A DNA stretch of 60,137 nucleotides. It comes from Clostridia bacterium (GTDB lineage: Bacteria; Bacillota; Clostridia; Christensenellales; Aristaeellaceae). Under the pieces are notes generated by a model. It did not search any database and had not been told where the DNA came from. It saw only the letters and a list, made by a program, of their open reading frames with translations. A program made the position numbers and the translations under genes. The stretch's first letter is position 1. Every line of letters starts with the position of its first letter. Of the stretch, positions 1 through 60,137 are shown piece after piece. The stretch is from contig JAFXQO010000038.1 in the NCBI GenBank assembly GCA_017527065.1, positions 1-60,137 of the forward strand. Reading direction: 5' to 3'.

Positions 1-13
1 CCCATTTTTATAC

Positions 14-42
14 TTGACAATTTCCCCATAGAATTGTATCCT
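14..42 (+). promoter_or_regulatory. Promoter for mgtE
   Basis: TTGACA at 14-19 and TATCCT at 37-42 are separated by 17 nt. The predicted transcript start near 50 gives mgtE a leader of about 235 nt, which is long enough to hold an RNA regulator. Confidence 0.7.
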
Positions 43-60
43 ATATGTGTTCCCTTTTAT

Positions 61-260
61 ATCCTGTTTTCGGGGAGGTGGAGCCGGATGGACGCTGGCG
101 GTCAGTGTCTGACGATTGAGGGCGTGCCGCGAAGTAGCAGCGCGCGCGCATCCGGTCTCCGCCGGGCGCACAGCTGATATTTCCCCATCGCCTCGCTTTC
201 ATCAGATCGCATAACGCCATGGCACCAGCGCGCCTTTTGCGGCATGGTGTCTTGTTTTGC
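61..260 (+). promoter_or_regulatory. Structured mgtE leader, possible M-box (Mg2+) riboswitch
   Basis: The leader between the promoter and mgtE contains no gene. It holds GGTGGAGCC near 76 followed by an ATGGACGCTGG block, and GCACAGCTGATAT near 169, which loosely resemble the 5' and 3' conserved blocks of ykoK/M-box RNAs as I remember them. The match is partial and I could not fold it. The association with mgtE, the commonest M-box target in Firmicutes, is the stronger argument. Confidence 0.35.
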
Positions 261-283
261 TGACATGAAAGGAGGGAAACCCA

Positions 284-1660
284 TTGGACCGAGAAATCAT
301 GCACAGCCGGCTGATGCAGCTGGTTGACGGCAATAAGAAGAACGAGCTGCGCGGGGCGCTGCTCATGCTGAACGTGGTCGACATCGCCGAGTTCATGGAA
401 GGGCTCGAGGGCGACAAGCTGCTGATGGTGTTCCGCATCCTTCCCAAGGACATCGCGGCGGACGTGTTCGCCTACATCGACAGCGACCAGCAGCAGCAGC
501 TGATCCAGCTGATCGGCGACAGCGAGATCCACTCGCTAATGGAAGAGATGTTCCTGGACGACACGGTGGACTTCCTGGAGGAGCTGCCGGCCACGGTCGT
601 GAAGCGGGTGCTTCAAAACACGGAGCCGGAGACCCGCGCGCTCATCAACCAGTTCCTCAAGTATCCCGAGAACTCCGCCGGCTCGATCATGACCATCGAG
701 TTCGCCGAGTTCCACAGCCAGCTCACCGTGAAGGAGGCCATGGCCTCGCTGCGCAAGACCGGGCTGGACAAGGAGACCATCAACACCTGCTACGTGATCG
801 ACCCCAGCCGTCACCTGATCGGCACCGTCACCCTGCGCCGCCTGATCCTCTCCGACGAGGACAAGCTGGTGACGGACATCATGAACACCACGTTCGTGTC
901 CGTGAAGACGCTGGACGACCAGGAGGCCGTCGCGGACAAGGTGAGGAAGTACGACGTCATGAGCATCCCCGTGGTGGACAATGAAAACCGCCTGGTCGGC
1001 ATCATCACCGCGGACGACATCATGGACGTCATCGAAGAGGAGAACACCGAAGACATCGAAAAGATGGGCGGCTTGCTCCCCTCCGACGACGAGTACCTCA
1101 AGACCCCCATCCTCACCCTTTTCAAAAACCGCATCCCCTGGCTGCTCATCCTGATGATCTCCGCCACCTTCACCGGCATGATCATCACCCACTTCGAGGG
1201 CGTCCTGAGCGACGCCGGCAAGCTGGGCGTGCTGCTCACCGCCTGCCTGCCCATGCTGATGGACACCGGCGGCAACTGCGGCGCGCAGGCGTCGACGCTG
1301 GTCATCCGCGGCCTGGCGCTGGGCCAGGTGGAGTTCAAGGACATACTGCGCGTATGGTGGCGCGAGGCGCGCGTGGCCCTGCTGGTGGGCGCGGTGCTGT
1401 GCGTGGTGAATATCATCCGCCAGATGATACTGTACTACATCTCGCCCGGCATCTCGCCGGACACCGTGCGCGTGACGGTCATCGTGTCCGCGGCCATGTT
1501 CTTCACGGTGCTGATCGCCAAGTCCATCGGCTGTACGCTGCCGCTGCTGGCCAAGAAGGTGGGCCTCGACCCGGCGCTGATGGCCAGTCCCATCATCACC
1601 ACCCTGGTGGACGCCTGCTCCCTGACCATCCTCTTCTCCATCGCCACCGTGGCGCTGTGA
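284..1660 (+). CDS. mgtE: Magnesium transporter MgtE
   Basis: This is a 458-residue Mg2+ channel/transporter of the MgtE family acting in the cytoplasmic membrane. The order is typical: an N-terminal helical Mg2+-sensing domain (about 1-130), a CBS pair (about 135-255, with the SIPVVDNENRLVGIITADD segment) and five membrane helices from about 285. The DTGGNCGAQAS motif and the final helix with the presumed pore aspartate near residue 443 are present. The start is TTG at 284, fixed by AAAGGAGGG at 268-276. Length matches the family (about 450). The gene is monocistronic, ending at a terminator shared with the convergent gene, and has its own promoter and long leader. Confidence 0.95.
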   Translation: MDREIMHSRLMQLVDGNKKNELRGALLMLNVVDIAEFMEGLEGDKLLMVFRILPKDIAADVFAYIDSDQQQQLIQLIGDSEIHSLMEEMFLDDTVDFLEELPATVVKRVLQNTEPETRALINQFLKYPENSAGSIMTIEFAEFHSQLTVKEAMASLRKTGLDKETINTCYVIDPSRHLIGTVTLRRLILSDEDKLVTDIMNTTFVSVKTLDDQEAVADKVRKYDVMSIPVVDNENRLVGIITADDIMDVIEEENTEDIEKMGGLLPSDDEYLKTPILTLFKNRIPWLLILMISATFTGMIITHFEGVLSDAGKLGVLLTACLPMLMDTGGNCGAQASTLVIRGLALGQVEFKDILRVWWREARVALLVGAVLCVVNIIRQMILYYISPGISPDTVRVTVIVSAAMFFTVLIAKSIGCTLPLLAKKVGLDPALMASPIITTLVDACSLTILFSIATVAL

Positions 1661-1673
1661 GGACAGACAAAGA

Positions 1674-1715
1674 GCCGCCGCCCCGTTCCCTTCGGACGGA
1701 GCGGCGGCGTTTTCG
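1674..1715. terminator. Bidirectional terminator between mgtE and the flavin oxidase
   Basis: GCCGCCGC at 1674-1681 pairs with GCGGCGGC at 1701-1708 with an inner paired segment. It is followed by a T-rich tail (GTTTTCGTTTTCC) on the plus strand and lies between convergent genes. Confidence 0.8.
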
Positions 1716-1730
1716 TTTTCCTTCCGGAGA

Positions 1731-2132
1731 TCAGACGTCGAACGCCTCTTTCTGCTCCATCATGCCGCGGATCTCGGCATGGCCGTTTTCCAGGTAGAAC
1801 AGGCCCATTTCCCAGCCGTTCTTGTCGTACATCGCCATGATCTGCGGCATGGCCTCGCGCACCTTGGCGATCAGCTCGTCGCTCTTCACGACCTTCGCCT
1901 CGCCGTCGTAGCGCATGAAGTCGCCGTCCTTTATCGCCAGCACTTCCACCTTCGGGTTGGCCGTCAGCTGTTTGAACACGTTCTTGAACGTGCCGCAGCC
2001 GAAATACAGCCTGTCCCCGACGAGCAGGTGGAAGCCGAAGGGGCGGCCCTTGGGCTGGCTGCCGTCGGTCGTCAGGAAATAAAACACGCCCGCCTTGTCC
2101 AGAAACTCGTTCACCTTTTCCACGTTGCTCAT
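1731..2132 (-). CDS. Pyridoxamine 5'-phosphate oxidase-like flavin protein
   Basis: This 133-residue protein has the split-barrel flavin-binding fold of the pyridoxamine-phosphate oxidase/NimA superfamily. The recognisable pieces are the N-terminal helix with VFYFLTTDGSQPKGRPFGF, then LYFGCGTFKNVFKQLTANPKVEV and the C-terminal acidic end. These small clostridial proteins bind FMN or F420/heme-like cofactors, and their substrates are usually unknown; some confer nitroimidazole tolerance. ATG at 2132 is preceded by GGGAGG. It stands alone, convergent with mgtE. I cannot assign a substrate. Confidence 0.8.
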   Translation of the reverse strand: MSNVEKVNEFLDKAGVFYFLTTDGSQPKGRPFGFHLLVGDRLYFGCGTFKNVFKQLTANPKVEVLAIKDGDFMRYDGEAKVVKSDELIAKVREAMPQIMAMYDKNGWEMGLFYLENGHAEIRGMMEQKEAFDV

Positions 2133-2212
2133 GCTCGTCCGCCTCCCAATTCGTCGTTTGTTTCGGTTCCGCTCCTATTGTAGCACGCCTGCCCCGTTCC
2201 GCGCAAGCGCCT

Positions 2213-3097
2213 TTATTTTTCTCCCATCTCCTCCAGCACGCCGCGCAGCGCCTCCCGCGTGTCCGGCGAGGCGGGCACGAGGGGCAGGCGCAGTTCGTCC
2301 CGGCACAGGCCGAGAAGGCTCAGCGCGGCCTTGACGGGGATGGGATTCACCTCGGCGAACAGCGCCTCGAAAAGCGGGTGCAGCCGCAGCTGGATCGCCC
2401 GCGCCGCGGCCGCGTCGCCCGCGAAGAAGCGCGCGCACAGCTCCGCCATGCGGGCCGGGCACACGTTCGCCGCCACCGAGATCACGCCCTGCCCGCCCAG
2501 CGCCAGCACCGGCAGCGTCATGTCGTCGTTGCCGGCGTAGATGGCGAGGCTGTCTCCGCACAGCCGCGCCAGCGCCGCGACCTGGGCGATGCTGCCGGAG
2601 GCCTCCTTCACGCCGCAGACGTTCGGATGCCGCGCCAGCTTCGCGACGGTTTCGGGCAGCAGGTTGACGCCGGTGCGGGAGGGCACGTTGTAGAGGATCA
2701 GCGGGATGTCCGAGGCGTCGGCCAGGGCCGTGAAGTGGGCCAGGAGCCCGGCCTGCGTGGTTTTGTTGTAGTAGGGCGTCACCACGAGCGCCGCGTCCGC
2801 CCCGGCCGCGCAGGCCTGGGCGGTCAGCGCCAGGGCGGCGCGGGTGTCGTTGCTGCCCGTGCCCACGATCACAGGCAGGCGTCCGCCCGAGCGCCTGAGG
2901 GCGCACTCCGCCAGCCACTCGCGCTCCCGCCGGGTCAGCGAGGCCGGTTCGCCCGTGGTGCCGCACACCACGAGGGCGCTCGTGCCCGCGGCGATCTGCC
3001 GGTCGATGAGCCGCTCGAACGCCTCGAAGTCGATCTCGCCCGCGCGCATCGGCGTCGGCAGCGCCGCGGCCGAGCCCTGGAAAAGACGCTTGTTCAT
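2213..3097 (-). CDS. dapA: 4-hydroxy-tetrahydrodipicolinate synthase
   Basis: DapA condenses pyruvate with aspartate semialdehyde, the first committed step of lysine and diaminopimelate synthesis, in the cytoplasm. From ATG 3097 the protein has 294 residues, normal for the family. It has the GTTGE loop (46-50), TPYYNK (tyrosines 109-110), YNVPSRTG (136-143) and the Schiff-base lysine in GVKEASG (Lys164). An in-frame upstream ATG at 3187 would add 30 residues unlike DapA. The start at 3097 has GGGAG about 10 nt upstream and is preferred. It is divergent from the GH106-like gene. The related protein N-acetylneuraminate lyase shares the fold, so substrate assignment is by motif similarity. Confidence 0.85.
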   Translation of the reverse strand: MNKRLFQGSAAALPTPMRAGEIDFEAFERLIDRQIAAGTSALVVCGTTGEPASLTRREREWLAECALRRSGGRLPVIVGTGSNDTRAALALTAQACAAGADAALVVTPYYNKTTQAGLLAHFTALADASDIPLILYNVPSRTGVNLLPETVAKLARHPNVCGVKEASGSIAQVAALARLCGDSLAIYAGNDDMTLPVLALGGQGVISVAANVCPARMAELCARFFAGDAAAARAIQLRLHPLFEALFAEVNPIPVKAALSLLGLCRDELRLPLVPASPDTREALRGVLEEMGEK

Positions 3098-3263
3098 CTG
3101 CTCACGCTCCCTTCTCCCGCCATGGATATGCCGGGCGAAGGGCAAAGAGAACGGCCCGCCACGAGGCGCGCTCTCCTCTTTGGTCAAACGAACTGGAAAA
3201 TTAACACGCCTCTGTTATACTGACGGTGTTTCATCAAATCACGCGCGCGAGGGAGGCAGGCCC

Positions 3264-5351
3264 ATGGAGCTCATCGAATTTCTCAACCATCCGCCCCGGA
3301 CGTATTCCCCCATTCCCTTCTGGTTCCTCAACGGCGATCTCGACGAGGCCGAGATCCGGCGCCAGCTGCGGGATTTCGACGCCCACGGCGTGCACGGCGT
3401 CGTGCTGCACCCGCGCATCGGCCTGAGCGACGGCGTCGCCTATCTCTCCGGCGCGTTCTTTCGCTATATCCGCGCCGCCGTCGAGGAGGCCGCCGAGCTG
3501 GACATGCAGGTGGTGCTCTACGACGAAGGCATGTATCCCTCCGGCTCGGCCAGCGGCCAGGTGGTGGCGGGCCGTCCCGAGCTGGCAAGCCGCGGCCTCG
3601 CGCTGACGGACGCGATCAGGCCCGGCGACAGCCTGCTCTGCGAAACGCCCCGGGGCGCGCTGGTGGAGCGCTTCTCCGGCGGCACCATCCGCGGCATCCA
3701 CTTCGGCGAAGACGACGGAGAGCCCTTCGCCCCGAAGAGCGCCGACATCCTCAATCCCGAGGCGGTCAGGCGGTTCATCGAACTGACCCACGAGGCGTAC
3801 TGGCGGGAGTTTAAACCGTATTTCGGCGGCACGATCATCGGCTTCTTCACCGACGAGCCCAGCATCCTCGGCCGCAACGCCCCCCGGGGCATGATGCCCT
3901 GGACGGCGGGCTTCGACAAAATCTACGCCGAAGCCGGCGGCCGCCTGGAGGACCTTCTGGGCCTCTTCACCCATGAGGAGAACGACGGCACGCGGCTGTA
4001 CCGCGCGTTCATCCTCCAGCGGGAGAGCCATGTGTACTACGAGAGCCTGTCCGACTGGTGCGAGGCCCACGGCATCGCGCTCATGGGCCATCCCCACCAG
4101 AGCGACGACATCGAGGTGGAGAAGTACTTCCACGTGCCGGGCCAGGACCTGGTGCTGCGCTGGATCGCCCCGGAGACCGGCGACACCGACCGCATGGACA
4201 CCGTCATGGCCAAGTGCTCCGCGGACGCCGCGCGGCTCATGGGGCGGGCGCGCAACTCCAACGAGTGCTACGGCGCGTGCAACCGGGACGGAAACCCCTG
4301 GTTTTTCACCGGCGGCGACATGAAATGGTACACCGACTACCTGGCCGTGCGCGGCGTGAATCTGTTCAGTCCCCACGCCTTCTACTACAGTCTGGAGGGC
4401 AAGCGCAGCGGGGAGCGCCCGCCGGACGTGGGCCCCGGCAGCAACTGGTGGCCGCGCTACAGGCTGTGGGCCGATTACCTGACCCGCCTCTCCTGGCTGA
4501 TGACGGACATCGACCTGCGCGCCGATGTCGCCGTGCTCTGCCGCAACCGCGACCTGCGGCCCGAGCTGGTCGCGCCGCTCTTCACGGGGCAGAAGGGGTT
4601 CCAGTACCTGCCCGAGAGCGTGTGGGCCGAGTGCCGCGAGGAGGACGGCGCGCTCCTGTGCCGCGGCCGTCGCTACGCCGCCGCGCTGGGGGAGAAAGAC
4701 CTGTTTCCCTCCGTGCCCCACAGCGCGGACGCCGTCGCGCCGGACTGCCTGTGCAGCCCCGCCCAGGAGAACCTGCGCGCCGCGCGCTTCGTGAAGGGCG
4801 GCGTCGAATGCTGGCTGCTGGTGAACGCGGGCGAGGCGGAGATTTCCGCCCGGCTGACCCTGCCCACGGACGCGCCCGTCGGCTGTTACGACCTCTGGCG
4901 CGGCCGGGCGCGCCGCGTCGACGCGGCGCGGACCGCGGACGGACGCGCGCTCGACCTGCGCTTGGCGCGGCGGGAAAGCCTTTTGCTGTTCGCCTGCGGC
5001 GAGGCCGAATGGCAGGCGCTGGAGGAGGCCGTTGAACCGGCCGCACTGCCCGCGCCGCGCTTCGGGCTTGCGGGCGAGGACGCCGCCGCGCTGAAGAAGA
5101 CCTACGCCGCCACCCTCACGCTGGACGAGTCCTTCGCCGGCCGGGCCGCGCGGCTGACCCTTGACGCGGAGGAAATGGCCGAGCTGAGCGTGAACGGCGT
5201 CGACTGCGGCGCGTCCTTCTGGACGCCGCATCGCTTCGACATCCCCGCCGGCGCGCTGCGGGCGGGGGAGAACGCGCTGCGCCTGACGGTGACCGGCAGC
5301 CTGGCGAACCGCTACGGGAAGGAAAAGGTCTGGTACGGGTTGAAAGAATAA
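3264..5351 (+). CDS. GH106-like glycoside hydrolase (possible alpha-L-rhamnosidase)
   Basis: This is a 695-residue, apparently cytoplasmic enzyme with no signal peptide. The N-terminal TIM-barrel segment (PFWFLNGDLDEAEIRRQL, then GVHGVVLHPRIGL and LYDEGMYPSGSASGQV, residues 18-105) matches the style of GH106 and related large clostridial glycosidases. The C-terminus (about 600-695) is a beta-sandwich sugar-binding-like domain with LSVNGVDCG and RYGKEKVWYGL. ATG 3264 has GGGAGG 8 nt upstream; upstream in-frame ATGs lack this and lie inside the dapA region. Rhamnulokinase is encoded 3.5 kb away, which would fit rhamnoside use, but many members of this group are uncharacterised. Catalytic residues were not assigned. 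Confidence 0.65.
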   Translation: MELIEFLNHPPRTYSPIPFWFLNGDLDEAEIRRQLRDFDAHGVHGVVLHPRIGLSDGVAYLSGAFFRYIRAAVEEAAELDMQVVLYDEGMYPSGSASGQVVAGRPELASRGLALTDAIRPGDSLLCETPRGALVERFSGGTIRGIHFGEDDGEPFAPKSADILNPEAVRRFIELTHEAYWREFKPYFGGTIIGFFTDEPSILGRNAPRGMMPWTAGFDKIYAEAGGRLEDLLGLFTHEENDGTRLYRAFILQRESHVYYESLSDWCEAHGIALMGHPHQSDDIEVEKYFHVPGQDLVLRWIAPETGDTDRMDTVMAKCSADAARLMGRARNSNECYGACNRDGNPWFFTGGDMKWYTDYLAVRGVNLFSPHAFYYSLEGKRSGERPPDVGPGSNWWPRYRLWADYLTRLSWLMTDIDLRADVAVLCRNRDLRPELVAPLFTGQKGFQYLPESVWAECREEDGALLCRGRRYAAALGEKDLFPSVPHSADAVAPDCLCSPAQENLRAARFVKGGVECWLLVNAGEAEISARLTLPTDAPVGCYDLWRGRARRVDAARTADGRALDLRLARRESLLLFACGEAEWQALEEAVEPAALPAPRFGLAGEDAAALKKTYAATLTLDESFAGRAARLTLDAEEMAELSVNGVDCGASFWTPHRFDIPAGALRAGENALRLTVTGSLANRYGKEKVWYGLKE

Positions 5352-5359
5352 ACAACACG

Positions 5360-5390
5360 CCCGCTCCGCGCGATGCGGAGCGGGCCTTTT
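5360..5390. terminator. Bidirectional terminator
   Basis: CCCGCTCCGC (5360-5369) pairs perfectly with GCGGAGCGGG (5375-5384), followed by CCTTTT. It sits between the convergent GH106-like gene and sigH. Confidence 0.9.
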
Positions 5391-5410
5391 GTATGCCTTT
5401 GGCCGGGCGT

Positions 5411-6043
5411 TCAGCGCCTGTCCCTCTCGGACAGCATCTTTTGCAGCTTGCGCTTGATGCGCTGCAGGGCGTTGTCGATGGACTTCACGTGCCGCCCCAG
5501 CTCGTCGGAAATGTCCTGATAGCTCTTGCCGTCCAGGTAGCGCAGGAGCACCTGCTTTTCCAGGGGCGAGAGCATGTCGCCGATGCGGCCCTCGATGAGG
5601 GAGATGTCCTCCCGGGAGATGAGCAGCTCCTCGGGGCTGGTGGCCATTTCCTCGCTGATGATGTCCATCAGCGTGCGGTCGGTCTCGTCGTCGAAGATGG
5701 GCTTGTTGAGGGACACGTAGGAATTCAGCGGGATGTGCTTCTGGCGGGTGGCGGTCTTGATGGCGGTGATGATCTGGCGGGTGACGCAAAGCTCCGCAAA
5801 GGCCCGGAAGGGGGACAGCTTTTCGCTCTTGTAGTCGCGGATGGCCTTGTACAGGCCGATCATGCCTTCCTGCACGATGTCCTCGTGATCCGCGCCGATG
5901 AGGAAATAGCTGCGCGCCCTCGAGCGCACGAAGTTCTTGTACTTGTTCAGCAGGTAGTCCAGCGCCGCCCCGTCCGAGGCCTGCGCCAGCGCCACGACAT
6001 CCTCGTCGGGCATGTCGCGGAAGCGTTCGTTTGCGTCCATCAT
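5411..6043 (-). CDS. sigH: RNA polymerase sigma factor SigH
   Basis: This 210-residue sigma-70 family factor resembles SigH (Spo0H), which directs early sporulation and stationary-phase genes. Region 2 contains HEDIVQEGMIGLYKAIRDY (53-71) and TRQIITAIKTATRQKHIPLN. Region 4 ends with the HTH KSYQDISDELGRHVKSIDNA (173-192). The ATG at 6043 overlaps the rae1 stop as ATGA, implying translational coupling; a second ATG follows directly at 6040. The gene order mrnC-(thyX)-rlmB-rae1-sigH is the same as in Bacillus subtilis apart from thyX. This argues for the sporulating Firmicutes lineage, though sigH alone does not prove sporulation. Confidence 0.92.
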   Translation of the reverse strand: MMDANERFRDMPDEDVVALAQASDGAALDYLLNKYKNFVRSRARSYFLIGADHEDIVQEGMIGLYKAIRDYKSEKLSPFRAFAELCVTRQIITAIKTATRQKHIPLNSYVSLNKPIFDDETDRTLMDIISEEMATSPEELLISREDISLIEGRIGDMLSPLEKQVLLRYLDGKSYQDISDELGRHVKSIDNALQRIKRKLQKMLSERDRR

Positions 6044-6576
6044 TCTTCTCCCCGCCGCAGCTTTTCCAGCCGCGCGCGCACATCCTCCGGCATGCGCTCC
6101 ATGATGGTGGTGCGCCCGGAGGCGCGACTGGCCGGGTGGGCGTACTGCGCGCCGCTCTGCTTCGCCTGGCGCATCTCGTAGATCAGCTCCCGGGAGCTGA
6201 TGCGCACCGCGCCCCGCCCGAACACCACGGTCTGCTCGGTGCCGTCCGAGGTGGCCACCCGCAGCTCCAGCCGGCCCAGCTCCACCTGCCGCGCGTTCTC
6301 GTCGCACAGGCGCTCGATGTAGCGGTCTGCGGTCTCGCCCTTCTGGGTGAACACCACGGTGAGGGGCCCCCGGGTCTCTGTCGAGCGCTCCGTGCGGTCG
6401 GACAGCCACGCGTCGAACACCAGCACGATACGCTGGCCCGAGTAGCCCGCGTAGTCGTGCAGCCGGTGGATGAGCGCGTCCCGCGCGTCGGCCAGCGGTT
6501 TGCCCTTGGAGAGCTCCGGCCACGCGCCCAGCACGTTGTAGCCGTCCACCACCAGCAGCCTCGCCTTGCCCGCCAT
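6040..6576 (-). CDS. rae1: NYN-domain ribosome-associated endoribonuclease Rae1/YacP
   Basis: This 178-residue PIN/NYN nuclease is the YacP orthologue. In B. subtilis it cleaves mRNA in the ribosomal A site. The acidic active-site residues are visible: Asp11 in VVDGYNVL, Asp55 in VFDAW, Asp84 in GETADRYIE and Asp111 in ATSDG. The C-terminal helix rich in Arg/Glu is normal. RBS AGGAG precedes ATG 6576. It is flanked by rlmB (3 nt upstream) and sigH (4-nt ATGA overlap), the same arrangement as in Bacillus, which is the main basis for calling it Rae1 and not a generic NYN protein. Confidence 0.88.
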   Translation of the reverse strand: MAGKARLLVVDGYNVLGAWPELSKGKPLADARDALIHRLHDYAGYSGQRIVLVFDAWLSDRTERSTETRGPLTVVFTQKGETADRYIERLCDENARQVELGRLELRVATSDGTEQTVVFGRGAVRISSRELIYEMRQAKQSGAQYAHPASRASGRTTIMERMPEDVRARLEKLRRGEE

Positions 6577-6579
6577 GGT

Positions 6580-7674
6580 TCAGCTCCTGCGCGCGTTCAC
6601 GACGGCATACATCATGATGCCCGCCGCGACGGAGGCGTTGAGCGAGTCGATGTGCCCCTTTATGGGCAGGCTCAGCTTCAGGTCGCATTTCTTCAGCGTC
6701 ATTTCGGCGATGCCCTCGCCCTCCGCGCCGATCACGATGGCCATGGGCCCGGTCAGGTCGGCGGAGAAGGCGTCCTCGCCGTCCATCGTGGCCCCCACGA
6801 TCCACAGGCCGCGCTCCTTGAGGGTTTCGAGGGCGCGGTTGAGGTTGGTCACGCGCACCACGTTCATGTATTCGCACGCGCCCGCCGAGGCCTTCACCGC
6901 CGCCGGGGTCAGCCCCGCGCTGCGCCGCTCCGGAATGATCACGCCGTGGGCGCCGGCGCACTCCGCCGTGCGGATGATGGCGCCCAGGTTGTGGGGATCG
7001 GTCACCCCGTCCAGCGCCACGACGAAGGGCTCCTCGCCCCGCTCCGCCGCGGTGGCGAAGATGTCGTCCAGCTCCGCGTAAGAGGCGGAGGACACGAAGG
7101 CGATCATGCCCTGGTGGTTGGGGTAGAGGGCGTCCAGCCGGGCCCGGTCCACCTCCTGGACCACGATGCCCGCCTCTCGCGCCCGGGCCACGATCTCCCG
7201 CGCCGAGCCGGACAGGTCGCCCCGGGCCACCATCAGCTTCTCGAAGTCGCGCCCGGCCTTGATCGCCTCGCGGATCGGGTTGCGCCCGGCCAGGAGGTTT
7301 TCGGGCTGCTCGCCCGCCGCCGCCCTGGGTTCGCTCATCAGGCGGGCCAGGGGATCGGTCTCGACGCTGCCGAAGGGGGCGTCGAACTGCGCGCGCGGCG
7401 GCCTGGGCGGCCGGGGGGATTCCCGCTTTTCAGGGAATTTATTGCCGAATTCCCGCTTGAACCCTTCTTTTTTAGGGAAACGATCCCTCTGTTCGCCGAA
7501 GCTCCGGCCCGTTTTGGGGAAATCGTTTTTCCTCTCGCCCCGGGGCGGGCGTCCGTAGCCTTCCGGGCGGCGGCCGTCGCCGGTTTCCCGGCGTCCGTAG
7601 CCGTCCCCGCGGCGCTCGAAGCGGCCTTCGCGGCCCGGACGGCTGTTGTTTTTTCCGTATTTATCGTATGGCAT
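6580..7674 (-). CDS. rlmB: 23S rRNA 2'-O-methyltransferase RlmB
   Basis: This SPOUT-family enzyme methylates the ribose of a 23S rRNA guanosine (G2251 in E. coli numbering). The protein has 364 residues, about 110 more than typical. Residues 1-97 form a low-complexity arginine/glycine/lysine-rich tail with RGE, GYGR and RPP repeats. The substrate-binding domain starts near 126 (NLLAGRNPIREAI). The SPOUT motifs are DGVTDPHNLGAIIRTAE (222-238), IGAEGEGI and SLPIKGHIDSLNASVAAGI. ATG 7674 has AAGGAAA upstream. The basic tail probably binds RNA; such tails occur in some clostridial RlmB proteins, so the extension looks real. Confidence 0.92.
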   Translation of the reverse strand: MPYDKYGKNNSRPGREGRFERRGDGYGRRETGDGRRPEGYGRPPRGERKNDFPKTGRSFGEQRDRFPKKEGFKREFGNKFPEKRESPRPPRPPRAQFDAPFGSVETDPLARLMSEPRAAAGEQPENLLAGRNPIREAIKAGRDFEKLMVARGDLSGSAREIVARAREAGIVVQEVDRARLDALYPNHQGMIAFVSSASYAELDDIFATAAERGEEPFVVALDGVTDPHNLGAIIRTAECAGAHGVIIPERRSAGLTPAAVKASAGACEYMNVVRVTNLNRALETLKERGLWIVGATMDGEDAFSADLTGPMAIVIGAEGEGIAEMTLKKCDLKLSLPIKGHIDSLNASVAAGIMMYAVVNARRS

Positions 7675-7714
7675 GTGCGTTTCCTTCCCGGAGCGCGGCG
7701 CGGGCCGGCTCCCT

Positions 7715-8458
7715 TCAATCTGTCTGACGCTTCAGCGCCCGCGCGCGTTCCCTGACCTCGGCGGCTTTGCCGCAGCTCTTCCCGCCCTCCGGGCAAGGAC
7801 CGCGCAGGCAGCCGGGGCCGGCGTCCTCGAACAGCGCCGGCGCGGCCCTGTAAGCCAATTCCAGCATCTGCCAGGCGACGGCGCGAATCTCCCACTGGGC
7901 GCGGCTGCAACAGCGCAGGCTCAGGAAGTGGGTGAGCTCGCGGGCGTTCATGGTCACCAGCATGCGGGTGGCCGCGGCGTTGGGCAGCACGAAGCGGGCG
8001 TCCTCGTTGCTCTTTTCTCCGGAGCCGAGCTTTTTGCGCCAGGCCTGGTACCAGGCGTCCATTTCCGCCATCTGGCGGCGGAACTCGGCGGCGTCTTCCT
8101 CGCCGAGGGCCTCGATGGCCGGGGGCACGATGTAATCGAAGCCGTTCCCGTCGTCGCCCAGAGCCACGTAGCGCTGGGACTGGACGGAGAAGCTGGCGAT
8201 GCGGTGGCGCGTGATCTGCGCCAGGAAGCTGCGGGACACGCCCTCGATGCCGAAGGTGAACGAGGCGTGCTCTATGGGCGAAAGGTGGCCCATGTCCATG
8301 AGCCGGGCTATGAATTTCGACTGGTCTTTTTTCGCCACGCCCTCCCCCAGATCGTCCAGATCGGACGCGGAATAGCACAGCTTCGCCGCCAGCGCCACCA
8401 GTTCCTCCGGCGCGGGGGTGTATTGAATCAGCCTGACCTTGGGTTGAACCTGAGGCAC
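7715..8458 (-). CDS. thyX: Flavin-dependent thymidylate synthase ThyX
   Basis: ThyX makes dTMP from dUMP using FAD, NADPH and methylenetetrahydrofolate. The protein is 247 residues with the diagnostic RHRxxS signature (RHRIAS, 84-89) followed by SVQSQRY, and the N-terminal PIEHASFTF segment. The start is GTG at 8458 with GGGGAGG 8 nt upstream. The C-terminus has a short cysteine-rich segment (GCLRGPCPEGGKSCGKA), common in clostridial ThyX. It lies between mrnC (17 nt) and rlmB (40 nt) in the same operon. No thyA is seen in the window. Confidence 0.95.
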   Translation of the reverse strand: MPQVQPKVRLIQYTPAPEELVALAAKLCYSASDLDDLGEGVAKKDQSKFIARLMDMGHLSPIEHASFTFGIEGVSRSFLAQITRHRIASFSVQSQRYVALGDDGNGFDYIVPPAIEALGEEDAAEFRRQMAEMDAWYQAWRKKLGSGEKSNEDARFVLPNAAATRMLVTMNARELTHFLSLRCCSRAQWEIRAVAWQMLELAYRAAPALFEDAGPGCLRGPCPEGGKSCGKAAEVRERARALKRQTD

Positions 8459-8475
8459 CGTCTTTTCCTCCCCGG

Positions 8476-8868
8476 TTATGAATTGTCGTTCTCAGGCAGC
8501 GCCGCGTTCATCAGCTCGTCCATGCGGGCCCGCTGCCCCGTCAGATACAGCCAGCCCACCAGCGCCTCCAGGGCGGTGGCGCGGCGGTACTCGGCGGGAT
8601 CGGCGTTTTTCGTGGGCGACTGACGCGCGTTGCGCGCCCGACGGGCCACGGCGGCCTCCTCCTCGGTGAGCAGGGGCTCGATGCGGCCGAACGCCTCGCT
8701 CTGGGCCTTCGCGCACACCTGCTTCACGGCGGCGCGGTGCAGTTCCTTCATGCGCCCGCCCCTCTTCACCAGGCGCGTGCGCACCATCAGATCCCACAGG
8801 GTGTCGCCCAGGTAGGCCAGCTCCAGCGAACCGGGGGCCTGACCCTGATGAAAGGCGCTCCTGTCCAT
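8476..8868 (-). CDS. mrnC: Mini-ribonuclease III
   Basis: MrnC is a dimeric RNase III-like enzyme without a dsRNA-binding domain that matures the ends of 23S rRNA in Bacillus. From ATG 8868 the protein is 130 residues. It carries the catalytic-domain segments LELAYLGDTLWDLMVRT (Asp22) and YRRATALEALVGWLYLTG (Glu101). The upstream in-frame ATG at 8910 would place 14 extra residues inside rhaB and is not favoured. The start overlaps the rhaB stop by one base (TGATG) and I see no strong Shine-Dalgarno, so translation is probably coupled to rhaB. Confidence 0.88.
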   Translation of the reverse strand: MDRSAFHQGQAPGSLELAYLGDTLWDLMVRTRLVKRGGRMKELHRAAVKQVCAKAQSEAFGRIEPLLTEEEAAVARRARNARQSPTKNADPAEYRRATALEALVGWLYLTGQRARMDELMNAALPENDNS

Positions 8869-10349
8869 CACTTGATGAGCGCCAGCAGGCGCTTGTAAGC
8901 GGCGTCCCACGCGGCGGCGTCGCCCTCGGGCCGGTATTCCTCGTTTTCAAAGGACGCAGCCACGACTTTGCGCATCTCGGCGATGGAGCCGATCTTGTCA
9001 AGCGCCACGGCCTGCACCAGCAGGTTGCCGATCACGGTGCCCTCGCTGGGGCCGGCGATCACGGGCCGGTTGATGGCGCAGGCGGTCATGCGGTTGAGCA
9101 TCAGGTTCTTGCTGCCGCCGCCCACGATGTGCAGCACGTCGATCTTCTTATGCAGCAGGTCCTGCTCCAGCCGCTCGATGGCCCAGCGGTATTTCAGCGC
9201 CAGCGACTCGTAGATCACGCGGGAGATCTCGCCGCGGCCCTCGGGCACGGGCTGGTTCGTCTCCCGGCAGTACTGCTGGATGCGCGCGGGCATGTCGCCG
9301 GGGGCCAGGAAGCGGGTGTCGTCCACGTCGATCACGGCCTTGAAGGCGGGGGCCTTTTCAGCCAGCGCCACCAGCCCGGCGAAGTCCACCGCGTCCGCGC
9401 GGCGGTCCCACTCGCGCTTGCACTCCTGGATCATCCAGAGGCCCATGATGTTCTTGAGCAGGCGGGTGGTGCCGTTGACGCCGCCCTCGTTGGTGTAGTT
9501 GGCCTTCATGACCTCCACGCTGGACAGGGGCTCCGTGATTTCCGCCCCCAGCAGCGACCAGGTGCCGGAGCTGATATAGGCGAAGCTGGAACCCTCCCGG
9601 GCGGGCACGGCGGCCACGGCGGAGGCGGTGTCGTGGCTGCCCACGGCGATCACGGGCACCTGGGCCATGCCCACCTCGTCGGCGATCTCCTTCAGCAGCA
9701 GGCCGCGCACGGTGCCGGCGGGCTGGATCCGGGTGAGCATCTTCGAGGGCAGGCCGAACTTCTCTATGAGGCCCCAGGCCCAGTCGCGGGTGTGGGGGTC
9801 GATGAGCTGGCTGGTGGAGGCGATGGTGTATTCCGTCGCCTTCTCGCCGGTGAGGAAGTAGGCGAGGAGGTCCGGCATGAACAGCATGGTGTCCGCCATG
9901 TCGAGGGTGGGATCGCCCTGCTTCTTCATGGCCAGGAGCTGGTAGAGCGTGTTGAACTGCATGAACGCCAGGCCCGTCGCCTCGAAGATCTCCTCCTTCG
10001 GCACGGTCTTGAAGGCCTCCTCCATCATGCCGTCCGTCCGGGCGTCGCGGTAGTTGACCGGGATGCCCAGCAGCTGGCCGTTTTTGTCCAGCAGGCCGTA
10101 GTCGACGCCCCAGGTGTCGATGCCGATGCCGTCCAGCCGGATCCCCGCCTTCACGGCCTTCAGGAGCGCCGCCTTCATCTCGAAGAACAGGCGCTGCACG
10201 TCCCACACGAAGCGGCCGTTGAGCATGACCGGGTCGTTGGAGAAGCGGTGCAGCTCCTCGATGCGGAGCGTTTCGCCGTCGTAGACGCCCAGCATGGCGC
10301 GGCCGCTCGACGCGCCGAAGTCAAAGCCCAGCAGATGCAGTTTTTCCAT
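8868..10349 (-). CDS. rhaB: Rhamnulokinase
   Basis: This 493-residue FGGY-family sugar kinase phosphorylates L-rhamnulose at O1 in the cytoplasm. It shows the phosphate-binding GFDFGASSGRAML near the N-terminus, GIDTWGVDYGLLD, HDTASAVAAVP and YISSGTWSLLG, as in RhaB. ATG 10349 is preceded by a strong GAGGAGG. No rhaA, rhaD or rhaS-type regulator is in the window. The gene is the promoter-proximal member of the run rhaB-mrnC-thyX-rlmB-rae1-sigH, an unusual context for a catabolic kinase. L-fuculokinase is the main alternative; the ASSGRA motif favours rhamnulokinase. Confidence 0.85.
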   Translation of the reverse strand: MEKLHLLGFDFGASSGRAMLGVYDGETLRIEELHRFSNDPVMLNGRFVWDVQRLFFEMKAALLKAVKAGIRLDGIGIDTWGVDYGLLDKNGQLLGIPVNYRDARTDGMMEEAFKTVPKEEIFEATGLAFMQFNTLYQLLAMKKQGDPTLDMADTMLFMPDLLAYFLTGEKATEYTIASTSQLIDPHTRDWAWGLIEKFGLPSKMLTRIQPAGTVRGLLLKEIADEVGMAQVPVIAVGSHDTASAVAAVPAREGSSFAYISSGTWSLLGAEITEPLSSVEVMKANYTNEGGVNGTTRLLKNIMGLWMIQECKREWDRRADAVDFAGLVALAEKAPAFKAVIDVDDTRFLAPGDMPARIQQYCRETNQPVPEGRGEISRVIYESLALKYRWAIERLEQDLLHKKIDVLHIVGGGSKNLMLNRMTACAINRPVIAGPSEGTVIGNLLVQAVALDKIGSIAEMRKVVAASFENEEYRPEGDAAAWDAAYKRLLALIK

Positions 10350-10404
10350 GATGAAAACCTCCTCATGACATGGCCGGATATTCGCCCATATAAGTACAGC
10401 TTGT

Positions 10405-10433
10405 ATTATACCAGAAGTTGGCCGGAGCCGCAA
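10405..10433 (-). promoter_or_regulatory. Promoter for rhaB and downstream genes
   Basis: Read on the minus strand, TTGCGG (10433-10428) and TATAAT (10410-10405) are spaced by 17 nt, about 55 nt before the rhaB start. Confidence 0.75.
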
Positions 10434-10504
10434 GACAAATTCTGAGAAGGTGTCCTGCCGGCGCTGAATTCATGGCAAGTCTATTGCCTTTTAATGAATC
10501 GGGC

Positions 10505-10581
10505 GCAGGGCGGAGCCCTGCTCAGTGTGGGCGAAGCCCACAGCAAACTTATCCCCGTCCCCGCGATGAGCGGGGAAGGGG
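10505..10581 (+). repeat. Three-hairpin intergenic repeat, copy 1
   Basis: Three adjacent hairpins occur in the 406-nt gap between rhaB and the GDSL gene: GCAGGGC-GGA-GCCCTGC (10505-10521), TGTGGGC-GAA-GCCCACA (10526-10542) and CCCCGTCCCCGC with an imperfect partner (10553-10581). The same module, in reverse orientation, lies at 45822-45899. The rest of the gap (10434-10504, 10582-10710) shows no ORF or RNA gene that I recognise. Confidence 0.85.
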
Positions 10582-10715
10582 TGTAGGGGAAGGGGTCTGC
10601 ACTGCATGCGCCGTTGACTCACTGCAATTTCGCAACGCGTTTCTTAAAATATGCCGCTTTGCGCTTTCTTTTACGATTGAAATGCTTCCGGGCGCTTTCC
10701 TTCGCTCCGCGTCTG

Positions 10716-10724
10716 TGCTATAAT
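10716..10724 (+). promoter_or_regulatory. Extended -10 promoter for the GDSL gene
   Basis: TGCTATAAT (TGn plus perfect TATAAT at 10719-10724) lies 31 nt before the start codon. No good -35 is visible, consistent with an extended -10 promoter. Confidence 0.65.
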
Positions 10725-10755
10725 ACAGGCATAAAGCAACCACGGAGGCACGGCG

Positions 10756-11394
10756 ATGAAGCGCATACTCTGCTTCGGCGATTCAAACACCTACGGCACC
10801 CGGCCCAACGGCGGCCGGTTCGACGAACACACCCGCTGGCCCATGCGCCTGGGCGAATTGCTCGGCCCGGGCTGGACGGTGGTCGAAGAGGGCTTCGGCG
10901 GGCGCACCACCGTGTTCGACGATCCCGTGGAGGGCGGCTACAAGAGCGGCGCGGATTACCTGCCCCCCTGCCTCATGAGCCATAACCCGCTGGACATGGT
11001 GATCATCATGCTCGGCGCGAACGACGCCAAGCAGCGCTTCAACATGACCGCCCGCACCATCGCCGAGGGCTGCATGCGGCTGATCCGCCTCGTCCGGCTC
11101 TACGGCATGGACGAGCGCGGCAATCCCCCCGCCGTGCTGCTGGCCGCGCCGCCGCCCGTCGCCGAATGGGTGGCCGATACGCCCTACGCCCAGGTGTTCG
11201 GCCCGGACGCCGCCGCCGTGACGCGGGGCCTCGCCGCCGAGTACGCCCGCTACGCGCGGCTGATGCGCTGCGAATTCCTGGACGCCGGCCGCTTCGCCGC
11301 CTGCTCCCGGGAGGACGCCATCCACATCACGGCCGAGGGGCACCTCCGCCTGGCGGAAGGATTCAGGGACAAGATCGTCGAGACGTTGGGATGA
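10756..11394 (+). CDS. SGNH/GDSL-family hydrolase (esterase)
   Basis: This 212-residue serine hydrolase has block I GDSNTYGT (Ser10), the oxyanion glycine region GFGGRTT, block III LGANDAK and block V DAIHITAEGH with the Asp/His pair. This layout matches bacterial arylesterases/acyltransferases related to the mycobacterial enzyme MsAcT, and carbohydrate deacetylases. No signal peptide is seen, so it is probably cytoplasmic. CACGGAGG precedes ATG 10756. It begins a plus-strand run with the next three genes, 34 nt before the next start. The natural ester is not predictable. Confidence 0.88.
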   Translation: MKRILCFGDSNTYGTRPNGGRFDEHTRWPMRLGELLGPGWTVVEEGFGGRTTVFDDPVEGGYKSGADYLPPCLMSHNPLDMVIIMLGANDAKQRFNMTARTIAEGCMRLIRLVRLYGMDERGNPPAVLLAAPPPVAEWVADTPYAQVFGPDAAAVTRGLAAEYARYARLMRCEFLDAGRFAACSREDAIHITAEGHLRLAEGFRDKIVETLG

Positions 11395-11428
11395 AACAGC
11401 GGCCGGCCGGCCGCGGAAAGAGACGGGT

Positions 11429-12100
11429 ATGGATCGGGTTTATTCAGTCGAAGAGCTCCTTCAGCGCGCCGCGGAGCGCGGCATGCCGCTGGAAAAGATG
11501 CGCTTTTTCATAGGCGAAGACCGCAAGGAGCCGCGCTGCTTCGGCATCTATCATGACGATGAGGCCGACCGCTGGATCGTTTACAAGAACAAGGCGGACG
11601 GCTCCCGCGCCGTGCGCTACGCCGGGCCGGACGAGGCCTACGCCGCGCAGGAGATCTGGGAAAAGATCAATTCGGAGATCGAGCTGCGCCGCGCAAGGGC
11701 CGGCGCTTCCAGGAAGGCAAAGCCCATGAGCAACGGGCAAAAGGCGCTCATCGCCATGGCCATCGCCGCCTCCCTGGCGTTCGCCGGGGTCTGCGCGTAC
11801 TTCGCCGTCAGGGCGCCCCGCCGCGGCTACTACCGCTTCAACGACAGCATCCTCTACTATCAGGATTATTGGTACTTTTTCGACGACGGCGCCGGCGAAT
11901 GGGAGGAATACTCCGCGCCGGGCGGCGACGACTGGTATCAGGACGCCTATTACGGCGAGACCTATCCCTTCGAGGACAGCGCCGACGACTTCAGCCAGTC
12001 CGAATACTACGCCGAGCCGCAGGATGATTCCTCCGACAGCGACAGCAGTATCTTCGACAGCTGGGACTCCTTCGACACCGACTGGAGCAGCGACTGGTAA
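11429..12100 (+). CDS. Hypothetical single-pass membrane protein with acidic tail
   Basis: I do not recognise this 223-residue protein. Residues 1-95 are soluble and charged (YSVEELLQRAAERGMPLEKM, then GIYHDDEADRWIVYKNKADG), resembling a small sensor-like or PepSY-like fold. One membrane helix spans about 105-127 (ALIAMAIAASLAFAGVCAYF), preceded by basic residues. The remaining 95 residues are outside by the positive-inside rule and are very rich in Asp, Ser, Tyr and Trp, ending DSWDSFDTDWSSDW. It sits 34 nt after the esterase and 20 nt before the caspase-like gene, so probably shares their transcript. It could anchor or chaperone a surface protein. Confidence 0.75.
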   Translation: MDRVYSVEELLQRAAERGMPLEKMRFFIGEDRKEPRCFGIYHDDEADRWIVYKNKADGSRAVRYAGPDEAYAAQEIWEKINSEIELRRARAGASRKAKPMSNGQKALIAMAIAASLAFAGVCAYFAVRAPRRGYYRFNDSILYYQDYWYFFDDGAGEWEEYSAPGGDDWYQDAYYGETYPFEDSADDFSQSEYYAEPQDDSSDSDSSIFDSWDSFDTDWSSDW

Positions 12101-12120
12101 GGGGAGGCAATTCGTCCATT

Positions 12121-13317
12121 ATGATCTGGAAAACCATTCGGAAGGCCGCGGCGGGCGTCCTCTGCGCCGCGCTGGCGCTGTCGGGCTCTGGCCCGGCGCG
12201 GGCGGAGCGGTTCGATCTGCCGCCCCAGCTGACGGAGATCGGCGAGGAAGCCTTCCGCGGGAATACCGCCGTCGTGGAGGCCATCGTCCCCCAGGGCGTC
12301 GTGTCCGTCGGAAGCCGCGCCTTCGCGGACTGCGGGCGGCTCGGATGGGTCACCCTTCCGTCCAGCGTCGAGACCTTCGGCGAGGACGTGTTCGACGGCT
12401 GCGCGGCCGACCTGCTCATCCGCACCGCGCCGGGCAGCGCGGCGATGGACTACGCCCAGGACAACCTGATCGACTACCAGGCTGGCACGGCCTACCGCGC
12501 GCTGCTCATCGGCCAGACCTATCCGGACAGGAGCAACCTGACGCTGGTGGGGCCGGCGAACGACGTCGCGGTGCTGGAGCCCTGCCTGGAGCGCTTCGGC
12601 GACACGCCCTACGACGTGACAGTCAGGATGAATCTCACGGCCGCCGGGATCACGGACGCCATCGGAGAGGTCTTCGGCGGCGCGGGGCCCCAGGACGTGT
12701 CGCTCCTGTATTATTCGGGCCACGGGATTTCCTCGTCGAACGACGGCGTCAGGGGCGGGCTGCTCGGCGCGGACGGTTACGGGTACGTGACCGCCGGCCA
12801 GCTGAGGGCGGCGCTGGACGTCGTGCCGGGCCGAAAGATCGTCATCATAGACGCCTGCTACAGCGGAAACTTCCTTTCGGGCAACATGCGCTCAGCCCCG
12901 CTCCAGAGCCGCGGCGCGGCGGAGGAATACACAAACGAGGACTTCACGGACGCCTTCATCTCCGCCTTCTCGGCGCGGAAGCGGAGCACCCTGGCCGGCG
13001 AAGGCTACTTCGTCATCGCGGCGGCGGCGGCTGATGAATCGAGCTATGAACACGTGTTGAATGAGTTTGACGGCTTGTCGCACGGTTACTTTACGGCGTC
13101 GCTCTGCTGGGGCTGCGGATACGCCGACCCGGACGGCGCGGCCCCCGCCGACGTCAACGCGAACGGCGTCATTACCTTTGAGGAACTGTACGATTACGCG
13201 AGCGCGAAGGTCATCCAGATCCAGCGCTATCCCCAATACTACCAGCACGCGCAGGTCTATCCCAGCGGCTGCCAGTGGTTCGGCGTGCTGCGGGAGACGT
13301 TCGCGGGCGCGCCGTGA
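12121..13317 (+). CDS. Exported caspase-like (C14) peptidase with LRR and EF-hand-like segments
   Basis: This 398-residue protein starts with a signal peptide (1-28, ending GPARA). Residues 30-100 are BspA-type leucine-rich repeats (LTEIGEEAFRGNTAVVEAIVP). A caspase-fold domain covers about 122-330, with catalytic His201 in LLYYSGHG and Cys246 in VIIDACYSGNF. Near 344-356 DVNANGVITFEEL looks like an EF-hand or dockerin-type calcium loop. The architecture suggests a secreted, perhaps calcium-activated, cysteine peptidase cutting after basic residues like other clan CD enzymes. GGGGAGG is 13 nt before ATG 12121, longer than usual; ATT at 12118 is the only nearer in-frame codon. Substrate unknown. 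Confidence 0.85.
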   Translation: MIWKTIRKAAAGVLCAALALSGSGPARAERFDLPPQLTEIGEEAFRGNTAVVEAIVPQGVVSVGSRAFADCGRLGWVTLPSSVETFGEDVFDGCAADLLIRTAPGSAAMDYAQDNLIDYQAGTAYRALLIGQTYPDRSNLTLVGPANDVAVLEPCLERFGDTPYDVTVRMNLTAAGITDAIGEVFGGAGPQDVSLLYYSGHGISSSNDGVRGGLLGADGYGYVTAGQLRAALDVVPGRKIVIIDACYSGNFLSGNMRSAPLQSRGAAEEYTNEDFTDAFISAFSARKRSTLAGEGYFVIAAAAADESSYEHVLNEFDGLSHGYFTASLCWGCGYADPDGAAPADVNANGVITFEELYDYASAKVIQIQRYPQYYQHAQVYPSGCQWFGVLRETFAGAP

Positions 13318-13364
13318 GACAGGGCCGCGGGGCGAGGCCATATCCTGAGCGGAGGGTGCGAAGC

Positions 13365-14579
13365 ATGTGGGACAAGATAAAGGCGCTGATGCTGCCGGGG
13401 CGCGGCGACGACCGCTATGTGCCGGTGGCCGACGGGCTGCGGGCGATGAGCGTGCTGATCGTGGCCTGGTTTCACATCTGGCAGCAGTCCTGGCTGGCCC
13501 CGGTGTTCACCGTCGGCCCGGTGACGCTGAATCTCTACGCGACCGTGCGCGCCGGCTACATCATGGTGGACATGCTGCTCCTCCTGTCCGGCTTCCTCCT
13601 GTTTCTGCCCTATGCCCGCGCCCGCGTAAGCGGCGGGCCGCTGCCGGACACGCGGGAATACTTCATCAAGCGCGCGCTGCGCATACTGCCCAGCTACTGG
13701 CTGTGCCTTTTTGTGATGCTGTTCGTCTTCGACCTGCCGAACCACCAGTACGGCAATCTTCGGCACTTCCTGCTGGATTTCGTCGGGCACCTCACCTTCA
13801 CCCACAACCTGACCTACGAGGGCTACATCGGCACGCGGCTGAACGGCGTGCTCTGGACGATGGCGGTGGAAGGGCAGTTCTACATGATCGCGCCGCTGCT
13901 GGGCCGGGCGTTTGTGAAAAAGCCGCTGCTCACCTACGCCGGCATGGTCTCGACGGCGTTCATGTACCGGTTTGTGTATGTGGCCGGCATGCAGGACACC
14001 TCGCTGTACTTCAACCGCCTGCCCGCCATGCTGGACGTCTACGCCAACGGCATGCTCTTCGCCTGGCTTTACGTGACGCTGAAAAAGCGTTTGAAGCCCA
14101 CCTGGTTCACCGGCGGGTTTTTCCTCATCCTGTGCGTGGCGGCGCTGGCCGCCATGGGGGTGCTTTCGGAGCTGCAGGCGCGCCGCTTCGACTATGAGGA
14201 CATCCGCATGGGGCAGATGCTCTACCGCTTCCCCCTGAGCCTGGCGGGCGGGGTGTTCCTGGCGGCGGGCAGCCAGGCGCCGGCCTGGTTCCAGTGGCTT
14301 TTCGGCAACCGGCTGGCCCGCTTCCTGGCGGGGATCTCCTATAATCTGTATATCTGGCATCAGCATTTCGCCCTGAGGCTGCGGGCGTGGCATATCCCGC
14401 CCTATGAGGACGAGATGCCCCAACGGGCGGGGGAGCAGCCCTGGCAGACCGCATACACCCTTCTCTGCTTCGCGGGCGCCATCGCCATCGCCGCGCTGCT
14501 CACCTACCTCTGGGAGCGCCCGCTGAACCGGCTGGGCGCGAAGCGGCTGCTGGGCGGCAAGCGGCGCGCGTCAAATTAG
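13365..14579 (+). CDS. Membrane acyltransferase, family 3 (OafA/YrhL-like)
   Basis: This 404-residue multi-pass membrane protein has the acyltransferase-3 signature: VPVADGLRAMSVLIVAWFHI with the conserved His in the first helix, then LLLSGFLLFLPYARAR and FIKRALRILPSYW. About ten hydrophobic helices follow, with a Trp-Glu-Arg-Pro end typical of the family. Such enzymes move acetyl or similar groups onto cell-surface glycans or lipids. ATG 13365 has GGAGGG; the upstream ATG at 13275 overlaps the previous gene and adds a non-family segment. It follows the caspase-like gene by 47 nt and may share its promoter. Confidence 0.88.
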   Translation: MWDKIKALMLPGRGDDRYVPVADGLRAMSVLIVAWFHIWQQSWLAPVFTVGPVTLNLYATVRAGYIMVDMLLLLSGFLLFLPYARARVSGGPLPDTREYFIKRALRILPSYWLCLFVMLFVFDLPNHQYGNLRHFLLDFVGHLTFTHNLTYEGYIGTRLNGVLWTMAVEGQFYMIAPLLGRAFVKKPLLTYAGMVSTAFMYRFVYVAGMQDTSLYFNRLPAMLDVYANGMLFAWLYVTLKKRLKPTWFTGGFFLILCVAALAAMGVLSELQARRFDYEDIRMGQMLYRFPLSLAGGVFLAAGSQAPAWFQWLFGNRLARFLAGISYNLYIWHQHFALRLRAWHIPPYEDEMPQRAGEQPWQTAYTLLCFAGAIAIAALLTYLWERPLNRLGAKRLLGGKRRASN

Positions 14580-14637
14580 AATTTGCTGTGGGAGCGATTA
14601 GTTTTACGGGGAAATTGTTCTCAAGCGGGGCGGGCCG

Positions 14638-14646
14638 TGCTATAAT
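14638..14646 (+). promoter_or_regulatory. Extended -10 promoter for the DUF308 gene
   Basis: TGCTATAAT with TATAAT at 14641-14646. A TTGTTC at 14615-14620 is 20 nt upstream, so the TGn extension probably compensates. Confidence 0.65.
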
Positions 14647-14684
14647 GCCCGCAGAAACGAAAAGCGACAAGGAGGCATTTTCTC

Positions 14685-15194
14685 ATGGCAAAGAACGCGA
14701 ACGGCAAAAAGAACATCCCGTCCCTCGTCATCATGGGCCTGCTGGGCCTGTTTCTCATCTTCTGGCCCAACGCCTCGCTGAACATCGCGGGCAAGCTGGC
14801 GGGCGTCGCGCTGCTGCTGGTGGCCGCGGCGGGCGTCTACACCTGGCTCAAGGACAAATCCACCAAGCCCTCCGACCTGGCGCGGCTCATCGGCAGCGCC
14901 GCGGCGGCCATCGTCGGATTGTGGATCCTCTTCAACACGAAGGCGTTTGAAACGCTGATCCCGGTGGTGCTGGGCATCGCCATGATCGTCTTCGGCGCGA
15001 CGGAGCTCTACAGGGCCTTAAAGGGCGGCAAAAACGCCGTGTCCATGATCCTGGCGGGCGTCGCCGTGGTGCTGGGCCTGATCGTGGCGTTCAATCCCTT
15101 CGCCTCGATCAAGCTGACGGTCGTCTGCGCCGGCGTCGCGCTGGTGTACACCGCCGTGACGGGCATACTGAACGAAACAAAGCTGGGCAAATGA
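14685..15194 (+). CDS. DUF308 (HdeD-like) membrane protein
   Basis: This 169-residue protein has six hydrophobic helices in three similar pairs (from about 12, 36, 64, 90, 118 and 142), with short charged loops such as WLKDKSTK and YRALKGGK. This is the DUF308 pattern related to HdeD. The function in Gram-positives is unknown; E. coli HdeD is an acid-stress membrane protein. ATG 14685 has a good AAGGAGG 9 nt upstream. It has its own promoter and ends at a hairpin, GCTGGGC/GCCCAGC, spanning the stop codon. Confidence 0.85.
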   Translation: MAKNANGKKNIPSLVIMGLLGLFLIFWPNASLNIAGKLAGVALLLVAAAGVYTWLKDKSTKPSDLARLIGSAAAAIVGLWILFNTKAFETLIPVVLGIAMIVFGATELYRALKGGKNAVSMILAGVAVVLGLIVAFNPFASIKLTVVCAGVALVYTAVTGILNETKLGK

Positions 15195-15230
15195 GCCCAG
15201 CCTGTCCGAATCCCTGAACCTTCAGAAATC

Positions 15231-15262
15231 CCGCGGGGCCGTTTTTACGACCCCGCGCTTTT
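15231..15262. terminator. Bidirectional terminator overlapping the permease 3' end
   Basis: CGCGGGG (15232-15238) pairs with CCCCGCG (15251-15257), closing a T-rich loop, followed by CTTTT. It serves the DUF308 gene and contains the last codons and stop (15245-15247) of the convergent permease gene. Confidence 0.7.
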
Positions 15263-16054
15263 ATAATGCCTCACCCCGAAGCGCCACAAAAGCGCCGAAA
15301 GTCCGAAAAACGCCGCGCACAGGGGCAGCGCCAGCCAGCCCAGGACCCGGCTTTCCTCCCAGCCGCACACCGCGGCGGCGGGGTAATAGGTGAACAGGAA
15401 CATGGGCATGAGGAAGGTGAAGGCGCGCCTGAGCCACCCCGGCAGCAGCTGCGGCGGGGCTTTGGCAACCTGGTAGCTGCCGTTGGTGAAGAGGTTGATG
15501 AGCTCGCTGTCCCCCACGGTGAAAAACGACGCCGCGGCGGCGATCAGCAGCACGCCCGCGTAGGCCAGCGTGCCGCCGATGACGGCGAGGATCAGCATGG
15601 CCGCGTTGGCCGGGGAGAGCGCCGCGCCCTCCGCCCTCAGGCACACCAGCGCCAGCAGAAGCCCCGCCACGACGCGGTTCAGCCGGTTCAGGTGGAACCG
15701 CAGGGCGGCCGCCTGGAAGAGCAGCGCGCGGGGACGCAGCAGCAGCCGGTCGAATTCGCCCGTGCGCACCAGCTGGGGGAAGTAGTCGATGCCCCGGAAG
15801 AACAGCTCGGCCAGCCCGAAGCACAGCAGCGCCAGGCCGTACACCAGCAGGATGCGGGAGGCGGTCCAGTCGCCCAGGGCCCCGAAGCGGTCGAACATGA
15901 GGACGGCGTCCAGCGGATCGGTGACAACGTAGACCAGGGAAGGCAGCATGGCGAGGAGCCAGCCGCGGTACTGAAGCTGGGACAGCGCGTGGATGCGCAT
16001 GTAGCGGGTCCACAGGCCCAGGGGCGATTGGCGGAATGTTTCGCTCATGTCCAT
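15245..16054 (-). CDS. ABC-2 family exporter permease (DUF990-like), subunit B
   Basis: This 269-residue integral membrane protein has six predicted helices. The pattern WTRYMRIHALSQLQYRGWL at the start and DYFPQLVRTGEFDRLLLRP in the middle is characteristic of the ABC-2/DUF990 permease group. It pairs with the next permease and the ATPase to form one exporter: ATPase (ATGA overlap) permease A (TGATG overlap) permease B. Start ATG 16054 overlaps the previous stop by one base. The substrate is unknown; related systems export lipids or toxic compounds. Confidence 0.85.
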   Translation of the reverse strand: MDMSETFRQSPLGLWTRYMRIHALSQLQYRGWLLAMLPSLVYVVTDPLDAVLMFDRFGALGDWTASRILLVYGLALLCFGLAELFFRGIDYFPQLVRTGEFDRLLLRPRALLFQAAALRFHLNRLNRVVAGLLLALVCLRAEGAALSPANAAMLILAVIGGTLAYAGVLLIAAAASFFTVGDSELINLFTNGSYQVAKAPPQLLPGWLRRAFTFLMPMFLFTYYPAAAVCGWEESRVLGWLALPLCAAFFGLSALLWRFGVRHYKSAGS

Positions 16055-16869
16055 CAGCCTCCCTGCAGGATCAGCCGGCGAAGGCTCCGGCCGATCCAGG
16101 CCCGGCCCAGCCGCCAGATGAGGACGCCCCAGACCGCCTGGGACAGCAGCACCCGCGGCAGTTCCTCAAGCGCCGCCGAGCCCGCGAAGAAGCGCAGCGG
16201 CAGGTCCATCATGGCGGCGAAGGGCTGCCAGCGGAGGAACGCCTGCATGGCGTCCGGCCAGAGCTGCAGCGGCAGCAGCGATCCCGCCAGGATCTGCGAG
16301 ACGATCATCAGCACCCGCGCCGGCGCGTCGCCCACGTTCACGTCCATCTGCGCGGCGTAGCACAGGCAGATCACCGCGCAGGAGAGGATGAGGCCCGTCG
16401 CCAGCGTGAGGAGGCCCGCCAGCAGGTGGAGGGGCGAGGGCGAAAGATGCAGCCCAATCTCGCCCGGCGTGAGGAGCGCGAACGCGACGACCGGCCCGAT
16501 GGCCAGCAGGAACCGCGCCAGCTTGTCCGATAGGGCGCTCATGTACCAGTGGCTGTAAACGTCCAGCGGCCGCACCAGGTCGTAGCCTACGTCGCCTTTG
16601 GAGATTTTGTTCCAGACGGAGAAGTCCACGCCGAAGCCGGGCATGAGGTTCAGGGCCATTTCCTGCAGCCAGATCATGGTCGCGGCCTGGGAAAGGGTCA
16701 CGCCGGCCTGGCCGCTGCCGTAACGGTAGAAGATGGCGACGACCACCACGCGCATATAGACCCACACCACGTGGGTGGTCGTGGTGCCCCAGTAGCCCGC
16801 GCGGTACTGCAGCCCGCTGAGCAGCTTCTGGCGGAAGATGGCGAGGTACGGCTTCATTCGCGTTTTCAT
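16054..16869 (-). CDS. ABC-2 family exporter permease (DUF990-like), subunit A
   Basis: This 271-residue six-helix permease is the partner of the one encoded directly downstream. The N-terminus MKPYLAIFRQKLLSGLQYRA and the central GDVGYDLVRPLDVYSHWY match the related DUF990 permease subgroup. ATG 16869 overlaps the ATPase stop as ATGA, implying coupled synthesis. An ORF call beginning further upstream at 17358 runs in the wrong frame through the ATPase gene and was rejected. With two unlike permeases and one ATPase, the exporter is probably a heterotrimeric gene set with an ATPase dimer. Confidence 0.87.
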   Translation of the reverse strand: MKTRMKPYLAIFRQKLLSGLQYRAGYWGTTTTHVVWVYMRVVVVAIFYRYGSGQAGVTLSQAATMIWLQEMALNLMPGFGVDFSVWNKISKGDVGYDLVRPLDVYSHWYMSALSDKLARFLLAIGPVVAFALLTPGEIGLHLSPSPLHLLAGLLTLATGLILSCAVICLCYAAQMDVNVGDAPARVLMIVSQILAGSLLPLQLWPDAMQAFLRWQPFAAMMDLPLRFFAGSAALEELPRVLLSQAVWGVLIWRLGRAWIGRSLRRLILQGG

Positions 16870-17849
16870 AGCGCCATCTCCTCGTACATGCGCGCCACCA
16901 TCCGCTCGATGTCCGGCGCTTCCACGGTCAGGTCGGCCAGGGGGCAGGCTTCGGCCAGCCGCGCGATGAGCCGGGCGGGATCGACCCTGGCGGGCAGGAA
17001 GGTGATTTCGGCGTTGAGCCCGTCCAGGGAGACGGATTCGGCCTCCGGCAGGTCCAGCGATTCGCAGGGCCGCGCCAGCCGCGCGCGGATGACCCGGTGG
17101 GGCGCGTAGCGGGCCCGCAGGCCGTCCATGTCGCCGTCGAAGAGCAGCGCGCCCCTGCCGATGACCATCACCCGGGAGCACAGGGCCTCGATGTCGTCCA
17201 TGTCGTGGGTGGTGAGCAGCATGGTCACGCCCTCGCGGCGGTTCAGGTCGGCGAGGAAAGCCCGCAGGGCCAGCTTGGTCACGGCGTCCAGCCCGATGGT
17301 GGGCTCGTCCAGGAAGAGGATGCGCGGCGCGTGCAGCAGCGCCCCGATCAGCTCGCACTTCATCCGCTGCCCCAGGCTGAGCTGGCGCACGGGTGTGTTC
17401 AGGAGGCTCCCGGCGTCCAGAAGGGCCGTCAGGTCGTCCAGCCGGCGCTTATAGGCGGCCTGGGGCACCCGGTAGATGTCGCGCAGCAGCTCGAAGGAGT
17501 CCAGGACCGGCGTGTCCCACCAGAGCTGGCTGCGCTGGCCGAACACCACGCCGATCTGCGACACGTGGGCCGCGCGCTCCTTCCAGGGCGTGCGGCCCAT
17601 GATGTTGATCTCCCCCGAATCGGGCACGAGGATGCCGCTCATCATCTTGATGGTGGTGGATTTTCCCGCGCCGTTCGGGCCGATATAGCCCACGAGTTCT
17701 CCCTCTTCCACCGAGAAGGACACATCGCGCACGGCGCGCACGAGTTCCTTTTCCCGCGTGAAGGCTCCGCGCATCGCGCCGAGCATTCCTTTCTGCCGTT
17801 TGCGCAAGACGAACGTCTTGCACACCTGCTGAAGTACGATCTGGGGCAT
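16866..17849 (-). CDS. ABC exporter ATP-binding subunit
   Basis: This 327-residue ABC ATPase drives the two permeases encoded behind it. Walker A is GPNGAGKST (57-65), the signature is LSLGQ (157-161) and Walker B is ILFLDEP (177-183), with the H-loop in LLTTHDMDD. The signature LSLGQ and the approximately 100-residue C-terminal extension are typical of DrrA/NodI-like exporters. The preferred start is ATG 17849, preceded by GGGAGG; the longer reading from 17903 has no ribosome binding site. It has its own promoter. Confidence 0.92.
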   Translation of the reverse strand: MPQIVLQQVCKTFVLRKRQKGMLGAMRGAFTREKELVRAVRDVSFSVEEGELVGYIGPNGAGKSTTIKMMSGILVPDSGEINIMGRTPWKERAAHVSQIGVVFGQRSQLWWDTPVLDSFELLRDIYRVPQAAYKRRLDDLTALLDAGSLLNTPVRQLSLGQRMKCELIGALLHAPRILFLDEPTIGLDAVTKLALRAFLADLNRREGVTMLLTTHDMDDIEALCSRVMVIGRGALLFDGDMDGLRARYAPHRVIRARLARPCESLDLPEAESVSLDGLNAEITFLPARVDPARLIARLAEACPLADLTVEAPDIERMVARMYEEMAL

Positions 17850-17892
17850 AACAACCTCCCGTTTCATTGAAATAGGGCCTAAAACCCGCTGC

Positions 17893-17922
17893 CAGTATAC
17901 CATTCCGGCCGCGAAACGCGCA
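17893..17922 (-). promoter_or_regulatory. Promoter for the ABC exporter operon
   Basis: On the minus strand TTGCGC (17922-17917) and TATACT (17898-17893) are 18 nt apart, with a TGG extension before the -10. Confidence 0.6.
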
Positions 17923-17994
17923 AATCCCGCCCGGATGCGGCGCCGTGCCGGAAAGCGGCGAAAATGAGAAATACTCTTTTTTTCTGCAAAACGC

Positions 17995-18023
17995 TTGACA
18001 TTTCTCCGCTTTGACGTTATACT
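17995..18023 (+). promoter_or_regulatory. Strong promoter with no downstream sense gene
   Basis: TTGACA (17995-18000), a 17-nt spacer and TATACT (18018-18023) form a near-consensus promoter pointing right. The next genes on the plus strand begin 1 kb later, and the adjacent gene is on the minus strand. It appears to serve the short RNA described next. Confidence 0.8.
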
Positions 18024-18029
18024 ATATTC

Positions 18030-18115
18030 AATCTCAGGGCGAAAGGCCCTGTGGGCTTTATATGGATCACGATTGAACGCCCGGATGCGCGCCAGGGCGT
18101 ATTTATTTTGCTCTT
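18030..18115 (+). ncRNA. Candidate small RNA of about 85 nt
   Basis: Downstream of the strong promoter, CAGGGC-GAAAG-GCCCTG (18035-18051) forms a hairpin. An alternative overlapping hairpin, AAAGGCCC with GGGCTTT (18042-18059), excludes it. A terminator-like ACGCCC/GGGCGT stem (18077-18100) with the tail ATTTATTTTG closes the unit. Only a four-codon ORF is present. It matches no RNA family I know. It could be a small regulatory RNA or a terminated leader relic. Confidence 0.45.
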
Positions 18116-18125
18116 CAAGATTTGC

Positions 18126-18884
18126 TCATTGTTCCAGCCCGCGGCGTATCGCGCCCTTCATGAATTCAACGTAGCGCGCGAACGGACCGTCGCCCCATTC
18201 CGGCGCGCGGCCCGCCCGATACGCCTCGACCGCCTCGCGCAGCAGCGGGGCGAAGGCGGGAAATTCGCGCGCGGCCCAGTCTGCGGCCTGGCGCTTGGCG
18301 AGGATGCGCCGCGTGCGGGCGAAGGAGAGGATGCGCGCCAGCGTGAGCGCGTCGTAGACGGGGTTGCAAAGCGCGCCGTTGTCGTCCAAGTCGTAGGTGA
18401 GGGCGCGCCAGAAGGTCTGATCGTCGATCGCGGGCAGCAGCGTCTCCGGCGGCGGGCCGAAAAGGGTGAGGCCGCTCTGCCGGGTCAGCCGGATGTGGCA
18501 GGGCATGTCGTCGTCCGGGAACGGGCCGTCCAGCAAGGGATTCGACGCGTCATGGGCGGCGTAGCGCGGGGCCCACATTTCGCTGAAATGGAACTGGCAC
18601 AGCACGGGCACAGTCTGCGCGTCTTCCACGCGCACCACCGACAGCTCGATGAAATTTGGCCGCCCGTGCAGGGCGTTGAGCGCGTCGGCCAGGGCGAGGC
18701 GTTCCTCGCGGGACATGGGCGCGTCCGAGAGGATGAGGATGTCCACGTCCGACCGGCCGGGCACGAAATCGTGGAGGCAGATCGAGCCGTGTATGTAGAT
18801 GCCGCGCAGGGCGGGCACCAGGGCGATCAGCGCGGCGCGGATTTTTTCGATTTGTTCCCTTGTATCGCGGGGCAGAGTCTGCAT
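18126..18884 (-). CDS. Aminoglycoside nucleotidyltransferase-like protein (ANT/AadA type)
   Basis: This 252-residue protein has a nucleotidyltransferase domain with GSICLHDFVPGRSDVDILIL: Gly33-Ser34 and the metal-binding Asp46 and Asp48. It also has the C-terminal helical DUF4111 domain of the AadA/ANT(9) group (YDALTLARILSFARTRRIL, then KRQAADWA). That family adenylylates streptomycin or spectinomycin. Sequence style is clearly AadA-like but diverged, and this may be a chromosomal relative with another substrate. AGGAGG lies upstream of ATG 18884, with a TTGTTT/TATAAT promoter. Susceptibility cannot be inferred from sequence alone. Confidence 0.8.
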   Translation of the reverse strand: MQTLPRDTREQIEKIRAALIALVPALRGIYIHGSICLHDFVPGRSDVDILILSDAPMSREERLALADALNALHGRPNFIELSVVRVEDAQTVPVLCQFHFSEMWAPRYAAHDASNPLLDGPFPDDDMPCHIRLTRQSGLTLFGPPPETLLPAIDDQTFWRALTYDLDDNGALCNPVYDALTLARILSFARTRRILAKRQAADWAAREFPAFAPLLREAVEAYRAGRAPEWGDGPFARYVEFMKGAIRRGLEQ

Positions 18885-18920
18885 GGCATCTCCTCCTTTG
18901 CCGCCTTGGGCGGCTATTTC

Positions 18921-18949
18921 ATTATAACATGTCTGCCTGAGCCAAACAA
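18921..18949 (-). promoter_or_regulatory. Promoter for the ANT-like gene
   Basis: On the minus strand TTGTTT (18949-18944), a 17-nt spacer and TATAAT (18926-18921), about 37 nt before the start codon. Confidence 0.7.
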
Positions 18950-18981
18950 TGGCGTGATTCGGCAAGAAAATATTGAAATAC

Positions 18982-19022
18982 GATAAATTATCATTGACAA
19001 ACATGCTTGACAGTGTTATGAT
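18982..19022 (+). promoter_or_regulatory. Promoter and possible operator of the DUF2975/XRE pair
   Basis: TTGACA (18994-18999), 17 nt and TATGAT (19017-19022). Immediately upstream of the -35 is the dyad GATAAATTATC (18982-18992), a plausible binding site for the XRE regulator encoded by the second gene. The operator role is inference. Confidence 0.65.
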
Positions 19023-19050
19023 GGCGTTGAAGCTGAAAGGAGTGACGATC

Positions 19051-19512
19051 ATGAACTGGACGAAGGACAAGAGCATTGCCCTGTCCCGGGTGTGCGTGGT
19101 GATGTTTGCCGCGCTGCTGCTGGCGCTGGACGTGTCGGCCGTGCTCATGGTTCCGATGGTCGAGCGACGCACGCAGATGTTTTTGATGCTGGTCACGCTC
19201 GACCACGGGACATGGACGGTTCTTGTGGCACTGTGCAGTGTGTTCGCCTGGCCGGCGCTGTGGAAGCTGTGGCGGCTGCTGGGCAACCTGCGGGAGGAAA
19301 AGGTGTTTGTGGAGGACAATGTGCGCCTGATGCGGGCGGTGAGCTGGTGCTGCGTGGGCGTGGCGGCGTCGTGTTTGTTTTGCGGCTTCGAATACGCGCC
19401 GCTGTTCGCGCTGGCGGTGGCCGCGGGCTTTATGGCGCTGATCGTGCGTATTGTGAAAAACGTGTTCCAGCAGGCGATCGCCATGAAGTCCGAGCTGGAT
19501 CTGACGATATAA
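19051..19512 (+). CDS. DUF2975 membrane protein
   Basis: This 153-residue protein has four membrane helices and the loop RLLGNLREEKVFVEDNVRLMRAVSWC, which is characteristic of DUF2975. ATG 19051 is chosen because AAAGGAG ends 8 nt upstream; the ORF extends up to 18973 but that part overlaps the promoter. DUF2975 genes are commonly followed by a small YozG-type XRE regulator, as here (12 nt later). The family role is unknown, and the pair is thought to be a membrane protein with its own regulator. Confidence 0.87.
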   Translation: MNWTKDKSIALSRVCVVMFAALLLALDVSAVLMVPMVERRTQMFLMLVTLDHGTWTVLVALCSVFAWPALWKLWRLLGNLREEKVFVEDNVRLMRAVSWCCVGVAASCLFCGFEYAPLFALAVAAGFMALIVRIVKNVFQQAIAMKSELDLTI

Positions 19513-19524
19513 GGGGATGGGCCT

Positions 19525-19734
19525 ATGCGGATCATCGTAAACCTGGACGTGATGATGGCGAAGCGGAAGATTTCCAGCAACGAGCTGGCCGAGCGCGTCG
19601 GCATCACTCCCGCGAACCTCTCCATCCTCAAGACGGGCAAGGCCAGGGCTGTGCGCTTCTCCACCCTGATGGCGCTGTGCCACGAGCTGAAATGCCAGCC
19701 GGGGGACATTTTGGAATTTGAGGACGACGAGTAA
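19525..19734 (+). CDS. XRE-family (YozG-like) transcriptional regulator
   Basis: This 69-residue protein is essentially one Cro/C1-type helix-turn-helix: MMAKRKISSNELAERVGI followed by TPANLSILKTGKARAVRFST. The end CHELKCQPGDILEFE matches YozG/HipB-like single-domain regulators. ATG 19525 follows the DUF2975 stop by 12 nt with AAGGGGATGG upstream. It likely regulates its own operon, possibly through the dyad at 18982-18992. Confidence 0.9.
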   Translation: MRIIVNLDVMMAKRKISSNELAERVGITPANLSILKTGKARAVRFSTLMALCHELKCQPGDILEFEDDE

Positions 19735-19826
19735 TTGATTTGGGAACTGGGAACAGGGCGCGCACTGCTTTTCATCGCCAGATTCTTGATCTTTTTCATT
19801 TTCATTTTTTCGGAGGATAATTGAAC

Positions 19827-20899
19827 ATGCAAAACAGCGATCTGGAGACTGAAAACGTCTCGGGTGTGATTGACGCCCCCCGAAACTGGCTGCCGTTCTC
19901 GCTCGTTCTGTTCAATATCATACCGCACGGATCCGCATTGATGAACATTCTCTTTGTTGACATGGCCAGATACAGCGTCGAGGGGGTCACGACGGGGCAT
20001 ATTGGTTCCTCTGCCTGCTGGACGTTGTCGCGCTGGCCGCGCTGCTGGTTTCGCTGGCGCGCACGGCAGGGCGGGGCGAGCGGGCGGCGTGCGGGCCGGG
20101 CCTGCTGGTTCTGCTCATTCTGATGGAGGTTTCGTTTTGGCTGGAGGCGCGGCTTGCGCTGCCATACGCCCAGTCGCTGGGCGAATGGCTGCGCCTCGTC
20201 ACGCCGGGGCCATACTGGGAAGAGGTGAGCGCGGCGGGCTGGGCAGAGCGGGCGTTCTATTGGTCGGCGCGGCTGCTGGCGCTGGCCTCCACAGGCGTGG
20301 CGGCGGGGCTGGTCTTCATGAACGAGCCGGCCTGGCAGCGGTTTTCCGGCTATTCGATCGGGCGAAAATCGGCGGCCATGGCCAGCTGGTGCCTGGCGGC
20401 AGCTTTGGTGGGCACGGTGTTTGTGACGGCTGACAACGGGGAAAAGATGGAACCGTGGGACGTGAGAAACGACATATCCGACGTGCTGGAGATGGACTGC
20501 CGCGACGCTGCGGTGCTGTCAGAATGCGATTCGCACGGCGGCTTCCACGGCGACGGCACGTCGTTTTACGCCCTGCGCTTTGAGGACGGCGCATTGCTGG
20601 AAATGATCGAAAAGAGCCGGCGGTGGAAACCGCTGCCGCTGTCCCGAAACCTGACGGCCGCGGCCTACGGCCTGCGTGGGAACAGCGCGGCCATCGGGCC
20701 GTATATCACCGATGACCGCAACAGACAGCCGCTGTTTCCGCCCGTGGCGAACGGCTTTTACTTCTTCCTTGATCGGCAGGCGACGGGCGAGGCGCGCTTC
20801 AGCGACAAGGCGTTTCTGGATCGGTCTTCACTGAATTTTACGCTGGCGCTGTTCGACGCGGAAGCAATGATCCTCTATTTCGCCAAGATAGATACCTGA
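19827..20899 (+). pseudogene. Membrane protein gene interrupted by a frameshift (or sequence error)
   Basis: I do not recognise the family. Reading starts at ATG 19827 with GGAGG 10 nt upstream and proceeds for about 52 codons (LPFSLVLFNIIPHGSALMNI). In the run of five G at 19982-19986 the coding frame shifts. Read in the other frame from there, the protein continues without a stop as HDGAYWFLCLLDVVALAALL to 20899. Adding one G restores a single protein of about 357 residues. Helices lie at about 20-40, 57-75, 90-105, 150-170 and 190-210, followed by a soluble C-terminal domain of about 150 residues. The intact downstream frame suggests a recent mutation, a slippery site or a consensus error. 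Confidence 0.7.
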
Positions 20900-20932
20900 T
20901 CGATGCGCCGCCTGTTATTTTTTCGCGCCGTG

Positions 20933-20961
20933 TTGACGGAACGCGCGGGGCGGGTTATAAT
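20933..20961 (+). promoter_or_regulatory. Promoter for ileS
   Basis: TTGACG (20933-20938), a 17-nt spacer and TATAAT (20956-20961), immediately upstream of the T-box leader. Confidence 0.85.
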
Positions 20962-20967
20962 GAAAAC

Positions 20968-21207
20968 CAGATAGTGGGAAACGCTTTGATGCGGAGCGCC
21001 CGCGCGGCAGGCCGATCAGAGAGCCGGAGGATGGTGCGAATCCGGCCGGAGGCGCGCAGGGGAATCACCGCGGAGCGGACGGCTGAAACGGGAGGAGTAG
21101 GCCGGACCGGGTTCGCCCGTTACAGCGACTCAAGAGGACGCCCCGGAGGGCGTCAAACTGGGTGGTACCGCGAAGACTCGTCCCATGTGTGGGCGGGGCT
21201 TTTTTTA
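20968..21207 (+). promoter_or_regulatory. T-box leader (tRNA-Ile sensing) of ileS
   Basis: The leader has the T-box sequence TGGTACCGCG (21163-21172), an AGTA element (21096-21099), the GGTGCGAATCCGG stem II region near 21034 and a terminator, CGTCCCA/TGGGCGGG followed by seven T (21178-21207). The likely specifier is ATC (21064-21066) in GAATCACC, an Ile codon that agrees with the gene downstream. Uncharged tRNA-Ile would stabilise the antiterminator and permit ileS transcription. Confidence 0.95.
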
Positions 21208-21224
21208 TGCAAGGAGGAAGCAGC

Positions 21225-24200
21225 ATGTTCGAGAAGGTTCCAACGACTTTGGATTTCCTGAGCCGCGAGGCGGAAACCATCGCCTTCTGGCGGGAAAACG
21301 ACATCTTCAAAAAGACCATCGACCTGCGCAAGGGCAGCGATGTGTTCACCTTTTACGACGGCCCGCCCACGGCCAACGGCAAGCCGCACATCGGCCATAT
21401 CGAGACCCGCGCCATCAAGGACCTGATCCCCCGCTTCCAGACCATGAAGGGCAAGTCCGTCACCCGCAAGGCCGGCTGGGATACCCACGGCCTGCCGGTG
21501 GAGCTGGAGGTCGAAAAGCTGCTGGGCCTGGACGGCAAGGAGCAGATCGAGGCCTACGGCATCGAGCCGTTCATCAAAAAGTGCAAGGAATCCGTGTGGA
21601 AATACAAGGGCCTGTGGGAGGACATGTCCGAGCGCGTGGGCTTCTGGGCCGACATGGAGAACCCCTACATCACCTACGACAACAACTACATCGAGTCCGA
21701 ATGGTGGGCGCTCAAGACCATCTACGACAAGGGCCTGCTCTACAAGGGCCACAAGGTGGTGCCCTACTGCCCCCGCTGCGGCACCGCCCTGTCCAGCCAT
21801 GAGGTGAGCCAGGGCTACAAGCTGGTGAAGGAGCGCTCGGCCGTGGTGCGCTTCAGGGTGAAGGGCGAGGAGAACACCTGGCTCTACGCCTGGACCACCA
21901 CGCCCTGGACGCTGCCCAGCAACGTGGCGCTGTGCGTCAATCCGGAGGATACCTACGCCCGGTTCGATTTCGAGGGCCGCACCATCATCATGGGCGAGGC
22001 GCTCATCCCCGCCGTGCTGGGCGAGGACGCCGCGATCGAGAACAAGACCACCTTCCCCGGCAGCGCCCTCAAGGGCATGCGCTACGAGCCGCTGTTCGAC
22101 TTCCAGAAGGAGGTCATCAAGGGCCTTCCCAACGAGGAGAACGCATGGATCGTGGTGTGCGACGACTACGTCACCATGACCGACGGCACCGGCATCGTCC
22201 ACCAGGCCCCCGCCTTCGGCGAGGACGACGCCCGCGTGGGGCGCGAAAACAACATCCCCTTCCTGCAGCTGGTCAACACCAAGGGCGAGATGGAGGCCTG
22301 CACGCCCTGGGCCGGCGTCTTCATCAAGAAGGCCGATCCCATCATCCTGCAGGATCTGGAGAAGGCGGGCCTGCTGGTGGCCGCGCCGTCCTTCGAGCAC
22401 GACTATCCCTTCTGCTGGCGCTGCGACACCCCGCTGATCTACTACGCCCGCTCCACCTGGTTCATCCGCATGACCGCCGTGCGCGACCAGCTGATGAAGA
22501 ACAACCGCTCGGTCAACTGGATGCCGGATAACATCAAGGAAGGCCGCATGGGCAACTTCCTGGAGAACGTCATCGACTGGGGCCTCTCCCGCGAGCGCTA
22601 CTGGGGCACGCCGCTGCCGGTGTGGGTCTGCTCCTGCGGCCACATCCACGTGGTGGGCTCCATCAAAGAGCTGTGCGAGATCGGCCGCAACGTGACGCCG
22701 GACATCGAGCTGCACCGCCCCTACATCGACAAGGTGACTATCACCTGCGAGAAGTGCGGCGGCGAGATGCGCCGCACGCCGGAGGTCATCGACTGCTGGT
22801 TCGATTCGGGCTCCATGCCCTTCGCCCAGTGGCACTATCCCTTCGAGAACAAGGAGATCTTCGAGGCGAACTTCCCCGCCGCGTTCATCTCCGAGGCCAT
22901 CGACCAGACCCGCGGCTGGTTCTACACGCTGCTGGCCATCGGCACGCTGCTGTTCGACAGGGCGCCCTTTGAGAACTGCATCGTGCTGGGCCACGTGCAG
23001 GACGCCGAGGGCCGCAAGATGTCGAAGCACATCGGCAACGTCATCGACCCGTGGGAGGTGCTGGACAAGCAGGGCGCGGACGCCGTGCGCTGGTATTTCT
23101 ACGCATCCGGCGCGCCCTGGCTGCCCACCCGCTTCTCCGGCGACCTGGTGAGCGAGATGCAGCGCAAGTTCATGGGCACACTGTGGAACACCTACGCCTT
23201 CTTCACGCTGTACGCCTCCATCGACAACTACGACCCGCTGACCCAGAAGGCCGACCCGAAGGACCGCTCACTCATGGACCGCTGGGTGCTCTCCAAGCTT
23301 CAGACGCTGGTCATCACCGTGGACGATGGCCTGAGCGACTACAGGATCACCGAGACCGCCCGCGCCATCTCCGATTTCGTGGACGAGCTGTCCAACTGGT
23401 ATGTGCGCCGCTGCCGCGAGCGCTTCTGGGGCAAGGGCCTGGCGGGCGACAAGCTGGCCGCCTTCGAGACGCTCTATACCGTGCTCAAAACCCTGGCCGG
23501 CGTGTGCGCGCCCTACATCCCCTTCATGGCGGAGAGCATGTACAGAAACCTCGTGTGCAACATCGACGCCAGCGCCCCCATCTCCGTGCACCTGACCGAC
23601 TTCCCCACCGCCGACCGCTCCCTCATCGATCCCGAGCTGGAGGCGCAGATGGAGGAGGTCATCGCCGCGAAGCAGCTGGGCCTGGCCTGCCGCAACGCCG
23701 CGAATCTCAAGGTGCGCCAGCCGCTCAGCGTGATGTACGTCAAGGGCGCGAAGCTGGAGGCCGACCTGGCCGCGCTGATCGCCGACGAGATCAACGTGAA
23801 GAGCGTGCGCTTCGTGGACGACGCGAGGGACTTCACCACCTACGAGCTCAAGCCGCAGATGCGCACGCTGGGCCCGAAGTACGGCAAGCTCCTTGGCAAG
23901 ATCGGCGCGGCCCTCAAGACCATGGACGGCAACGACGTGGTGGACGCCTTCCATCGCGGCGAGACCGTAAAATTCTATGTGGACGGCACGGAAGTCGAGC
24001 TCAGCGAGAGCGACGTGCTCACCAAGGCCATCCAGAAGGAGGGCTTCGTGGCCCAGAGCGCGGGCGAGACGACCGTGGTCATCGACACCAACCTCACCCC
24101 CGCGCTGATCGAGGAAGGCTACGTGCGCGAGCTGGTCAGCAAGATCCAGACCATGCGCAAGGACGCCGACTTCGACGTGACCGACCGCGTGAACGTGACC

Positions 24201-24371
24201 GTCCAGGCCGGCGAAAAGCTGGCCGCCATCGCCGAAAAGGGCGCGGGCGACATCATGAAGGGCGTGCTGGCCCTGTCCGTGACCCTCGGCGCGCCGGAGG
24301 ACGGCGCGGTCTGCCGCGAGTGGGATATCAACGGCGAGCCGGCCGTGATCGGCGTGAAGGTGGCAAAATAA
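21225..24371 (+). CDS. ileS: Isoleucyl-tRNA synthetase
   Basis: IleRS charges tRNA-Ile and edits valine. The protein has 1048 residues. The class I motifs are HIGH at 55-58 (GKPHIGHIETRA) and KMSKH near 600 (EGRKMSKHIGNVIDP). The editing CP1 domain includes TTTPWTLPSN. The length and the anticodon-domain style match the eukaryote-like type 2 IleRS common in Clostridia, which in other organisms is linked to low mupirocin sensitivity. ATG 21225 has AAGGAGG 7 nt upstream, just after the T-box terminator; the longer ORF from 21162 starts inside the T-box and is rejected. Confidence 0.97.
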   Translation: MFEKVPTTLDFLSREAETIAFWRENDIFKKTIDLRKGSDVFTFYDGPPTANGKPHIGHIETRAIKDLIPRFQTMKGKSVTRKAGWDTHGLPVELEVEKLLGLDGKEQIEAYGIEPFIKKCKESVWKYKGLWEDMSERVGFWADMENPYITYDNNYIESEWWALKTIYDKGLLYKGHKVVPYCPRCGTALSSHEVSQGYKLVKERSAVVRFRVKGEENTWLYAWTTTPWTLPSNVALCVNPEDTYARFDFEGRTIIMGEALIPAVLGEDAAIENKTTFPGSALKGMRYEPLFDFQKEVIKGLPNEENAWIVVCDDYVTMTDGTGIVHQAPAFGEDDARVGRENNIPFLQLVNTKGEMEACTPWAGVFIKKADPIILQDLEKAGLLVAAPSFEHDYPFCWRCDTPLIYYARSTWFIRMTAVRDQLMKNNRSVNWMPDNIKEGRMGNFLENVIDWGLSRERYWGTPLPVWVCSCGHIHVVGSIKELCEIGRNVTPDIELHRPYIDKVTITCEKCGGEMRRTPEVIDCWFDSGSMPFAQWHYPFENKEIFEANFPAAFISEAIDQTRGWFYTLLAIGTLLFDRAPFENCIVLGHVQDAEGRKMSKHIGNVIDPWEVLDKQGADAVRWYFYASGAPWLPTRFSGDLVSEMQRKFMGTLWNTYAFFTLYASIDNYDPLTQKADPKDRSLMDRWVLSKLQTLVITVDDGLSDYRITETARAISDFVDELSNWYVRRCRERFWGKGLAGDKLAAFETLYTVLKTLAGVCAPYIPFMAESMYRNLVCNIDASAPISVHLTDFPTADRSLIDPELEAQMEEVIAAKQLGLACRNAANLKVRQPLSVMYVKGAKLEADLAALIADEINVKSVRFVDDARDFTTYELKPQMRTLGPKYGKLLGKIGAALKTMDGNDVVDAFHRGETVKFYVDGTEVELSESDVLTKAIQKEGFVAQSAGETTVVIDTNLTPALIEEGYVRELVSKIQTMRKDADFDVTDRVNVTVQAGEKLAAIAEKGAGDIMKGVLALSVTLGAPEDGAVCREWDINGEPAVIGVKVAK

Positions 24372-24400
24372 AGGCCGGAGGGCTTCTCCCGCCAAATACC

Positions 24401-24437
24401 AAAGCCCGGCGAACCCATTTGGGCCGCCGGGCTTTTT
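24401..24437. terminator. Terminator between ileS and cysK
   Basis: AAAGCCCGGCG (24401-24411) pairs with CGCCGGGC (24425-24432), followed by five T. It lies between convergent genes and the stem is symmetrical, but the T-tail is better on the plus strand. Confidence 0.85.
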
Positions 24438-24448
24438 GCCGCGTTCCT

Positions 24449-25381
24449 TTATTCTTCCGTGAACAGGGGGGTGGAGAGATAGCGCTCGCCGGTGTCGGGC
24501 AGCAGCGCCACGATCAGCTTGCCCTTGTTTTCGGGGCGCTTCGCCAGCGCCAGCGCCGCCTGGAACGCCGCGCCGGAGGAGATGCCCACCAGCAGGCCCT
24601 CCTTCTGGGCCAGCATGCGGCCGCCCGCGTAGGCGTCGGCGTTTTCGATGGTGATGATCTCGTCGTAGACCTTGGTGTCCAGCACGTCCGGCACGAAGCC
24701 CGCGCCGATGCCCTGGATGCCGTGGGGGCCGCTCTTGCCGCCGGAGAGCACCGGGGAGGCCGCGGGCTCCACGGCCACCACCTTCACGGCGGGCTTCTTC
24801 TCTTTCAGGTAGCGGCCGACGCCGGTGACGGTGCCGCCCGTGCCCACGCCGGACACGAAGATGTCGACCGCGCCCTCGGTGTCTTCCCAGATCTCGGGGC
24901 CGGTGGTCTCATAGTGCGCCTTGGGGTTGGCGGGGTTCACGAACTGGCCGGGGATGAAGCTGTTCGGGGTCTCCTTCGCCAGGCTGCCGGCCCGCTCGAT
25001 GGCCCCCTTCATGCCCTTCGCCGCTTCGGTGAGCACGATCTCCGCGCCGTAGGCCGCGATCAGCCTGCGCCGCTCGATGGACATGCTCTCCGGCATCACG
25101 ATGATGGTCCGGTAGCCCCGGGCCGCCGCGATGGCCGCCAGGCCGATGCCCGTGTTGCCGCTGGTGGGCTCGATGATGACCGAGCCTTCCTTCAGCCGGC
25201 CCGCCGCTTCCGCGTCCTCGATCATGGCCTTCGCCACGCGGTCCTTCACGCTGCCGGCCGGGTTGTTCCGCTCCAGCTTCACGGCGATGCGCGCCTTCAG
25301 GTTTTCCTTCTTTTCGATTTGCGTCAGCTCGACGATCGGCGTCTTTCCAACGATTTCCGCTGCGGATTTGTAGATCGGCAT
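24449..25381 (-). CDS. cysK: Cysteine synthase (O-acetylserine sulfhydrylase)
   Basis: CysK makes cysteine from O-acetylserine and sulfide with PLP. The protein is 310 residues. Lys46 in NPAGSVKDR binds [13 protein letters not shown] binds the substrate carboxylate, GTGGTVTG holds the phosphate and GISSGAA closes the site. ATG 25381 has AAGGAGG upstream. It is monocistronic with a consensus promoter whose start region carries a dyad. Its presence shows that cysteine can be made from sulfide, while sulfate reduction genes are missing here. Confidence 0.95.
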
Positions 25382-25397
25382 ATTGTGTTCCTCCTTA

Positions 25398-25447
25398 AAT
25401 CCTATCTTTTAAGTAGGGATTATACGCCCATCCCGGCCCCTTGTCAA
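25398..25447 (-). promoter_or_regulatory. cysK promoter with overlapping dyad
   Basis: On the minus strand TTGACA (25447-25442), 17 nt and TATAAT (25424-25419) form a perfect consensus promoter. Just downstream, CCTACTTAAAAGATAGG is an imperfect dyad covering the transcription start. It is a candidate operator for an Rrf2-type cysteine regulator such as CymR, which is inference. Confidence 0.75.
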
Positions 25448-25575
25448 CCCCTTTCCTCCAAAATCCGTTTTTTAACATGTTCTTCCTTCAGTCATTGCAG
25501 GGCAAACATTCCCGCGCTGGATTTTGGGGTTGGGGCGGTATATAATGGGCCGGAAACCGAGGTGAATAAATAAAA

Positions 25576-27531
25576 ATGATAACTTCTGAAATGTATGAAA
25601 GGGCCCTTAAACTCGCGAAGCGCGAAATGGCGCTGCGCAAAAGCCGGCATGAAAATCCCTATCTGCCCGTGTTGGACGAGGAAGTGCCCGGGGCGCTGGC
25701 GCTGCCGGCCCAGCCGCTGCGGCTGGTGAGCATTCCGCTGAATCAGATCGTGGGCACGGCCACGCGCGGCCGCACGACGGCTTTCGCCGCGAACTTCATG
25801 CCGGCCCTCGACGAGCGCAGCGAATTCGAGAGCAAATGGAACAGGCTTTACCGGTCGGTGGTCAAGGAGGGCGTGAATTCGCCCATCAAGGCGTATGAAT
25901 ACATGAACAAATTCTACGTCATCGAGGGCAACAAGCGGGTCAGCGTGATGAAATTCCTGGACGCGGCCGCCATCGAGGGCGAGGTCATCCGGCTCATCCC
26001 GCCGCGGACCGACGAGCCGGAGAACAGGATATACTATGAGTTCCTCTCCTTTTACGACGACACGGAGATCAATTACGTCTACTTCTCCAAGGAGGGCGGC
26101 TTCGCCCAGCTCTACGACTACACCGGCACCACGCCGGGCGAGAAATGGAGCGTGGCGCTGCGGCGGGATTTCCGCTCGGCGCTTTTGCGCTTCTCCAACG
26201 CCTACCACGCGCTGAACGGCGACCGTCTGCCCATCACGGACGGCGACGCCTTCCTCATCTTCCTGCGCATATACGGCTTCTCCCACGCGGGCGAGGTATC
26301 CGGCGACCAGCTGCGGGAGGACGTGCGCAAAATCTGGGACGAGATCCGCATCAGCGCCCAGGACGAGCGGGTGGTGCTGCTGATGGAGCCCACCGCCGCG
26401 GAGAACACGTCCTTTTTCTCCACGCTGCTGCGCCAGAAGAAGCTCACCGCGGCCTTCCTCTACAGCCGCAAGCCCGCCGAATCGGGCTGGACCTACTGGC
26501 ACGAGATGGGCCGCAATTACGTGAACGAGGTGCTCGAGGGCCAGGTGGATACCCTCACCCGGGAGGCGAACAACGAGGCCGCGGCCGAGCAGGCCCTGGA
26601 CGAGCTGGCCGAAGCGGGCACGGACGTGGTGTTCACCACGTCGCCCGTGTTCCTGAACGCCGCCATCAAGGCCTCGGTGGCGCATCCCGACATGAAGGTG
26701 CTCAACTGCTCGCTGCTGGCCTCCTTCCACCGGGTGCGCAGCTATTACCTGCGCGTGCATGAGGCGAAGTTCATCATCGGGGCCATCGCCGGCGCCATGG
26801 CGGAGAACAACCGCATCGGCTACGTGGCCGACTACCCCATCTACGGCACGCCCGCCTGCGTCAACGCCTTCGCGCTGGGCGCGCGGCTGGTCAATCCCCG
26901 CGCCCAGGTGTTCCTGGACTGGTCGAGCCGCCGCGAGCACGACGTCTACGAGACCTTCCGCAAGAACGACATCCATATCATCTGCAACCGCGACATCAGC
27001 GCCCCGGCCCACGCCTCCCGCGCCTTCGGGCTGTATCAGGCGGAGGCGGACGGCTCGCCCCGCAACCTGGCCATGCCGGTGTGGAACTGGGGCAGCCTGT
27101 ACGAGACCATCCTGCGAAGCCTGCTGAGCGGCAGCTGGGAGGAGGAGAGCGACTCCGTCGACGGCATGGCCATGGCCTACTGGCCCGGCATTTCCACCGG
27201 CGCGGTGGACATCATCTATTCCCAGCGCCTGCCGGACGGCACGCAGCGGCTGGTGGAGATGGTCAAGGGCCTGTTCGCGGGAAACGCCTTCAATCCCTTC
27301 TCGGGCCGGATCGTGTCTCAGGACGGCGCGGTCCGCTCCGACAGCGACGCGGGCCTCTCCCCGGCCGAGGTCGTCACCATGGACTGGCTGTGCGACAATG
27401 TCATCGGCTTCGTCCCCGATCTCAGCCAGCTGCGGCGCGAGGCGCTGCCGCTGGTGCGCCTGCAGGGGCTGAACGACATCGTCCACCCCGACCCCAGCGC
27501 TTTCGCCTGGACGGGAGCCGACCGCGAATGA
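25576..27531 (+). CDS. ParB-like domain fused to a BMP/PnrA-type ligand-binding domain
   Basis: This 651-residue protein has no signal peptide or lipobox, so it is probably cytoplasmic. Residues about 45-135 form a ParB/sulfiredoxin-like domain (VSIPLNQIVGT, NSPIKAYEY, FYVIEGNKRVSVMKFLDA). A linker region follows. From about 285 to 615 it is a periplasmic-binding-like BMP domain of the basic-membrane-protein/PnrA type (GMAMAYWPGISTGAVDIIYS, AGAMAENNRIGYVADYPIYG), which binds nucleosides in exported relatives. A weak promoter with TATAAT at 25541-25546 precedes it. No ABC transporter is adjacent. An intracellular nucleoside-responsive regulator or nuclease is a reasonable guess, not an assignment. 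Confidence 0.8.
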   Translation: MITSEMYERALKLAKREMALRKSRHENPYLPVLDEEVPGALALPAQPLRLVSIPLNQIVGTATRGRTTAFAANFMPALDERSEFESKWNRLYRSVVKEGVNSPIKAYEYMNKFYVIEGNKRVSVMKFLDAAAIEGEVIRLIPPRTDEPENRIYYEFLSFYDDTEINYVYFSKEGGFAQLYDYTGTTPGEKWSVALRRDFRSALLRFSNAYHALNGDRLPITDGDAFLIFLRIYGFSHAGEVSGDQLREDVRKIWDEIRISAQDERVVLLMEPTAAENTSFFSTLLRQKKLTAAFLYSRKPAESGWTYWHEMGRNYVNEVLEGQVDTLTREANNEAAAEQALDELAEAGTDVVFTTSPVFLNAAIKASVAHPDMKVLNCSLLASFHRVRSYYLRVHEAKFIIGAIAGAMAENNRIGYVADYPIYGTPACVNAFALGARLVNPRAQVFLDWSSRREHDVYETFRKNDIHIICNRDISAPAHASRAFGLYQAEADGSPRNLAMPVWNWGSLYETILRSLLSGSWEEESDSVDGMAMAYWPGISTGAVDIIYSQRLPDGTQRLVEMVKGLFAGNAFNPFSGRIVSQDGAVRSDSDAGLSPAEVVTMDWLCDNVIGFVPDLSQLRREALPLVRLQGLNDIVHPDPSAFAWTGADRE

Positions 27532-27562
27532 GCGCTGACCGAAGCGAACGAGGGGTGTCATC

Positions 27563-28210
27563 ATGAAGATTCTCGCGCTGGCCGACCACGCGGAGCCAAA
27601 GCTGTGGGAGCACCTGGACCGCCGCCTTTTGGAGGGCGTCGACCTGGTCATCTCCTGCGGCGACCTGCCGCCGTCCTACCTCTCCTTCCTCACCTGTTTC
27701 ACGCACGCGCCCGTGCTGTACGTGCACGGCAACCACGACGCGCGCTATGAAAAGACGCCCCCGGAGGGCTGCGTGTGCATCGACGGAGAGATCTACGACC
27801 ACGAGGGCGTGCGCATCGTGGGCCTGGGCGGCAGCATGTGCTACATCCCCGACGCGCCGCACCAGTACACCGAGCGCGAGATGGCCCGCCGCCTGCGCCG
27901 GCTGCGCTTCGCGCTGTTCCGGAAGGGCGGCGCGGATATCCTCGTGACGCACGCGCCCGCCCTGGGCGTGGGCGACGACAAGGACCTGGCCCACCGTGGC
28001 TTCGGCACCTTCCTCCGCTTCATGGACAGATACCATCCCCGCTACATGCTGCACGGCCACGTGCACATCGAGTACACCCACGACTTCAAGCGGGAGCGCC
28101 GCTACGGCGACACCACCGTGGTGAACGCCTGCGGGGCGTACTTCATCGAGATCGACGCGCCGGACAGAGGGAAAACGGCGCCCAGGTTTTGCGCAATCCG
28201 TCCGAAATGA
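27563..28210 (+). CDS. Calcineurin-like metallophosphoesterase
   Basis: This 215-residue protein has the metallophosphoesterase motif series: N-terminal LALADHAEP (Asp8), SCGDLP, VHGNHDARY (about 54-62), VTHAPALG and LHGHVHIEYTH. The first motif is slightly unusual in that the usual D-x-H is written D-H, so metal 1 binding may differ. ATG 27563 follows GAGGGGTG by 9 nt. It begins 31 nt after the ParB-BMP gene and is probably cotranscribed. The natural substrate (cyclic nucleotide, nucleotide or phosphoester) is unknown. Confidence 0.85.
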   Translation: MKILALADHAEPKLWEHLDRRLLEGVDLVISCGDLPPSYLSFLTCFTHAPVLYVHGNHDARYEKTPPEGCVCIDGEIYDHEGVRIVGLGGSMCYIPDAPHQYTEREMARRLRRLRFALFRKGGADILVTHAPALGVGDDKDLAHRGFGTFLRFMDRYHPRYMLHGHVHIEYTHDFKRERRYGDTTVVNACGAYFIEIDAPDRGKTAPRFCAIRPK

Positions 28211-28230
28211 TAAAAGTCCGCGCATTTCGC

Positions 28231-28259
28231 TTGCCACGGGCTTCAATTTCATGTATAAT
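28231..28259 (+). promoter_or_regulatory. Promoter for degV
   Basis: TTGCCA (28231-28236), a 17-nt spacer and TATAAT (28254-28259), 55 nt before the start codon. Confidence 0.8.
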
Positions 28260-28314
28260 AAATATACATGCGCCGCATGGACGTCTCTTTTATGAAAGTG
28301 AGGATTTCCACATC

Positions 28315-29160
28315 ATGGCCATAAAAATAACCTCCGACAGCACCTGCGACCTGTCGCCGGCGCTGGTCGAGGAATATGACATCGGCATCGTTCCGCTCAT
28401 CGTGATGAAGGACGGCGATCCCTTCAGGGACGGCCTGGAAATCACGCCGGCCGATATATTCGCCTACACGGCCTCCACCGGCAAGCTCTGCTCCACCTCG
28501 GCCGTGAGCGAATTTGAATACGGAGAGTTCTTCCGCCCGCTGGCCGCTGAGTACGACGCGGTGATCCACATCAACATCAGCGCGGAATTCTCCAGCTGCT
28601 ACCAGAACGCCTGCCGGGCCGCGCTCCAGTTCAAGAACGTCTACGTGATCGACTCGCGGAACCTGTCCACCGGCCAGGGCCATGTGGTGCTGGAGGCCGC
28701 GCAGCTGGCCGCCCAGGGGCTGCCGCCCGAGGAGATCTGCGCCCGGCTGAAGGACCTGATCCCCCGCGTGGAGGCCAGCTTCCTGCTGGACAGGCTGGAC
28801 TACATGGTCAAAGGCGGCCGCTGCTCTTCCGTGGCGGCGCTGGGGGCGAACCTGCTCCGGCTCAAGCCCTGCATCGAGGTCGTCGACGGCAAGATGCGCG
28901 TGGTGAAGAAATACCGCGGCGCGTATAACCGCTGCATCCAGCAGTACGTGACCGAGCGCATCCAGAACCGCACCGACCTGCGCCGCGACCGCATGTTCCT
29001 CACGCACGCCGACGCCGAGCCGGACACCCTGTCCGCCGCGCGCCAGGCCGTGGCCGAAAACGGCCGCTTCAAACACGTTTACGAGACCAGCGCCGGCTGC
29101 ACCGTGACCTGCCACTGCGGGCCCCACACGCTGGGCGTGCTGTTCATCCGCACCAAGTAA
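28315..29160 (+). CDS. DegV-family fatty-acid-binding protein
   Basis: This 281-residue protein opens with IKITSDSTCDLSPAL and carries STSAVSEFEY (the TSxxS motif), DRLDYMVKGGRCSSVAALG and the C-terminal GPHTLGVLF. All are DegV landmarks. DegV/FakB proteins bind fatty acids and present them to the kinase FakA for phospholipid synthesis. No fakA is in the window, so this may be one of several paralogues. ATG 28315 is chosen over earlier in-frame ATGs because GTGAGGA is 9 nt upstream. Its stop overlaps the next start as TAATG. Confidence 0.92.
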   Translation: MAIKITSDSTCDLSPALVEEYDIGIVPLIVMKDGDPFRDGLEITPADIFAYTASTGKLCSTSAVSEFEYGEFFRPLAAEYDAVIHINISAEFSSCYQNACRAALQFKNVYVIDSRNLSTGQGHVVLEAAQLAAQGLPPEEICARLKDLIPRVEASFLLDRLDYMVKGGRCSSVAALGANLLRLKPCIEVVDGKMRVVKKYRGAYNRCIQQYVTERIQNRTDLRRDRMFLTHADAEPDTLSAARQAVAENGRFKHVYETSAGCTVTCHCGPHTLGVLFIRTK

Positions 29161-29975
29161 TGAAGGAAAAGAAAGAAGACGCCTCAATGGACAAGAAAGT
29201 GATCATGATCCTGGTGGACGGCATGCGGCCGGACGCCATTCCCGCCTGCGGCAGCGATTACGCCGCGGCCCTCATCGCCGGCAGCGCCTGCGCGATGGAC
29301 GCGCGCACGGTGTTCCCCTCCGTCACGCTGCCCTGCCACATGTCGCTGTTTCACAGCGTCGATCCCGACCGGCACGGCATACTGACAAACACCTACACGC
29401 CCCAGGTGCGCCCCGTCGAGGGCCTGGTGGAGCGGCTGGACCGGGCGGAGAAAAAGTGCGCTTTCTTCTACACCTGGGAGGAGCTGCGGGACCTCACCCG
29501 GTTCGACCACCTGGCCACCGCCGTGATGCTCAACCAACACAAGGCGCGAAACACCGACCAGGCCATCACCGACGCCGCCATCGCCTATATCAACCGGGAG
29601 GAACCGGATTTCCTGTTCCTCTACCTGGGCGAGACCGACGAGGTGGGCGGCCACGACAAGGGCTGGATGAGCGAGACCTACATGGGCTGCGTGAAGAACG
29701 CGCTGGACTGCGTGCGCCGCGTGCGGGAGAGCGTGTCCGAAGGATACGACATCATACTGCTGGCCGACCACGGCGGGCACGACCGCAGCCACGGCTCCGA
29801 TCGTCCGGAGGACATGACCATTCCCGTCATACTGAACGGCCCCTCTTTCGCGCCGGGCCGCGCGCTGGCGAACGTCTCCATCAAGGACTTGGCCCCCACC
29901 ATCGCCGAAATGCTCGGCGCCACCCCCGCCCGGGAGTGGGAGGGCCGCTCTCTTCTGGCGGAGGCGGGGCGCTGA
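29160..29975 (+). CDS. Type I phosphodiesterase/nucleotide pyrophosphatase-like protein
   Basis: This 271-residue member of the alkaline phosphatase superfamily has metal ligand Asp20 in MILVDGMRPDA and nucleophile Thr56 in FPSVTLPCHMS. The second-site residues appear in LGETDEVGGHDKGW and LLADHGGHDRSHG. No signal peptide is seen, so it acts inside the cell on an unknown phosphodiester or phosphonate. The start is ATG 29160 overlapping the degV stop (TAATG); ATG 29187 is an alternative with similarly weak ribosome-binding context. It is probably cotranscribed with degV. Confidence 0.85.
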   Translation: MKEKKEDASMDKKVIMILVDGMRPDAIPACGSDYAAALIAGSACAMDARTVFPSVTLPCHMSLFHSVDPDRHGILTNTYTPQVRPVEGLVERLDRAEKKCAFFYTWEELRDLTRFDHLATAVMLNQHKARNTDQAITDAAIAYINREEPDFLFLYLGETDEVGGHDKGWMSETYMGCVKNALDCVRRVRESVSEGYDIILLADHGGHDRSHGSDRPEDMTIPVILNGPSFAPGRALANVSIKDLAPTIAEMLGATPAREWEGRSLLAEAGR

Positions 29976-30012
29976 CGCCGTCCGTCATTCTTCTTTCATA
30001 TATATCATCCGA

Positions 30013-30067
30013 GGCGGGGTGTGCCGGCAAAGCAGTTGTTCGTATCTGCTTTGCGGCACGCCCCGCC
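30013..30067. repeat. Long near-perfect intergenic hairpin
   Basis: A 22-23 nt arm (30013-30035, GGCGGGGTGTGCCGGCAAAG and on) pairs with 30046-30067 around a 10-nt loop, with one G-T pair and one bulge. It lies between convergent genes but has no T-run on either side, so it is not a typical intrinsic terminator. It may be a remnant palindromic repeat. Confidence 0.7.
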
Positions 30068-30089
30068 CCGTCTATCAGGCGCATGTATT

Positions 30090-30812
30090 TCAGGTCTCCA
30101 TCTCATACCCGCAGGCCAGCATGTCCGCCCTGAAGAAATCATACATGTGGACGCCCTCGTCCGTCTTGTAGCGGCCCACGGAATCGGGGCGCATTTCGAT
30201 CTTTGCCAGGGGGATGCCGAGGAAAGCGCCCACCCGCGCCAGCGTGTTGTCCTGGTCGAACACCAGATCCTCGAAGCGCACGGAGATGGTCTTTTCCGGC
30301 GCGGGCGTGGCCCGCACGATCTCCCGCTGGTAGAGCCAGCTGATCGCCCGGTTGCGGCGCACGTCCTCCGTCCTGTCATAGGGCACGCCGAAGTCGTTCA
30401 GGTCGTCGGTCAGGTGCGCGCCGAGGATGCAGTCCCGCGGGTCGCGCACCCAGTGGATGTAGTGGATCTCCGGGAACATCTTCACGATCCAGGGATAGAC
30501 CAGCGTGGTCTCGGGCAGCTTCCAGCCGCGGTTGCCGTTATCCGTCCGCAGCACGGTCACCAGGAAATCCTCCACCAGCCGCACGAAGGCCGGGTCGGGC
30601 TCCATGGCGAGGACCTTTGAAAAATCCCATTCCAGGCCGCCCTTGTAGCCGACGTATTTCGCGAATACGCGGCAGGCCTCGTACATGCTCTCCGGGGGCA
30701 GCAGGTCGCCGGATTTGTTCAGCGGCGCGCCCATAAAGACGCCGCTGGCGCTGAGGGTATGCGACATGGCGCGGGTGCCGGAATGGCCGCGGCCGATGAT
30801 CGTGACGAACAT
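30090..30812 (-). CDS. PAPS-dependent sulfotransferase-like protein
   Basis: This 240-residue protein has the sulfotransferase P-loop-like 5'-phosphosulfate loop GRGHSGTRAMSH (7-18) and the 3'-phosphate motif WVRDPRDCILGA (121-132), with RFEDLVFD and GIPLAKIEMRP near the end. Such enzymes move sulfate from PAPS to sugars, lipids or small molecules; the acceptor cannot be read from the sequence. There is no signal peptide, so it works in the cytoplasm. AGGGAGAG precedes ATG 30812. It is divergent from the PAPS-making operon, with back-to-back promoters, which strongly supports the activity. Length is short but complete. Confidence 0.85.
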   Translation of the reverse strand: MFVTIIGRGHSGTRAMSHTLSASGVFMGAPLNKSGDLLPPESMYEACRVFAKYVGYKGGLEWDFSKVLAMEPDPAFVRLVEDFLVTVLRTDNGNRGWKLPETTLVYPWIVKMFPEIHYIHWVRDPRDCILGAHLTDDLNDFGVPYDRTEDVRRNRAISWLYQREIVRATPAPEKTISVRFEDLVFDQDNTLARVGAFLGIPLAKIEMRPDSVGRYKTDEGVHMYDFFRADMLACGYEMET

Positions 30813-30849
30813 GTTTCATCTCTCCCTTTATGTCTTTGTCTTTTGTTGG

Positions 30850-30878
30850 ATTATACCATGGCGGCCCGCCGCCCGCAA
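30850..30878 (-). promoter_or_regulatory. Promoter for the sulfotransferase
   Basis: On the minus strand TTGCGG (30878-30873), 17 nt and TATAAT (30855-30850). It is separated by about 85 nt from the divergent PAPS operon promoter. Confidence 0.7.
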
Positions 30879-30963
30879 GAGTGAAAATCCACCCCGTTTC
30901 GCCGCGATTTGACGGAATCCGCCGCGCGTTTTATCCTATCCCCACAGAAATGACCCGCGCGGC

Positions 30964-30992
30964 TTGACAAAGAAAAGGCGGTGAAGTATAGT
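30964..30992 (+). promoter_or_regulatory. Promoter for the PAPS synthesis operon
   Basis: TTGACA (30964-30969), 17-nt spacer and TATAGT (30987-30992), leaving a short leader before the fused cysC-cysQ start. Confidence 0.8.
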
Positions 30993-31028
30993 GGGATGGG
31001 CTATTGTGAACACGGTCGGGAGCGGAAT

Positions 31029-32435
31029 ATGTTTATGGAAAAGAACATCGTTTGGCACAGCGCGCTGACCACCCGGGCCCAGCGCCAGGCGGCGCTGAGG
31101 CAGCGGGGCGCGGTGCTGTGGTTTACCGGGCTGTCCGGCTCGGGGAAATCGACCGTCGCCGCGCGGGTCGAGCGGGCCCTCGTCGAGGGGGGCCGCGCGG
31201 CCTACCTGTTGGACGGCGACAACGTGCGCCACGGACTCAACAAGGACCTGGGCTTTTCGCCCGCCGACCGCGACGAGAACATCCGCCGCCTGGCCGAAAC
31301 CGCCGCGCTCTTCGCCGACGCGGGGGTGATCGTGCTGGTGAGCGCCATATCGCCGCTGCGGGCCATGCGGGCGCGGGCCCGCGCGTGCGTGGAGAAGCGC
31401 GCGCCCTTCTGCGAAATATACGTGAAGGCCAGCGTCGAAGCCTGCGCCGCCCGGGACCCGAAAGGGCTGTACGCGAAGGCGCTGCGCGGCGAGATCCAAG
31501 AATTCACCGGCGTCTCCGCGCCTTACGAGCCGCCCGAGGCTCCCGATCTCACGCTGGACACGGAGGTCATGTCCGTCGAGGCCTGCGCGGAGGCGGCGTT
31601 CCGAAAGGCCGAGGCGCTGTCGATTCCCAGCGACGCGCTGCTGCGCACGGCGGTTTCCGCTTCGCTGGAGGCCGGCCGGGCCATCATGGCCGTCTATTCG
31701 CGGGATTTCGGCGTGTCCTACAAGGCGGACTCGTCGCCGCTCACCGAGGCGGACACCGCCGCGGACGGCATTATCGCCCAGGCCCTCAGGCGCGATTTCC
31801 CGGAATACGCCCTGCTCTCCGAGGAGCGCGCGGACGACCGGGCGCGCCTTGAAAACCCCTTCTGCTTCATCGTCGATCCCCTCGACGGCACGAAGGAATT
31901 CGTGAAAAAAAACGGCGAATTCACGGTCAACATCGCGCTGTCCTACAGGGGGAAGAGCGTCATGGGCGCGGTCTACGCCCCGGCGCTGGACGAACTGTAC
32001 TTCGCCGCGGAGGGCAAGGGCGCCTTCTATTGCCCGCGGGCCTCGGAGGCGGAGGACCCCGTCGCCCGGGCGGAGCGCATCCGCGTGTCCGAAAGGCGGG
32101 AGAACCTGATCCTGATGGTCAGCCGCTCCCACATGGACGAGGAGACCCAATCGCTCATCGCCGCCAACGCGGACAGAATCGCCGACACGCGGCCCTCCGG
32201 CAGCTCCCTCAAGGGCTGTCTGATCGCGCGGGGCGCGGCCGATGTTTACTACCGCACCGGCCCCACCATGGAGTGGGACACCGCCGCCATGCAGTGCGTC
32301 GTGGAGCAGGCCGGCGGCGTCTTCCGGCAGGGGGACGGCTCGCCCATGACCTACAACCGCGCCGACTCACTGAACAAAAAGGGCTTTTACATCATCAACG
32401 CGGCGCAGAACCAGCTGCGCCGCCCGCAGAGGTGA
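31029..32435 (+). CDS. Fused APS kinase (CysC) and PAP phosphatase (CysQ)
   Basis: This 468-residue protein joins two enzymes. Residues about 1-195 are APS kinase with P-loop GLSGSGKS (34-41), LDGDNVRHGLNKDLGF and SADRDEN-like FSPADRDENIRRLAE. It phosphorylates APS to PAPS. Residues about 205-468 are an inositol-monophosphatase-fold CysQ with SSPLTEADTAAD, LLSEE, VDPLDGTKEF (about 282-291) and MEWDTAA (near 416). This half hydrolyses 3'-phosphoadenosine-5'-phosphate (PAP), the by-product of sulfotransfer. ATG 31029 is 6 nt after GGGAG. The CysQ half suits an organism that consumes PAPS by sulfation, and no cysH is present. The CysC-CysQ joining is unusual; CysN-CysC is the usual fusion. Confidence 0.9.
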   Translation: MFMEKNIVWHSALTTRAQRQAALRQRGAVLWFTGLSGSGKSTVAARVERALVEGGRAAYLLDGDNVRHGLNKDLGFSPADRDENIRRLAETAALFADAGVIVLVSAISPLRAMRARARACVEKRAPFCEIYVKASVEACAARDPKGLYAKALRGEIQEFTGVSAPYEPPEAPDLTLDTEVMSVEACAEAAFRKAEALSIPSDALLRTAVSASLEAGRAIMAVYSRDFGVSYKADSSPLTEADTAADGIIAQALRRDFPEYALLSEERADDRARLENPFCFIVDPLDGTKEFVKKNGEFTVNIALSYRGKSVMGAVYAPALDELYFAAEGKGAFYCPRASEAEDPVARAERIRVSERRENLILMVSRSHMDEETQSLIAANADRIADTRPSGSSLKGCLIARGAADVYYRTGPTMEWDTAAMQCVVEQAGGVFRQGDGSPMTYNRADSLNKKGFYIINAAQNQLRRPQR

Positions 32436-32441
32436 ATGGAT

Positions 32442-33323
32442 ATGGATCATCTCGACCAGCTGGAGGCGCGCTCCATCCACATCATCCGCGAGGCGTACAG
32501 CCAGTTCAAGAACCTGTGCATGCTCTGGTCCATCGGCAAGGACTCGACGGTGCTGCTCTGCCTGGCGCGCAAGGCGTTTTACGGCCACGTGCCCTTCCCG
32601 CTCGTGCACATCGACACCCACTACAAGATTCCCGAAATGATCGAATACCGCGACAGGCTGGCCCGGCAGTGGCACCTGGACATGGTCTACGGCGAGAACG
32701 CCGAAGCCCTGCGGGACAAGGCCACCTTTCCGGACGGCAACGCTACGCGCATCGAGTGCTGCCGCCTCCTCAAGACCGAGGCGCTCACCCATACCCTCGC
32801 CGGCGACTGGCCCCGCTACCGCATGAACCACGAGACCGGCCTGTACGAGCGCGACAAAAACACCGAGCCCTACACCGGGGTCATCGTGGGCGTGCGCGCG
32901 GACGAGGAGGGCAGCCGCTCCAAGGAGCGCTATTTCTCCCCCCGCGACCGCAACAACGACTGGGACATCGGCGACCAGCCCCCCGAGTTCTGGGGCCAGT
33001 ACAAGACCGACTTCCGCCCCGGCACCCACATCCGCGTGCATCCGCTGCTGGACTGGACGGAGCTGGACGTGTGGGAGTACATAAGGCGGGAAGAGGTGCC
33101 GGTGGTGCCCCTGTATTTCGACCACGGCGAGGGCAAGCGCTACCGGTCGCTGGGCTGCTGGCCCTGCACCAAGCCGGTCGACTCCACCGCGAAGAACCTG
33201 GACGAGATCATCGAGGAGCTCAGGACGGGGAAATTCGCCAACATCGCCGAGCGATCCGGCCGGGAGCAGGACAAGGAGGACGGCGGCGGCCTGGAAGAGC
33301 TGCGCAAGGGAGGCTACATGTAA
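32442..33323 (+). CDS. cysD: Sulfate adenylyltransferase subunit 2
   Basis: CysD makes APS from ATP and sulfate, with energy from the GTPase CysN. The protein is 293 residues with the PP-loop [10 protein letters not shown], then [49 protein letters not shown] and the C-terminal [11 protein letters not shown] 32442 is preferred, 6 nt after GAGGTGA; ATG 32436 is immediately against the same site. It follows the CysC-CysQ stop by 6 nt and its own stop overlaps cysN as TAATG, so the three proteins are likely made together. Confidence 0.95.
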
Positions 33324-35047
33324 TGGACACCCAGCAAAACCGCCGGGAGCACATGAACATCGTCATCGTGGGCCACGTGGATCACGGCAAGAGCACGGTC
33401 ATTGGCCGGCTCCTGGCCGACACCGGCGCGCTGCCCCAGGGCAAGCTGGAGCAGATTCGCGAGATGTGCCGCCGCAACGACAAGCCCTTTGAATACGCCT
33501 TCCTGCTGGACGCCCTCAAGGACGAGCGCTCCCAGGGCATCACCATCGACACCGCCCGCTGCTTCTTCCACACGAAAAAGCGCCAGTACATCATCATCGA
33601 CGCGCCCGGCCACATCGAGTTCCTCAAAAACATGATCACCGGCGCGTCCCGGGCCGCGGCGGCGCTGCTGGTCATCGACGCCCACGAGGGGGTTCAGGAG
33701 AATTCCCGCCGCCACGGCTATATGCTCGCCATGCTGGGCATCCGCCAGATCTGCGTGATGGTCAACAAGATGGATCTGGTGGATTACGACCGGGCCGTGT
33801 ACGAGCGCATTGAGGCGCAGTACAGCGATTTCCTGAAAGAGATCGGCGTGGCGCCCGAGGGCTTCATCCCCGTGAGCGCCCGGGAGGGCGACAACATCGC
33901 CCGGCGCAGCGGCCGCATGCCCTGGTACGCCGGCCCCACGGTGCTGGACATGCTGGACGAATTCCACACGCCCGGCTCGCTGGAAAACCTGCCCCTGCGC
34001 ATGCCGGTGCAGGACGTGTATAAATTCACCCACGGCGACAGCCGCCGCATCATCGCGGGCACGGTGGAGACCGGCACGCTGCGCGCCGGGGACGAGGTGG
34101 TGTTCTATCCCTCGGGCAAGCGCACCCGCGTGAACCGGGTGGAGCCCATGCGGTCGGACGAGGCCGAGGGCGTCGCCTCCGCGGGCTACGCCGCCGGATT
34201 CACCATGACCGAGCAGATCTACGTGCGCCGGGGGGAGCTGTGCGCCCGCGCCGGGGAGACGCCGCCCAAGGTGGCCAGCCGCATGCGGGCGAGCCTGTTC
34301 TGGCTGGGCCGCGCTCCCATGGTCCCCGGCAAGACGTATTTCCTCAAGACCGGCTCCGCGAAGGTGGAGTGCCGGCTGGAAAAGATCCTCAGCGTGATGG
34401 ACGCCTCCAGCCTGCACCGGGTGGAGAAGCGGGAGGTGGACCGCCACGAGGTGGCCGAGTGCGTGCTGGCGGCCAGCAAGCTCGTCGCCTTCGACGACAC
34501 CGGCGACCTGGCGGCCACGAACCGCTTCGTCATCGTGGACGACTATGAGATCTCCGGCGGCGGCATCTTCTCCGAGGCGCTGCCCGAGGCCGAGGACGCC
34601 CACGCCGCGGGCCGGTGCGCCTGGCAGACGGGCGATGTGTCTCCTGCCGAGCGGGCGCGGCTGTTGGGCCAGCGCCCCCGCATGCTGCTGCTCTCCGGAC
34701 CGGACGCCGAAGCCCTGCGCGAAACGGCCGCCGCCCTGGAGCGCCGCCTGCTGGAGGCGGGCCGGCCCGCCTATTACCTGGGCGTGGCCCCGTCGGCGGG
34801 CCCCGGGGAGCGCGCCGCGACCCTCGCCGAGCTGCCCGAGCGGGCGCGGCTGCTCATGAACGCCGGCGCGCTGGTGATCGCCACCGCCGTCGACCTCACG
34901 CCGGAAGAGGAGGACGCGCTGCGCATGCACGTTTCCTCCGACCGCATCGAGGCGCGCTGGCTGGGCGGCGCCTGCCCGCTGGACTGGCCGGTCCTGCCGG
35001 CCGGGGGCGCCGCGGAGGCGGTCTGGGCGCAGTGGGCGGCGGACTGA
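33323..35047 (+). CDS. cysN: Sulfate adenylyltransferase subunit 1 with degenerate C-terminal CysC-like domain
   Basis: This 574-residue GTPase subunit drives CysD. The GTPase motifs are GHVDHGKST (17-25), DAPGH (93-97) and NKMD (148-151), followed by EF-Tu-like beta-barrels. CysN normally ends near 450-475. Here residues 452-574 align by eye with APS kinase, including RMLLLSG, ALERRLLEAGRPAYYLG and LLMNAGALVIATAVDLTPEE. The P-loop position reads GPDAEALRE (459-467) with no GKS, so it cannot bind ATP in the usual way. It resembles a decayed NodQ-type CysN-CysC fusion, while working kinase activity is supplied by the fused CysC-CysQ upstream. The ribosome binding site is AAGGGAGG. Confidence 0.92.
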   Translation: MDTQQNRREHMNIVIVGHVDHGKSTVIGRLLADTGALPQGKLEQIREMCRRNDKPFEYAFLLDALKDERSQGITIDTARCFFHTKKRQYIIIDAPGHIEFLKNMITGASRAAAALLVIDAHEGVQENSRRHGYMLAMLGIRQICVMVNKMDLVDYDRAVYERIEAQYSDFLKEIGVAPEGFIPVSAREGDNIARRSGRMPWYAGPTVLDMLDEFHTPGSLENLPLRMPVQDVYKFTHGDSRRIIAGTVETGTLRAGDEVVFYPSGKRTRVNRVEPMRSDEAEGVASAGYAAGFTMTEQIYVRRGELCARAGETPPKVASRMRASLFWLGRAPMVPGKTYFLKTGSAKVECRLEKILSVMDASSLHRVEKREVDRHEVAECVLAASKLVAFDDTGDLAATNRFVIVDDYEISGGGIFSEALPEAEDAHAAGRCAWQTGDVSPAERARLLGQRPRMLLLSGPDAEALRETAAALERRLLEAGRPAYYLGVAPSAGPGERAATLAELPERARLLMNAGALVIATAVDLTPEEEDALRMHVSSDRIEARWLGGACPLDWPVLPAGGAAEAVWAQWAAD

Positions 35048-35060
35048 CATCCGAAAACGC

Positions 35061-35102
35061 GGGGAGCCCGCCGCGCGATACGCGGCGGACTCCCCCTTGC
35101 CT
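35061..35102. terminator. Bidirectional terminator after cysN
   Basis: GGGGAGCCCGCCGCG (35061-35075) pairs with CGCGGCGGACTCCCC (35081-35095) with a five-base loop, followed by CTTGCCTTTTT. On the minus strand a GTTTTCGG tail follows, so it can also serve the SemiSWEET gene. Confidence 0.85.
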
Positions 35103-35125
35103 TTTTGCGCGGCCCGCTTCGGCCT

Positions 35126-35401
35126 TCAGTTTTCCCGCCGCCCGTCCAGCCGGCGGTTGCGGAAGTACACGATGAGGTTGCCCAGGACCATCACGAAATT
35201 GAACACGTAGACGGCCAGCACGTAGTTGATCTGGCCCGCGACCAGCTTGGCGGCGATGCCCGCCGTGTAGCCCAGCTGGATCAGCAGGATGAAGAACAGG
35301 CTGGTTCCCTTCGTGGTGCGGGCGCGGTACGCCTTCATGAGGTTGATGGGCCAGGACAGGCCGAAGCAGATCATCATTGTCGTCTCGAGTATGGAAGCCA
35401 T
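35126..35401 (-). CDS. SemiSWEET-like PQ-loop transporter
   Basis: This 91-residue protein has three membrane helices and the motif LSWPINLMKAYRARTTKGTS with the PQ-loop-like PI-N pair, followed by FFILLIQLGYTAGI. Bacterial SemiSWEETs of this size dimerise and let sugars diffuse across the membrane. RBS GAAGGAG precedes ATG 35401. It has its own promoter, which overlaps the end of the methyltransferase gene. Substrate unknown; the sulfur cluster next to it is not evidence for sugar sulfate transport. Confidence 0.8.
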   Translation of the reverse strand: MASILETTMMICFGLSWPINLMKAYRARTTKGTSLFFILLIQLGYTAGIAAKLVAGQINYVLAVYVFNFVMVLGNLIVYFRNRRLDGRREN

Positions 35402-35436
35402 GATTCCTTCTCCTTTTCCGCTGCGTTGATGCCGTC

Positions 35437-35465
35437 AGTATAGCATTTTTTCCCGCGGCGGTCAA
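35437..35465 (-). promoter_or_regulatory. Promoter for the SemiSWEET gene
   Basis: On the minus strand TTGACC (35465-35460), 17 nt and TATACT (35442-35437) with a TGC extension. The -35 overlaps the last codon and stop of the methyltransferase gene. Confidence 0.75.
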
Positions 35466-36091
35466 TCGGAAGACGCGAAGCCGTCCGCGTCGTATATGAG
35501 GATGCGCTCGCGGGGATCGCTTCCGCCGAACAGGTCGCGGCAGTCGATCTCGCCCGCCGGGCGCAGCCACGCCGCCTCCTCCAGGCAGGCCGCGTACGCC
35601 TCGGAAGGGTAATAGAAGATCAGCCGGGCCTGCGCGCAGGCCCGGGCCACGCGGCGCAGCGCGATGCGCAGCACCTCTTCCGAAAAGGGATTGAAAAAGA
35701 AAAACACGTTTTCATCCCGCGGGTCGTAGCGCTCGGCGCTTGCGCAGACAAACCGCACGCGAGCGGCGCGGCCGGCCGCGGCGCGGTTGGCTTCGGCCAT
35801 GGCCACCAGCTTTGCGGAGCGGTCGATCCCGGTGGCGCGGCAGCCGGTCCGCGCGGCGAGGAAGATCGCGGCGCGCCCCTTGCCGCAGCCGTAGTCCAGC
35901 AGATGGTCCTCCGGCCGGATGAAGCCGCTGTCCGCCAGCCGCTGCAAAACGGCGTAGGGCGTGGGCTCGTAGGGCATGTATTTCGCGCCGGTCTCGTCCT
36001 CCCGGCCCATGGTCTGGATGCGCAGCGCCCTGTCCCATTCGCGCTCGGTCAGGCGGCGTCCGCCGGTCCGCGCGGTTTTTGAAGAAAGCAT
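35462..36091 (-). CDS. Class I SAM-dependent methyltransferase
   Basis: This 209-residue protein has the SAM-binding motif LLDYGCGKGRAAIFLAAR (motif I), an acidic strand-2 residue in GIDRSAKL and a motif IV-like FFFFNPFSEEVLR. The N-terminal EPTPYAVLQRLADSGFI precedes the fold and may shape the acceptor site. It is close to uncharacterised clostridial methyltransferases, and the NPFS sequence suggests a small-molecule or protein substrate. GGGAGG precedes ATG 36091. It is divergent from the TauE-sulfatase operon. The acceptor is unknown. Confidence 0.82.
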   Translation of the reverse strand: MLSSKTARTGGRRLTEREWDRALRIQTMGREDETGAKYMPYEPTPYAVLQRLADSGFIRPEDHLLDYGCGKGRAAIFLAARTGCRATGIDRSAKLVAMAEANRAAAGRAARVRFVCASAERYDPRDENVFFFFNPFSEEVLRIALRRVARACAQARLIFYYPSEAYAACLEEAAWLRPAGEIDCRDLFGGSDPRERILIYDADGFASSD

Positions 36092-36223
36092 TTTAACCTC
36101 CCGGGCGATCGGATTGTCACGGCGTTATTTCTCCGCGCGCGCCGCCTTTTCCTGCCGGGACGCCGGAAAAAGCCCGGCCCGGAAGGGCGCGTTAAACCCA
36201 CGACACGGAAAGGAAAGAATCCC

Positions 36224-36955
36224 ATGCTCCTGTGGATCATCGCGGCGCTGGCGGCGTATTTCGTGAAGGGCCTGTGCGGCTTCGCGAACACGCTGCTGTT
36301 CAATTCCCTCATGAGCTTCGGCAACAGCGTGGTGAACATCGCGCCCGTCGAGCTGGTGCTCAGCTTCCCCACCAGCGTCATCATGGCCTGGAAGGGCCGC
36401 CGAAGCCTGCGGGCGGCGATCTTCGTGCCGCCCGCCCTCATGACGCTGGCGGGCAGCGCGGCGGGGGCCTTCCTGCTGAAGAACATCGACGGCTCGCTGG
36501 TCAAGGTGTTCTTCGGGTTCGTGGTGGTCGCCCTGGGGGTGGAGATGCTGCTGCGGGACCGGAGCGGAAAACGGGCGGAGGGCTCCACCGCGCTGTTCCT
36601 GGTGGTGGGGGTGCTCTCCGGCGTGCTCACCGGTCTGTTCGGCGTGGGCGCGCTGATGGCGGCCTACATGAGCCGCACCACCGCCAATGGCGACGAGTTC
36701 AAGGCGAACATGTGCGCCGTGTTCGCGGCGGGCGACGTGTTCCGCATCGCGCTGTACGCGGCCATGGGCATCCTCACCGGCCCGGTGCTCAGGCAGGCGC
36801 TCCTGCTCGCGCCCTTTATGCTGGCGGGGCTGTTCCTGGGCATGAAGAGCGCCGGGCGGATCGATGAGAAAAAGGCGCGCCGGATCGTCGTGATACTGCT
36901 GATCGTCTCCGGCGCGGCGCTGATCGCGGGAAATCTTCACCTGGGAGGAGCCTGA
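36224..36955 (+). CDS. TauE/SafE-family sulfite/sulfate exporter-like protein
   Basis: This 243-residue protein has about eight membrane helices in two halves. The first begins AAYFVKGLCGFANTLLFNSLMS and the second has GVLSGVLTGLFGVGALMAAYMS. Both match the repeated TauE/SafE motif. Family members export sulfite, sulfoacetate or related anions. The stop is immediately followed by the sulfatase ATG, so they are cotranscribed. Disposal of sulfate or sulfite released by the sulfatase is an attractive role, but this is inferred from context. GGAAAGGAAAG precedes ATG 36224. Confidence 0.85.
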   Translation: MLLWIIAALAAYFVKGLCGFANTLLFNSLMSFGNSVVNIAPVELVLSFPTSVIMAWKGRRSLRAAIFVPPALMTLAGSAAGAFLLKNIDGSLVKVFFGFVVVALGVEMLLRDRSGKRAEGSTALFLVVGVLSGVLTGLFGVGALMAAYMSRTTANGDEFKANMCAVFAAGDVFRIALYAAMGILTGPVLRQALLLAPFMLAGLFLGMKSAGRIDEKKARRIVVILLIVSGAALIAGNLHLGGA

Positions 36956-38413
36956 ATGAACCGTCTTCCGAACATCGTGTTCATACTCACCGACGACCAG
37001 GGCGCGTGGGCCATCGGCCGCGAGACGCCCGAGATCGTCACGCCCCACATCGACCGCCTGGCCGGGGAAGGGGTGTATTTCCGCAACGCCTTCTGCGCCA
37101 GCCCGGTGTGCTCGCCCGCCCGGTGCTCCATCGTCACGGGGCGTCTGCCCTCGGCCCACGGCGTGCACGACTGGCTCCGCGGCGGCAACGTGGACACAGG
37201 CGCCCTGCCGCCGGCCATGCGCCCCTTCCTGCCGGACGAGAGGCGGGCCGTGGACTACCTTGAGGGCATGCCCACGGTGTTCGACGCGCTGCGCGCCGCG
37301 GGCTACCATATGGCCCTGGTGGGCAAGTGGCACATGGGCGACAGCATGCGGCCGCGGGAGGGCTTCGAGGAGTGGACGGCGCTGCTGCGCGGCGGCTGTC
37401 CCTACCGGCGCGCCGACGTATTCGCGGACGGCGAAGCGCGGTTCATCGATCAGTACGTGACCGACTTCTTCACCGACCGGGCCGTGCGCTACATCGACAG
37501 CCGCCCCGCCGGGCCCTTCCTCCTGTCGCTTCACTACACCGCGCCCCACACGCCCTGGAATCACGAACAGCACCGGGAGGACATGCTGCGCCTTTACGAC
37601 GACTGCCCCTTCGCCTGCCATCCCCTCCAGCCGGTTCACCCGGACCAGGTGGGCAACATCGACGTGGGCGACACCGACGAGCGCCGGCGCTACCTCCTCA
37701 AGGGCTACTACGCCGCCATCTCCGCCGTGGACGAGGGGGTGGGCCGCGTGATGGAGGCGCTGAGGCGCAACGGGCTGGACAAAAACACCCTGGTCGTGTT
37801 CGCGGGCGACAACGGCATGAACCTGGGCCAGCACGGCGTGTGGGGCAAGGGCAACGGCACCTATCCCATGAACATGTACGACTCGTCCGTAAAGGTGCCC
37901 TTCATCGTGTGGGGGCCGGGCCTCGTGCGGCAGGGCGCGGTGGTTGACAACCTCGTCAGCCACTACGACATCCTGCCCACACTGCGGGCCTTCCTGGGCC
38001 AGCCCACCGGCGCGGACGAAAAGCTGCCGGGGGAATCCTTCCTGCAGGAGCTGACGGAGGGACGCCCGCCCGTCGACCGCCGGCTGTGCGTGCTGGACGA
38101 ATACGGCCCCGTGCGCATGATCCGCAGCCGCACCCACAAGCTGGTATACGAGGGCATCCGCGGCGGACATCAGCTCTACGACCTGACCGCCGACCCCGGC
38201 GAAACGGTCAACCGCTACGGCGATCCCGCCTATGCCGCCGCGCGGCGTTCGCTCATGGCGGAACTGGAACGCGCCTTTACCGAATACGCGCTCGCCCCCT
38301 TCGGCGGCGCGAAAACCGCGCCCACCGGGTCCGGCCAGCTCGGCCCCATCACCCGGGAAGGCGAGGACGTGTTCCATCCGGAGATCGTGCTGTTCAGGGA
38401 GAAGCAAGACTGA
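36956..38413 (+). CDS. Cys-type sulfatase
   Basis: This 485-residue sulfatase has the signature VCSPARCSIVTGR. Cys52 is the residue normally converted to formylglycine and Arg56 completes the C-x-P-x-R motif. Metal ligands are seen in FILTDDQG, VVFAGDNGMNLGQHG and GKWHMGD. No signal peptide is visible, so it probably acts on imported sulfated sugars in the cytoplasm. An anaerobic maturase is expected elsewhere; none is seen here. GGGAGG ends 5 nt upstream of the ATG that abuts the TauE stop. Some family members are phosphonate hydrolases, but the CSPAR motif with this context favours a sulfatase. Confidence 0.9.
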   Translation: MNRLPNIVFILTDDQGAWAIGRETPEIVTPHIDRLAGEGVYFRNAFCASPVCSPARCSIVTGRLPSAHGVHDWLRGGNVDTGALPPAMRPFLPDERRAVDYLEGMPTVFDALRAAGYHMALVGKWHMGDSMRPREGFEEWTALLRGGCPYRRADVFADGEARFIDQYVTDFFTDRAVRYIDSRPAGPFLLSLHYTAPHTPWNHEQHREDMLRLYDDCPFACHPLQPVHPDQVGNIDVGDTDERRRYLLKGYYAAISAVDEGVGRVMEALRRNGLDKNTLVVFAGDNGMNLGQHGVWGKGNGTYPMNMYDSSVKVPFIVWGPGLVRQGAVVDNLVSHYDILPTLRAFLGQPTGADEKLPGESFLQELTEGRPPVDRRLCVLDEYGPVRMIRSRTHKLVYEGIRGGHQLYDLTADPGETVNRYGDPAYAAARRSLMAELERAFTEYALAPFGGAKTAPTGSGQLGPITREGEDVFHPEIVLFREKQD

Positions 38414-38431
38414 CGCGGAGGAGGTTATATC

Positions 38432-39391
38432 ATGGATGATTTTCGCTTTGCCATTATGGGCGCTGGCCGCATTGCCCGCAAGTTCTGCGACGCCGCGGCG
38501 CTGACGCCGGGCTGCGCCGTCATCGCCGCGGCCAGCAAATCGCTGGAGCGGGCCCGGGCGCTGGCCGCCGAAAAGGACATTCCCGCCGTATACGACAGCT
38601 ACGAGCGCATGCTCGAGGCGGAGAAGCCGGACTGCGTCTACATCGCCACCACCTGCGAATCCCATTTCCCCCTGGCCATGCTCTGCGCGGAGCATGGCGT
38701 GCCGGTGCTGTGCGAAAAGGCGATGTTCATGTCCTCGGCGGAGGCCGAAGCCTTCTTCGCGCTGGCGGAATCGAAGAAGGTGTTCGCCATGGAGGCGCTT
38801 TGGAGCCGCTTCCTGCCCGCGGTGAACCAGGCGCGGGCGTGGATCGGGGAAGGGCGCGTGGGCGAGGTCGCCCTGGCCGAGATGAACATCGGCTTCATCG
38901 CGCCGCCCGATCCCGAAAACCGCTATTTCAGCCCGAAGCTGGGCGGCGGCGCGGCCTACGACCTCACGGTGTACGGCCTGCAGATCCTCGCCTGGGCGCT
39001 GGACCGCCCGATCACCCGGGCGCGCGCGGAGGCCGTCCGTGCGCAAACCGGCGTGGACGCCTCCTCGATCGTGCTCCTGAGCCTGGACGGGCTGCCCGCC
39101 GTGGTGAAGAGCAGCCTGGCCGCGTCCATGAACGAGGGCCTGATCGTCTACGGCTCGAAGGGCCGGATCGTCGTGCCCCACGCGCACCATGGGAGCGAGG
39201 CGCTGCTGCTGGCCCCGGACGGCGCTGAGATCGAACGGTTCACCGACGAGGTCACCCGCAACGGCTTCACCTATGAGATCGGGGAGGTCATGCGCTGCGT
39301 GCGCGCCGGCGAGATCGAGAGCCCCGTGGTGCCCCACGCCTCCACCCGCGCCTGCGCCCAGGTCTTCGACCTGATCCGCGCCGCGCTGTAA
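38432..39391 (+). CDS. Gfo/Idh/MocA-family oxidoreductase
   Basis: This 319-residue NAD(P)-dependent dehydrogenase has the Rossmann motif MGAGRIARKF (9-18), VYIATTCESHFPLA, the active-site VLCEKAMFMS (EKxx lysine) and the C-terminal beta-sheet region with MEALWSRFLPAV and GGGAAYDLTVYGLQ. Related enzymes oxidise sugars, inositols or dihydrodiols. GAGGAGG precedes ATG 38432. It follows the sulfatase by 18 nt, so a role on the desulfated sugar is plausible. It ends at a strong terminator. Confidence 0.9.
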   Translation: MDDFRFAIMGAGRIARKFCDAAALTPGCAVIAAASKSLERARALAAEKDIPAVYDSYERMLEAEKPDCVYIATTCESHFPLAMLCAEHGVPVLCEKAMFMSSAEAEAFFALAESKKVFAMEALWSRFLPAVNQARAWIGEGRVGEVALAEMNIGFIAPPDPENRYFSPKLGGGAAYDLTVYGLQILAWALDRPITRARAEAVRAQTGVDASSIVLLSLDGLPAVVKSSLAASMNEGLIVYGSKGRIVVPHAHHGSEALLLAPDGAEIERFTDEVTRNGFTYEIGEVMRCVRAGEIESPVVPHASTRACAQVFDLIRAAL

Positions 39392-39400
39392 AAGAGCGCA

Positions 39401-39448
39401 AAAAGCCCCGCGTTTCATTCGGTTCCGTTTGAAACGCGGGGCTTTTTT
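39401..39448. terminator. Strong bidirectional terminator
   Basis: A 17-bp perfect stem, AAAAGCCCCGCGTTTCA (39401-39417) with its complement ending at 39446, and a run of six T. On the minus strand it also ends in a T-run, so it can serve the convergent rubrerythrin gene. Confidence 0.95.
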
Positions 39449-39456
39449 CGCGCGGG

Positions 39457-40002
39457 TCAGTAGTTTTCGGCGTTCACTTCAAAGTAGCTCTGGGGATGGG
39501 CGCACACGGGGCAGATTTCCGGGGCCTCCGCGCCCACCACGATGTGGCCGCAGTTGCGGCACTCCCACACCTTGACCTCGCTCTTCTTGAAGACCTCCTG
39601 CATTTCCACGTTCTTCAGCAGCGCGCGGTAGCGTTCCTCATGGTGCTTCTCGATGGCGGCGACCATGCGGAATTTCTCGGCCAGCGCCGGGAAGCCCTCG
39701 GCCTCGGCGGTGGCGGCGAAGCCCTCGTACATGTCCGTCCACTCGTAGTTCTCGCCATCGGCGGCGGCGGCCAGGTTTTCCGCCGTGCTTCCGATGCCGT
39801 TCAGCTCCTTGAACCACATCTTGGCGTGCTCTTTCTCGTTGTCGGCGGTCTTGAGGAAGAGGGCGGCGATCTGCTCGAAGCCGTCCTTCTTGGCCCTGGA
39901 GGCGAAATAGGTGTACTTGTTCCGCGCCTGGGATTCGCCGGCGAAGGCGGCCTCCAGGTTCTTCTCGGTCTGCGTTCCGGCGTAAGGGTTCTTCTTTTCC
40001 AT
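39457..40002 (-). CDS. Rubrerythrin
   Basis: This 181-residue non-heme diiron peroxidase detoxifies hydrogen peroxide in anaerobes. The ferritin-like domain has [39 protein letters not shown] and the ExxH ligands. The C-terminal rubredoxin-like iron site is [14 protein letters not shown] and [11 protein letters not shown] (two CxxC pairs). ATG 40002 has GAAGGAGG. The gene is monocistronic with a good promoter. It is a clear mark of an anaerobic or microaerobic lifestyle. Confidence 0.96.
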
Positions 40003-40041
40003 CGTGTCATCCTCCTTCAGTCGTTTTCACCTGTCTTTTAT

Positions 40042-40070
40042 ATTATATAGCGTCCGGGTCTCCGTGTCCA
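40042..40070 (-). promoter_or_regulatory. Rubrerythrin promoter
   Basis: On the minus strand TGGACA (40070-40065), 17 nt and TATAAT (40047-40042). PerR-like operators would be expected here in this family, but I see no convincing palindrome. Confidence 0.75.
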
Positions 40071-40113
40071 GAACATATTACTTCACTTTGGGCAATTTAT
40101 TGCGCCTTCCGTA

Positions 40114-40142
40114 TTGCTTTTCATTTTCATCTATGCCATAAT
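40114..40142 (+). promoter_or_regulatory. Promoter for the MFS transporter
   Basis: TTGCTT (40114-40119), a 17-nt spacer and CATAAT (40137-40142) with a TGC extension. GACGG/CCGTC can pair just downstream (about 40161-40177) in the leader. Confidence 0.65.
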
Positions 40143-40196
40143 ACTGTCGGAGCGGAAAAGACGGGGAAAAGACCGTCTATCCTGAAAGGGGGACAG

Positions 40197-41402
40197 ATGG
40201 GCCGCATGAAACGGTTGGAGGCTGCTTTCAGGCCTGATTCAAAGTACAGGGCGTTTTTCCTGTCGATGATCACCTTCGGCCTGGCGTACGGGCTGTACAA
40301 GGGGGTCATCGACAACTACCTGGCGGAAGTCGTGGGCATGTCCGAGTTCGACAAGGGCGTTTCCGAATTCTTCCGCGAGATGCCGGGGCTGATGCTGGTG
40401 TTCATCCTGGCGGCGCTGTATACGTTCTCGGCGGAGCGGATCTATAAGATCGGCGCGCTGTTCATGCTCGCCGGCATGGCGGCGCAGGCCGTGGTGCCCG
40501 TCAGCCGCGTGCTGGTGATCCTGTGCATCTTTACGTATTCCCTGGGCGAGCACATGCAGCTGGGCATGCGCAACACGCTCTCGCTCCAATACGCCCGGGA
40601 AGGGCGCGGCGGGGAGGCGCTGGGGCTTCAAAACGCCGCGCAGCAGGTGGGCACGCTGGCGGGCTATCTGGTTGTGATCGGCATATTTTCCCTGGTGAGC
40701 GCGTCGACGGGGCTGTACCGGGGGGTGTTCGCCGTCAGCGCGGGCATCATCGCCCTGGGCTTTATCTCCAGCCTGCGGGTGACGGGCTCCAGCGCCACGG
40801 ATGAAAACAAGCGCCGCTTCTACTTCCGCAAAAAATACGCCAAGTACTACATGCTGGAGGTCTTCTACGGCGCGCGCAAGCAGGTGTTCTTCACCTTCGG
40901 GCCCTACGTGCTGGTGCTCTTCTACGGCGCGAACGCCATGGTCATCAGCACGCTGTTCGCCGTTTCCTCCGTGTGCGGCTTTTTCGCCTCGCCCCTCGTG
41001 GGAAAGATCATCGACCGACTCGGCTATAAGGTGGTCATGGTGGCGGACACCCTGATCCTGGTGGTCGTCTGCTTCTTCTACGGCTTTGCGCATCACATCT
41101 TCCCGATGCATGTCGCCTTCATCGTGTGCTGCGTGAACTACGTCCTGGATTCGATCATCTCGCTGGCGTCCATGGCCTCGAACGTGTACGTGCAGGACAT
41201 TTCGGACAACGCGGACGAGGTGCGGGCCACGATTTCCACGGGCGTGTCGGTCAATCACCTCATCACGATTTTCATCGCGCTGTTCGGCGGCTGGATCTGG
41301 AAGGCGCTGGGCATCGAGACGCTGTTCGTGCTCTCGGCCGCCCTGGGCCTGTGCAACAGCGCCTACGCGGCGACGATCAAGGGCGGGAAGAAGGCGGCGT
41401 AA
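40197..41402 (+). CDS. Major facilitator superfamily transporter
   Basis: This 401-residue protein has twelve predicted membrane helices. Conserved MFS turns include FFREMPGLMLVFILAAL and KIIDRLGYKVVMVAD (the loop 8-9 motif), with the central hydrophilic loop ATDENKRRFYFRKKYAKYY. Family members of this style are sugar or drug transporters. AAAGGGGG is close to ATG 40197; ATG 40206 is an alternative. It has its own promoter and is not visibly linked to a pathway. Confidence 0.88.
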   Translation: MGRMKRLEAAFRPDSKYRAFFLSMITFGLAYGLYKGVIDNYLAEVVGMSEFDKGVSEFFREMPGLMLVFILAALYTFSAERIYKIGALFMLAGMAAQAVVPVSRVLVILCIFTYSLGEHMQLGMRNTLSLQYAREGRGGEALGLQNAAQQVGTLAGYLVVIGIFSLVSASTGLYRGVFAVSAGIIALGFISSLRVTGSSATDENKRRFYFRKKYAKYYMLEVFYGARKQVFFTFGPYVLVLFYGANAMVISTLFAVSSVCGFFASPLVGKIIDRLGYKVVMVADTLILVVVCFFYGFAHHIFPMHVAFIVCCVNYVLDSIISLASMASNVYVQDISDNADEVRATISTGVSVNHLITIFIALFGGWIWKALGIETLFVLSAALGLCNSAYAATIKGGKKAA

Positions 41403-41417
41403 TCCCCGTTATCGCGA

Positions 41418-41455
41418 AAAGCAGGGGGGAAGCGGCGAGCCTCCCGCCCTGCTTT
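41418..41455. terminator. Terminator between MFS and VOC genes
   Basis: AAAGCAGGG (41418-41426) pairs with CCCTGCTTT (41447-41455), with further pairing inside. The T-tail is only three bases on the plus strand. It lies between convergent genes. Confidence 0.6.
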
Positions 41456-41469
41456 GCATAGCCGTTCAG

Positions 41470-41934
41470 TCAATAGTTTTCCAGCAGCTCGATGATGCAC
41501 TTGAGATCGCCCGTCGCGTCCAGATAGGTGTATTCTCCCGTGCCGCTGCCGTATTTGCCGCGCTGCACCACCTTCGCGCCAGCGAACGCCTTCATGGCCT
41601 CGATTTTTTCGTCCGTGTTCTTCACGTTGAAGGCCAGGTGGTGAATGCCCTCGCCGTGTTCGTCCAGGAAGTCCTGCCAGGTGCTCTTGACGCCGTTGGG
41701 CTGTATGAGCTCGATCTGGATGCGCTCGCCCACGTCGAAGAACGCCATCAGGCAGTTGGCGTCCGGCGCGGGCTGGCCGTTGACGGTGGTGCCTGTCACC
41801 TCGTATTTCCCGCCGTCGCAGGTGGGCGGCAAGGGGCAGCCGAGGAATTCGGCGAATTTCTTCTTGGAGGCCTCCAGATCGCGGACGATAAAGCCGACCT
41901 GCGTGAGGATATTGGTTCCGAGAATGCCTGCCAT
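41470..41934 (-). CDS. VOC-superfamily protein (glyoxalase/epimerase-like)
   Basis: This 154-residue protein has two vicinal-oxygen-chelate halves: ILTQVGFIVRDLEASKKKF and IHHLAFNVKNTDEKIEAM. Metal ligands would be Gln12 in place of the more common His, Glu in RIQIELIQP, His98 region IHHLAF and Glu in IIELLENY. This resembles methylmalonyl-CoA epimerase or glyoxalase I relatives. The N-terminal Gln ligand is found in some glyoxalases. The ATG at 41934 follows an AGAAAGAAGG-like site. It is monocistronic; a hairpin (41964-41982) lies in its leader. Substrate unknown. Confidence 0.85.
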   Translation of the reverse strand: MAGILGTNILTQVGFIVRDLEASKKKFAEFLGCPLPPTCDGGKYEVTGTTVNGQPAPDANCLMAFFDVGERIQIELIQPNGVKSTWQDFLDEHGEGIHHLAFNVKNTDEKIEAMKAFAGAKVVQRGKYGSGTGEYTYLDATGDLKCIIELLENY

Positions 41935-41997
41935 GAAACATACCTTCTTTCTCTGATTGCCGGCGGCGCCGCATCGGCGCCGGCGCTTTTAATTCAC

Positions 41998-42025
41998 ATT
42001 ATAAAACGGCCTCCGCCTTTCGCAA
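41998..42025 (-). promoter_or_regulatory. Promoter for the VOC gene
   Basis: On the minus strand TTGCGA (42025-42020), 16 nt and TATAAT (42003-41998). An 8-bp hairpin CGGCGCCG/CGGCGCCG (41964-41982) follows in the leader. Confidence 0.6.
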
Positions 42026-42105
42026 GGGCTTCCGGCGATATTTATGCGCTTTGCACAAATATTTCGGCCAGTGCATGGCCGATATGGAAATTTTCGGGAA
42101 CCGTC

Positions 42106-42134
42106 TTGTGAAGGCGGGGTGATTAAGCTATGAT
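42106..42134 (+). promoter_or_regulatory. Promoter for the isomerase and ABC operon
   Basis: TTGTGA (42106-42111), a 17-nt spacer and TATGAT (42129-42134), 66 nt before the start codon. Confidence 0.75.
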
Positions 42135-42199
42135 GAAGCCGCGGGCGGAGGGGCATCGGATCAAGACGCGGACGGAGACTTCATGAAAGGAATGATTTT

Positions 42200-43036
42200 A
42201 TGAGATTCGGCGGACTGATCTTCGCGAAATGGGACTCTCCCGAACAGTGGGCGCTGGCCGCCCGGCAGGCGGGGTATTCCGGGGTGTATTTCCCCGTGGA
42301 TTACCGCGCCGATACCGGCGTGATCGACGGCTACGTCCGCGCCGCCCGGGCGGCGGACCTGGTGATCTCCGAGATCGGCGTGTGGAACAACCTGCTGGAG
42401 CGCGACCCCGCCAGGCGCGCGGCGAACTTCGAGCGCGCCGTGGGCCAGCTGGAGCTGGCCGACTATGTGGGCGCGAACTGCTGCGTCAACATCGCGGGCT
42501 CCTATTCCGACCAGTGGGACGGCCCGCATCCGGACAACCTCACGCCCCGCGCCTTCGATGAGATCGTCGCCACGACGCAGCGGGTCATCGACGCCGCGCG
42601 GCCCAAACGCACATTCTACACCCTGGAGCCCATGCCGTGGATGTATCCCGATACGGCGGACAGCTATCTCGCCCTCATCAGGGCGGTGGACCGCCCGGCC
42701 TTCGCCGCCCATGTGGACATCGTGAACATCCTTTCCAGCCCGCAGCTGGCGTACCGCAGCGCCGCGGTTATCGACGAGTGGTTTGAAAAGCTCGGCCCCT
42801 TCATCCGCAGCTGCCACGCCAAGGACATCCGCCTTGACACCAAGCTGACCGTGCATCTGGACGAATGCCGTCCCGGCACGGGCCTGGTGGATTACGGCGC
42901 CTATGTCCGCCGGGTGAACGCGCTGGCCGACAAAAACGTCTGCCTGATGCTGGAGCACATGACGGAGGAAGAAGACTACATCGAGGCCACCCGCTTCATC
43001 AAGGGCGTCGCGGCCGAAGCCGGCGTCCGCCTGTGA
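42200..43036 (+). CDS. Sugar phosphate isomerase/epimerase (AP endonuclease-2-like TIM barrel)
   Basis: This 278-residue xylose-isomerase-like barrel has the metal-site residues of the family: Glu in TLEPMPWMY, Asp in HVDIVN, His in SCHAKDI and Glu in LMLEHMT. The N-terminus FGGLIFAKWDSPEQWALAAR fits the (beta/alpha)8 start. Family members isomerise or epimerise keto sugars, including tagatose and psicose, or inosose. GAAAGGAATG precedes ATG 42200. An ABC exporter follows 29 nt later in what appears to be the same operon, which is not explained by sugar metabolism. Confidence 0.88.
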   Translation: MRFGGLIFAKWDSPEQWALAARQAGYSGVYFPVDYRADTGVIDGYVRAARAADLVISEIGVWNNLLERDPARRAANFERAVGQLELADYVGANCCVNIAGSYSDQWDGPHPDNLTPRAFDEIVATTQRVIDAARPKRTFYTLEPMPWMYPDTADSYLALIRAVDRPAFAAHVDIVNILSSPQLAYRSAAVIDEWFEKLGPFIRSCHAKDIRLDTKLTVHLDECRPGTGLVDYGAYVRRVNALADKNVCLMLEHMTEEEDYIEATRFIKGVAAEAGVRL

Positions 43037-43064
43037 AGGGCCGCGACGGGCGGGAGGTCATATC

Positions 43065-44810
43065 ATGAAAATGCTCTGGCGGCTGAGCCGCGAAGCCATA
43101 CGCTACAAAACGCTTTATATCGTCGCCATCCTGTCCACCCTGGGCCTGACCGCGGTGAACCTGACCGCGCCGAAGCTCCTCTCCCGCATGACGGGCATCG
43201 TGGAGCGGGGCGTGGACGAGGCGGGCCTGAGCCGCATCGGCGCGCTGACGGCCGCGCTGGTGGGGCTGTATCTGCTGAGGGTCCTGTTCCGCTTCCTGAG
43301 CAATTACCTGGCCCACAAGGCGGCCTGGTACCTGGTGGGCGACCTGCGCACCCGCACCTACGACAAGCTGGAGCGCATGCACCTGGGCTATTTCCACGAC
43401 AAGCAGACCGGCGACCTGATGAGCCGCGTGGTCAACGACACCCGGGATTTCGAGCTGCTCTACGCCCACATGATCCCGGAAAGCATCACAAATCTGGTCA
43501 CGTTCCTGGGCGTTCTGATCGTGCTGCTCACCATCAACGCCAAGCTCGCGCTGATCACCTGCGCGCCCATTCCCCTCATCCTCGTTTCCGGCATCGTGTT
43601 TTCCCGGAAAGTGCGGCCCTACTTCCGCATTTCCCAGAAGAAAATGGGCGAGCTGAACGGCAAATTGCAGGACAACCTCTCCGGCATCCACGAGATCCAG
43701 TCCTTCGGCCGGGAGGAATACGAGACCGACAAGGTCAACGAGCGGAACTTCGAGCACATCCGCGCCATGCTGCAGGCGCTGAAGGTGGGCGCGATCTTCC
43801 ACCCTTCCGTGGAATTCATTTCCTCGCTGGGCACCATCCTGGTGGTGGGCTTCGGCGGCTACCTGGCCTATCGGGAGAGCCTGCGGGTGGAGGACATCGT
43901 GGCGTTCCTTCTGTACCTGAGCCTTTTCTACGGGCCGGTGACGGGCCTTGCGAACCTGCTGGAGAGCATGCAGCAGTCCATGGCGGGGGCGGAGCGCGTG
44001 CTGGCCGTGCTGGACACTCCCTGCGAGATCCAGGACAAGCCGGGCGCCGCGCCGCTGGAACACGTGGGCGGCGACATCCGCTTCGAGCACGTGAGCTTTT
44101 CCTATAACGACAGCGTCCCCGTGCTGCGGGACGTGTCCTTCCACTGCGAGCCCGGCAAGATGCTGGCCCTGGTGGGCCCCACGGGCGTGGGAAAGACCAC
44201 GCTCACCCAGCTGATCTCCCGCTTCTACGAGCCCACGTCCGGCGCCATCCTCATCGACGGCCGCAATATCAGCGATGTGACCATCGAGAGCCTGCGGCGA
44301 AACATCTCCCCGGTGCTCCAGGATACCTTCCTCTTCAACGGCACCATCGCGGAGAACATCGGCTATGCCATGCCCAACGCCTCGATGGAGGAGATTCAGT
44401 CCGCCGCCATGGCCGCCAACATACACGAGGACATCATGGCCATGCCGGACGGCTACGAAACCCAGGTGGGCGAGCGGGGCCTGCGGCTCTCGGGCGGGCA
44501 GAAGCAGCGCGTCGCCATCGCGCGGGCCGTGCTGCGGCGCTCTCCCATCATCATCCTGGACGAGGCCACCGCCTCGGTGGACGTGGAGACCGAGCAGCAG
44601 ATCCAGAAGGCCATCGCCGGCATCGCGGGCAAGCGCACCATCATCGCCATCGCGCACCGGCTCAGCACCATTCGCAACGCGGACAAGATCCTGGTGATCG
44701 AGGAGGGCCGCGTGACGGAAGAGGGCACCCACGCGGAGCTGGTGGCCCTGAACGGCAGCTACGCCCGCATGAACCGCATCCAGAGCGCCGCGACGGGCGG
44801 CATCGCCTGA
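43065..44810 (+). CDS. ABC exporter, fused membrane and ATPase domains
   Basis: This 581-residue half-transporter has six membrane helices (about 1-310) and an ATPase domain. Walker A is GPTGVGKTTL, signature LSGGQKQRVAIARA, Walker B IIILDEATASVD and the H-loop IAHRLST. This is the MsbA/LmrA-like exporter layout. It probably acts as a homodimer since no partner half is adjacent. GCGGGAGG precedes ATG 43065. Substrate unknown: lipid, peptide or drug. Confidence 0.93.
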   Translation: MKMLWRLSREAIRYKTLYIVAILSTLGLTAVNLTAPKLLSRMTGIVERGVDEAGLSRIGALTAALVGLYLLRVLFRFLSNYLAHKAAWYLVGDLRTRTYDKLERMHLGYFHDKQTGDLMSRVVNDTRDFELLYAHMIPESITNLVTFLGVLIVLLTINAKLALITCAPIPLILVSGIVFSRKVRPYFRISQKKMGELNGKLQDNLSGIHEIQSFGREEYETDKVNERNFEHIRAMLQALKVGAIFHPSVEFISSLGTILVVGFGGYLAYRESLRVEDIVAFLLYLSLFYGPVTGLANLLESMQQSMAGAERVLAVLDTPCEIQDKPGAAPLEHVGGDIRFEHVSFSYNDSVPVLRDVSFHCEPGKMLALVGPTGVGKTTLTQLISRFYEPTSGAILIDGRNISDVTIESLRRNISPVLQDTFLFNGTIAENIGYAMPNASMEEIQSAAMAANIHEDIMAMPDGYETQVGERGLRLSGGQKQRVAIARAVLRRSPIIILDEATASVDVETEQQIQKAIAGIAGKRTIIAIAHRLSTIRNADKILVIEEGRVTEEGTHAELVALNGSYARMNRIQSAATGGIA

Positions 44811-44860
44811 GGCGGACGGGCTCATTAAGACGAAATCCAATCAAGAAGGAGATATGCGGC

Positions 44861-45661
44861 ATGAAAAAGTTTTACCTTTCGGCGGACATCGAGGGAACCT
44901 GCGGCATCGTCTGCTGGGACGAAACCGAGGCGGGCGAGCGGCGGTATGAGTATTTCGCGCGGCAGATGAGCCGCGAGGTGGCGGCGGCGTGCGAGGGGCT
45001 GATCGCGGCGGGGGCGGAGGACATTTTGGTGCGCGACGCCCACGATTCCGCCCGCAACGTCAACCCGGAGCTGCTGCCGGAGCGGGCGCGTATCTTCCGC
45101 AACTGGGAGAAGCATCCCTTCAGCATGATGAGCGGCATCGACAAGAGCTTCGCCGGGGCGGTGTTCACCGGCTACCACTCGGCGGCGGGCATGGACACCA
45201 ACCCCCTTTCGCACACCATGAACACGAAGAACGTGTACGTGAAGCTCAACGGCGAACTGTGCCCGGAGCTGATGATCAACTGCCTCACGGCCAGCTACGT
45301 GGGCGTGCCGGTGGTGGCGGTTACGGGGGACAAGGGCCTGTGCCAGTGGATTAACGGCATCCTGCCGGGCGTCAAGACCGTGCCGGTCATCGAGGGCGTG
45401 GGCGGCGGCTCCGTGTCCATTCACCCGAACCTGGCCGTGAAGCGCATCCGCGCGGCGGTGGAGGAGGCGGCGAAGGGCGACTTCTCGAAAAACCTGTTTC
45501 CCATGCCGGACCGGTTCGCGCTGGAGGTGCGCTGGCGCGACCACAGCCGGGCGCGCAGCGCGTCCTTCTATCCGGGCTGCCGCCAGATCGGGCCCTACAC
45601 GGCCGTATACGAGGCGAGAGACTGGATGGACGTTTTGAAGTTCATGCACTGGGTCCTGTGA
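44861..45661 (+). CDS. D-aminopeptidase of family M55 (DppA-like)
   Basis: This 266-residue metallopeptidase has LSADIEGTCGI (Asp9, Glu11 metal ligands), the RDAHDSARN zinc segment and the TGYHSAAGM and ALEVRWRDHSRA motifs of family M55. DppA cleaves D-Ala-D-Ala and similar D-amino-acid peptides, as in cell-wall recycling. AGAAGGAG precedes ATG 44861. It follows the ABC exporter by 50 nt. A nested transposable-element insertion begins one base after its stop codon; the target duplication includes the stop, so the reading frame is intact. Confidence 0.93.
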   Translation: MKKFYLSADIEGTCGIVCWDETEAGERRYEYFARQMSREVAAACEGLIAAGAEDILVRDAHDSARNVNPELLPERARIFRNWEKHPFSMMSGIDKSFAGAVFTGYHSAAGMDTNPLSHTMNTKNVYVKLNGELCPELMINCLTASYVGVPVVAVTGDKGLCQWINGILPGVKTVPVIEGVGGGSVSIHPNLAVKRIRAAVEEAAKGDFSKNLFPMPDRFALEVRWRDHSRARSASFYPGCRQIGPYTAVYEARDWMDVLKFMHWVL

Positions 45662-45752
45662 GCAATGTCATCAACTTAAGGAATGAATGTCAATACATCG
45701 CAGCGAGAACGGACCCTTCCGCCTCGCTGCGCTCGGCACCTCCCCTGAAAGG

Positions 45753-45972
45753 CAATGTCATCAATTTAAGCAATGTCAGCTGGGTCTGGCGTCAATCGTG
45801 GTAGCGCGCCCCTTCCCCCTGCCCCCGTCCCCGCTCTGGCGGGGACGGGGGAAAGATTGTTTGTGGGCTTCGCCCACACTGAGCAGGGCTTCGCCCTGCA
45901 CCCAACAGCACGAAGTCGCAGCCTTGCGTGAATAACATAGCACGATTTGAAATGACTAAATTGACGACATTG
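45753..45972. mobile_element. Inner MITE nested inside the outer one
   Basis: The ends are CAATGTCATCAATTTAAG (45753-45770) and the near complement CTAAATTGACGACATTG (45956-45972). It is flanked by a perfect 10-bp duplication, CCCTGAAAGG (45743-45752 and 45973-45982). The insertion point is within a CTCCCCT-GAA-AGGGGAG hairpin of the outer element. The same end sequence and duplication length show the same transposase group. It carries the three-hairpin module and no ORF. Confidence 0.88.
45822..45899 (-). repeat. Three-hairpin intergenic repeat, copy 2
   Basis: The hairpins are CCCCCGTCCCCGC-TCTG-complement (45822-45851, perfect 13-bp stem), TGTGGGC-TTC-GCCCACA (45862-45878) and GCAGGGC-TTC-GCCCTGC (45883-45899). 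Read on the minus strand this matches the copy at 10505-10581, including the spacers. Here it is inside the inner MITE; copy 1 has no MITE ends around it. Confidence 0.9.
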
Positions 45973-46114
45973 CCCTGAAAGGGGAGGCGAGACACAAGCG
46001 AATCTTGGCTCCCCTTTCAGGGGAGCTGGCAGCGAAGCTGCCTGAAGGGTCTGTCTATGCCACGCTTTGCAGCTACATATGGCTTAAGTTGACGACATTG
46101 GTCCTGTGAGGACG

Positions 46115-46143
46115 TTGACATTTCCCGGGCCGGCGCTTACAAT
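46115..46143 (+). promoter_or_regulatory. Promoter for the lactonase-GH36 operon
   Basis: TTGACA (46115-46120), 17 nt and TACAAT (46138-46143). It begins only 4 nt beyond the outer MITE target duplication, so the MITE inserted just upstream of an intact promoter. Confidence 0.8.
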
Positions 46144-46190
46144 AAACGCGGATCGGAAACCAGACCAACCGGATCGGAGGAGAAAATGCG

Positions 46191-47291
46191 ATGAAATTCT
46201 ATGTGGGCGATTACACCGGACTGGGCGGGCCGGGCGTGTGCGAATGCGAACTGGCGGACGGCGCGCTGCGCTTTGTTCAGGCCGCGGACACGAAGATCGA
46301 AGACCCGACCTACCTCATCCTCTCCGGCGACGGCAAGACGCTCTTCGCCACGTCCTCCAGCCCGTCTGACGGCGAGGAGGGCGGCTCCGTGGCCACCTTC
46401 GACCTGTCGGAGGGCGGGCTGCGCCTCACCTCGATGCACTCCACGGCGGGGGGCTCCGCCTGCCACCTGACCCTCAGCCCGGACGAGCGCTTCCTCTACG
46501 TGGCCAACTACAACGACGGCAAGCTGACCGTGTTTCCCGTGTCGGAGGGCAAGGTCGGAACGCGGATCCAGCTCATCCAGCACGAGGGCCACGGCCCGAA
46601 TCCGGACAGGCAGGAGTGCCCCCACGTGCACTTTGTCACATTCCACCCGGAAGACGGGCGGCTGTACGCGGTCGACCTGGGCCTGGACGCGGTGATGATC
46701 TACCGGCAGGATGAAAAGACCGGTCTGCTCACGCTGGACGAGCGGGTCGACGTGCCGGCGGGCATGGGGCCGCGGCATTTGGCTTTCCGGGGCGACATGA
46801 TGTATGTGGCCCACGAGCTGGGCGGCGCGGTGAGCGTGTTCCGCGCGTCCATGGGCGGCTGGCAGCTGGAGCAGACCCTCTCCACCATCCCCGAGGGCGG
46901 CGGCAGCGAAGGCGCGGTGGCGGCGATCCGCATCCTGGGCGACCGGCTGTATGTCTCCAACCGGGAGAACGACGACATCGCGGAGTTCGGTATCCGCATG
47001 GGCGGCTCTTTGGTGCTCGAGAGGAACATTCCCACCTTTGGCAACTTCCCGCGGGACTTCCTGCCGCTGGAGGAGGGCCTTTTCCTGGTGGCCAACCAGA
47101 ACAGCGGCGACATCCGCCTGATCGCCGCCGCGCCCATGAACATGCCCCGCCGCCAGACCTTCCGCATGGGCATGCGGGCCATCCTCGGCGAGTATGTCTC
47201 CGAGATGGACCTGATGATGGGCGGCGTGTTCGAGGCGTGCGACCCGCTCGAGCTGCCGGGCGCGGTGTGCGTCTGCCCGGCGAAGGCGTAG
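46191..47291 (+). CDS. Lactonase family protein (6-phosphogluconolactonase-like)
   Basis: This 366-residue protein is a seven-bladed beta-propeller of the lactonase family (YbhE/Pgl type), with repeated blade segments such as CHLTLSPDERFLYVANYNDG and DPTYLILSGDGKTLFATS. The central CPHVHFVTFHPEDGRLYAVDLG matches the family's metal/lactone site. It would open a sugar-acid lactone. GGAGGAG precedes ATG 46191. It is the first gene of a four-gene operon with UxaA, an aldo-keto reductase and GH36. The sugar specificity is unknown; galactonate or altronate pathways are possible. Confidence 0.9.
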   Translation: MKFYVGDYTGLGGPGVCECELADGALRFVQAADTKIEDPTYLILSGDGKTLFATSSSPSDGEEGGSVATFDLSEGGLRLTSMHSTAGGSACHLTLSPDERFLYVANYNDGKLTVFPVSEGKVGTRIQLIQHEGHGPNPDRQECPHVHFVTFHPEDGRLYAVDLGLDAVMIYRQDEKTGLLTLDERVDVPAGMGPRHLAFRGDMMYVAHELGGAVSVFRASMGGWQLEQTLSTIPEGGGSEGAVAAIRILGDRLYVSNRENDDIAEFGIRMGGSLVLERNIPTFGNFPRDFLPLEEGLFLVANQNSGDIRLIAAAPMNMPRRQTFRMGMRAILGEYVSEMDLMMGGVFEACDPLELPGAVCVCPAKA

Positions 47292-47298
47292 AGTCTTC

Positions 47299-48780
47299 AT
47301 GGACGGCGCTTTGCGGATCCGGCCGGAGGACACGGTGGCCGTGGCGCTTCAGCCGCTCGCGACGGGCGAGGCCGTCGAGGCGGGCGGCGCGCGGGTGACG
47401 CTGATCGAAGACATCCCCATGGGCCACAAGCTCGCCCTGCGGGACATCGCCCCGGGGGAAGCGGTGATCAAATACGGCCACCCCATCGGCGAGGCGACGC
47501 GGGATATTCCCGCCGGGAGCCTGGTGCACACCCACAACCTCCGAAGCCTTTTGCGCGGCGAAGGAACCTACGCCTGGCGCCCGGTCCGGCCGCGGCTGGA
47601 AAAGGCCCCGCCGGCTTCCTTTTCCGGCTACCGCCGGGAGGACGGCCGCGTGGGCATCCGGAACGAACTGTGGATCATCCCCACGGTGGGCTGCGTGAAC
47701 GACACGGCGGCGGCGCTGGCGCGGGCGGCGCAGCGGCTCGTGGGGCCGGGCGTTGACGGCGTCTGCGCCTTCCGCCACCCCTACGGCTGCTCCCAGCTGG
47801 GCGGCGACCAGGACGCCACGCGGCAGATCCTGGCCGGTCTGTGCGGGCATCCCAACGCCGGCGGCGCGCTGCTGCTGGGGCTGGGCTGCGAGAACAGCGG
47901 CGTGGAGACGATCCTTACGCGGATGGACGGGGCGGATCATCCCCGGCTGCGCGCGCTGGTCTGCCAGGAGGCTGAGGATGAGATCGAAGCGGGGCTGCGG
48001 CTTCTCGAAGAGCTGGCCGGGCAGATGGCGCGCATGTCCCGCACGGCCTGCGACACCCGCGATCTGGTGGTGGGCCTCAAGTGCGGCGGCTCGGACGGGC
48101 TCAGCGGCGTCACGGCCAACCCGGTCATCGGCGGCTTCTCGGACCGGCTCGTCGCCCGGGGCGGCGCGGTGCTGCTGACCGAGGTTCCGGAGATGTTCGG
48201 CGCGGAAACCATCCTGATGAACCGCTGTGAGGACGAGGCGACGTTTCAGAAGACCGTGGCCCTCATAAACGGCTTCAAGCGCTATTTCGAGGAAAGCGGC
48301 CAGCCGGTCTACGAAAACCCCTCCCCCGGCAACCGGGCGGGAGGCATCACCACCCTGGAGGACAAGGCGCTGGGCTGCACGCAGAAGAGCGGCGCGGCCC
48401 CCGTGCGCGACGTGCTGCCCTACGGCGGCCGCGTGAAGACGGCCGGGCTGAGCCTGCTGGCCGCGCCGGGCAACGACCTGGTCTCCTCCACGGCGCTGGC
48501 GGCGGCGGGCGCGCAAATGGTACTTTTCTCCACGGGCCGCGGCACGCCGCTTGGCTGCCCGGTCCCCACCCTCAAGATCGCCAGCAATTCCGGCCTGGCG
48601 CGGCGCAAGCCCCGCTGGATCGACTTCGACGCCGGCGCGCTGCTGGAGGGCGGGACGCTGGACGGCCTTGCGGACGCGCTGCTCAGCCTTGCGCTCGCCG
48701 TGGCGGGCGGGCAGCCGGTCCGCTCGGAGGAGAACGGCTGCCGCGACATGGCCATATTCAAAAACGGCGTGACGCTGTGA
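47299..48780 (+). CDS. UxaA-family sugar-acid dehydratase (altronate dehydratase-like)
   Basis: This 493-residue protein has the N-terminal SAF-like domain (1-85, with GHKLALRDIAPGEAVIKYG) and the large dehydratase domain (GYRREDGRVGIRNELWIIPT, PYGCSQLGGD, LGLGCENSG, CGGSDGLSGVTANP). Altronate and galactarate dehydratases share this design and use iron. It follows the lactonase by 7 nt without a clear ribosome binding site, so its translation is likely coupled. Sugar-acid identity is not certain; the neighbours suggest lactone to acid to keto-deoxy acid. Confidence 0.88.
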   Translation: MDGALRIRPEDTVAVALQPLATGEAVEAGGARVTLIEDIPMGHKLALRDIAPGEAVIKYGHPIGEATRDIPAGSLVHTHNLRSLLRGEGTYAWRPVRPRLEKAPPASFSGYRREDGRVGIRNELWIIPTVGCVNDTAAALARAAQRLVGPGVDGVCAFRHPYGCSQLGGDQDATRQILAGLCGHPNAGGALLLGLGCENSGVETILTRMDGADHPRLRALVCQEAEDEIEAGLRLLEELAGQMARMSRTACDTRDLVVGLKCGGSDGLSGVTANPVIGGFSDRLVARGGAVLLTEVPEMFGAETILMNRCEDEATFQKTVALINGFKRYFEESGQPVYENPSPGNRAGGITTLEDKALGCTQKSGAAPVRDVLPYGGRVKTAGLSLLAAPGNDLVSSTALAAAGAQMVLFSTGRGTPLGCPVPTLKIASNSGLARRKPRWIDFDAGALLEGGTLDGLADALLSLALAVAGGQPVRSEENGCRDMAIFKNGVTL

Positions 48781-48801
48781 CAAAAAACGGGAGGCAAACC
48801 C

Positions 48802-49983
48802 ATGCAGACAAAAGTTTTTCAGGAGCTGACCCTCTCCCGCCTGGGCTTCGGCATGATGCGCCTGCCCCAGAAGGACGGGACCGTCGACGAGGCGCAGGTG
48901 TGCGAGATGGTGGACTACGCCCTGGCCCACGGCGTGAATTACTTCGACACCGCCTATCCTTACCACGGCGGGCTGAGCGAGATCGTAGCCGGCCGGGCGC
49001 TGGGGCGGCACCCGCGGGACAAATGGCTGCTGGCCAGCAAGTACCCCGGCCACCAGATCGCCTCCCGCTACGACCCCGAGGCCGTGTTCGAGGAGCAGCT
49101 GAAAAAGTGCGGGGTGGACTACTTCGACTTCTACCTGCTGCACAATGTGTATGAGAACTCCATGGGCGTCTACATGGACCCCCAGTGGGGCATCATCGAC
49201 TACTTTCGCCGGCAGAAGCGCCTGGGCCGCATCCGGCACCTGGGCTTCTCCACCCACGCCCGGCCGGAGACGCTGGCGCGCTTCCTGGACGCGGCGGACG
49301 ACATGGAATTCTGCCAGATCCAGCTGAACTACCTCGACTGGACGCTGCAGGACGGGAAGGCCAAATACGACCTGCTCGCCGCGCGGAACATCCCCGTGTG
49401 GGTCATGGAGCCGCTGCGGGGCGGCAAGCTGGCGGCGCTGCCCGATGAGCAGGCGGCAAAGCTCGGGGCGCTTCGCCCGGCAGAGAGCCAGGCGGCCTGG
49501 GGCATGCGCTGGCTGACGGCGCTGCCGAATGTGAAGATGGTGCTCTCCGGCATGTCCGACATGGCGCAGATGCGGGACAACGTGGCCACCTTCTCCCAGG
49601 GCGCGCCGCTCAGCGGGGCCGAGCGCGCCCTGCTGGCCGAAGTGGCCGAGGCGCTGAAGGTGGGCGTGCCCTGCACGCGCTGCCGCTACTGCTGCGACGG
49701 CTGCCCCATGGGGCTGGATATTCCCCTGTTGCTGCACGGCTACAACGACCTCAAGTTCACCCGCAGCATGACCGTGCCCATGCAGATGGACGCGCTGCCC
49801 CCCGAGAAGCGGCCCGAAGCCTGCCTGGGCTGCGGGGCGTGCGCGGCCGTGTGCCCCCAGGGCATCGACATTCCCGGCGCGCTCAGTGAATTTGCCGCCC
49901 TGCTCAGGAGCGGCCCCAGCTGGGCCGAAATGTGCCGCGAGCGGGAGGAAGCCGCCCGCCGGCTCAAGGAGATGAGCAAATGA
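48802..49983 (+). CDS. Aldo-keto reductase with C-terminal ferredoxin domain
   Basis: This 393-residue protein has an aldo-keto reductase barrel: SRLGFGMMRLP, the catalytic Asp49 and Tyr54 in YFDTAYPYHGG, and LASKYPG with the catalytic lysine. Two [4Fe-4S] ferredoxin motifs follow at the C-terminus, CTRCRYCCDGCP (from 291) and CLGCGACAAVCP (from 341). This is common in anaerobic clostridia, probably linking carbonyl reduction to ferredoxin. GGGAGG precedes ATG 48802. Its stop overlaps the GH36 start as ATGA, consistent with coupled translation. Confidence 0.93.
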   Translation: MQTKVFQELTLSRLGFGMMRLPQKDGTVDEAQVCEMVDYALAHGVNYFDTAYPYHGGLSEIVAGRALGRHPRDKWLLASKYPGHQIASRYDPEAVFEEQLKKCGVDYFDFYLLHNVYENSMGVYMDPQWGIIDYFRRQKRLGRIRHLGFSTHARPETLARFLDAADDMEFCQIQLNYLDWTLQDGKAKYDLLAARNIPVWVMEPLRGGKLAALPDEQAAKLGALRPAESQAAWGMRWLTALPNVKMVLSGMSDMAQMRDNVATFSQGAPLSGAERALLAEVAEALKVGVPCTRCRYCCDGCPMGLDIPLLLHGYNDLKFTRSMTVPMQMDALPPEKRPEACLGCGACAAVCPQGIDIPGALSEFAALLRSGPSWAEMCREREEAARRLKEMSK

Positions 49984-52004
49984 CGAGAGATTACAGAAAC
50001 CCGGCCGCCGACGCCTGGTATCGGGCGATCACGGCTCAGCCGGCGGACTTTCCCTTCTCGTTCTGTTATGACGGGGCGCGCTATAACGGCTTCCCGGCGG
50101 ACAGGTTCCGCCTCCTGAGCCGCGAAGCGCGGGAGGAGGGGGAGAAGTGGACGGCCGATCTTTCCTTCCGGCTGGACGACGCGCTGAAGGTACGCCTTCT
50201 TTGCGCCCACTACCCGCTCTACGGCGCGACGGAGTGGACGGTGTGGTTTGAAAACGACGGCGCGCGGGACAGCGGCGTGATCTCCGGGGCGGAGACCGTC
50301 CTGCGCTTTCCGGGCGCGTATCCCGCCCTCAAGGGCATTTTGGGGGACAATACCAACTGGTATCGCCCCTACTGCCTGGACGTGGGCGCGCAGCCGCGGT
50401 CTTTCGAGTCCAACAGCGGCCGGGCAACCCACGTCTACTTCCCCTATTTCAACCTGGAATGCGGCGACGGCGGCGTCATGCTGGCCATCGGCTGGGCCGG
50501 CACCTGGCGCGCCGGCTTCCGCTACGACGCCGCCCGCGGCGAGACCGAATACCGGGCGCGCTCGGTGGGCGGACTGCATACGCGCCTCAGGCCCGGCGAG
50601 CGCATCCGCACGGCGCTGTTCGTCTGCGCGCGCTACCGGGTGCGAAACGAGCACTACGCCACGAACTACTGGCGCAGCTTCTTCATCCGCCACAACCTGC
50701 CCAGGGCGGACGCCACCGGCGCGCCGCTTCTGCCCTTCTCCACCGCCTGCCTTGCCAGCGACACCGGGCTGCCCAATTCGGACGGCAGCATCTCCGAGCG
50801 GTCCTTCACCTGGCGGCCCAGCCTGGAGAAGATGATCGCCGAGGACGTGAAGACCGACTTCCGCTGGTTCGACGCCGGCTGGTACGTGGCCCCGGACGGC
50901 TCCAGCCCGGAGAGCGACTGGTGGGGCAGCGTGGGCACCTGGACGCTGGACGAGGCCAAGTGGCCGGGCGGGAGCTTCCGCGAATCCACCGACTTCGCCC
51001 GGGAACACGGCATGAAGACCCTCATGTGGTTCGAGCCGGAGCGCGTGACCGACCCCGAGTCGCTGGCGAAGAACTGGGGCTACGACCCCGCCTGGGCCAT
51101 CCGTCGGGGCGACGGGCGCGTGATCTCCAACAACATCGGCGACCCGGCGTGCCTGCGCTGGACCCTCGACCGCATCGAGAAGACGCTCCGGGACAACCGC
51201 GTGGAGATGTATCGCGAGGACAACAACAGCGACCAAGCCGCCCTCTGGAACGACCTGGACGCGCGGGAAGGCGAGGACCGGCGCGGCATGACCGAGTGCC
51301 GCTTCATCGACGCCCACTACCGCATGTGGGACGAGCTCATCGCCACCACCCTCAGCTACGGCGGCTGCGGCTTCGTGGATTCCTGCGCCAGCGGCGGCGG
51401 CCGCAACGACCTGGAATCCCTGCGGCGGGGCATCCCGCTGCTGCGCAGCGACTACGACCGCACCTCCACCGCCATCCGCCTGTCCATGACCACCGCGTTC
51501 AACCGCTGGGTGCCCTTCTGCGGCGCGAACAACAAGGAAAAGCGCGGCCAGCTGGACCCCACCGGCACGCTGGACATGTATGTGTGGCGCGCCTCCTACC
51601 TGCCGGTGATGAACGTGGATTCCCAGTACGCGCAGGATCCCGATCAGGATTTCGACATCCTGCGCCGGGGCCTTCGCGAGTGGAAGAGGCTGAACCGGTT
51701 CCTGCTGAAGGAGTTCTACCCCCTCACCCCCTGGCACACCGAGGGGGAGACCACGGGCTTCACCGCCTTCGCCTGGTACGATCCGGAGGAGCGGGCCGGG
51801 GCGCTGCTGGCCTTCCGGCAGGAGAAATGCCGGGAGAACGCGCTGACGCTGCCGCTTCCGTTCCTGGAGGCGGGAAAGACCTGCCTGCTGACCGACGAGG
51901 ACACGGGCGAGGAGATCAGCGCGGCGAGCGATGAGGAGATTGCGCTGACATTCGGGGAGCCGAGGACGGCGAGGCTGCTGTGGATCAAAGTGAAAGACAA
52001 ATGA
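49980..52004 (+). CDS. GH36 glycoside hydrolase (alpha-galactosidase-like)
   Basis: This 674-residue glycosidase has the GH36 catalytic barrel (about 270-590). It has WFDAGWYVAP, GTWTLDEAKWPGG, MKTLMWFEPERV, the likely nucleophile Asp414 in MYREDNN and the acid/base Asp477 in SCASGGGRND. No signal peptide is seen, so it acts on imported oligosaccharides. AAGGAG sits 8 nt before ATG 49980; the longer ORF from 49932 lies inside the previous gene. GH36 includes alpha-galactosidases and alpha-N-acetylgalactosaminidases, which cannot be separated here. It is the last gene of the sugar-acid operon. Confidence 0.9.
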   Translation: MTRDYRNPAADAWYRAITAQPADFPFSFCYDGARYNGFPADRFRLLSREAREEGEKWTADLSFRLDDALKVRLLCAHYPLYGATEWTVWFENDGARDSGVISGAETVLRFPGAYPALKGILGDNTNWYRPYCLDVGAQPRSFESNSGRATHVYFPYFNLECGDGGVMLAIGWAGTWRAGFRYDAARGETEYRARSVGGLHTRLRPGERIRTALFVCARYRVRNEHYATNYWRSFFIRHNLPRADATGAPLLPFSTACLASDTGLPNSDGSISERSFTWRPSLEKMIAEDVKTDFRWFDAGWYVAPDGSSPESDWWGSVGTWTLDEAKWPGGSFRESTDFAREHGMKTLMWFEPERVTDPESLAKNWGYDPAWAIRRGDGRVISNNIGDPACLRWTLDRIEKTLRDNRVEMYREDNNSDQAALWNDLDAREGEDRRGMTECRFIDAHYRMWDELIATTLSYGGCGFVDSCASGGGRNDLESLRRGIPLLRSDYDRTSTAIRLSMTTAFNRWVPFCGANNKEKRGQLDPTGTLDMYVWRASYLPVMNVDSQYAQDPDQDFDILRRGLREWKRLNRFLLKEFYPLTPWHTEGETTGFTAFAWYDPEERAGALLAFRQEKCRENALTLPLPFLEAGKTCLLTDEDTGEEISAASDEEIALTFGEPRTARLLWIKVKDK

Positions 52005-52026
52005 GACGAACCGGCCCGCGCGCCGC

Positions 52027-52056
52027 TTGACGGCCTCGCGCGGGCCATGCTATAAT
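52027..52056 (+). promoter_or_regulatory. Promoter for the attenuated ABC exporter
   Basis: TTGACG (52027-52032), 18 nt and TATAAT (52051-52056) with a TGC extension. It leaves a 200-nt leader before the ABC gene. Confidence 0.8.
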
Positions 52057-52100
52057 CTGGACACACCGAGAAAGGACGCGCACTGCGCGCGGCGATTGCC

Positions 52101-52142
52101 ATGCGATGCTATTGCAATTATAAGCCCTACATCATCGGGTAA
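52101..52142 (+). CDS. Putative leader peptide (13 residues)
   Basis: ATG 52101 to TAA 52142 encodes MRCYCNYKPYIIG. There is no good Shine-Dalgarno directly in front; AAAGGA at 52071-52076 would better fit a CTG at 52083 in the same frame, giving six more residues. The ORF ends at the first base of a long inverted repeat, the placement expected for ribosome-mediated attenuation. Confidence 0.5.
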   Translation: MRCYCNYKPYIIG

Positions 52143-52225
52143 CCGCGAAGAGCGCTTTTTAACTGCCTAAAAGGCTGGCTTTGCCATGCCTTCTGGGTTT
52201 GTGTGGCTCTTTGCGGTATTATTAT
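52142..52225 (+). promoter_or_regulatory. Attenuator-like stem loops before the ABC exporter
   Basis: ACCGCGAAGAGC (52142-52153) pairs with GCTCTTTGCGGT (52206-52217) along 12 bp with one G-T, followed by ATTATTAT. Inside are competing stems: GCCT-AAA-AGGC (52165-52175) against AAGGCTGGC with GCCATGCCTT (52171-52192). A ribosome stalled in the leader peptide would block the first arm of the terminator-like stem. This matches antibiotic-induced attenuation schemes, but no induction is known here. Confidence 0.6.
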
Positions 52226-52263
52226 GCCCATTTGAACCGCATAAAGGACAGGAGGCTCTGTTT

Positions 52264-54027
52264 ATGTTTAAGGCGCTGCGATTCTTCGCTTATTACGGCT
52301 GGAAATACGACAAACTCTATGTCATCGAGAAGATACTCTGCCAGCTGACCGGCGCGCTGGTGCCGCTCGCCGCGGCGCTCATGCCCAAGCTCATCATTGA
52401 CGAGCTGATGAACGCGGGGCGGCCGGAGCGGCTGGCGCTGTATGTCGGCGCGCTGGCGGGCTACGTTTTTCTTTCCGACGCGGTTTCCGGGTTTCTGAAC
52501 AGGGATTCCTTTTCCCACCGCCTGCGCGTGGACGCCGAGTTCGGCCTGGCGCTTCACGCCCGGCAGGCCCGGGCCGACCTGGCCACGCTGGAGGATCCGG
52601 CCTATCTCGACCTGCGCAGGAAGGCGGAAAAGTTCATCACCTGCGATTACCACGGCTTCGGCTACCTGCTGGACTGCGCCCTGGACATCGCCGGGCAGGC
52701 CGTCAGCCTGGCGGGCCTGTCCGCGATGGTCTTTGCGTTGAACGGCTGGCTGCCGCCCCTGTTCGCCGCGCTGAGCGCGCTGGCGGCGCTGGCCGAGCTG
52801 CGCGCGAAGAAAAAAGCCATGGCGATGTACGACGGCATCGTCCAGGCGGAGCGCGGCTGGTCCTATTACGCGGGGCTTTTCGGCGATTTCCGGTTCGGCA
52901 AGGAGATCCGGCTGAACGGCATCGGGGCCTGGCTGACCGCCCGGGAGCGCCGCTTCTGCGGCGCGGCCATCGCCGGGATGAAAGCGCAAAACGATCTGTA
53001 CATCCGCGCCGACGTGGCGGGCGCTGCGTGCCGCTTCGCCCAGCAAGGCGCGGCCTATGCGCTGCTGTGCGCCGCGGTGTTGAAGGGCGCGGTGGGCATC
53101 GGCGATTTCGCCATGCTGCTGGCCGCGATCACGGCGATGGGCGCGGCGATCCGCCGCGCGATGAACAGCGCGGTGGAGATTCGCGCCTACGATCATTATT
53201 TCGACGCCGTGGAGGATTACCTGAACACGCCCGCCCGCCTGCGCGAAGGGCCGTGCCGTCCGCTGCCGGCAGGCCAACGGCGCATCGAATTCCGCGACGT
53301 GGGCTTCCGCTATCCGGGCCAGGAGGACTGGGCGCTGCGCCATGTGAGCCTGATCCTTGAACCGGGCGAGAAGCTGGCCGTCGTGGGCGAGAACGGCGCG
53401 GGCAAGACCACGTTCGTGAAGCTGCTCACGCGCCTCTATGACCCGACCGAGGGGCAGATCCTGCTGGACGGCGTCGACATCCGAACGCTTGACCCGGACG
53501 CCTACATGGGCTTGTTCGGCACGGTGTTTCAGGATTTCAGGCTGTTCTCCTTCTCGCTGAAGGACAATGTGGCCCTGGGCAGGGACATGACGGACGCCGC
53601 AGCCGAGGCGCTTCTGCGGCGCGCGGGGCTGGGCGGGCGGCTGGATTCGCTGCCGGAGGGCGTCCATACCTTCGTGAACCGCGAGTTTGACGAACACGGC
53701 TTCGAGCCTTCCGGCGGCGAGGCGCAGAAGATCGCGCTGGCGCGGGCGCTGGGCCGCGAGGCGTCCGTGCTGGTGCTGGACGAGCCCACCGCCGCGCTCG
53801 ATCCAAAGGCGGAATATGAAATGTACGCGAATCTGACGGAACTGGCCGCAGGCCGCAGCGCTGTGTTCATCTCCCACCGGCTGGCCTCGGCGCGCCTTTG
53901 CGACCGGGTCGCCGTGTTTTCAAAGGGCAGGCTGGTGGAATGCGGCACGCACGGCGCGCTGCTGTCCCAGGGCGGCGTCTACGCGGCGCTTTACGGCATG
54001 CAGGCGCAGTTTTACGACAAGGAATAA
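52264..54027 (+). CDS. ABC exporter (half-transporter) under leader control
   Basis: This 587-residue protein has membrane helices (about 15-320) and an ATPase domain with GENGAGKTTFVKLL, the signature PSGGEAQKIALARAL and VLVLDEPTAALD, plus SHRLAS. The signature carries P-S-G-G-E where the usual form is L-S-G-G-Q, a common variant in some peptide or drug exporters. ATG 52264 is 9 nt after AGGAGG; the ORF from 52186 lies in the leader and is rejected. The leader suggests induction by a ribosome-targeting compound. Homodimerisation is likely. It ends at a 13-bp terminator. Confidence 0.88.
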   Translation: MFKALRFFAYYGWKYDKLYVIEKILCQLTGALVPLAAALMPKLIIDELMNAGRPERLALYVGALAGYVFLSDAVSGFLNRDSFSHRLRVDAEFGLALHARQARADLATLEDPAYLDLRRKAEKFITCDYHGFGYLLDCALDIAGQAVSLAGLSAMVFALNGWLPPLFAALSALAALAELRAKKKAMAMYDGIVQAERGWSYYAGLFGDFRFGKEIRLNGIGAWLTARERRFCGAAIAGMKAQNDLYIRADVAGAACRFAQQGAAYALLCAAVLKGAVGIGDFAMLLAAITAMGAAIRRAMNSAVEIRAYDHYFDAVEDYLNTPARLREGPCRPLPAGQRRIEFRDVGFRYPGQEDWALRHVSLILEPGEKLAVVGENGAGKTTFVKLLTRLYDPTEGQILLDGVDIRTLDPDAYMGLFGTVFQDFRLFSFSLKDNVALGRDMTDAAAEALLRRAGLGGRLDSLPEGVHTFVNREFDEHGFEPSGGEAQKIALARALGREASVLVLDEPTAALDPKAEYEMYANLTELAAGRSAVFISHRLASARLCDRVAVFSKGRLVECGTHGALLSQGGVYAALYGMQAQFYDKE

Positions 54028-54044
54028 CCGGCGATAAAAGAATT

Positions 54045-54086
54045 CGGCCGCGGCGCTCGATTCCTGAGCGCCGCGGCCGGTTTTCC
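54045..54086. terminator. Bidirectional terminator between ABC exporter and pyrI
   Basis: CGGCCGCGGCGCT (54045-54057) pairs perfectly with AGCGCCGCGGCCG (54067-54079), followed by GTTTTCC on the plus strand and AATTCTTTTAT on the minus strand. Confidence 0.9.
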
Positions 54087-54097
54087 ATGCGGTTTTT

Positions 54098-54517
54098 TTA
54101 CTGAGATACCTTCGTCTCGCAGTACAAACACCGGTATACCTTGTTCTTCCGGTCGGTCAGCTTGAACACGTGGTCGATGGAGCGCTCCACCGAGGTGATG
54201 CAGCGGGGGTTCTTGCAGCGGATGACGTTCACCAGCCGCTCGGGCATGTCGATGCGGCGCTTCTCCACCAGCTCGCCGTTGCGGATGATGTTCACGGTGA
54301 CGCCGGGATCCACGAAGCCCAGCACGTCGAAGTCGATGGATATGTCCGAGTCGATCTTGATGATGTCCTTCTTGCCGGTGCGGTGGCTCACGGCGTTCTT
54401 GATGATGGCCACGGAGGCGTCCAGCGCGTCCAGGCGCAGCAGCTCGTAGATGCGCATGCCCCGCCCGGCGGTGATGTGGTCGATGACGATGCCGTTCTGG
54501 ATGGCGTCTATGTTCAT
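54098..54517 (-). CDS. pyrI: Aspartate carbamoyltransferase regulatory subunit
   Basis: PyrI binds CTP/ATP and controls the catalytic PyrB in the ATCase holoenzyme. From ATG 54517 the protein is 139 residues. It contains the N-terminal allosteric domain ([15 protein letters not shown]) and the C-terminal zinc domain with [11 protein letters not shown] and YRCLYCETK. The ATG overlaps the pyrB stop as ATGA; upstream in-frame sequence to 54661 is pyrB coding and is rejected. The separate regulatory chain makes this the allosteric class of ATCase. Confidence 0.95.
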
Positions 54518-55437
54518 TGCGCGGCCTCCTTCAAGAGCTTCATGATCAGCGCCATGCGCATGTACTTGCCGTTGAGCACCTGCTTGAAGTAGCAGGCGCG
54601 GGGGTCGGCGTCCACGTCGGCGGCGATCTCGTTCACCCGGGGCAGCGGATGCATCACGCACAGGTCCTTCTTCGCGGCTCTGAGCTTGGCGGCGTCCAGG
54701 ATGTAGCTGTCCTTCAGGCGCAGGTAATCCTCCTCGTTGAAGAAGCGCTCGCGCTGCACGCGGGTCATGTAGAGCACGTCCAGCCGCGGCAGGGCGGCTT
54801 CCAGGTCGGTGGTCTGGTCGTAGGGGATGCCCCTCTCCCGCAGCACGTCCTTTTTCACGTAGCTGGGCAGCTTCAGTTCCTCCGGCGAGATCAGCACGAA
54901 CCGGTTATCCGGATAGCGGGCCATGGCGTTGATAAGGCTGTGCACCGTGCGGCCGAATTTGAGGTCGCCGCACAGGCCGATGGTGAGACCGGAGAACGCG
55001 CCCTTCTCCCGACGGATGGTCAGAAGGTCCGCCATGGTCTGGGTGGGGTGGCAGTGGCCGCCGTCGCCGGCGTTGATGACCGGAATGGAGGCCGCGTTCG
55101 CCGCCACCAGCGCCGCGCCTTCCTTGGGATGGCGCATGGCGATGATGTCCGCGTAGCAGGAGACGGTGCGGGCGGTGTCGGCCACGCTCTCGCCCTTGGA
55201 GGCGGAGGAGGTGGCCGCGTCGGTCACGGAGAGCACATTGCCGCCCAATTCGTACATGGCCGCCTCAAAGCTCAGCCGCGTGCGGGTGGAGGGCTCGAAG
55301 AACAGCGTGGCAAGCTTTTTGCCGGCGCAGGCCCGCGCGTAACCGGCGGGGCGCTCGATGATGTCCTGGGCGGTGGCGATCAGCTCTTCGATCTCTTCGG
55401 TGCTCAGGTCGAGTATGTCGATGACGCTGCGCTTCAC
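54514..55437 (-). CDS. pyrB: Aspartate carbamoyltransferase catalytic subunit
   Basis: PyrB carbamoylates aspartate, the second step of UMP synthesis. It has 307 residues. Carbamoyl-phosphate motif [13 protein letters not shown], the [14 protein letters not shown] loop, [13 protein letters not shown], and the aspartate-site [10 protein letters not shown] are intact. It overlaps pyrE (ATGA at 55434-55437) and pyrI (ATGA at 54514-54517), so pyrE-pyrB-pyrI is a tightly coupled operon. The order with pyrE first is unusual compared with the Bacillus pyr operon. Confidence 0.96.
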
Positions 55438-56075
55438 TTTTCGCTCCCTCCGATCCAGCTCTCGTCGGAGGGATTGTTCCGGAAGGCGATCAGCCGCTCC
55501 ACGTCCTCCGGGGCGATGTAGCCTTCCTCGGCGGCGACGGCGACGACGGTGTCGAAATTGGTGAGGGAGGTGTTCTCAACCCGCGCCTCGGCCAGCCGGT
55601 CGAGGCCCTTTTGCATGCCGTAAGTGAATATGCTCACGATGCCCAGCACGCGGGCGCCGGCTTCCCGCAGCGCGCTGACCGCCTCGATCACGCTGCCGCC
55701 GGTGGAGATGAGGTCCTCCACCACGACCACCTTCTGGCCGGGCTCCAATTTGCCTTCGATCTGGTTCTGGCGGCCGTGGTCCTTCGCGCCGGAGCGCACG
55801 TAGCCCATGGGCAGGTTCAGGATGTGCGCCACGATGGCGGCGTGGGCGATGCCCGCGGTGGCGGTGCCCATGAGCACCTCCACATCGGGGTATTTGTCCT
55901 GGATCAGCCGGGCCAGGCCCCCCTCGATGTCCGCGCGCACGGCGGGGGCGGTGAGGGTGAGGCGATTGTCGCAGTAGATGGGGGATTTGATGCCGCTGGC
56001 CCAGGTAAAGGGTTCCTCCGGACGCAGGAACACGGCCTTGATGGACAGAAGATCCTTGGCGATGAGTCGCTCCAT
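55434..56075 (-). CDS. pyrE: Orotate phosphoribosyltransferase
   Basis: PyrE converts orotate and PRPP into OMP. The protein is 213 residues with TASGIK-like [14 protein letters not shown], the PRPP loop [13 protein letters not shown] and [18 protein letters not shown] precedes ATG 56075. It follows the exported foldase gene by 19 nt, and its stop overlaps pyrB by ATGA. PyrF, PyrC and PyrD are not in the window. Confidence 0.95.
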
Positions 56076-56094
56076 AACGCTGTTCTCCTTATTT

Positions 56095-57375
56095 TCAACC
56101 CACGGCTTCTTCCGACGCCGCGGCGCTTTCGTAGGTCAGCCTGTCGGGCCAGCAGGCGATCTCCGCCGCGTCGACGGCGGCCTGGACGGCCTCCTCGATG
56201 GCCTTTTCCTCCAGAGTCTCCAGCGCGCCGGCCTCCAGGCCCTCGCGCACCTCCTCCAGCGGCACCGCGCCGGGGGTCAGCGCCGCGCTGTAGAGGATCA
56301 GGTGGATGCCGTAGCCCGTCAGCACCGGGTCGCTCACGTCGCCCACGTTTTTCAGGGCCATGGCGGCGTCGCGGAAGTTGGGCTCCCACATGGCGCTGTC
56401 CGCGGACACGTAATAGCCCTTGGACATGTAGGGCTCGTTCTTCATGCCGGGATCCTCGCCGTATTCCTCCATCAGCGCCATGAAGTCCTCGCCCGCGTCG
56501 ATGCGGTCTCGGATCTCGAGAACCCGTGCCATCAGGTCGGCGCACAGGGCGTCGATTTCCGCCTCGATGGCCTCGTTCTCGGCGTTCAGGGCGCCGGCGT
56601 CCGCGCCGTCCGCCTCCAGCTCCTCTTTGATCTCCGCCTGACGGGTCTGCAGCTCGTAGAGGGTCTCCTGGGCGTCCTCGTCCAGCAGCAGCAGGATGTG
56701 ATAGACCGAGCGGAAGCCCTCGGGCACGTAGTAGATGTCGTTGCCGTACATCACGTCGTACTCAAACTGGGAGGCGTCCGCCTCGTAGCCGGCCTGCTGC
56801 GCGGCGACCTGCTCCTCGTACAGGGCCTGTATGGTCTCGTCCGTCACGGCGACGCCTTCGGCGGCGTGGGCGTAGAAGCGCTCGATGAGCGCGCTTTCCC
56901 GGATGGAGCGCTCGATGGACTCCGCCGTGTAGCCGTTTTCCGCCAGGAACTCGGCGGTGTGCGCCTCGATCTCCTCCGCCGTCATGCCGTCCAGGGTGAA
57001 GTATTCCACATACTGGGCCAGCAGGCTGTCGTAGGCCTCCTGGGCCTCGGCGGCGAAGCCGGCCAGCTCCTCCTCGTCGAAGGTGTCCAGGCCGAGCTTC
57101 CCGGCCTCGTCCAGCATGACGTAGTACTTGACGTAGTAGTCGGCGATCTCGCCCTGCAGGGTGGGGATCTGATCGGCCAGGCCGTAGGCCTCGTACAGGG
57201 CGGCGTAGTAGCTGAACTCGATCTGCGCGTCGGTCAGGGGCACTTCGCGCCCGTTGATGACGGCCAGTATGCCCTCCGGCGCTTCGGCTTCTTCGCCCGC
57301 CGCGAAGGAGAGGCTGCCCGCCAGCATGAAAAGGGCCGCCAGCAGGGCCAGGATGCGTTTTGGCGTGTTGGTCAT
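56095..57375 (-). CDS. Exported foldase/peptidyl-prolyl isomerase-like protein (SurA/PrsA type)
   Basis: This 426-residue protein begins with a signal peptide (1-26, [20 protein letters not shown]). No lipobox Cys is seen, so it is secreted and not a lipoprotein like PrsA. An N-terminal helical SurA-like domain is followed by a parvulin-type region ([47 protein letters not shown]). A Glu/Ala-rich coiled-coil insertion lies at about 225-265. GGAGG precedes ATG 57375; the longer start at 57423 is not supported. It is the first gene in the run that includes pyrE-B-I, an odd partnership. Confidence 0.85.
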
Positions 57376-57458
57376 GTAGGGAAAACCTCCTGATTCTGTG
57401 TCTATGACAGTATACCGCGCCATTGCGTCAAAAAGACGCCGCGTGGCAAAACAAACGG

Positions 57459-58604
57459 TTAATCCGCCTTCTCAAACACGGTCTCGCCGCCGATGATCGT
57501 GCGCTGAACCTGGAAGTCGGCGTCGGTGACGATGATGTCGGCGTCCTTTCCGGCTTCGAGGGAGCCCTTGCGGCCGTCCACGCCGATGGCGCGCGCCGGG
57601 TTGAGGGAGGCCATGCGCACGATCTGTTCCAGCGGCAGGTTCGTGTGGTCGCGCACGTTGCGAACGGCGTTGTTCAGCCGCAGCACGCTACCCGCGATGG
57701 TGCCGTCCTTCAGGCGGCATTCGATGCCCTTCACGAAGATGGGCTGGCCGCCCAACGTGTACTCGCCGTCCGCCAGGCCGCCCGCGCGGGTGCAGTCGGT
57801 GATGAGGATCAGGTTGTCGCCCTTCACCTTGGCCACCAGGCCGAACAGGTCGGCGCTGATGTGGAAGGTGTCCGCGATCATCTCGGTCATCACGCGGTCG
57901 TCGGCCAGCGCCGCGCCCACCACGCCGGGGTCCCGGTGGTTGAGGGGCGTCATGGCGTTGAACAGGTGCGTGGCGTGGCGCACGCCGGCCTCGACGCCCG
58001 CCTTGGCCTCCTCGTAGTTGGCGGCGGTATGGCCCATGGAGGCGCGCAGGTTGGTCCGGGCGGTCACCTCGCGGATGCAGTCCAGCGCGCCGGGCATTTC
58101 GGGGGCGATGGTGAACAGGCGGATGATGTCGCTGTTTTCGATGAGGAAATTGGCGTCGGCGGGCCGGATGTGCTCCACGGCCTGGGCGCCCTTCTTGGAG
58201 GGGTTGATGAAGGGACCCTCGGCGTTGACGCCCAGCATCTGCGCGCCGCGGGGGTTGTTCTCGCGCTTCGAGAGTTTCCTCACCGCGTCGAAGGCGCGCC
58301 TCAGTTCCGCGTAGGACACGGTCATGGTGGTGGGCAGCCAGGCCGTCACGCCGTTTCGCGCGATGCCTTCGGCCATCTTCACGAGGCCCTCCTCCGAGCC
58401 GTCGGAGGCGTCCTCGCCCAGGTAGCCGTGGATGTGTATGTCGATGAGGCCGGGGGACACGAAGCCGCCCTTCGCGTCGATGACCTCCGCGTCGCCGATC
58501 TGGTCCGTCGGGACGACGCCCTCGATCTTCTCGCCGAACAGCAGCGCCTTCCCCTCGACGATTTCGCCGGGCAGTATGATTTTTCCGTTCACAATCGCTT
58601 TCAT
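57459..58604 (-). CDS. nagA: N-acetylglucosamine-6-phosphate deacetylase
   Basis: NagA removes acetate from GlcNAc-6-phosphate in amino-sugar use and wall recycling. The protein is 381 residues with the metal motif DIHIHG, NAEGPFIN, MGHTAANYEEA, HATHLFNAMTPLNHRDPG and the catalytic Asp in ILITDCTRAGG. ATG 58604 follows AGAAAGGAAGAAG. It is monocistronic, with a consensus promoter; nagB is not in the window. Allantoinase-type deacetylases share the fold, but the LFNAM-NHRDPG pattern identifies NagA. Confidence 0.95.
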   Translation of the reverse strand: MKAIVNGKIILPGEIVEGKALLFGEKIEGVVPTDQIGDAEVIDAKGGFVSPGLIDIHIHGYLGEDASDGSEEGLVKMAEGIARNGVTAWLPTTMTVSYAELRRAFDAVRKLSKRENNPRGAQMLGVNAEGPFINPSKKGAQAVEHIRPADANFLIENSDIIRLFTIAPEMPGALDCIREVTARTNLRASMGHTAANYEEAKAGVEAGVRHATHLFNAMTPLNHRDPGVVGAALADDRVMTEMIADTFHISADLFGLVAKVKGDNLILITDCTRAGGLADGEYTLGGQPIFVKGIECRLKDGTIAGSVLRLNNAVRNVRDHTNLPLEQIVRMASLNPARAIGVDGRKGSLEAGKDADIIVTDADFQVQRTIIGGETVFEKAD

Positions 58605-58698
58605 AGCCGTCTTCTTCCTTTCTGGATTGCCGCTTGTCGCTATTCCGGGCGGCGCCGCGCCGGGCGTCCGCCGTGTTTTCGCATAGTCTCACAGCATG

Positions 58699-58727
58699 AG
58701 TATAACACAGGCGCGGGGCGGTGTCAA
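58699..58727 (-). promoter_or_regulatory. Promoter for nagA
   Basis: On the minus strand TTGACA (58727-58722), a 17-nt spacer and TATACT (58704-58699). The leader to the start is about 90 nt. Confidence 0.85.
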
Positions 58728-58764
58728 ACGCGAAAACCGGCCCGGCGCGTTTCTGCGCCGGGCC
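58728..58764 (-). terminator. Terminator after the peptidoglycan-binding gene
   Basis: GGCCCGGCGC (58739-58748) pairs with GCGCCGGGCC (58755-58764) around six bases. On the minus strand it is followed by GGTTTTCGC. It lies just upstream of the nagA promoter. Confidence 0.85.
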
Positions 58765-58785
58765 GGTCGGGTTTACCGGGGGGAA

Positions 58786-60137
58786 TTACTGCTGCGCGTT
58801 GATCTTCTCCTGCAGCTCGGAGAGGTTTGTCTGGGCGGCTTCGGCAATAGCGGACTGATGGCCTTCATCGACCTTGCTCGTGCCGTGCGTCATGCTGCCG
58901 GTGAAGTGGATGCAGGTGTGGCCGTCCATGTTGTTGTCCGTGATGCTGGACTCGCCGTGGGGCATGCCGTTGATGGAGGCCGCCGAGGATACGCCGTTGG
59001 AGAATGTCACGATCACGGCTCGGCGATCCCATGCCCACTTCTGGTTGTAGATGCGGTACATCTGCCAGGTGTCGTAGGCCGTCAGCGGTTCGACGTCGGC
59101 GTGGTTGTAGCCGCCCCTGCGCTTGACCTTGTAGGTGATGCCGGTCTTCACGTCCGTGACGGTCGCCGTCGCGCCGTCCTTGAAGATGCCGGTCTTGCGG
59201 TTGAAGTAGGTCTCGTTGCTCCAGGAGAGTGACTGGACGCCGGAAACCGTGGGCTTGTCGCTCGTGCCGCTCGTTTCAGTGGGCACGATGTCCGGCTTGG
59301 CCTGCTGGCTGCCCGCCGCATTGAGCACGGTCTGGGTGTAGATCTTGGTGAGCGTGTTCTTGCCGGCGATGCCGTCGGGATCGAGGCTGTTGGAGTTCTG
59401 GAACCACTTGACCGCGTTGACGACGGCGTCGGAATAGTAACTCACAGGCGAGCCGCTCAGGTAGCCCAGCTCGATCAGGCGGGTGGTCAGCAGCGTCACC
59501 TGGGTGCCGGAGCTGCCCTTGTTCAGCGTCGCGGAGAGGTTGGCCTTGCTGTAATCATTGGTCGAAGTGCCGCTGTTCGAGGAGGATCCGCTGTTGTTCT
59601 GCCGGATGGCCAGCAGCTCTTCCTTGGTGCCGCTGGTGAACAGCAGCTCCTGCTGCTCGCCGGTCAGGACGTTGCCGTTGACGGCGAAGCCAAAGTAGGT
59701 CTGGAACGCCTTGACGCCCTCCGCCGTGTTGTCGTCGTAGTTGGCCGTAATGCCGCTGGACATGAAGCCGAGCTCCACGAGCCGCCGCTGGGCGTTCAGC
59801 ACGCTCTGATACATCGTCATGCCGTAGGTGAGGGTGGCGTATTTATCGGAGACGCCGTTTGACGCGCCGGCCTTGGGCGCGCTGTCGGAGAAGAGCGTCT
59901 GCAGCATGGACACGCTGGCGGTCTTGCCGTCCACGGTGTTGCCGCAGGCCTTCTCAAAGGCCGCCACGGCGGTCTTTGTCGCGTTGTAGTAGTTCCCGGT
60001 GGCGTCGCCGGAGAAGTAGCCCAGCTCCTTGAGCCGGTTCTGCATGCTCCTGATGAGGCTGTTGTTCTCCATGCCGTAGGTCAGCGTCTGGTAGGAGACG
60101 GGCGTAGGCGCGGGGGTCGGGGTGGGCGTGACGCCGG
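58786..60137 (-). CDS. Peptidoglycan-binding repeat surface protein, 5' truncated by the window
   Basis: The reading frame stays open to the window edge (450 codons seen). The visible part begins with a Thr-Pro linker (TPTPTPAPTP) and then three PG_binding_1-like repeats: TLTYGMENNSLIRSMQNRLK, TLTYGMTMYQSVLNAQRRLV and a third with TLLTTRLIELGYLSG. A Ser/Asn-rich linker separates repeats two and three. The last 170 residues form a C-terminal domain (GGYNHADVEPLTAYDTWQMY, then NMDGHTCIHFTGSMTHG) found in clostridial spore or wall proteins, function unknown to me. The true start lies upstream of 60137; internal ATG 60072 is inside the first repeat. Confidence 0.85.
   Translation of the reverse strand, partial: GVTPTPTPAPTPVSYQTLTYGMENNSLIRSMQNRLKELGYFSGDATGNYYNATKTAVAAFEKACGNTVDGKTASVSMLQTLFSDSAPKAGASNGVSDKYATLTYGMTMYQSVLNAQRRLVELGFMSSGITANYDDNTAEGVKAFQTYFGFAVNGNVLTGEQQELLFTSGTKEELLAIRQNNSGSSSNSGTSTNDYSKANLSATLNKGSSGTQVTLLTTRLIELGYLSGSPVSYYSDAVVNAVKWFQNSNSLDPDGIAGKNTLTKIYTQTVLNAAGSQQAKPDIVPTETSGTSDKPTVSGVQSLSWSNETYFNRKTGIFKDGATATVTDVKTGITYKVKRRGGYNHADVEPLTAYDTWQMYRIYNQKWAWDRRAVIVTFSNGVSSAASINGMPHGESSITDNNMDGHTCIHFTGSMTHGTSKVDEGHQSAIAEAAQTNLSELQEKINAQQ

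Follow-up and report, generated by a model that had tools for sequence, protein, structure and literature searches.

The PAPS biosynthesis genes of Bacteroides thetaiotaomicron lie directly beside one sulfotransferase in the cluster BT_0411-BT_0416, whose acceptor is cholesterol, according to the published account (PMC9417993). The locus described here, carried on a 60,137-nucleotide stretch of DNA (the window), resembles that cluster in that PAPS genes adjoin one sulfotransferase (ST) in a gut anaerobe, a likeness of gene layout. It differs in that the ST family is tied to a core of sugar enzymes in several phyla and in that CysC is fused to CysQ. A sequence-only reading of the locus had called such sulfation unusual for a Gram-positive gut-type anaerobe; the rarity of the ST in the host family, where it was detected in 2 of 300 genomes including this one, agrees with that statement, whereas the Bacteroides cluster (PMC9417993) is a described precedent for the arrangement. 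The features of the locus are collected in Table 1.

Table 1. Coordinates of the ST, the PAPS operon, and neighboring features in the window
Feature	Position	Strand	Basis or remark
PAPS-dependent sulfotransferase (ST), 240 aa	30090..30812	minus	PF13469 Sulfotransfer_3
Shared divergent promoter region	30813..31028		Sequence reading; promoter-like site for cys operon
CysC-CysQ fusion: APS kinase and 3'(2'),5'-bisphosphate nucleotidase (PAP phosphatase)	31029..32435	plus	Pfam and TIGR models
CysD, sulfate adenylyltransferase small subunit	32436..33323	plus	PF01507, 143.8 bits; NF003587
CysN, sulfate adenylyltransferase GTPase subunit with C-terminal tail	33320..35047	plus	TIGR02034
TauE/SafE permease, possible sulfate carrier	36224..36955	plus	PF01925, 98.9 bits; module membership uncertain

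The ST scores 52.8 bits against the Pfam Sulfotransfer_3 profile (cut-off 27), and the motifs GRGH[SG]GTR and R[DN]PRD, which we take to be the 5'-phosphosulfate P-loop and the RDPRD region, respectively, are kept in all 48 family members, the window protein included. The family profile and PAPS motifs are common to Sulfotransfer_3, protein-tyrosine, and CurM sulfotransferases, but similarity to solved structures is weak by sequence: a profile of 39 family sequences, whose alignment contains 45 invariant columns, matched a protein-tyrosine sulfotransferase best in the PDB (E 2e-5), followed by the CurM sulfotransferase (E 0.0023). Among the residues invariant in the family, D36, E101, and H133 are candidates for the catalytic base. 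No NCBIfam model matched the window ST at E 0.01, and our literature search found no described member of this highly conserved family. Judged by its sequence, the protein is a PAPS-dependent sulfotransferase with intact PAPS motifs and predicted sulfuryl transfer activity, at the place and with the motifs that the sequence-only reading had given. That reading had also proposed a search for further sulfotransferases; with PF13469, the window ST is the single match in its own genome.

Divergent from the ST, the operon (31029-35047, plus strand) holds a complete PAPS biosynthesis set of ATP sulfurylase CysDN and APS kinase, its genes arranged as originally proposed. The CysC half of the fusion protein matches APS_kinase PF01583 (215.1 bits, residues 26-177), exceeds the TIGR00455 cut-off, and has the P-loop GLSGSGKST in its translation; the CysQ half, matching Inositol_P PF00459 (173.4 bits, residues 204-446) and TIGR01331 over its cut-off, bears out the assignment of PAP removal to this gene. 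CysD passes NF003587 (353.5 bits) and falls below the stricter TIGR02039 (244.5 vs. a cut-off of 396.6), and CysN, whose start overlaps the CysD stop, exceeds the TIGR02034 cut-off (351.4 bits). As in CysNC fusions, the window CysN carries an APS-kinase-like C-terminal tail (about 34661-35047), but here that tail appears to be a decayed APS-kinase domain, and the working kinase sits in the fusion with CysQ. NF004035, the model for fused CysNC, aligns up to CysN residue 540 but scores below its cut-off, no P-loop was seen by eye in the translated tail, and a CysC query matches the CysN tail of seven relatives at 36-38% and that of one more at 33%. No paper on a CysC-CysQ fusion was among the best matches of a literature search covering few subscription papers, and the term "cysq" is absent from the main text of PMC2275785. 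Of the single divergent promoter region that had been proposed, the side facing the cys operon contains a promoter-like TTGACA-17-TATAGT (11 of 12 consensus matches, 30964-30992, plus strand); on the minus strand, which would serve the ST, the scan of the intergenic region reported none.

The search for close relatives of the ST (54-92% identity) identified 47 genomes, of which 27 are Clostridia-type and 20 belong to other phyla, with cross-phylum identity reaching 70%. The divergent layout of ST and PAPS genes recurs among them: PAPS genes are present on the same fetched stretch for 20 of the 47, and a divergent CysC lies less than 1 kb away in 15. Genes of the sugar-enzyme core share the stretch with the ST at 13 of the 47 loci, in 8 of which no more than 30 bp separate the ST from the dehydrogenase gene c2a, and 19 fetched stretches, several of them short, contain neither PAPS nor core genes. 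At five Lentisphaerae/Verrucomicrobia loci the ST forms the start of a 616-657-aa protein, and the two of these proteins that were searched with Pfam both terminate in a PF22244 glucuronyl-esterase domain. Neither an ST-CE15 fusion nor an ST in a Gfo/Idh-isomerase-sulfatase cassette was the subject of any paper among the best literature matches, again with few subscription papers covered.

The core consists of a TIM-barrel isomerase (c6), two Gfo/Idh/MocA dehydrogenases (c2a and c2b), and a sulfatase-fold protein (c4). In the genome that contains the window, all four are encoded with an AraC regulator on one contig (C17), different from that of the ST, and are 55-71% identical to the core of the related locus L011, c2a being 71% identical. 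The c4 protein has Thr where FGly sulfatases carry the catalytic Cys: the stretch placed opposite the sulfatase motif by alignment with 4upi reads TT[PS][GA]Y in 60 of 62 cases (45 TTPGY, 11 TTSGY, 3 TTSAY, and 1 TTPAY), two fragments being unread, and the FGly sulfatase maturation motif C/S-x-P-x-R was not found in c4. The dehydrogenases and isomerase match the families of Gfo/Idh/MocA and TIM-barrel sugar pathways (inositol, levoglucosan, and DgpA-type deglycosylation), but the dehydrogenases pass no equivalog cut-off, whether for inositol 2-dehydrogenase or related Gfo/Idh enzymes (best TIGR04380, 106.6 bits vs. 355). To our knowledge, none of these pathways includes a sulfotransferase. Two genes in the window were considered as core members and rejected: a sulfatase (36956-38413) that is 23% identical to the c4 of its own genome, and a Gfo/Idh protein (38432-39391) that is 31% identical to part of the L011 c2a, compared with 71% for the c2a on C17.

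Homologs of c4 were detected in 44 of the 47 ST-bearing genomes (E at most 1e-60, all 44 also below 1e-90) and in 2 of 398 genomes of a phylum sample (E at most 1e-90), one of which is the genome studied here. The three ST genomes without c4 also do not have c2a. Across 45 ST-bearing genomes, this one included, c4 is accompanied by c2a in 38, c6 in 30, c2b in 27, and at least one partner in 43; in two Gemmatimonadetes, c4 stands without any partner alongside. The sequence-only reading had suggested searching homologous loci for a conserved acceptor-building gene; the set that recurs with the ST across phyla is c4, c2a, c2b, and c6. Pairwise distances of ST and c4 are correlated (r 0.69 in 45 genomes and 0.64 in 26 Clostridia, with none of 2,000 permutations as high), a correlation computed without a control gene and perhaps due in part to shared ancestry. 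In a sample of 300 family genomes, c4 is found in 19, among them both genomes with an ST; the ST is absent from the other 17, and PF13469 matched nothing in those 17 or in genome G670 (0 of 18).

We consider it probable that the operon supplies PAPS with which the ST sulfates a small carbohydrate handled by the c4/c2a/c2b/c6 core. CysD and CysN would convert sulfate to APS, which the CysC half would phosphorylate to PAPS; the ST would then move the sulfuryl group from PAPS to a small carbohydrate-type acceptor, the CysQ half would clear the by-product PAP, and the acceptor or product would be handled by the core encoded on C17. The recurrence of the ST with sugar-processing genes in distant groups suggests that a small sugar compound is sulfated and not a surface coat, and because no signal peptides were seen by eye in the pathway proteins, the pathway is presumably cytosolic. 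We infer likewise that ST and core act in one pathway with a sugar or uronic acid as acceptor and that the steps follow this order. Several observations speak against this reading: many genomes have a core and no ST, ST and core are on separate contigs here, a number of ST loci show neither PAPS nor core genes, and a few ST genomes have no c4 or a c4 without partners. The ST family is now linked to a specific sugar-processing gene set in several phyla, which narrows the question of its acceptor to a short list of testable substrates.

A use of PAPS in assimilation to cysteine, to which a cysteine synthase gene (24449-25381) and a genome only 89% complete would lend themselves, is the least probable reading. 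The earlier reading had noticed neither PAPS reductase nor sulfite reductase in the window, and the same now applies to the genome at 89.31% completeness, so that these gene absences are likely and not certain: the sulfite reductase domain PF01077 has no match, and the PAPS-reductase family PF01507 has three, CysD and two proteins on contig C72 among ORFs that appear phage-like by eye, leaving no CysH beyond these. The pairing of CysH with sulfite reductase needed for assimilatory sulfate reduction was thus not found, and 36 of the 47 genomes with ST relatives gave no match for sulfite/nitrite reductase. Because the genome yielded no sulfite reductase domain and only these PAPS-reductase-family matches, and with the PAPS motifs of the ST intact, sulfation is the most likely use of the PAPS, as first proposed, and the host organisms seem to make it without assimilating sulfate. 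It is also highly improbable that the ST runs in reverse, taking sulfate off an imported sugar sulfate and loading it onto PAP for salvage as PAPS; many ST-less genomes have FGly-type sulfatases and sugar ABC importers next to the core, so sugar sulfates may be taken up by this route, but the neighbors of the ST make PAPS from sulfate and destroy PAP.

The product proposed by the sequence-only reading, a sulfated cell-surface glycan or lipid or a signal, now seems unlikely. PAPS supply and an ST do indicate sulfation, the protein-tyrosine sulfotransferases nearest in the PDB are compatible with a macromolecular acceptor, and inspection by eye recognized a glycosyltransferase-like ORF in L039 and flippase-like ORFs (cluster c35) in L017 and L021; however, the genes that accompany the ST across phyla encode sugar dehydrogenases, an isomerase, and a sulfatase-fold protein, and among the neighborhoods listed (inspected by eye, a selection run against Pfam) no glycosyltransferase or export set was comparably recurrent, nor was any gene set for a surface polymer recognized. 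We find it similarly unlikely that ST and core have separate functions and travel together only through horizontal transfer or a common ecology. The patchy occurrence of the ST in its family, its high cross-phylum identity, the different contigs of ST and core in this genome, and the existence of cores without an ST would suit such mobility, but the presence of c4 in nearly all ST genomes over many phyla and the close spacing of ST and c2a at several loci argue for a joint function. Sulfonation of host or dietary small molecules such as sterols or phenols would follow the same logic as BT_0416 with cholesterol, where a PAPS cluster lies beside one sulfotransferase (PMC9417993); it is a still less likely role, since the ST is tied to sugar genes and some relatives are isolates named SulCav, CSSed, and Centralia, which we read as cave, sediment, and soil, where host sterols would be odd.

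Within the proposed sulfation of a small carbohydrate, a further possibility that we regard as speculative and rather doubtful is that sulfation is the entry step of sugar metabolism, like phosphorylation elsewhere: organisms whose core adjoins an importer and FGly sulfatase would take up a sulfated sugar, those with the ST would sulfate the sugar inside the cell by means of a dedicated PAPS operon, and both would use the same core. If sulfation does prime sugar breakdown, this would be a new metabolic strategy. On fetched core stretches, an FGly sulfatase was detected in 9 of 12 ST-less vs. 4 of 49 ST-bearing cases and an importer binding protein in 6 of 12 vs. 0 of 49, counts for which the queries came from the ST-less family, some stretches were just 3-5 kb, and a single family contributes every ST-less example except one. 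Weaker permease matches were present in two ST-bearing stretches (L049 and L122). Genome-wide, FGly sulfatase was found in 16 of 18 ST-less and also in 22 of 48 ST-bearing genomes, which weakens the idea that the ST strictly replaces importer and sulfatase; the sulfatase and importer distribution fits the entry-step reading partially. As for transport at the locus itself, a TauE-like ORF (cluster c26) recognized by eye adjoins CysN in L011, L018, and L046.

A 240-aa sulfotransferase (ST) faces an operon encoding CysC-CysQ, CysD, and CysN in the window, confirming the gene layout of the sequence-only reading.

Features of the window around ST and the sulfate-activation (cys) operon
Feature	Coordinates	Strand	Remarks
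T-box leader	20977-21188	plus	Rfam RF00230, 96 bits
Large ORF	21162-24371		directly downstream of the T-box leader; by eye resembles an aminoacyl-tRNA synthetase
Type I phosphodiesterase-like protein	29184-29975	plus	PF01663; convergent with ST
ST, 240 aa	30090-30812	minus	Sulfotransfer_3, 52.8 bits against a cut-off of 27
Promoter-like site, strong, for cys operon	30964-30992		ST-cys intergenic region
CysC-CysQ, single fused protein	31029-32435	plus	opposite ST
CysD	32436-33323	plus	one NCBIfam model passed; stricter model below cut-off
CysN	33320-35047	plus
TauE/SafE permease	36224-36955		adjoins the sulfatase
FGly-type sulfatase	36956-38413	plus	CSPAR motif; near cys operon

The C-terminal tail of CysN aligns with the APS-kinase part of the CysNC model, and searches with CysC hit it in eight relatives, at 36-38% in seven and 33% in the other. 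Read by eye, the window tail has no P-loop, and it is probably a relic of an APS kinase. The position of the PF01663 gene is occupied in locus L011 by a larger PF01663 protein, in L018 by a homolog of the L011 protein, and in L005 by a sulfatase-family protein.

That PAPS is made for sulfation, as the same reading held, is well supported. The genome of the window organism (3.07 Mb, 85 contigs, 89.31% complete) gave no PF01077 match, whereas 11 of 14 control genomes did. PF01507 was matched by CysD and by two proteins on contig C72 (L002 and L003; G000:C72:41951-46873), which sit among ORFs that by eye are phage-like and ParB-like and are probably prophage genes, not CysH; PF13469 was matched by the window ST alone. 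PF01077 matches occur in 11 of the 47 genomes encoding a close relative of ST, 3 of these among the 27 Clostridia-type records. Together, these domain searches make ST the most likely consumer of the PAPS made here. A PAPS cluster beside a sulfotransferase has a precedent in Bacteroides (PMC9417993).

Relatives of ST were collected by scanning genome contigs for six eight-residue patterns; since one of these has to match exactly, the scan misses more distant members. It returned 48 loci, of which 47 were kept (54-92% identity, aligned along almost their whole length save for L046, which stops at a contig end); L052 was dropped at 27% identity. By record title, 27 are Clostridia-type (two titled just Firmicutes or Bacillota), four each are Chloroflexi-type and Lentisphaeria/Lentisphaerae, three Chthonomonas/Chthonomonadales, two each Kiritimatiellia/Kiritimatiellota, Verrucomicrobia, and Gemmatimonadetes, and one each WS1, Planctomycetota, and Thioalkalivibrio, the last of which may be a binning error. 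Both PAPS motifs are kept in all 48 STs, the window's and its 47 relatives, and 45 columns are invariant when the window ST is aligned with 38 of these relatives; against the PDB, the profile of these 39 sequences matched protein-tyrosine sulfotransferases at E 2e-5 and CurM at E 0.0023. ST is patchy, being found in 2 of 300 genomes sampled from the window organism's family, its own included. The window ST is closer to two Chthonomonas-type copies (70%) than to some Clostridia copies (63%), which suggests spread by horizontal transfer.

PAPS genes lie near ST in 20 of the 47 loci, 15 of them with a window-like divergent CysC less than 1 kb away; the three Chthonomonas-type loci carry CysD, CysN, CysC, and ST on one strand. 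The CysC ORF is 437-593 aa in 12 Clostridia loci, leaving room for CysQ as well, and 191-205 aa, without CysQ, in L011, L018, and L046. Thirteen loci have near ST genes of a conserved core comprising c6 (PF01261 TIM barrel), c4 (PF00884 sulfatase fold), and the dehydrogenases c2a and c2b (PF01408); five of these also have PAPS genes, and in eight loci, all outside Clostridia, ST is at most 30 bp from c2a. Neither gene group was found in 19 of the 47 fetched stretches, several of which stop at contig ends. The window organism has both halves on separate contigs: its core (L061, contig C17) reads KDPG-aldolase (TIGR01182 above cut-off), c6, c4, c2a, AraC, MtaA/CmuA-like, c2b, all on the plus strand, with identities to the L011 core of 55% (c6), 63% (c4), 71% (c2a), and 58% (c2b). 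The methyltransferase-family gene within it (L061:11744-12811) is MtaA/CmuA-like below cut-off.

In the ST set, gathered purely by ST sequence with no selection for c4, 44 of the 47 genomes encode c4 (E at most 1e-60, all 44 also below 1e-90); the exceptions, G307, G320, and G339, lack c2a too. Of genomes sampled more widely, c4 was found in 2 of 398 from the phylum (E at most 1e-90), one being the window organism's, and in 19 of 300 from the family (E at most 1e-60); these co-occurrences are raw counts, uncorrected for relatedness. Across 45 ST-bearing genomes (own plus 44), c4 is accompanied by c2a in 38, c6 in 30, and c2b in 27 (all three in 20, at least one in 43, none in two Gemmatimonadetes), and an AraC regulator adjoins the core in 12. 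ST and c4 distances, compared without a control gene, correlate at r 0.69 (45 genomes), 0.64 (26 Clostridia), and 0.58 (19 others), with none of 2000 permutations reaching the observed value in any set. Counting against a tight ST-core link, however, ST is missing from 17 of the 19 family genomes that carry c4, and a PF13469 search of these 17 and of G670 (same phylum, different family) found a sulfotransferase in 0 of 18.

One reading of these ST-less cores is that ST substitutes for import of a sulfated sugar. An FGly-type sulfatase lies beside the core in 9 of 12 ST-less versus 4 of 49 ST-bearing stretches, and a sugar ABC importer binding protein in 6 of 12 versus 0 of 49, counts obtained with queries drawn from the ST-less family and on stretches of which some are short and some of the 49 share a genome; in G670, ABC permeases adjoin the core. 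Two ST-bearing genomes do show weaker permease matches, and genome-wide the sulfatase is present in 22 of 48 genomes with ST (for the most part at lower identity) and 16 of 18 without, so the idea is suggestive only.

As acceptor, the cell-surface or signalling molecule of the sequence-only reading gives way to a small carbohydrate processed by the conserved core, which we consider reasonably probable; no paper among the top matches of our literature searches described this ST family together with the sugar core. The core enzymes have only distant matches to inositol/sugar dehydrogenases and sugar isomerases. ST forms the N-terminal portion of a longer protein (616-657 aa) in L043, L044, L045, L047, and L051 (four Lentisphaerae-type, one Verrucomicrobia), with a PF22244 glucuronyl esterase as C-terminal part in L043 and L044, the two run against Pfam. 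An L-rhamnose mutarotase (PF05336) adjoins ST in L034, and L011 and L018 carry ORFs similar to it at 36-39%; a rhamnosidase-like gene lies near ST in L021, with similar genes (ORF cluster c14) in L015, L016, and L017. Because of these matches, the esterase fusion, and the rhamnose genes, we favour a sugar or uronic acid.

Threonine nucleophiles in the sulfatase/phosphonate monoester hydrolase superfamily often serve phosphoryl chemistry. When aligned to sulfatases and to phosphonate monoester hydrolases, c4 places T-T-[PS]-[GA]-Y opposite their C-x-P-x-R in 60 of 62 stretches (the remaining two are fragments), which makes an FGly-sulfatase role for c4 unlikely. The window's own FGly-type sulfatase, at 23% identity, is not orthologous to c4.
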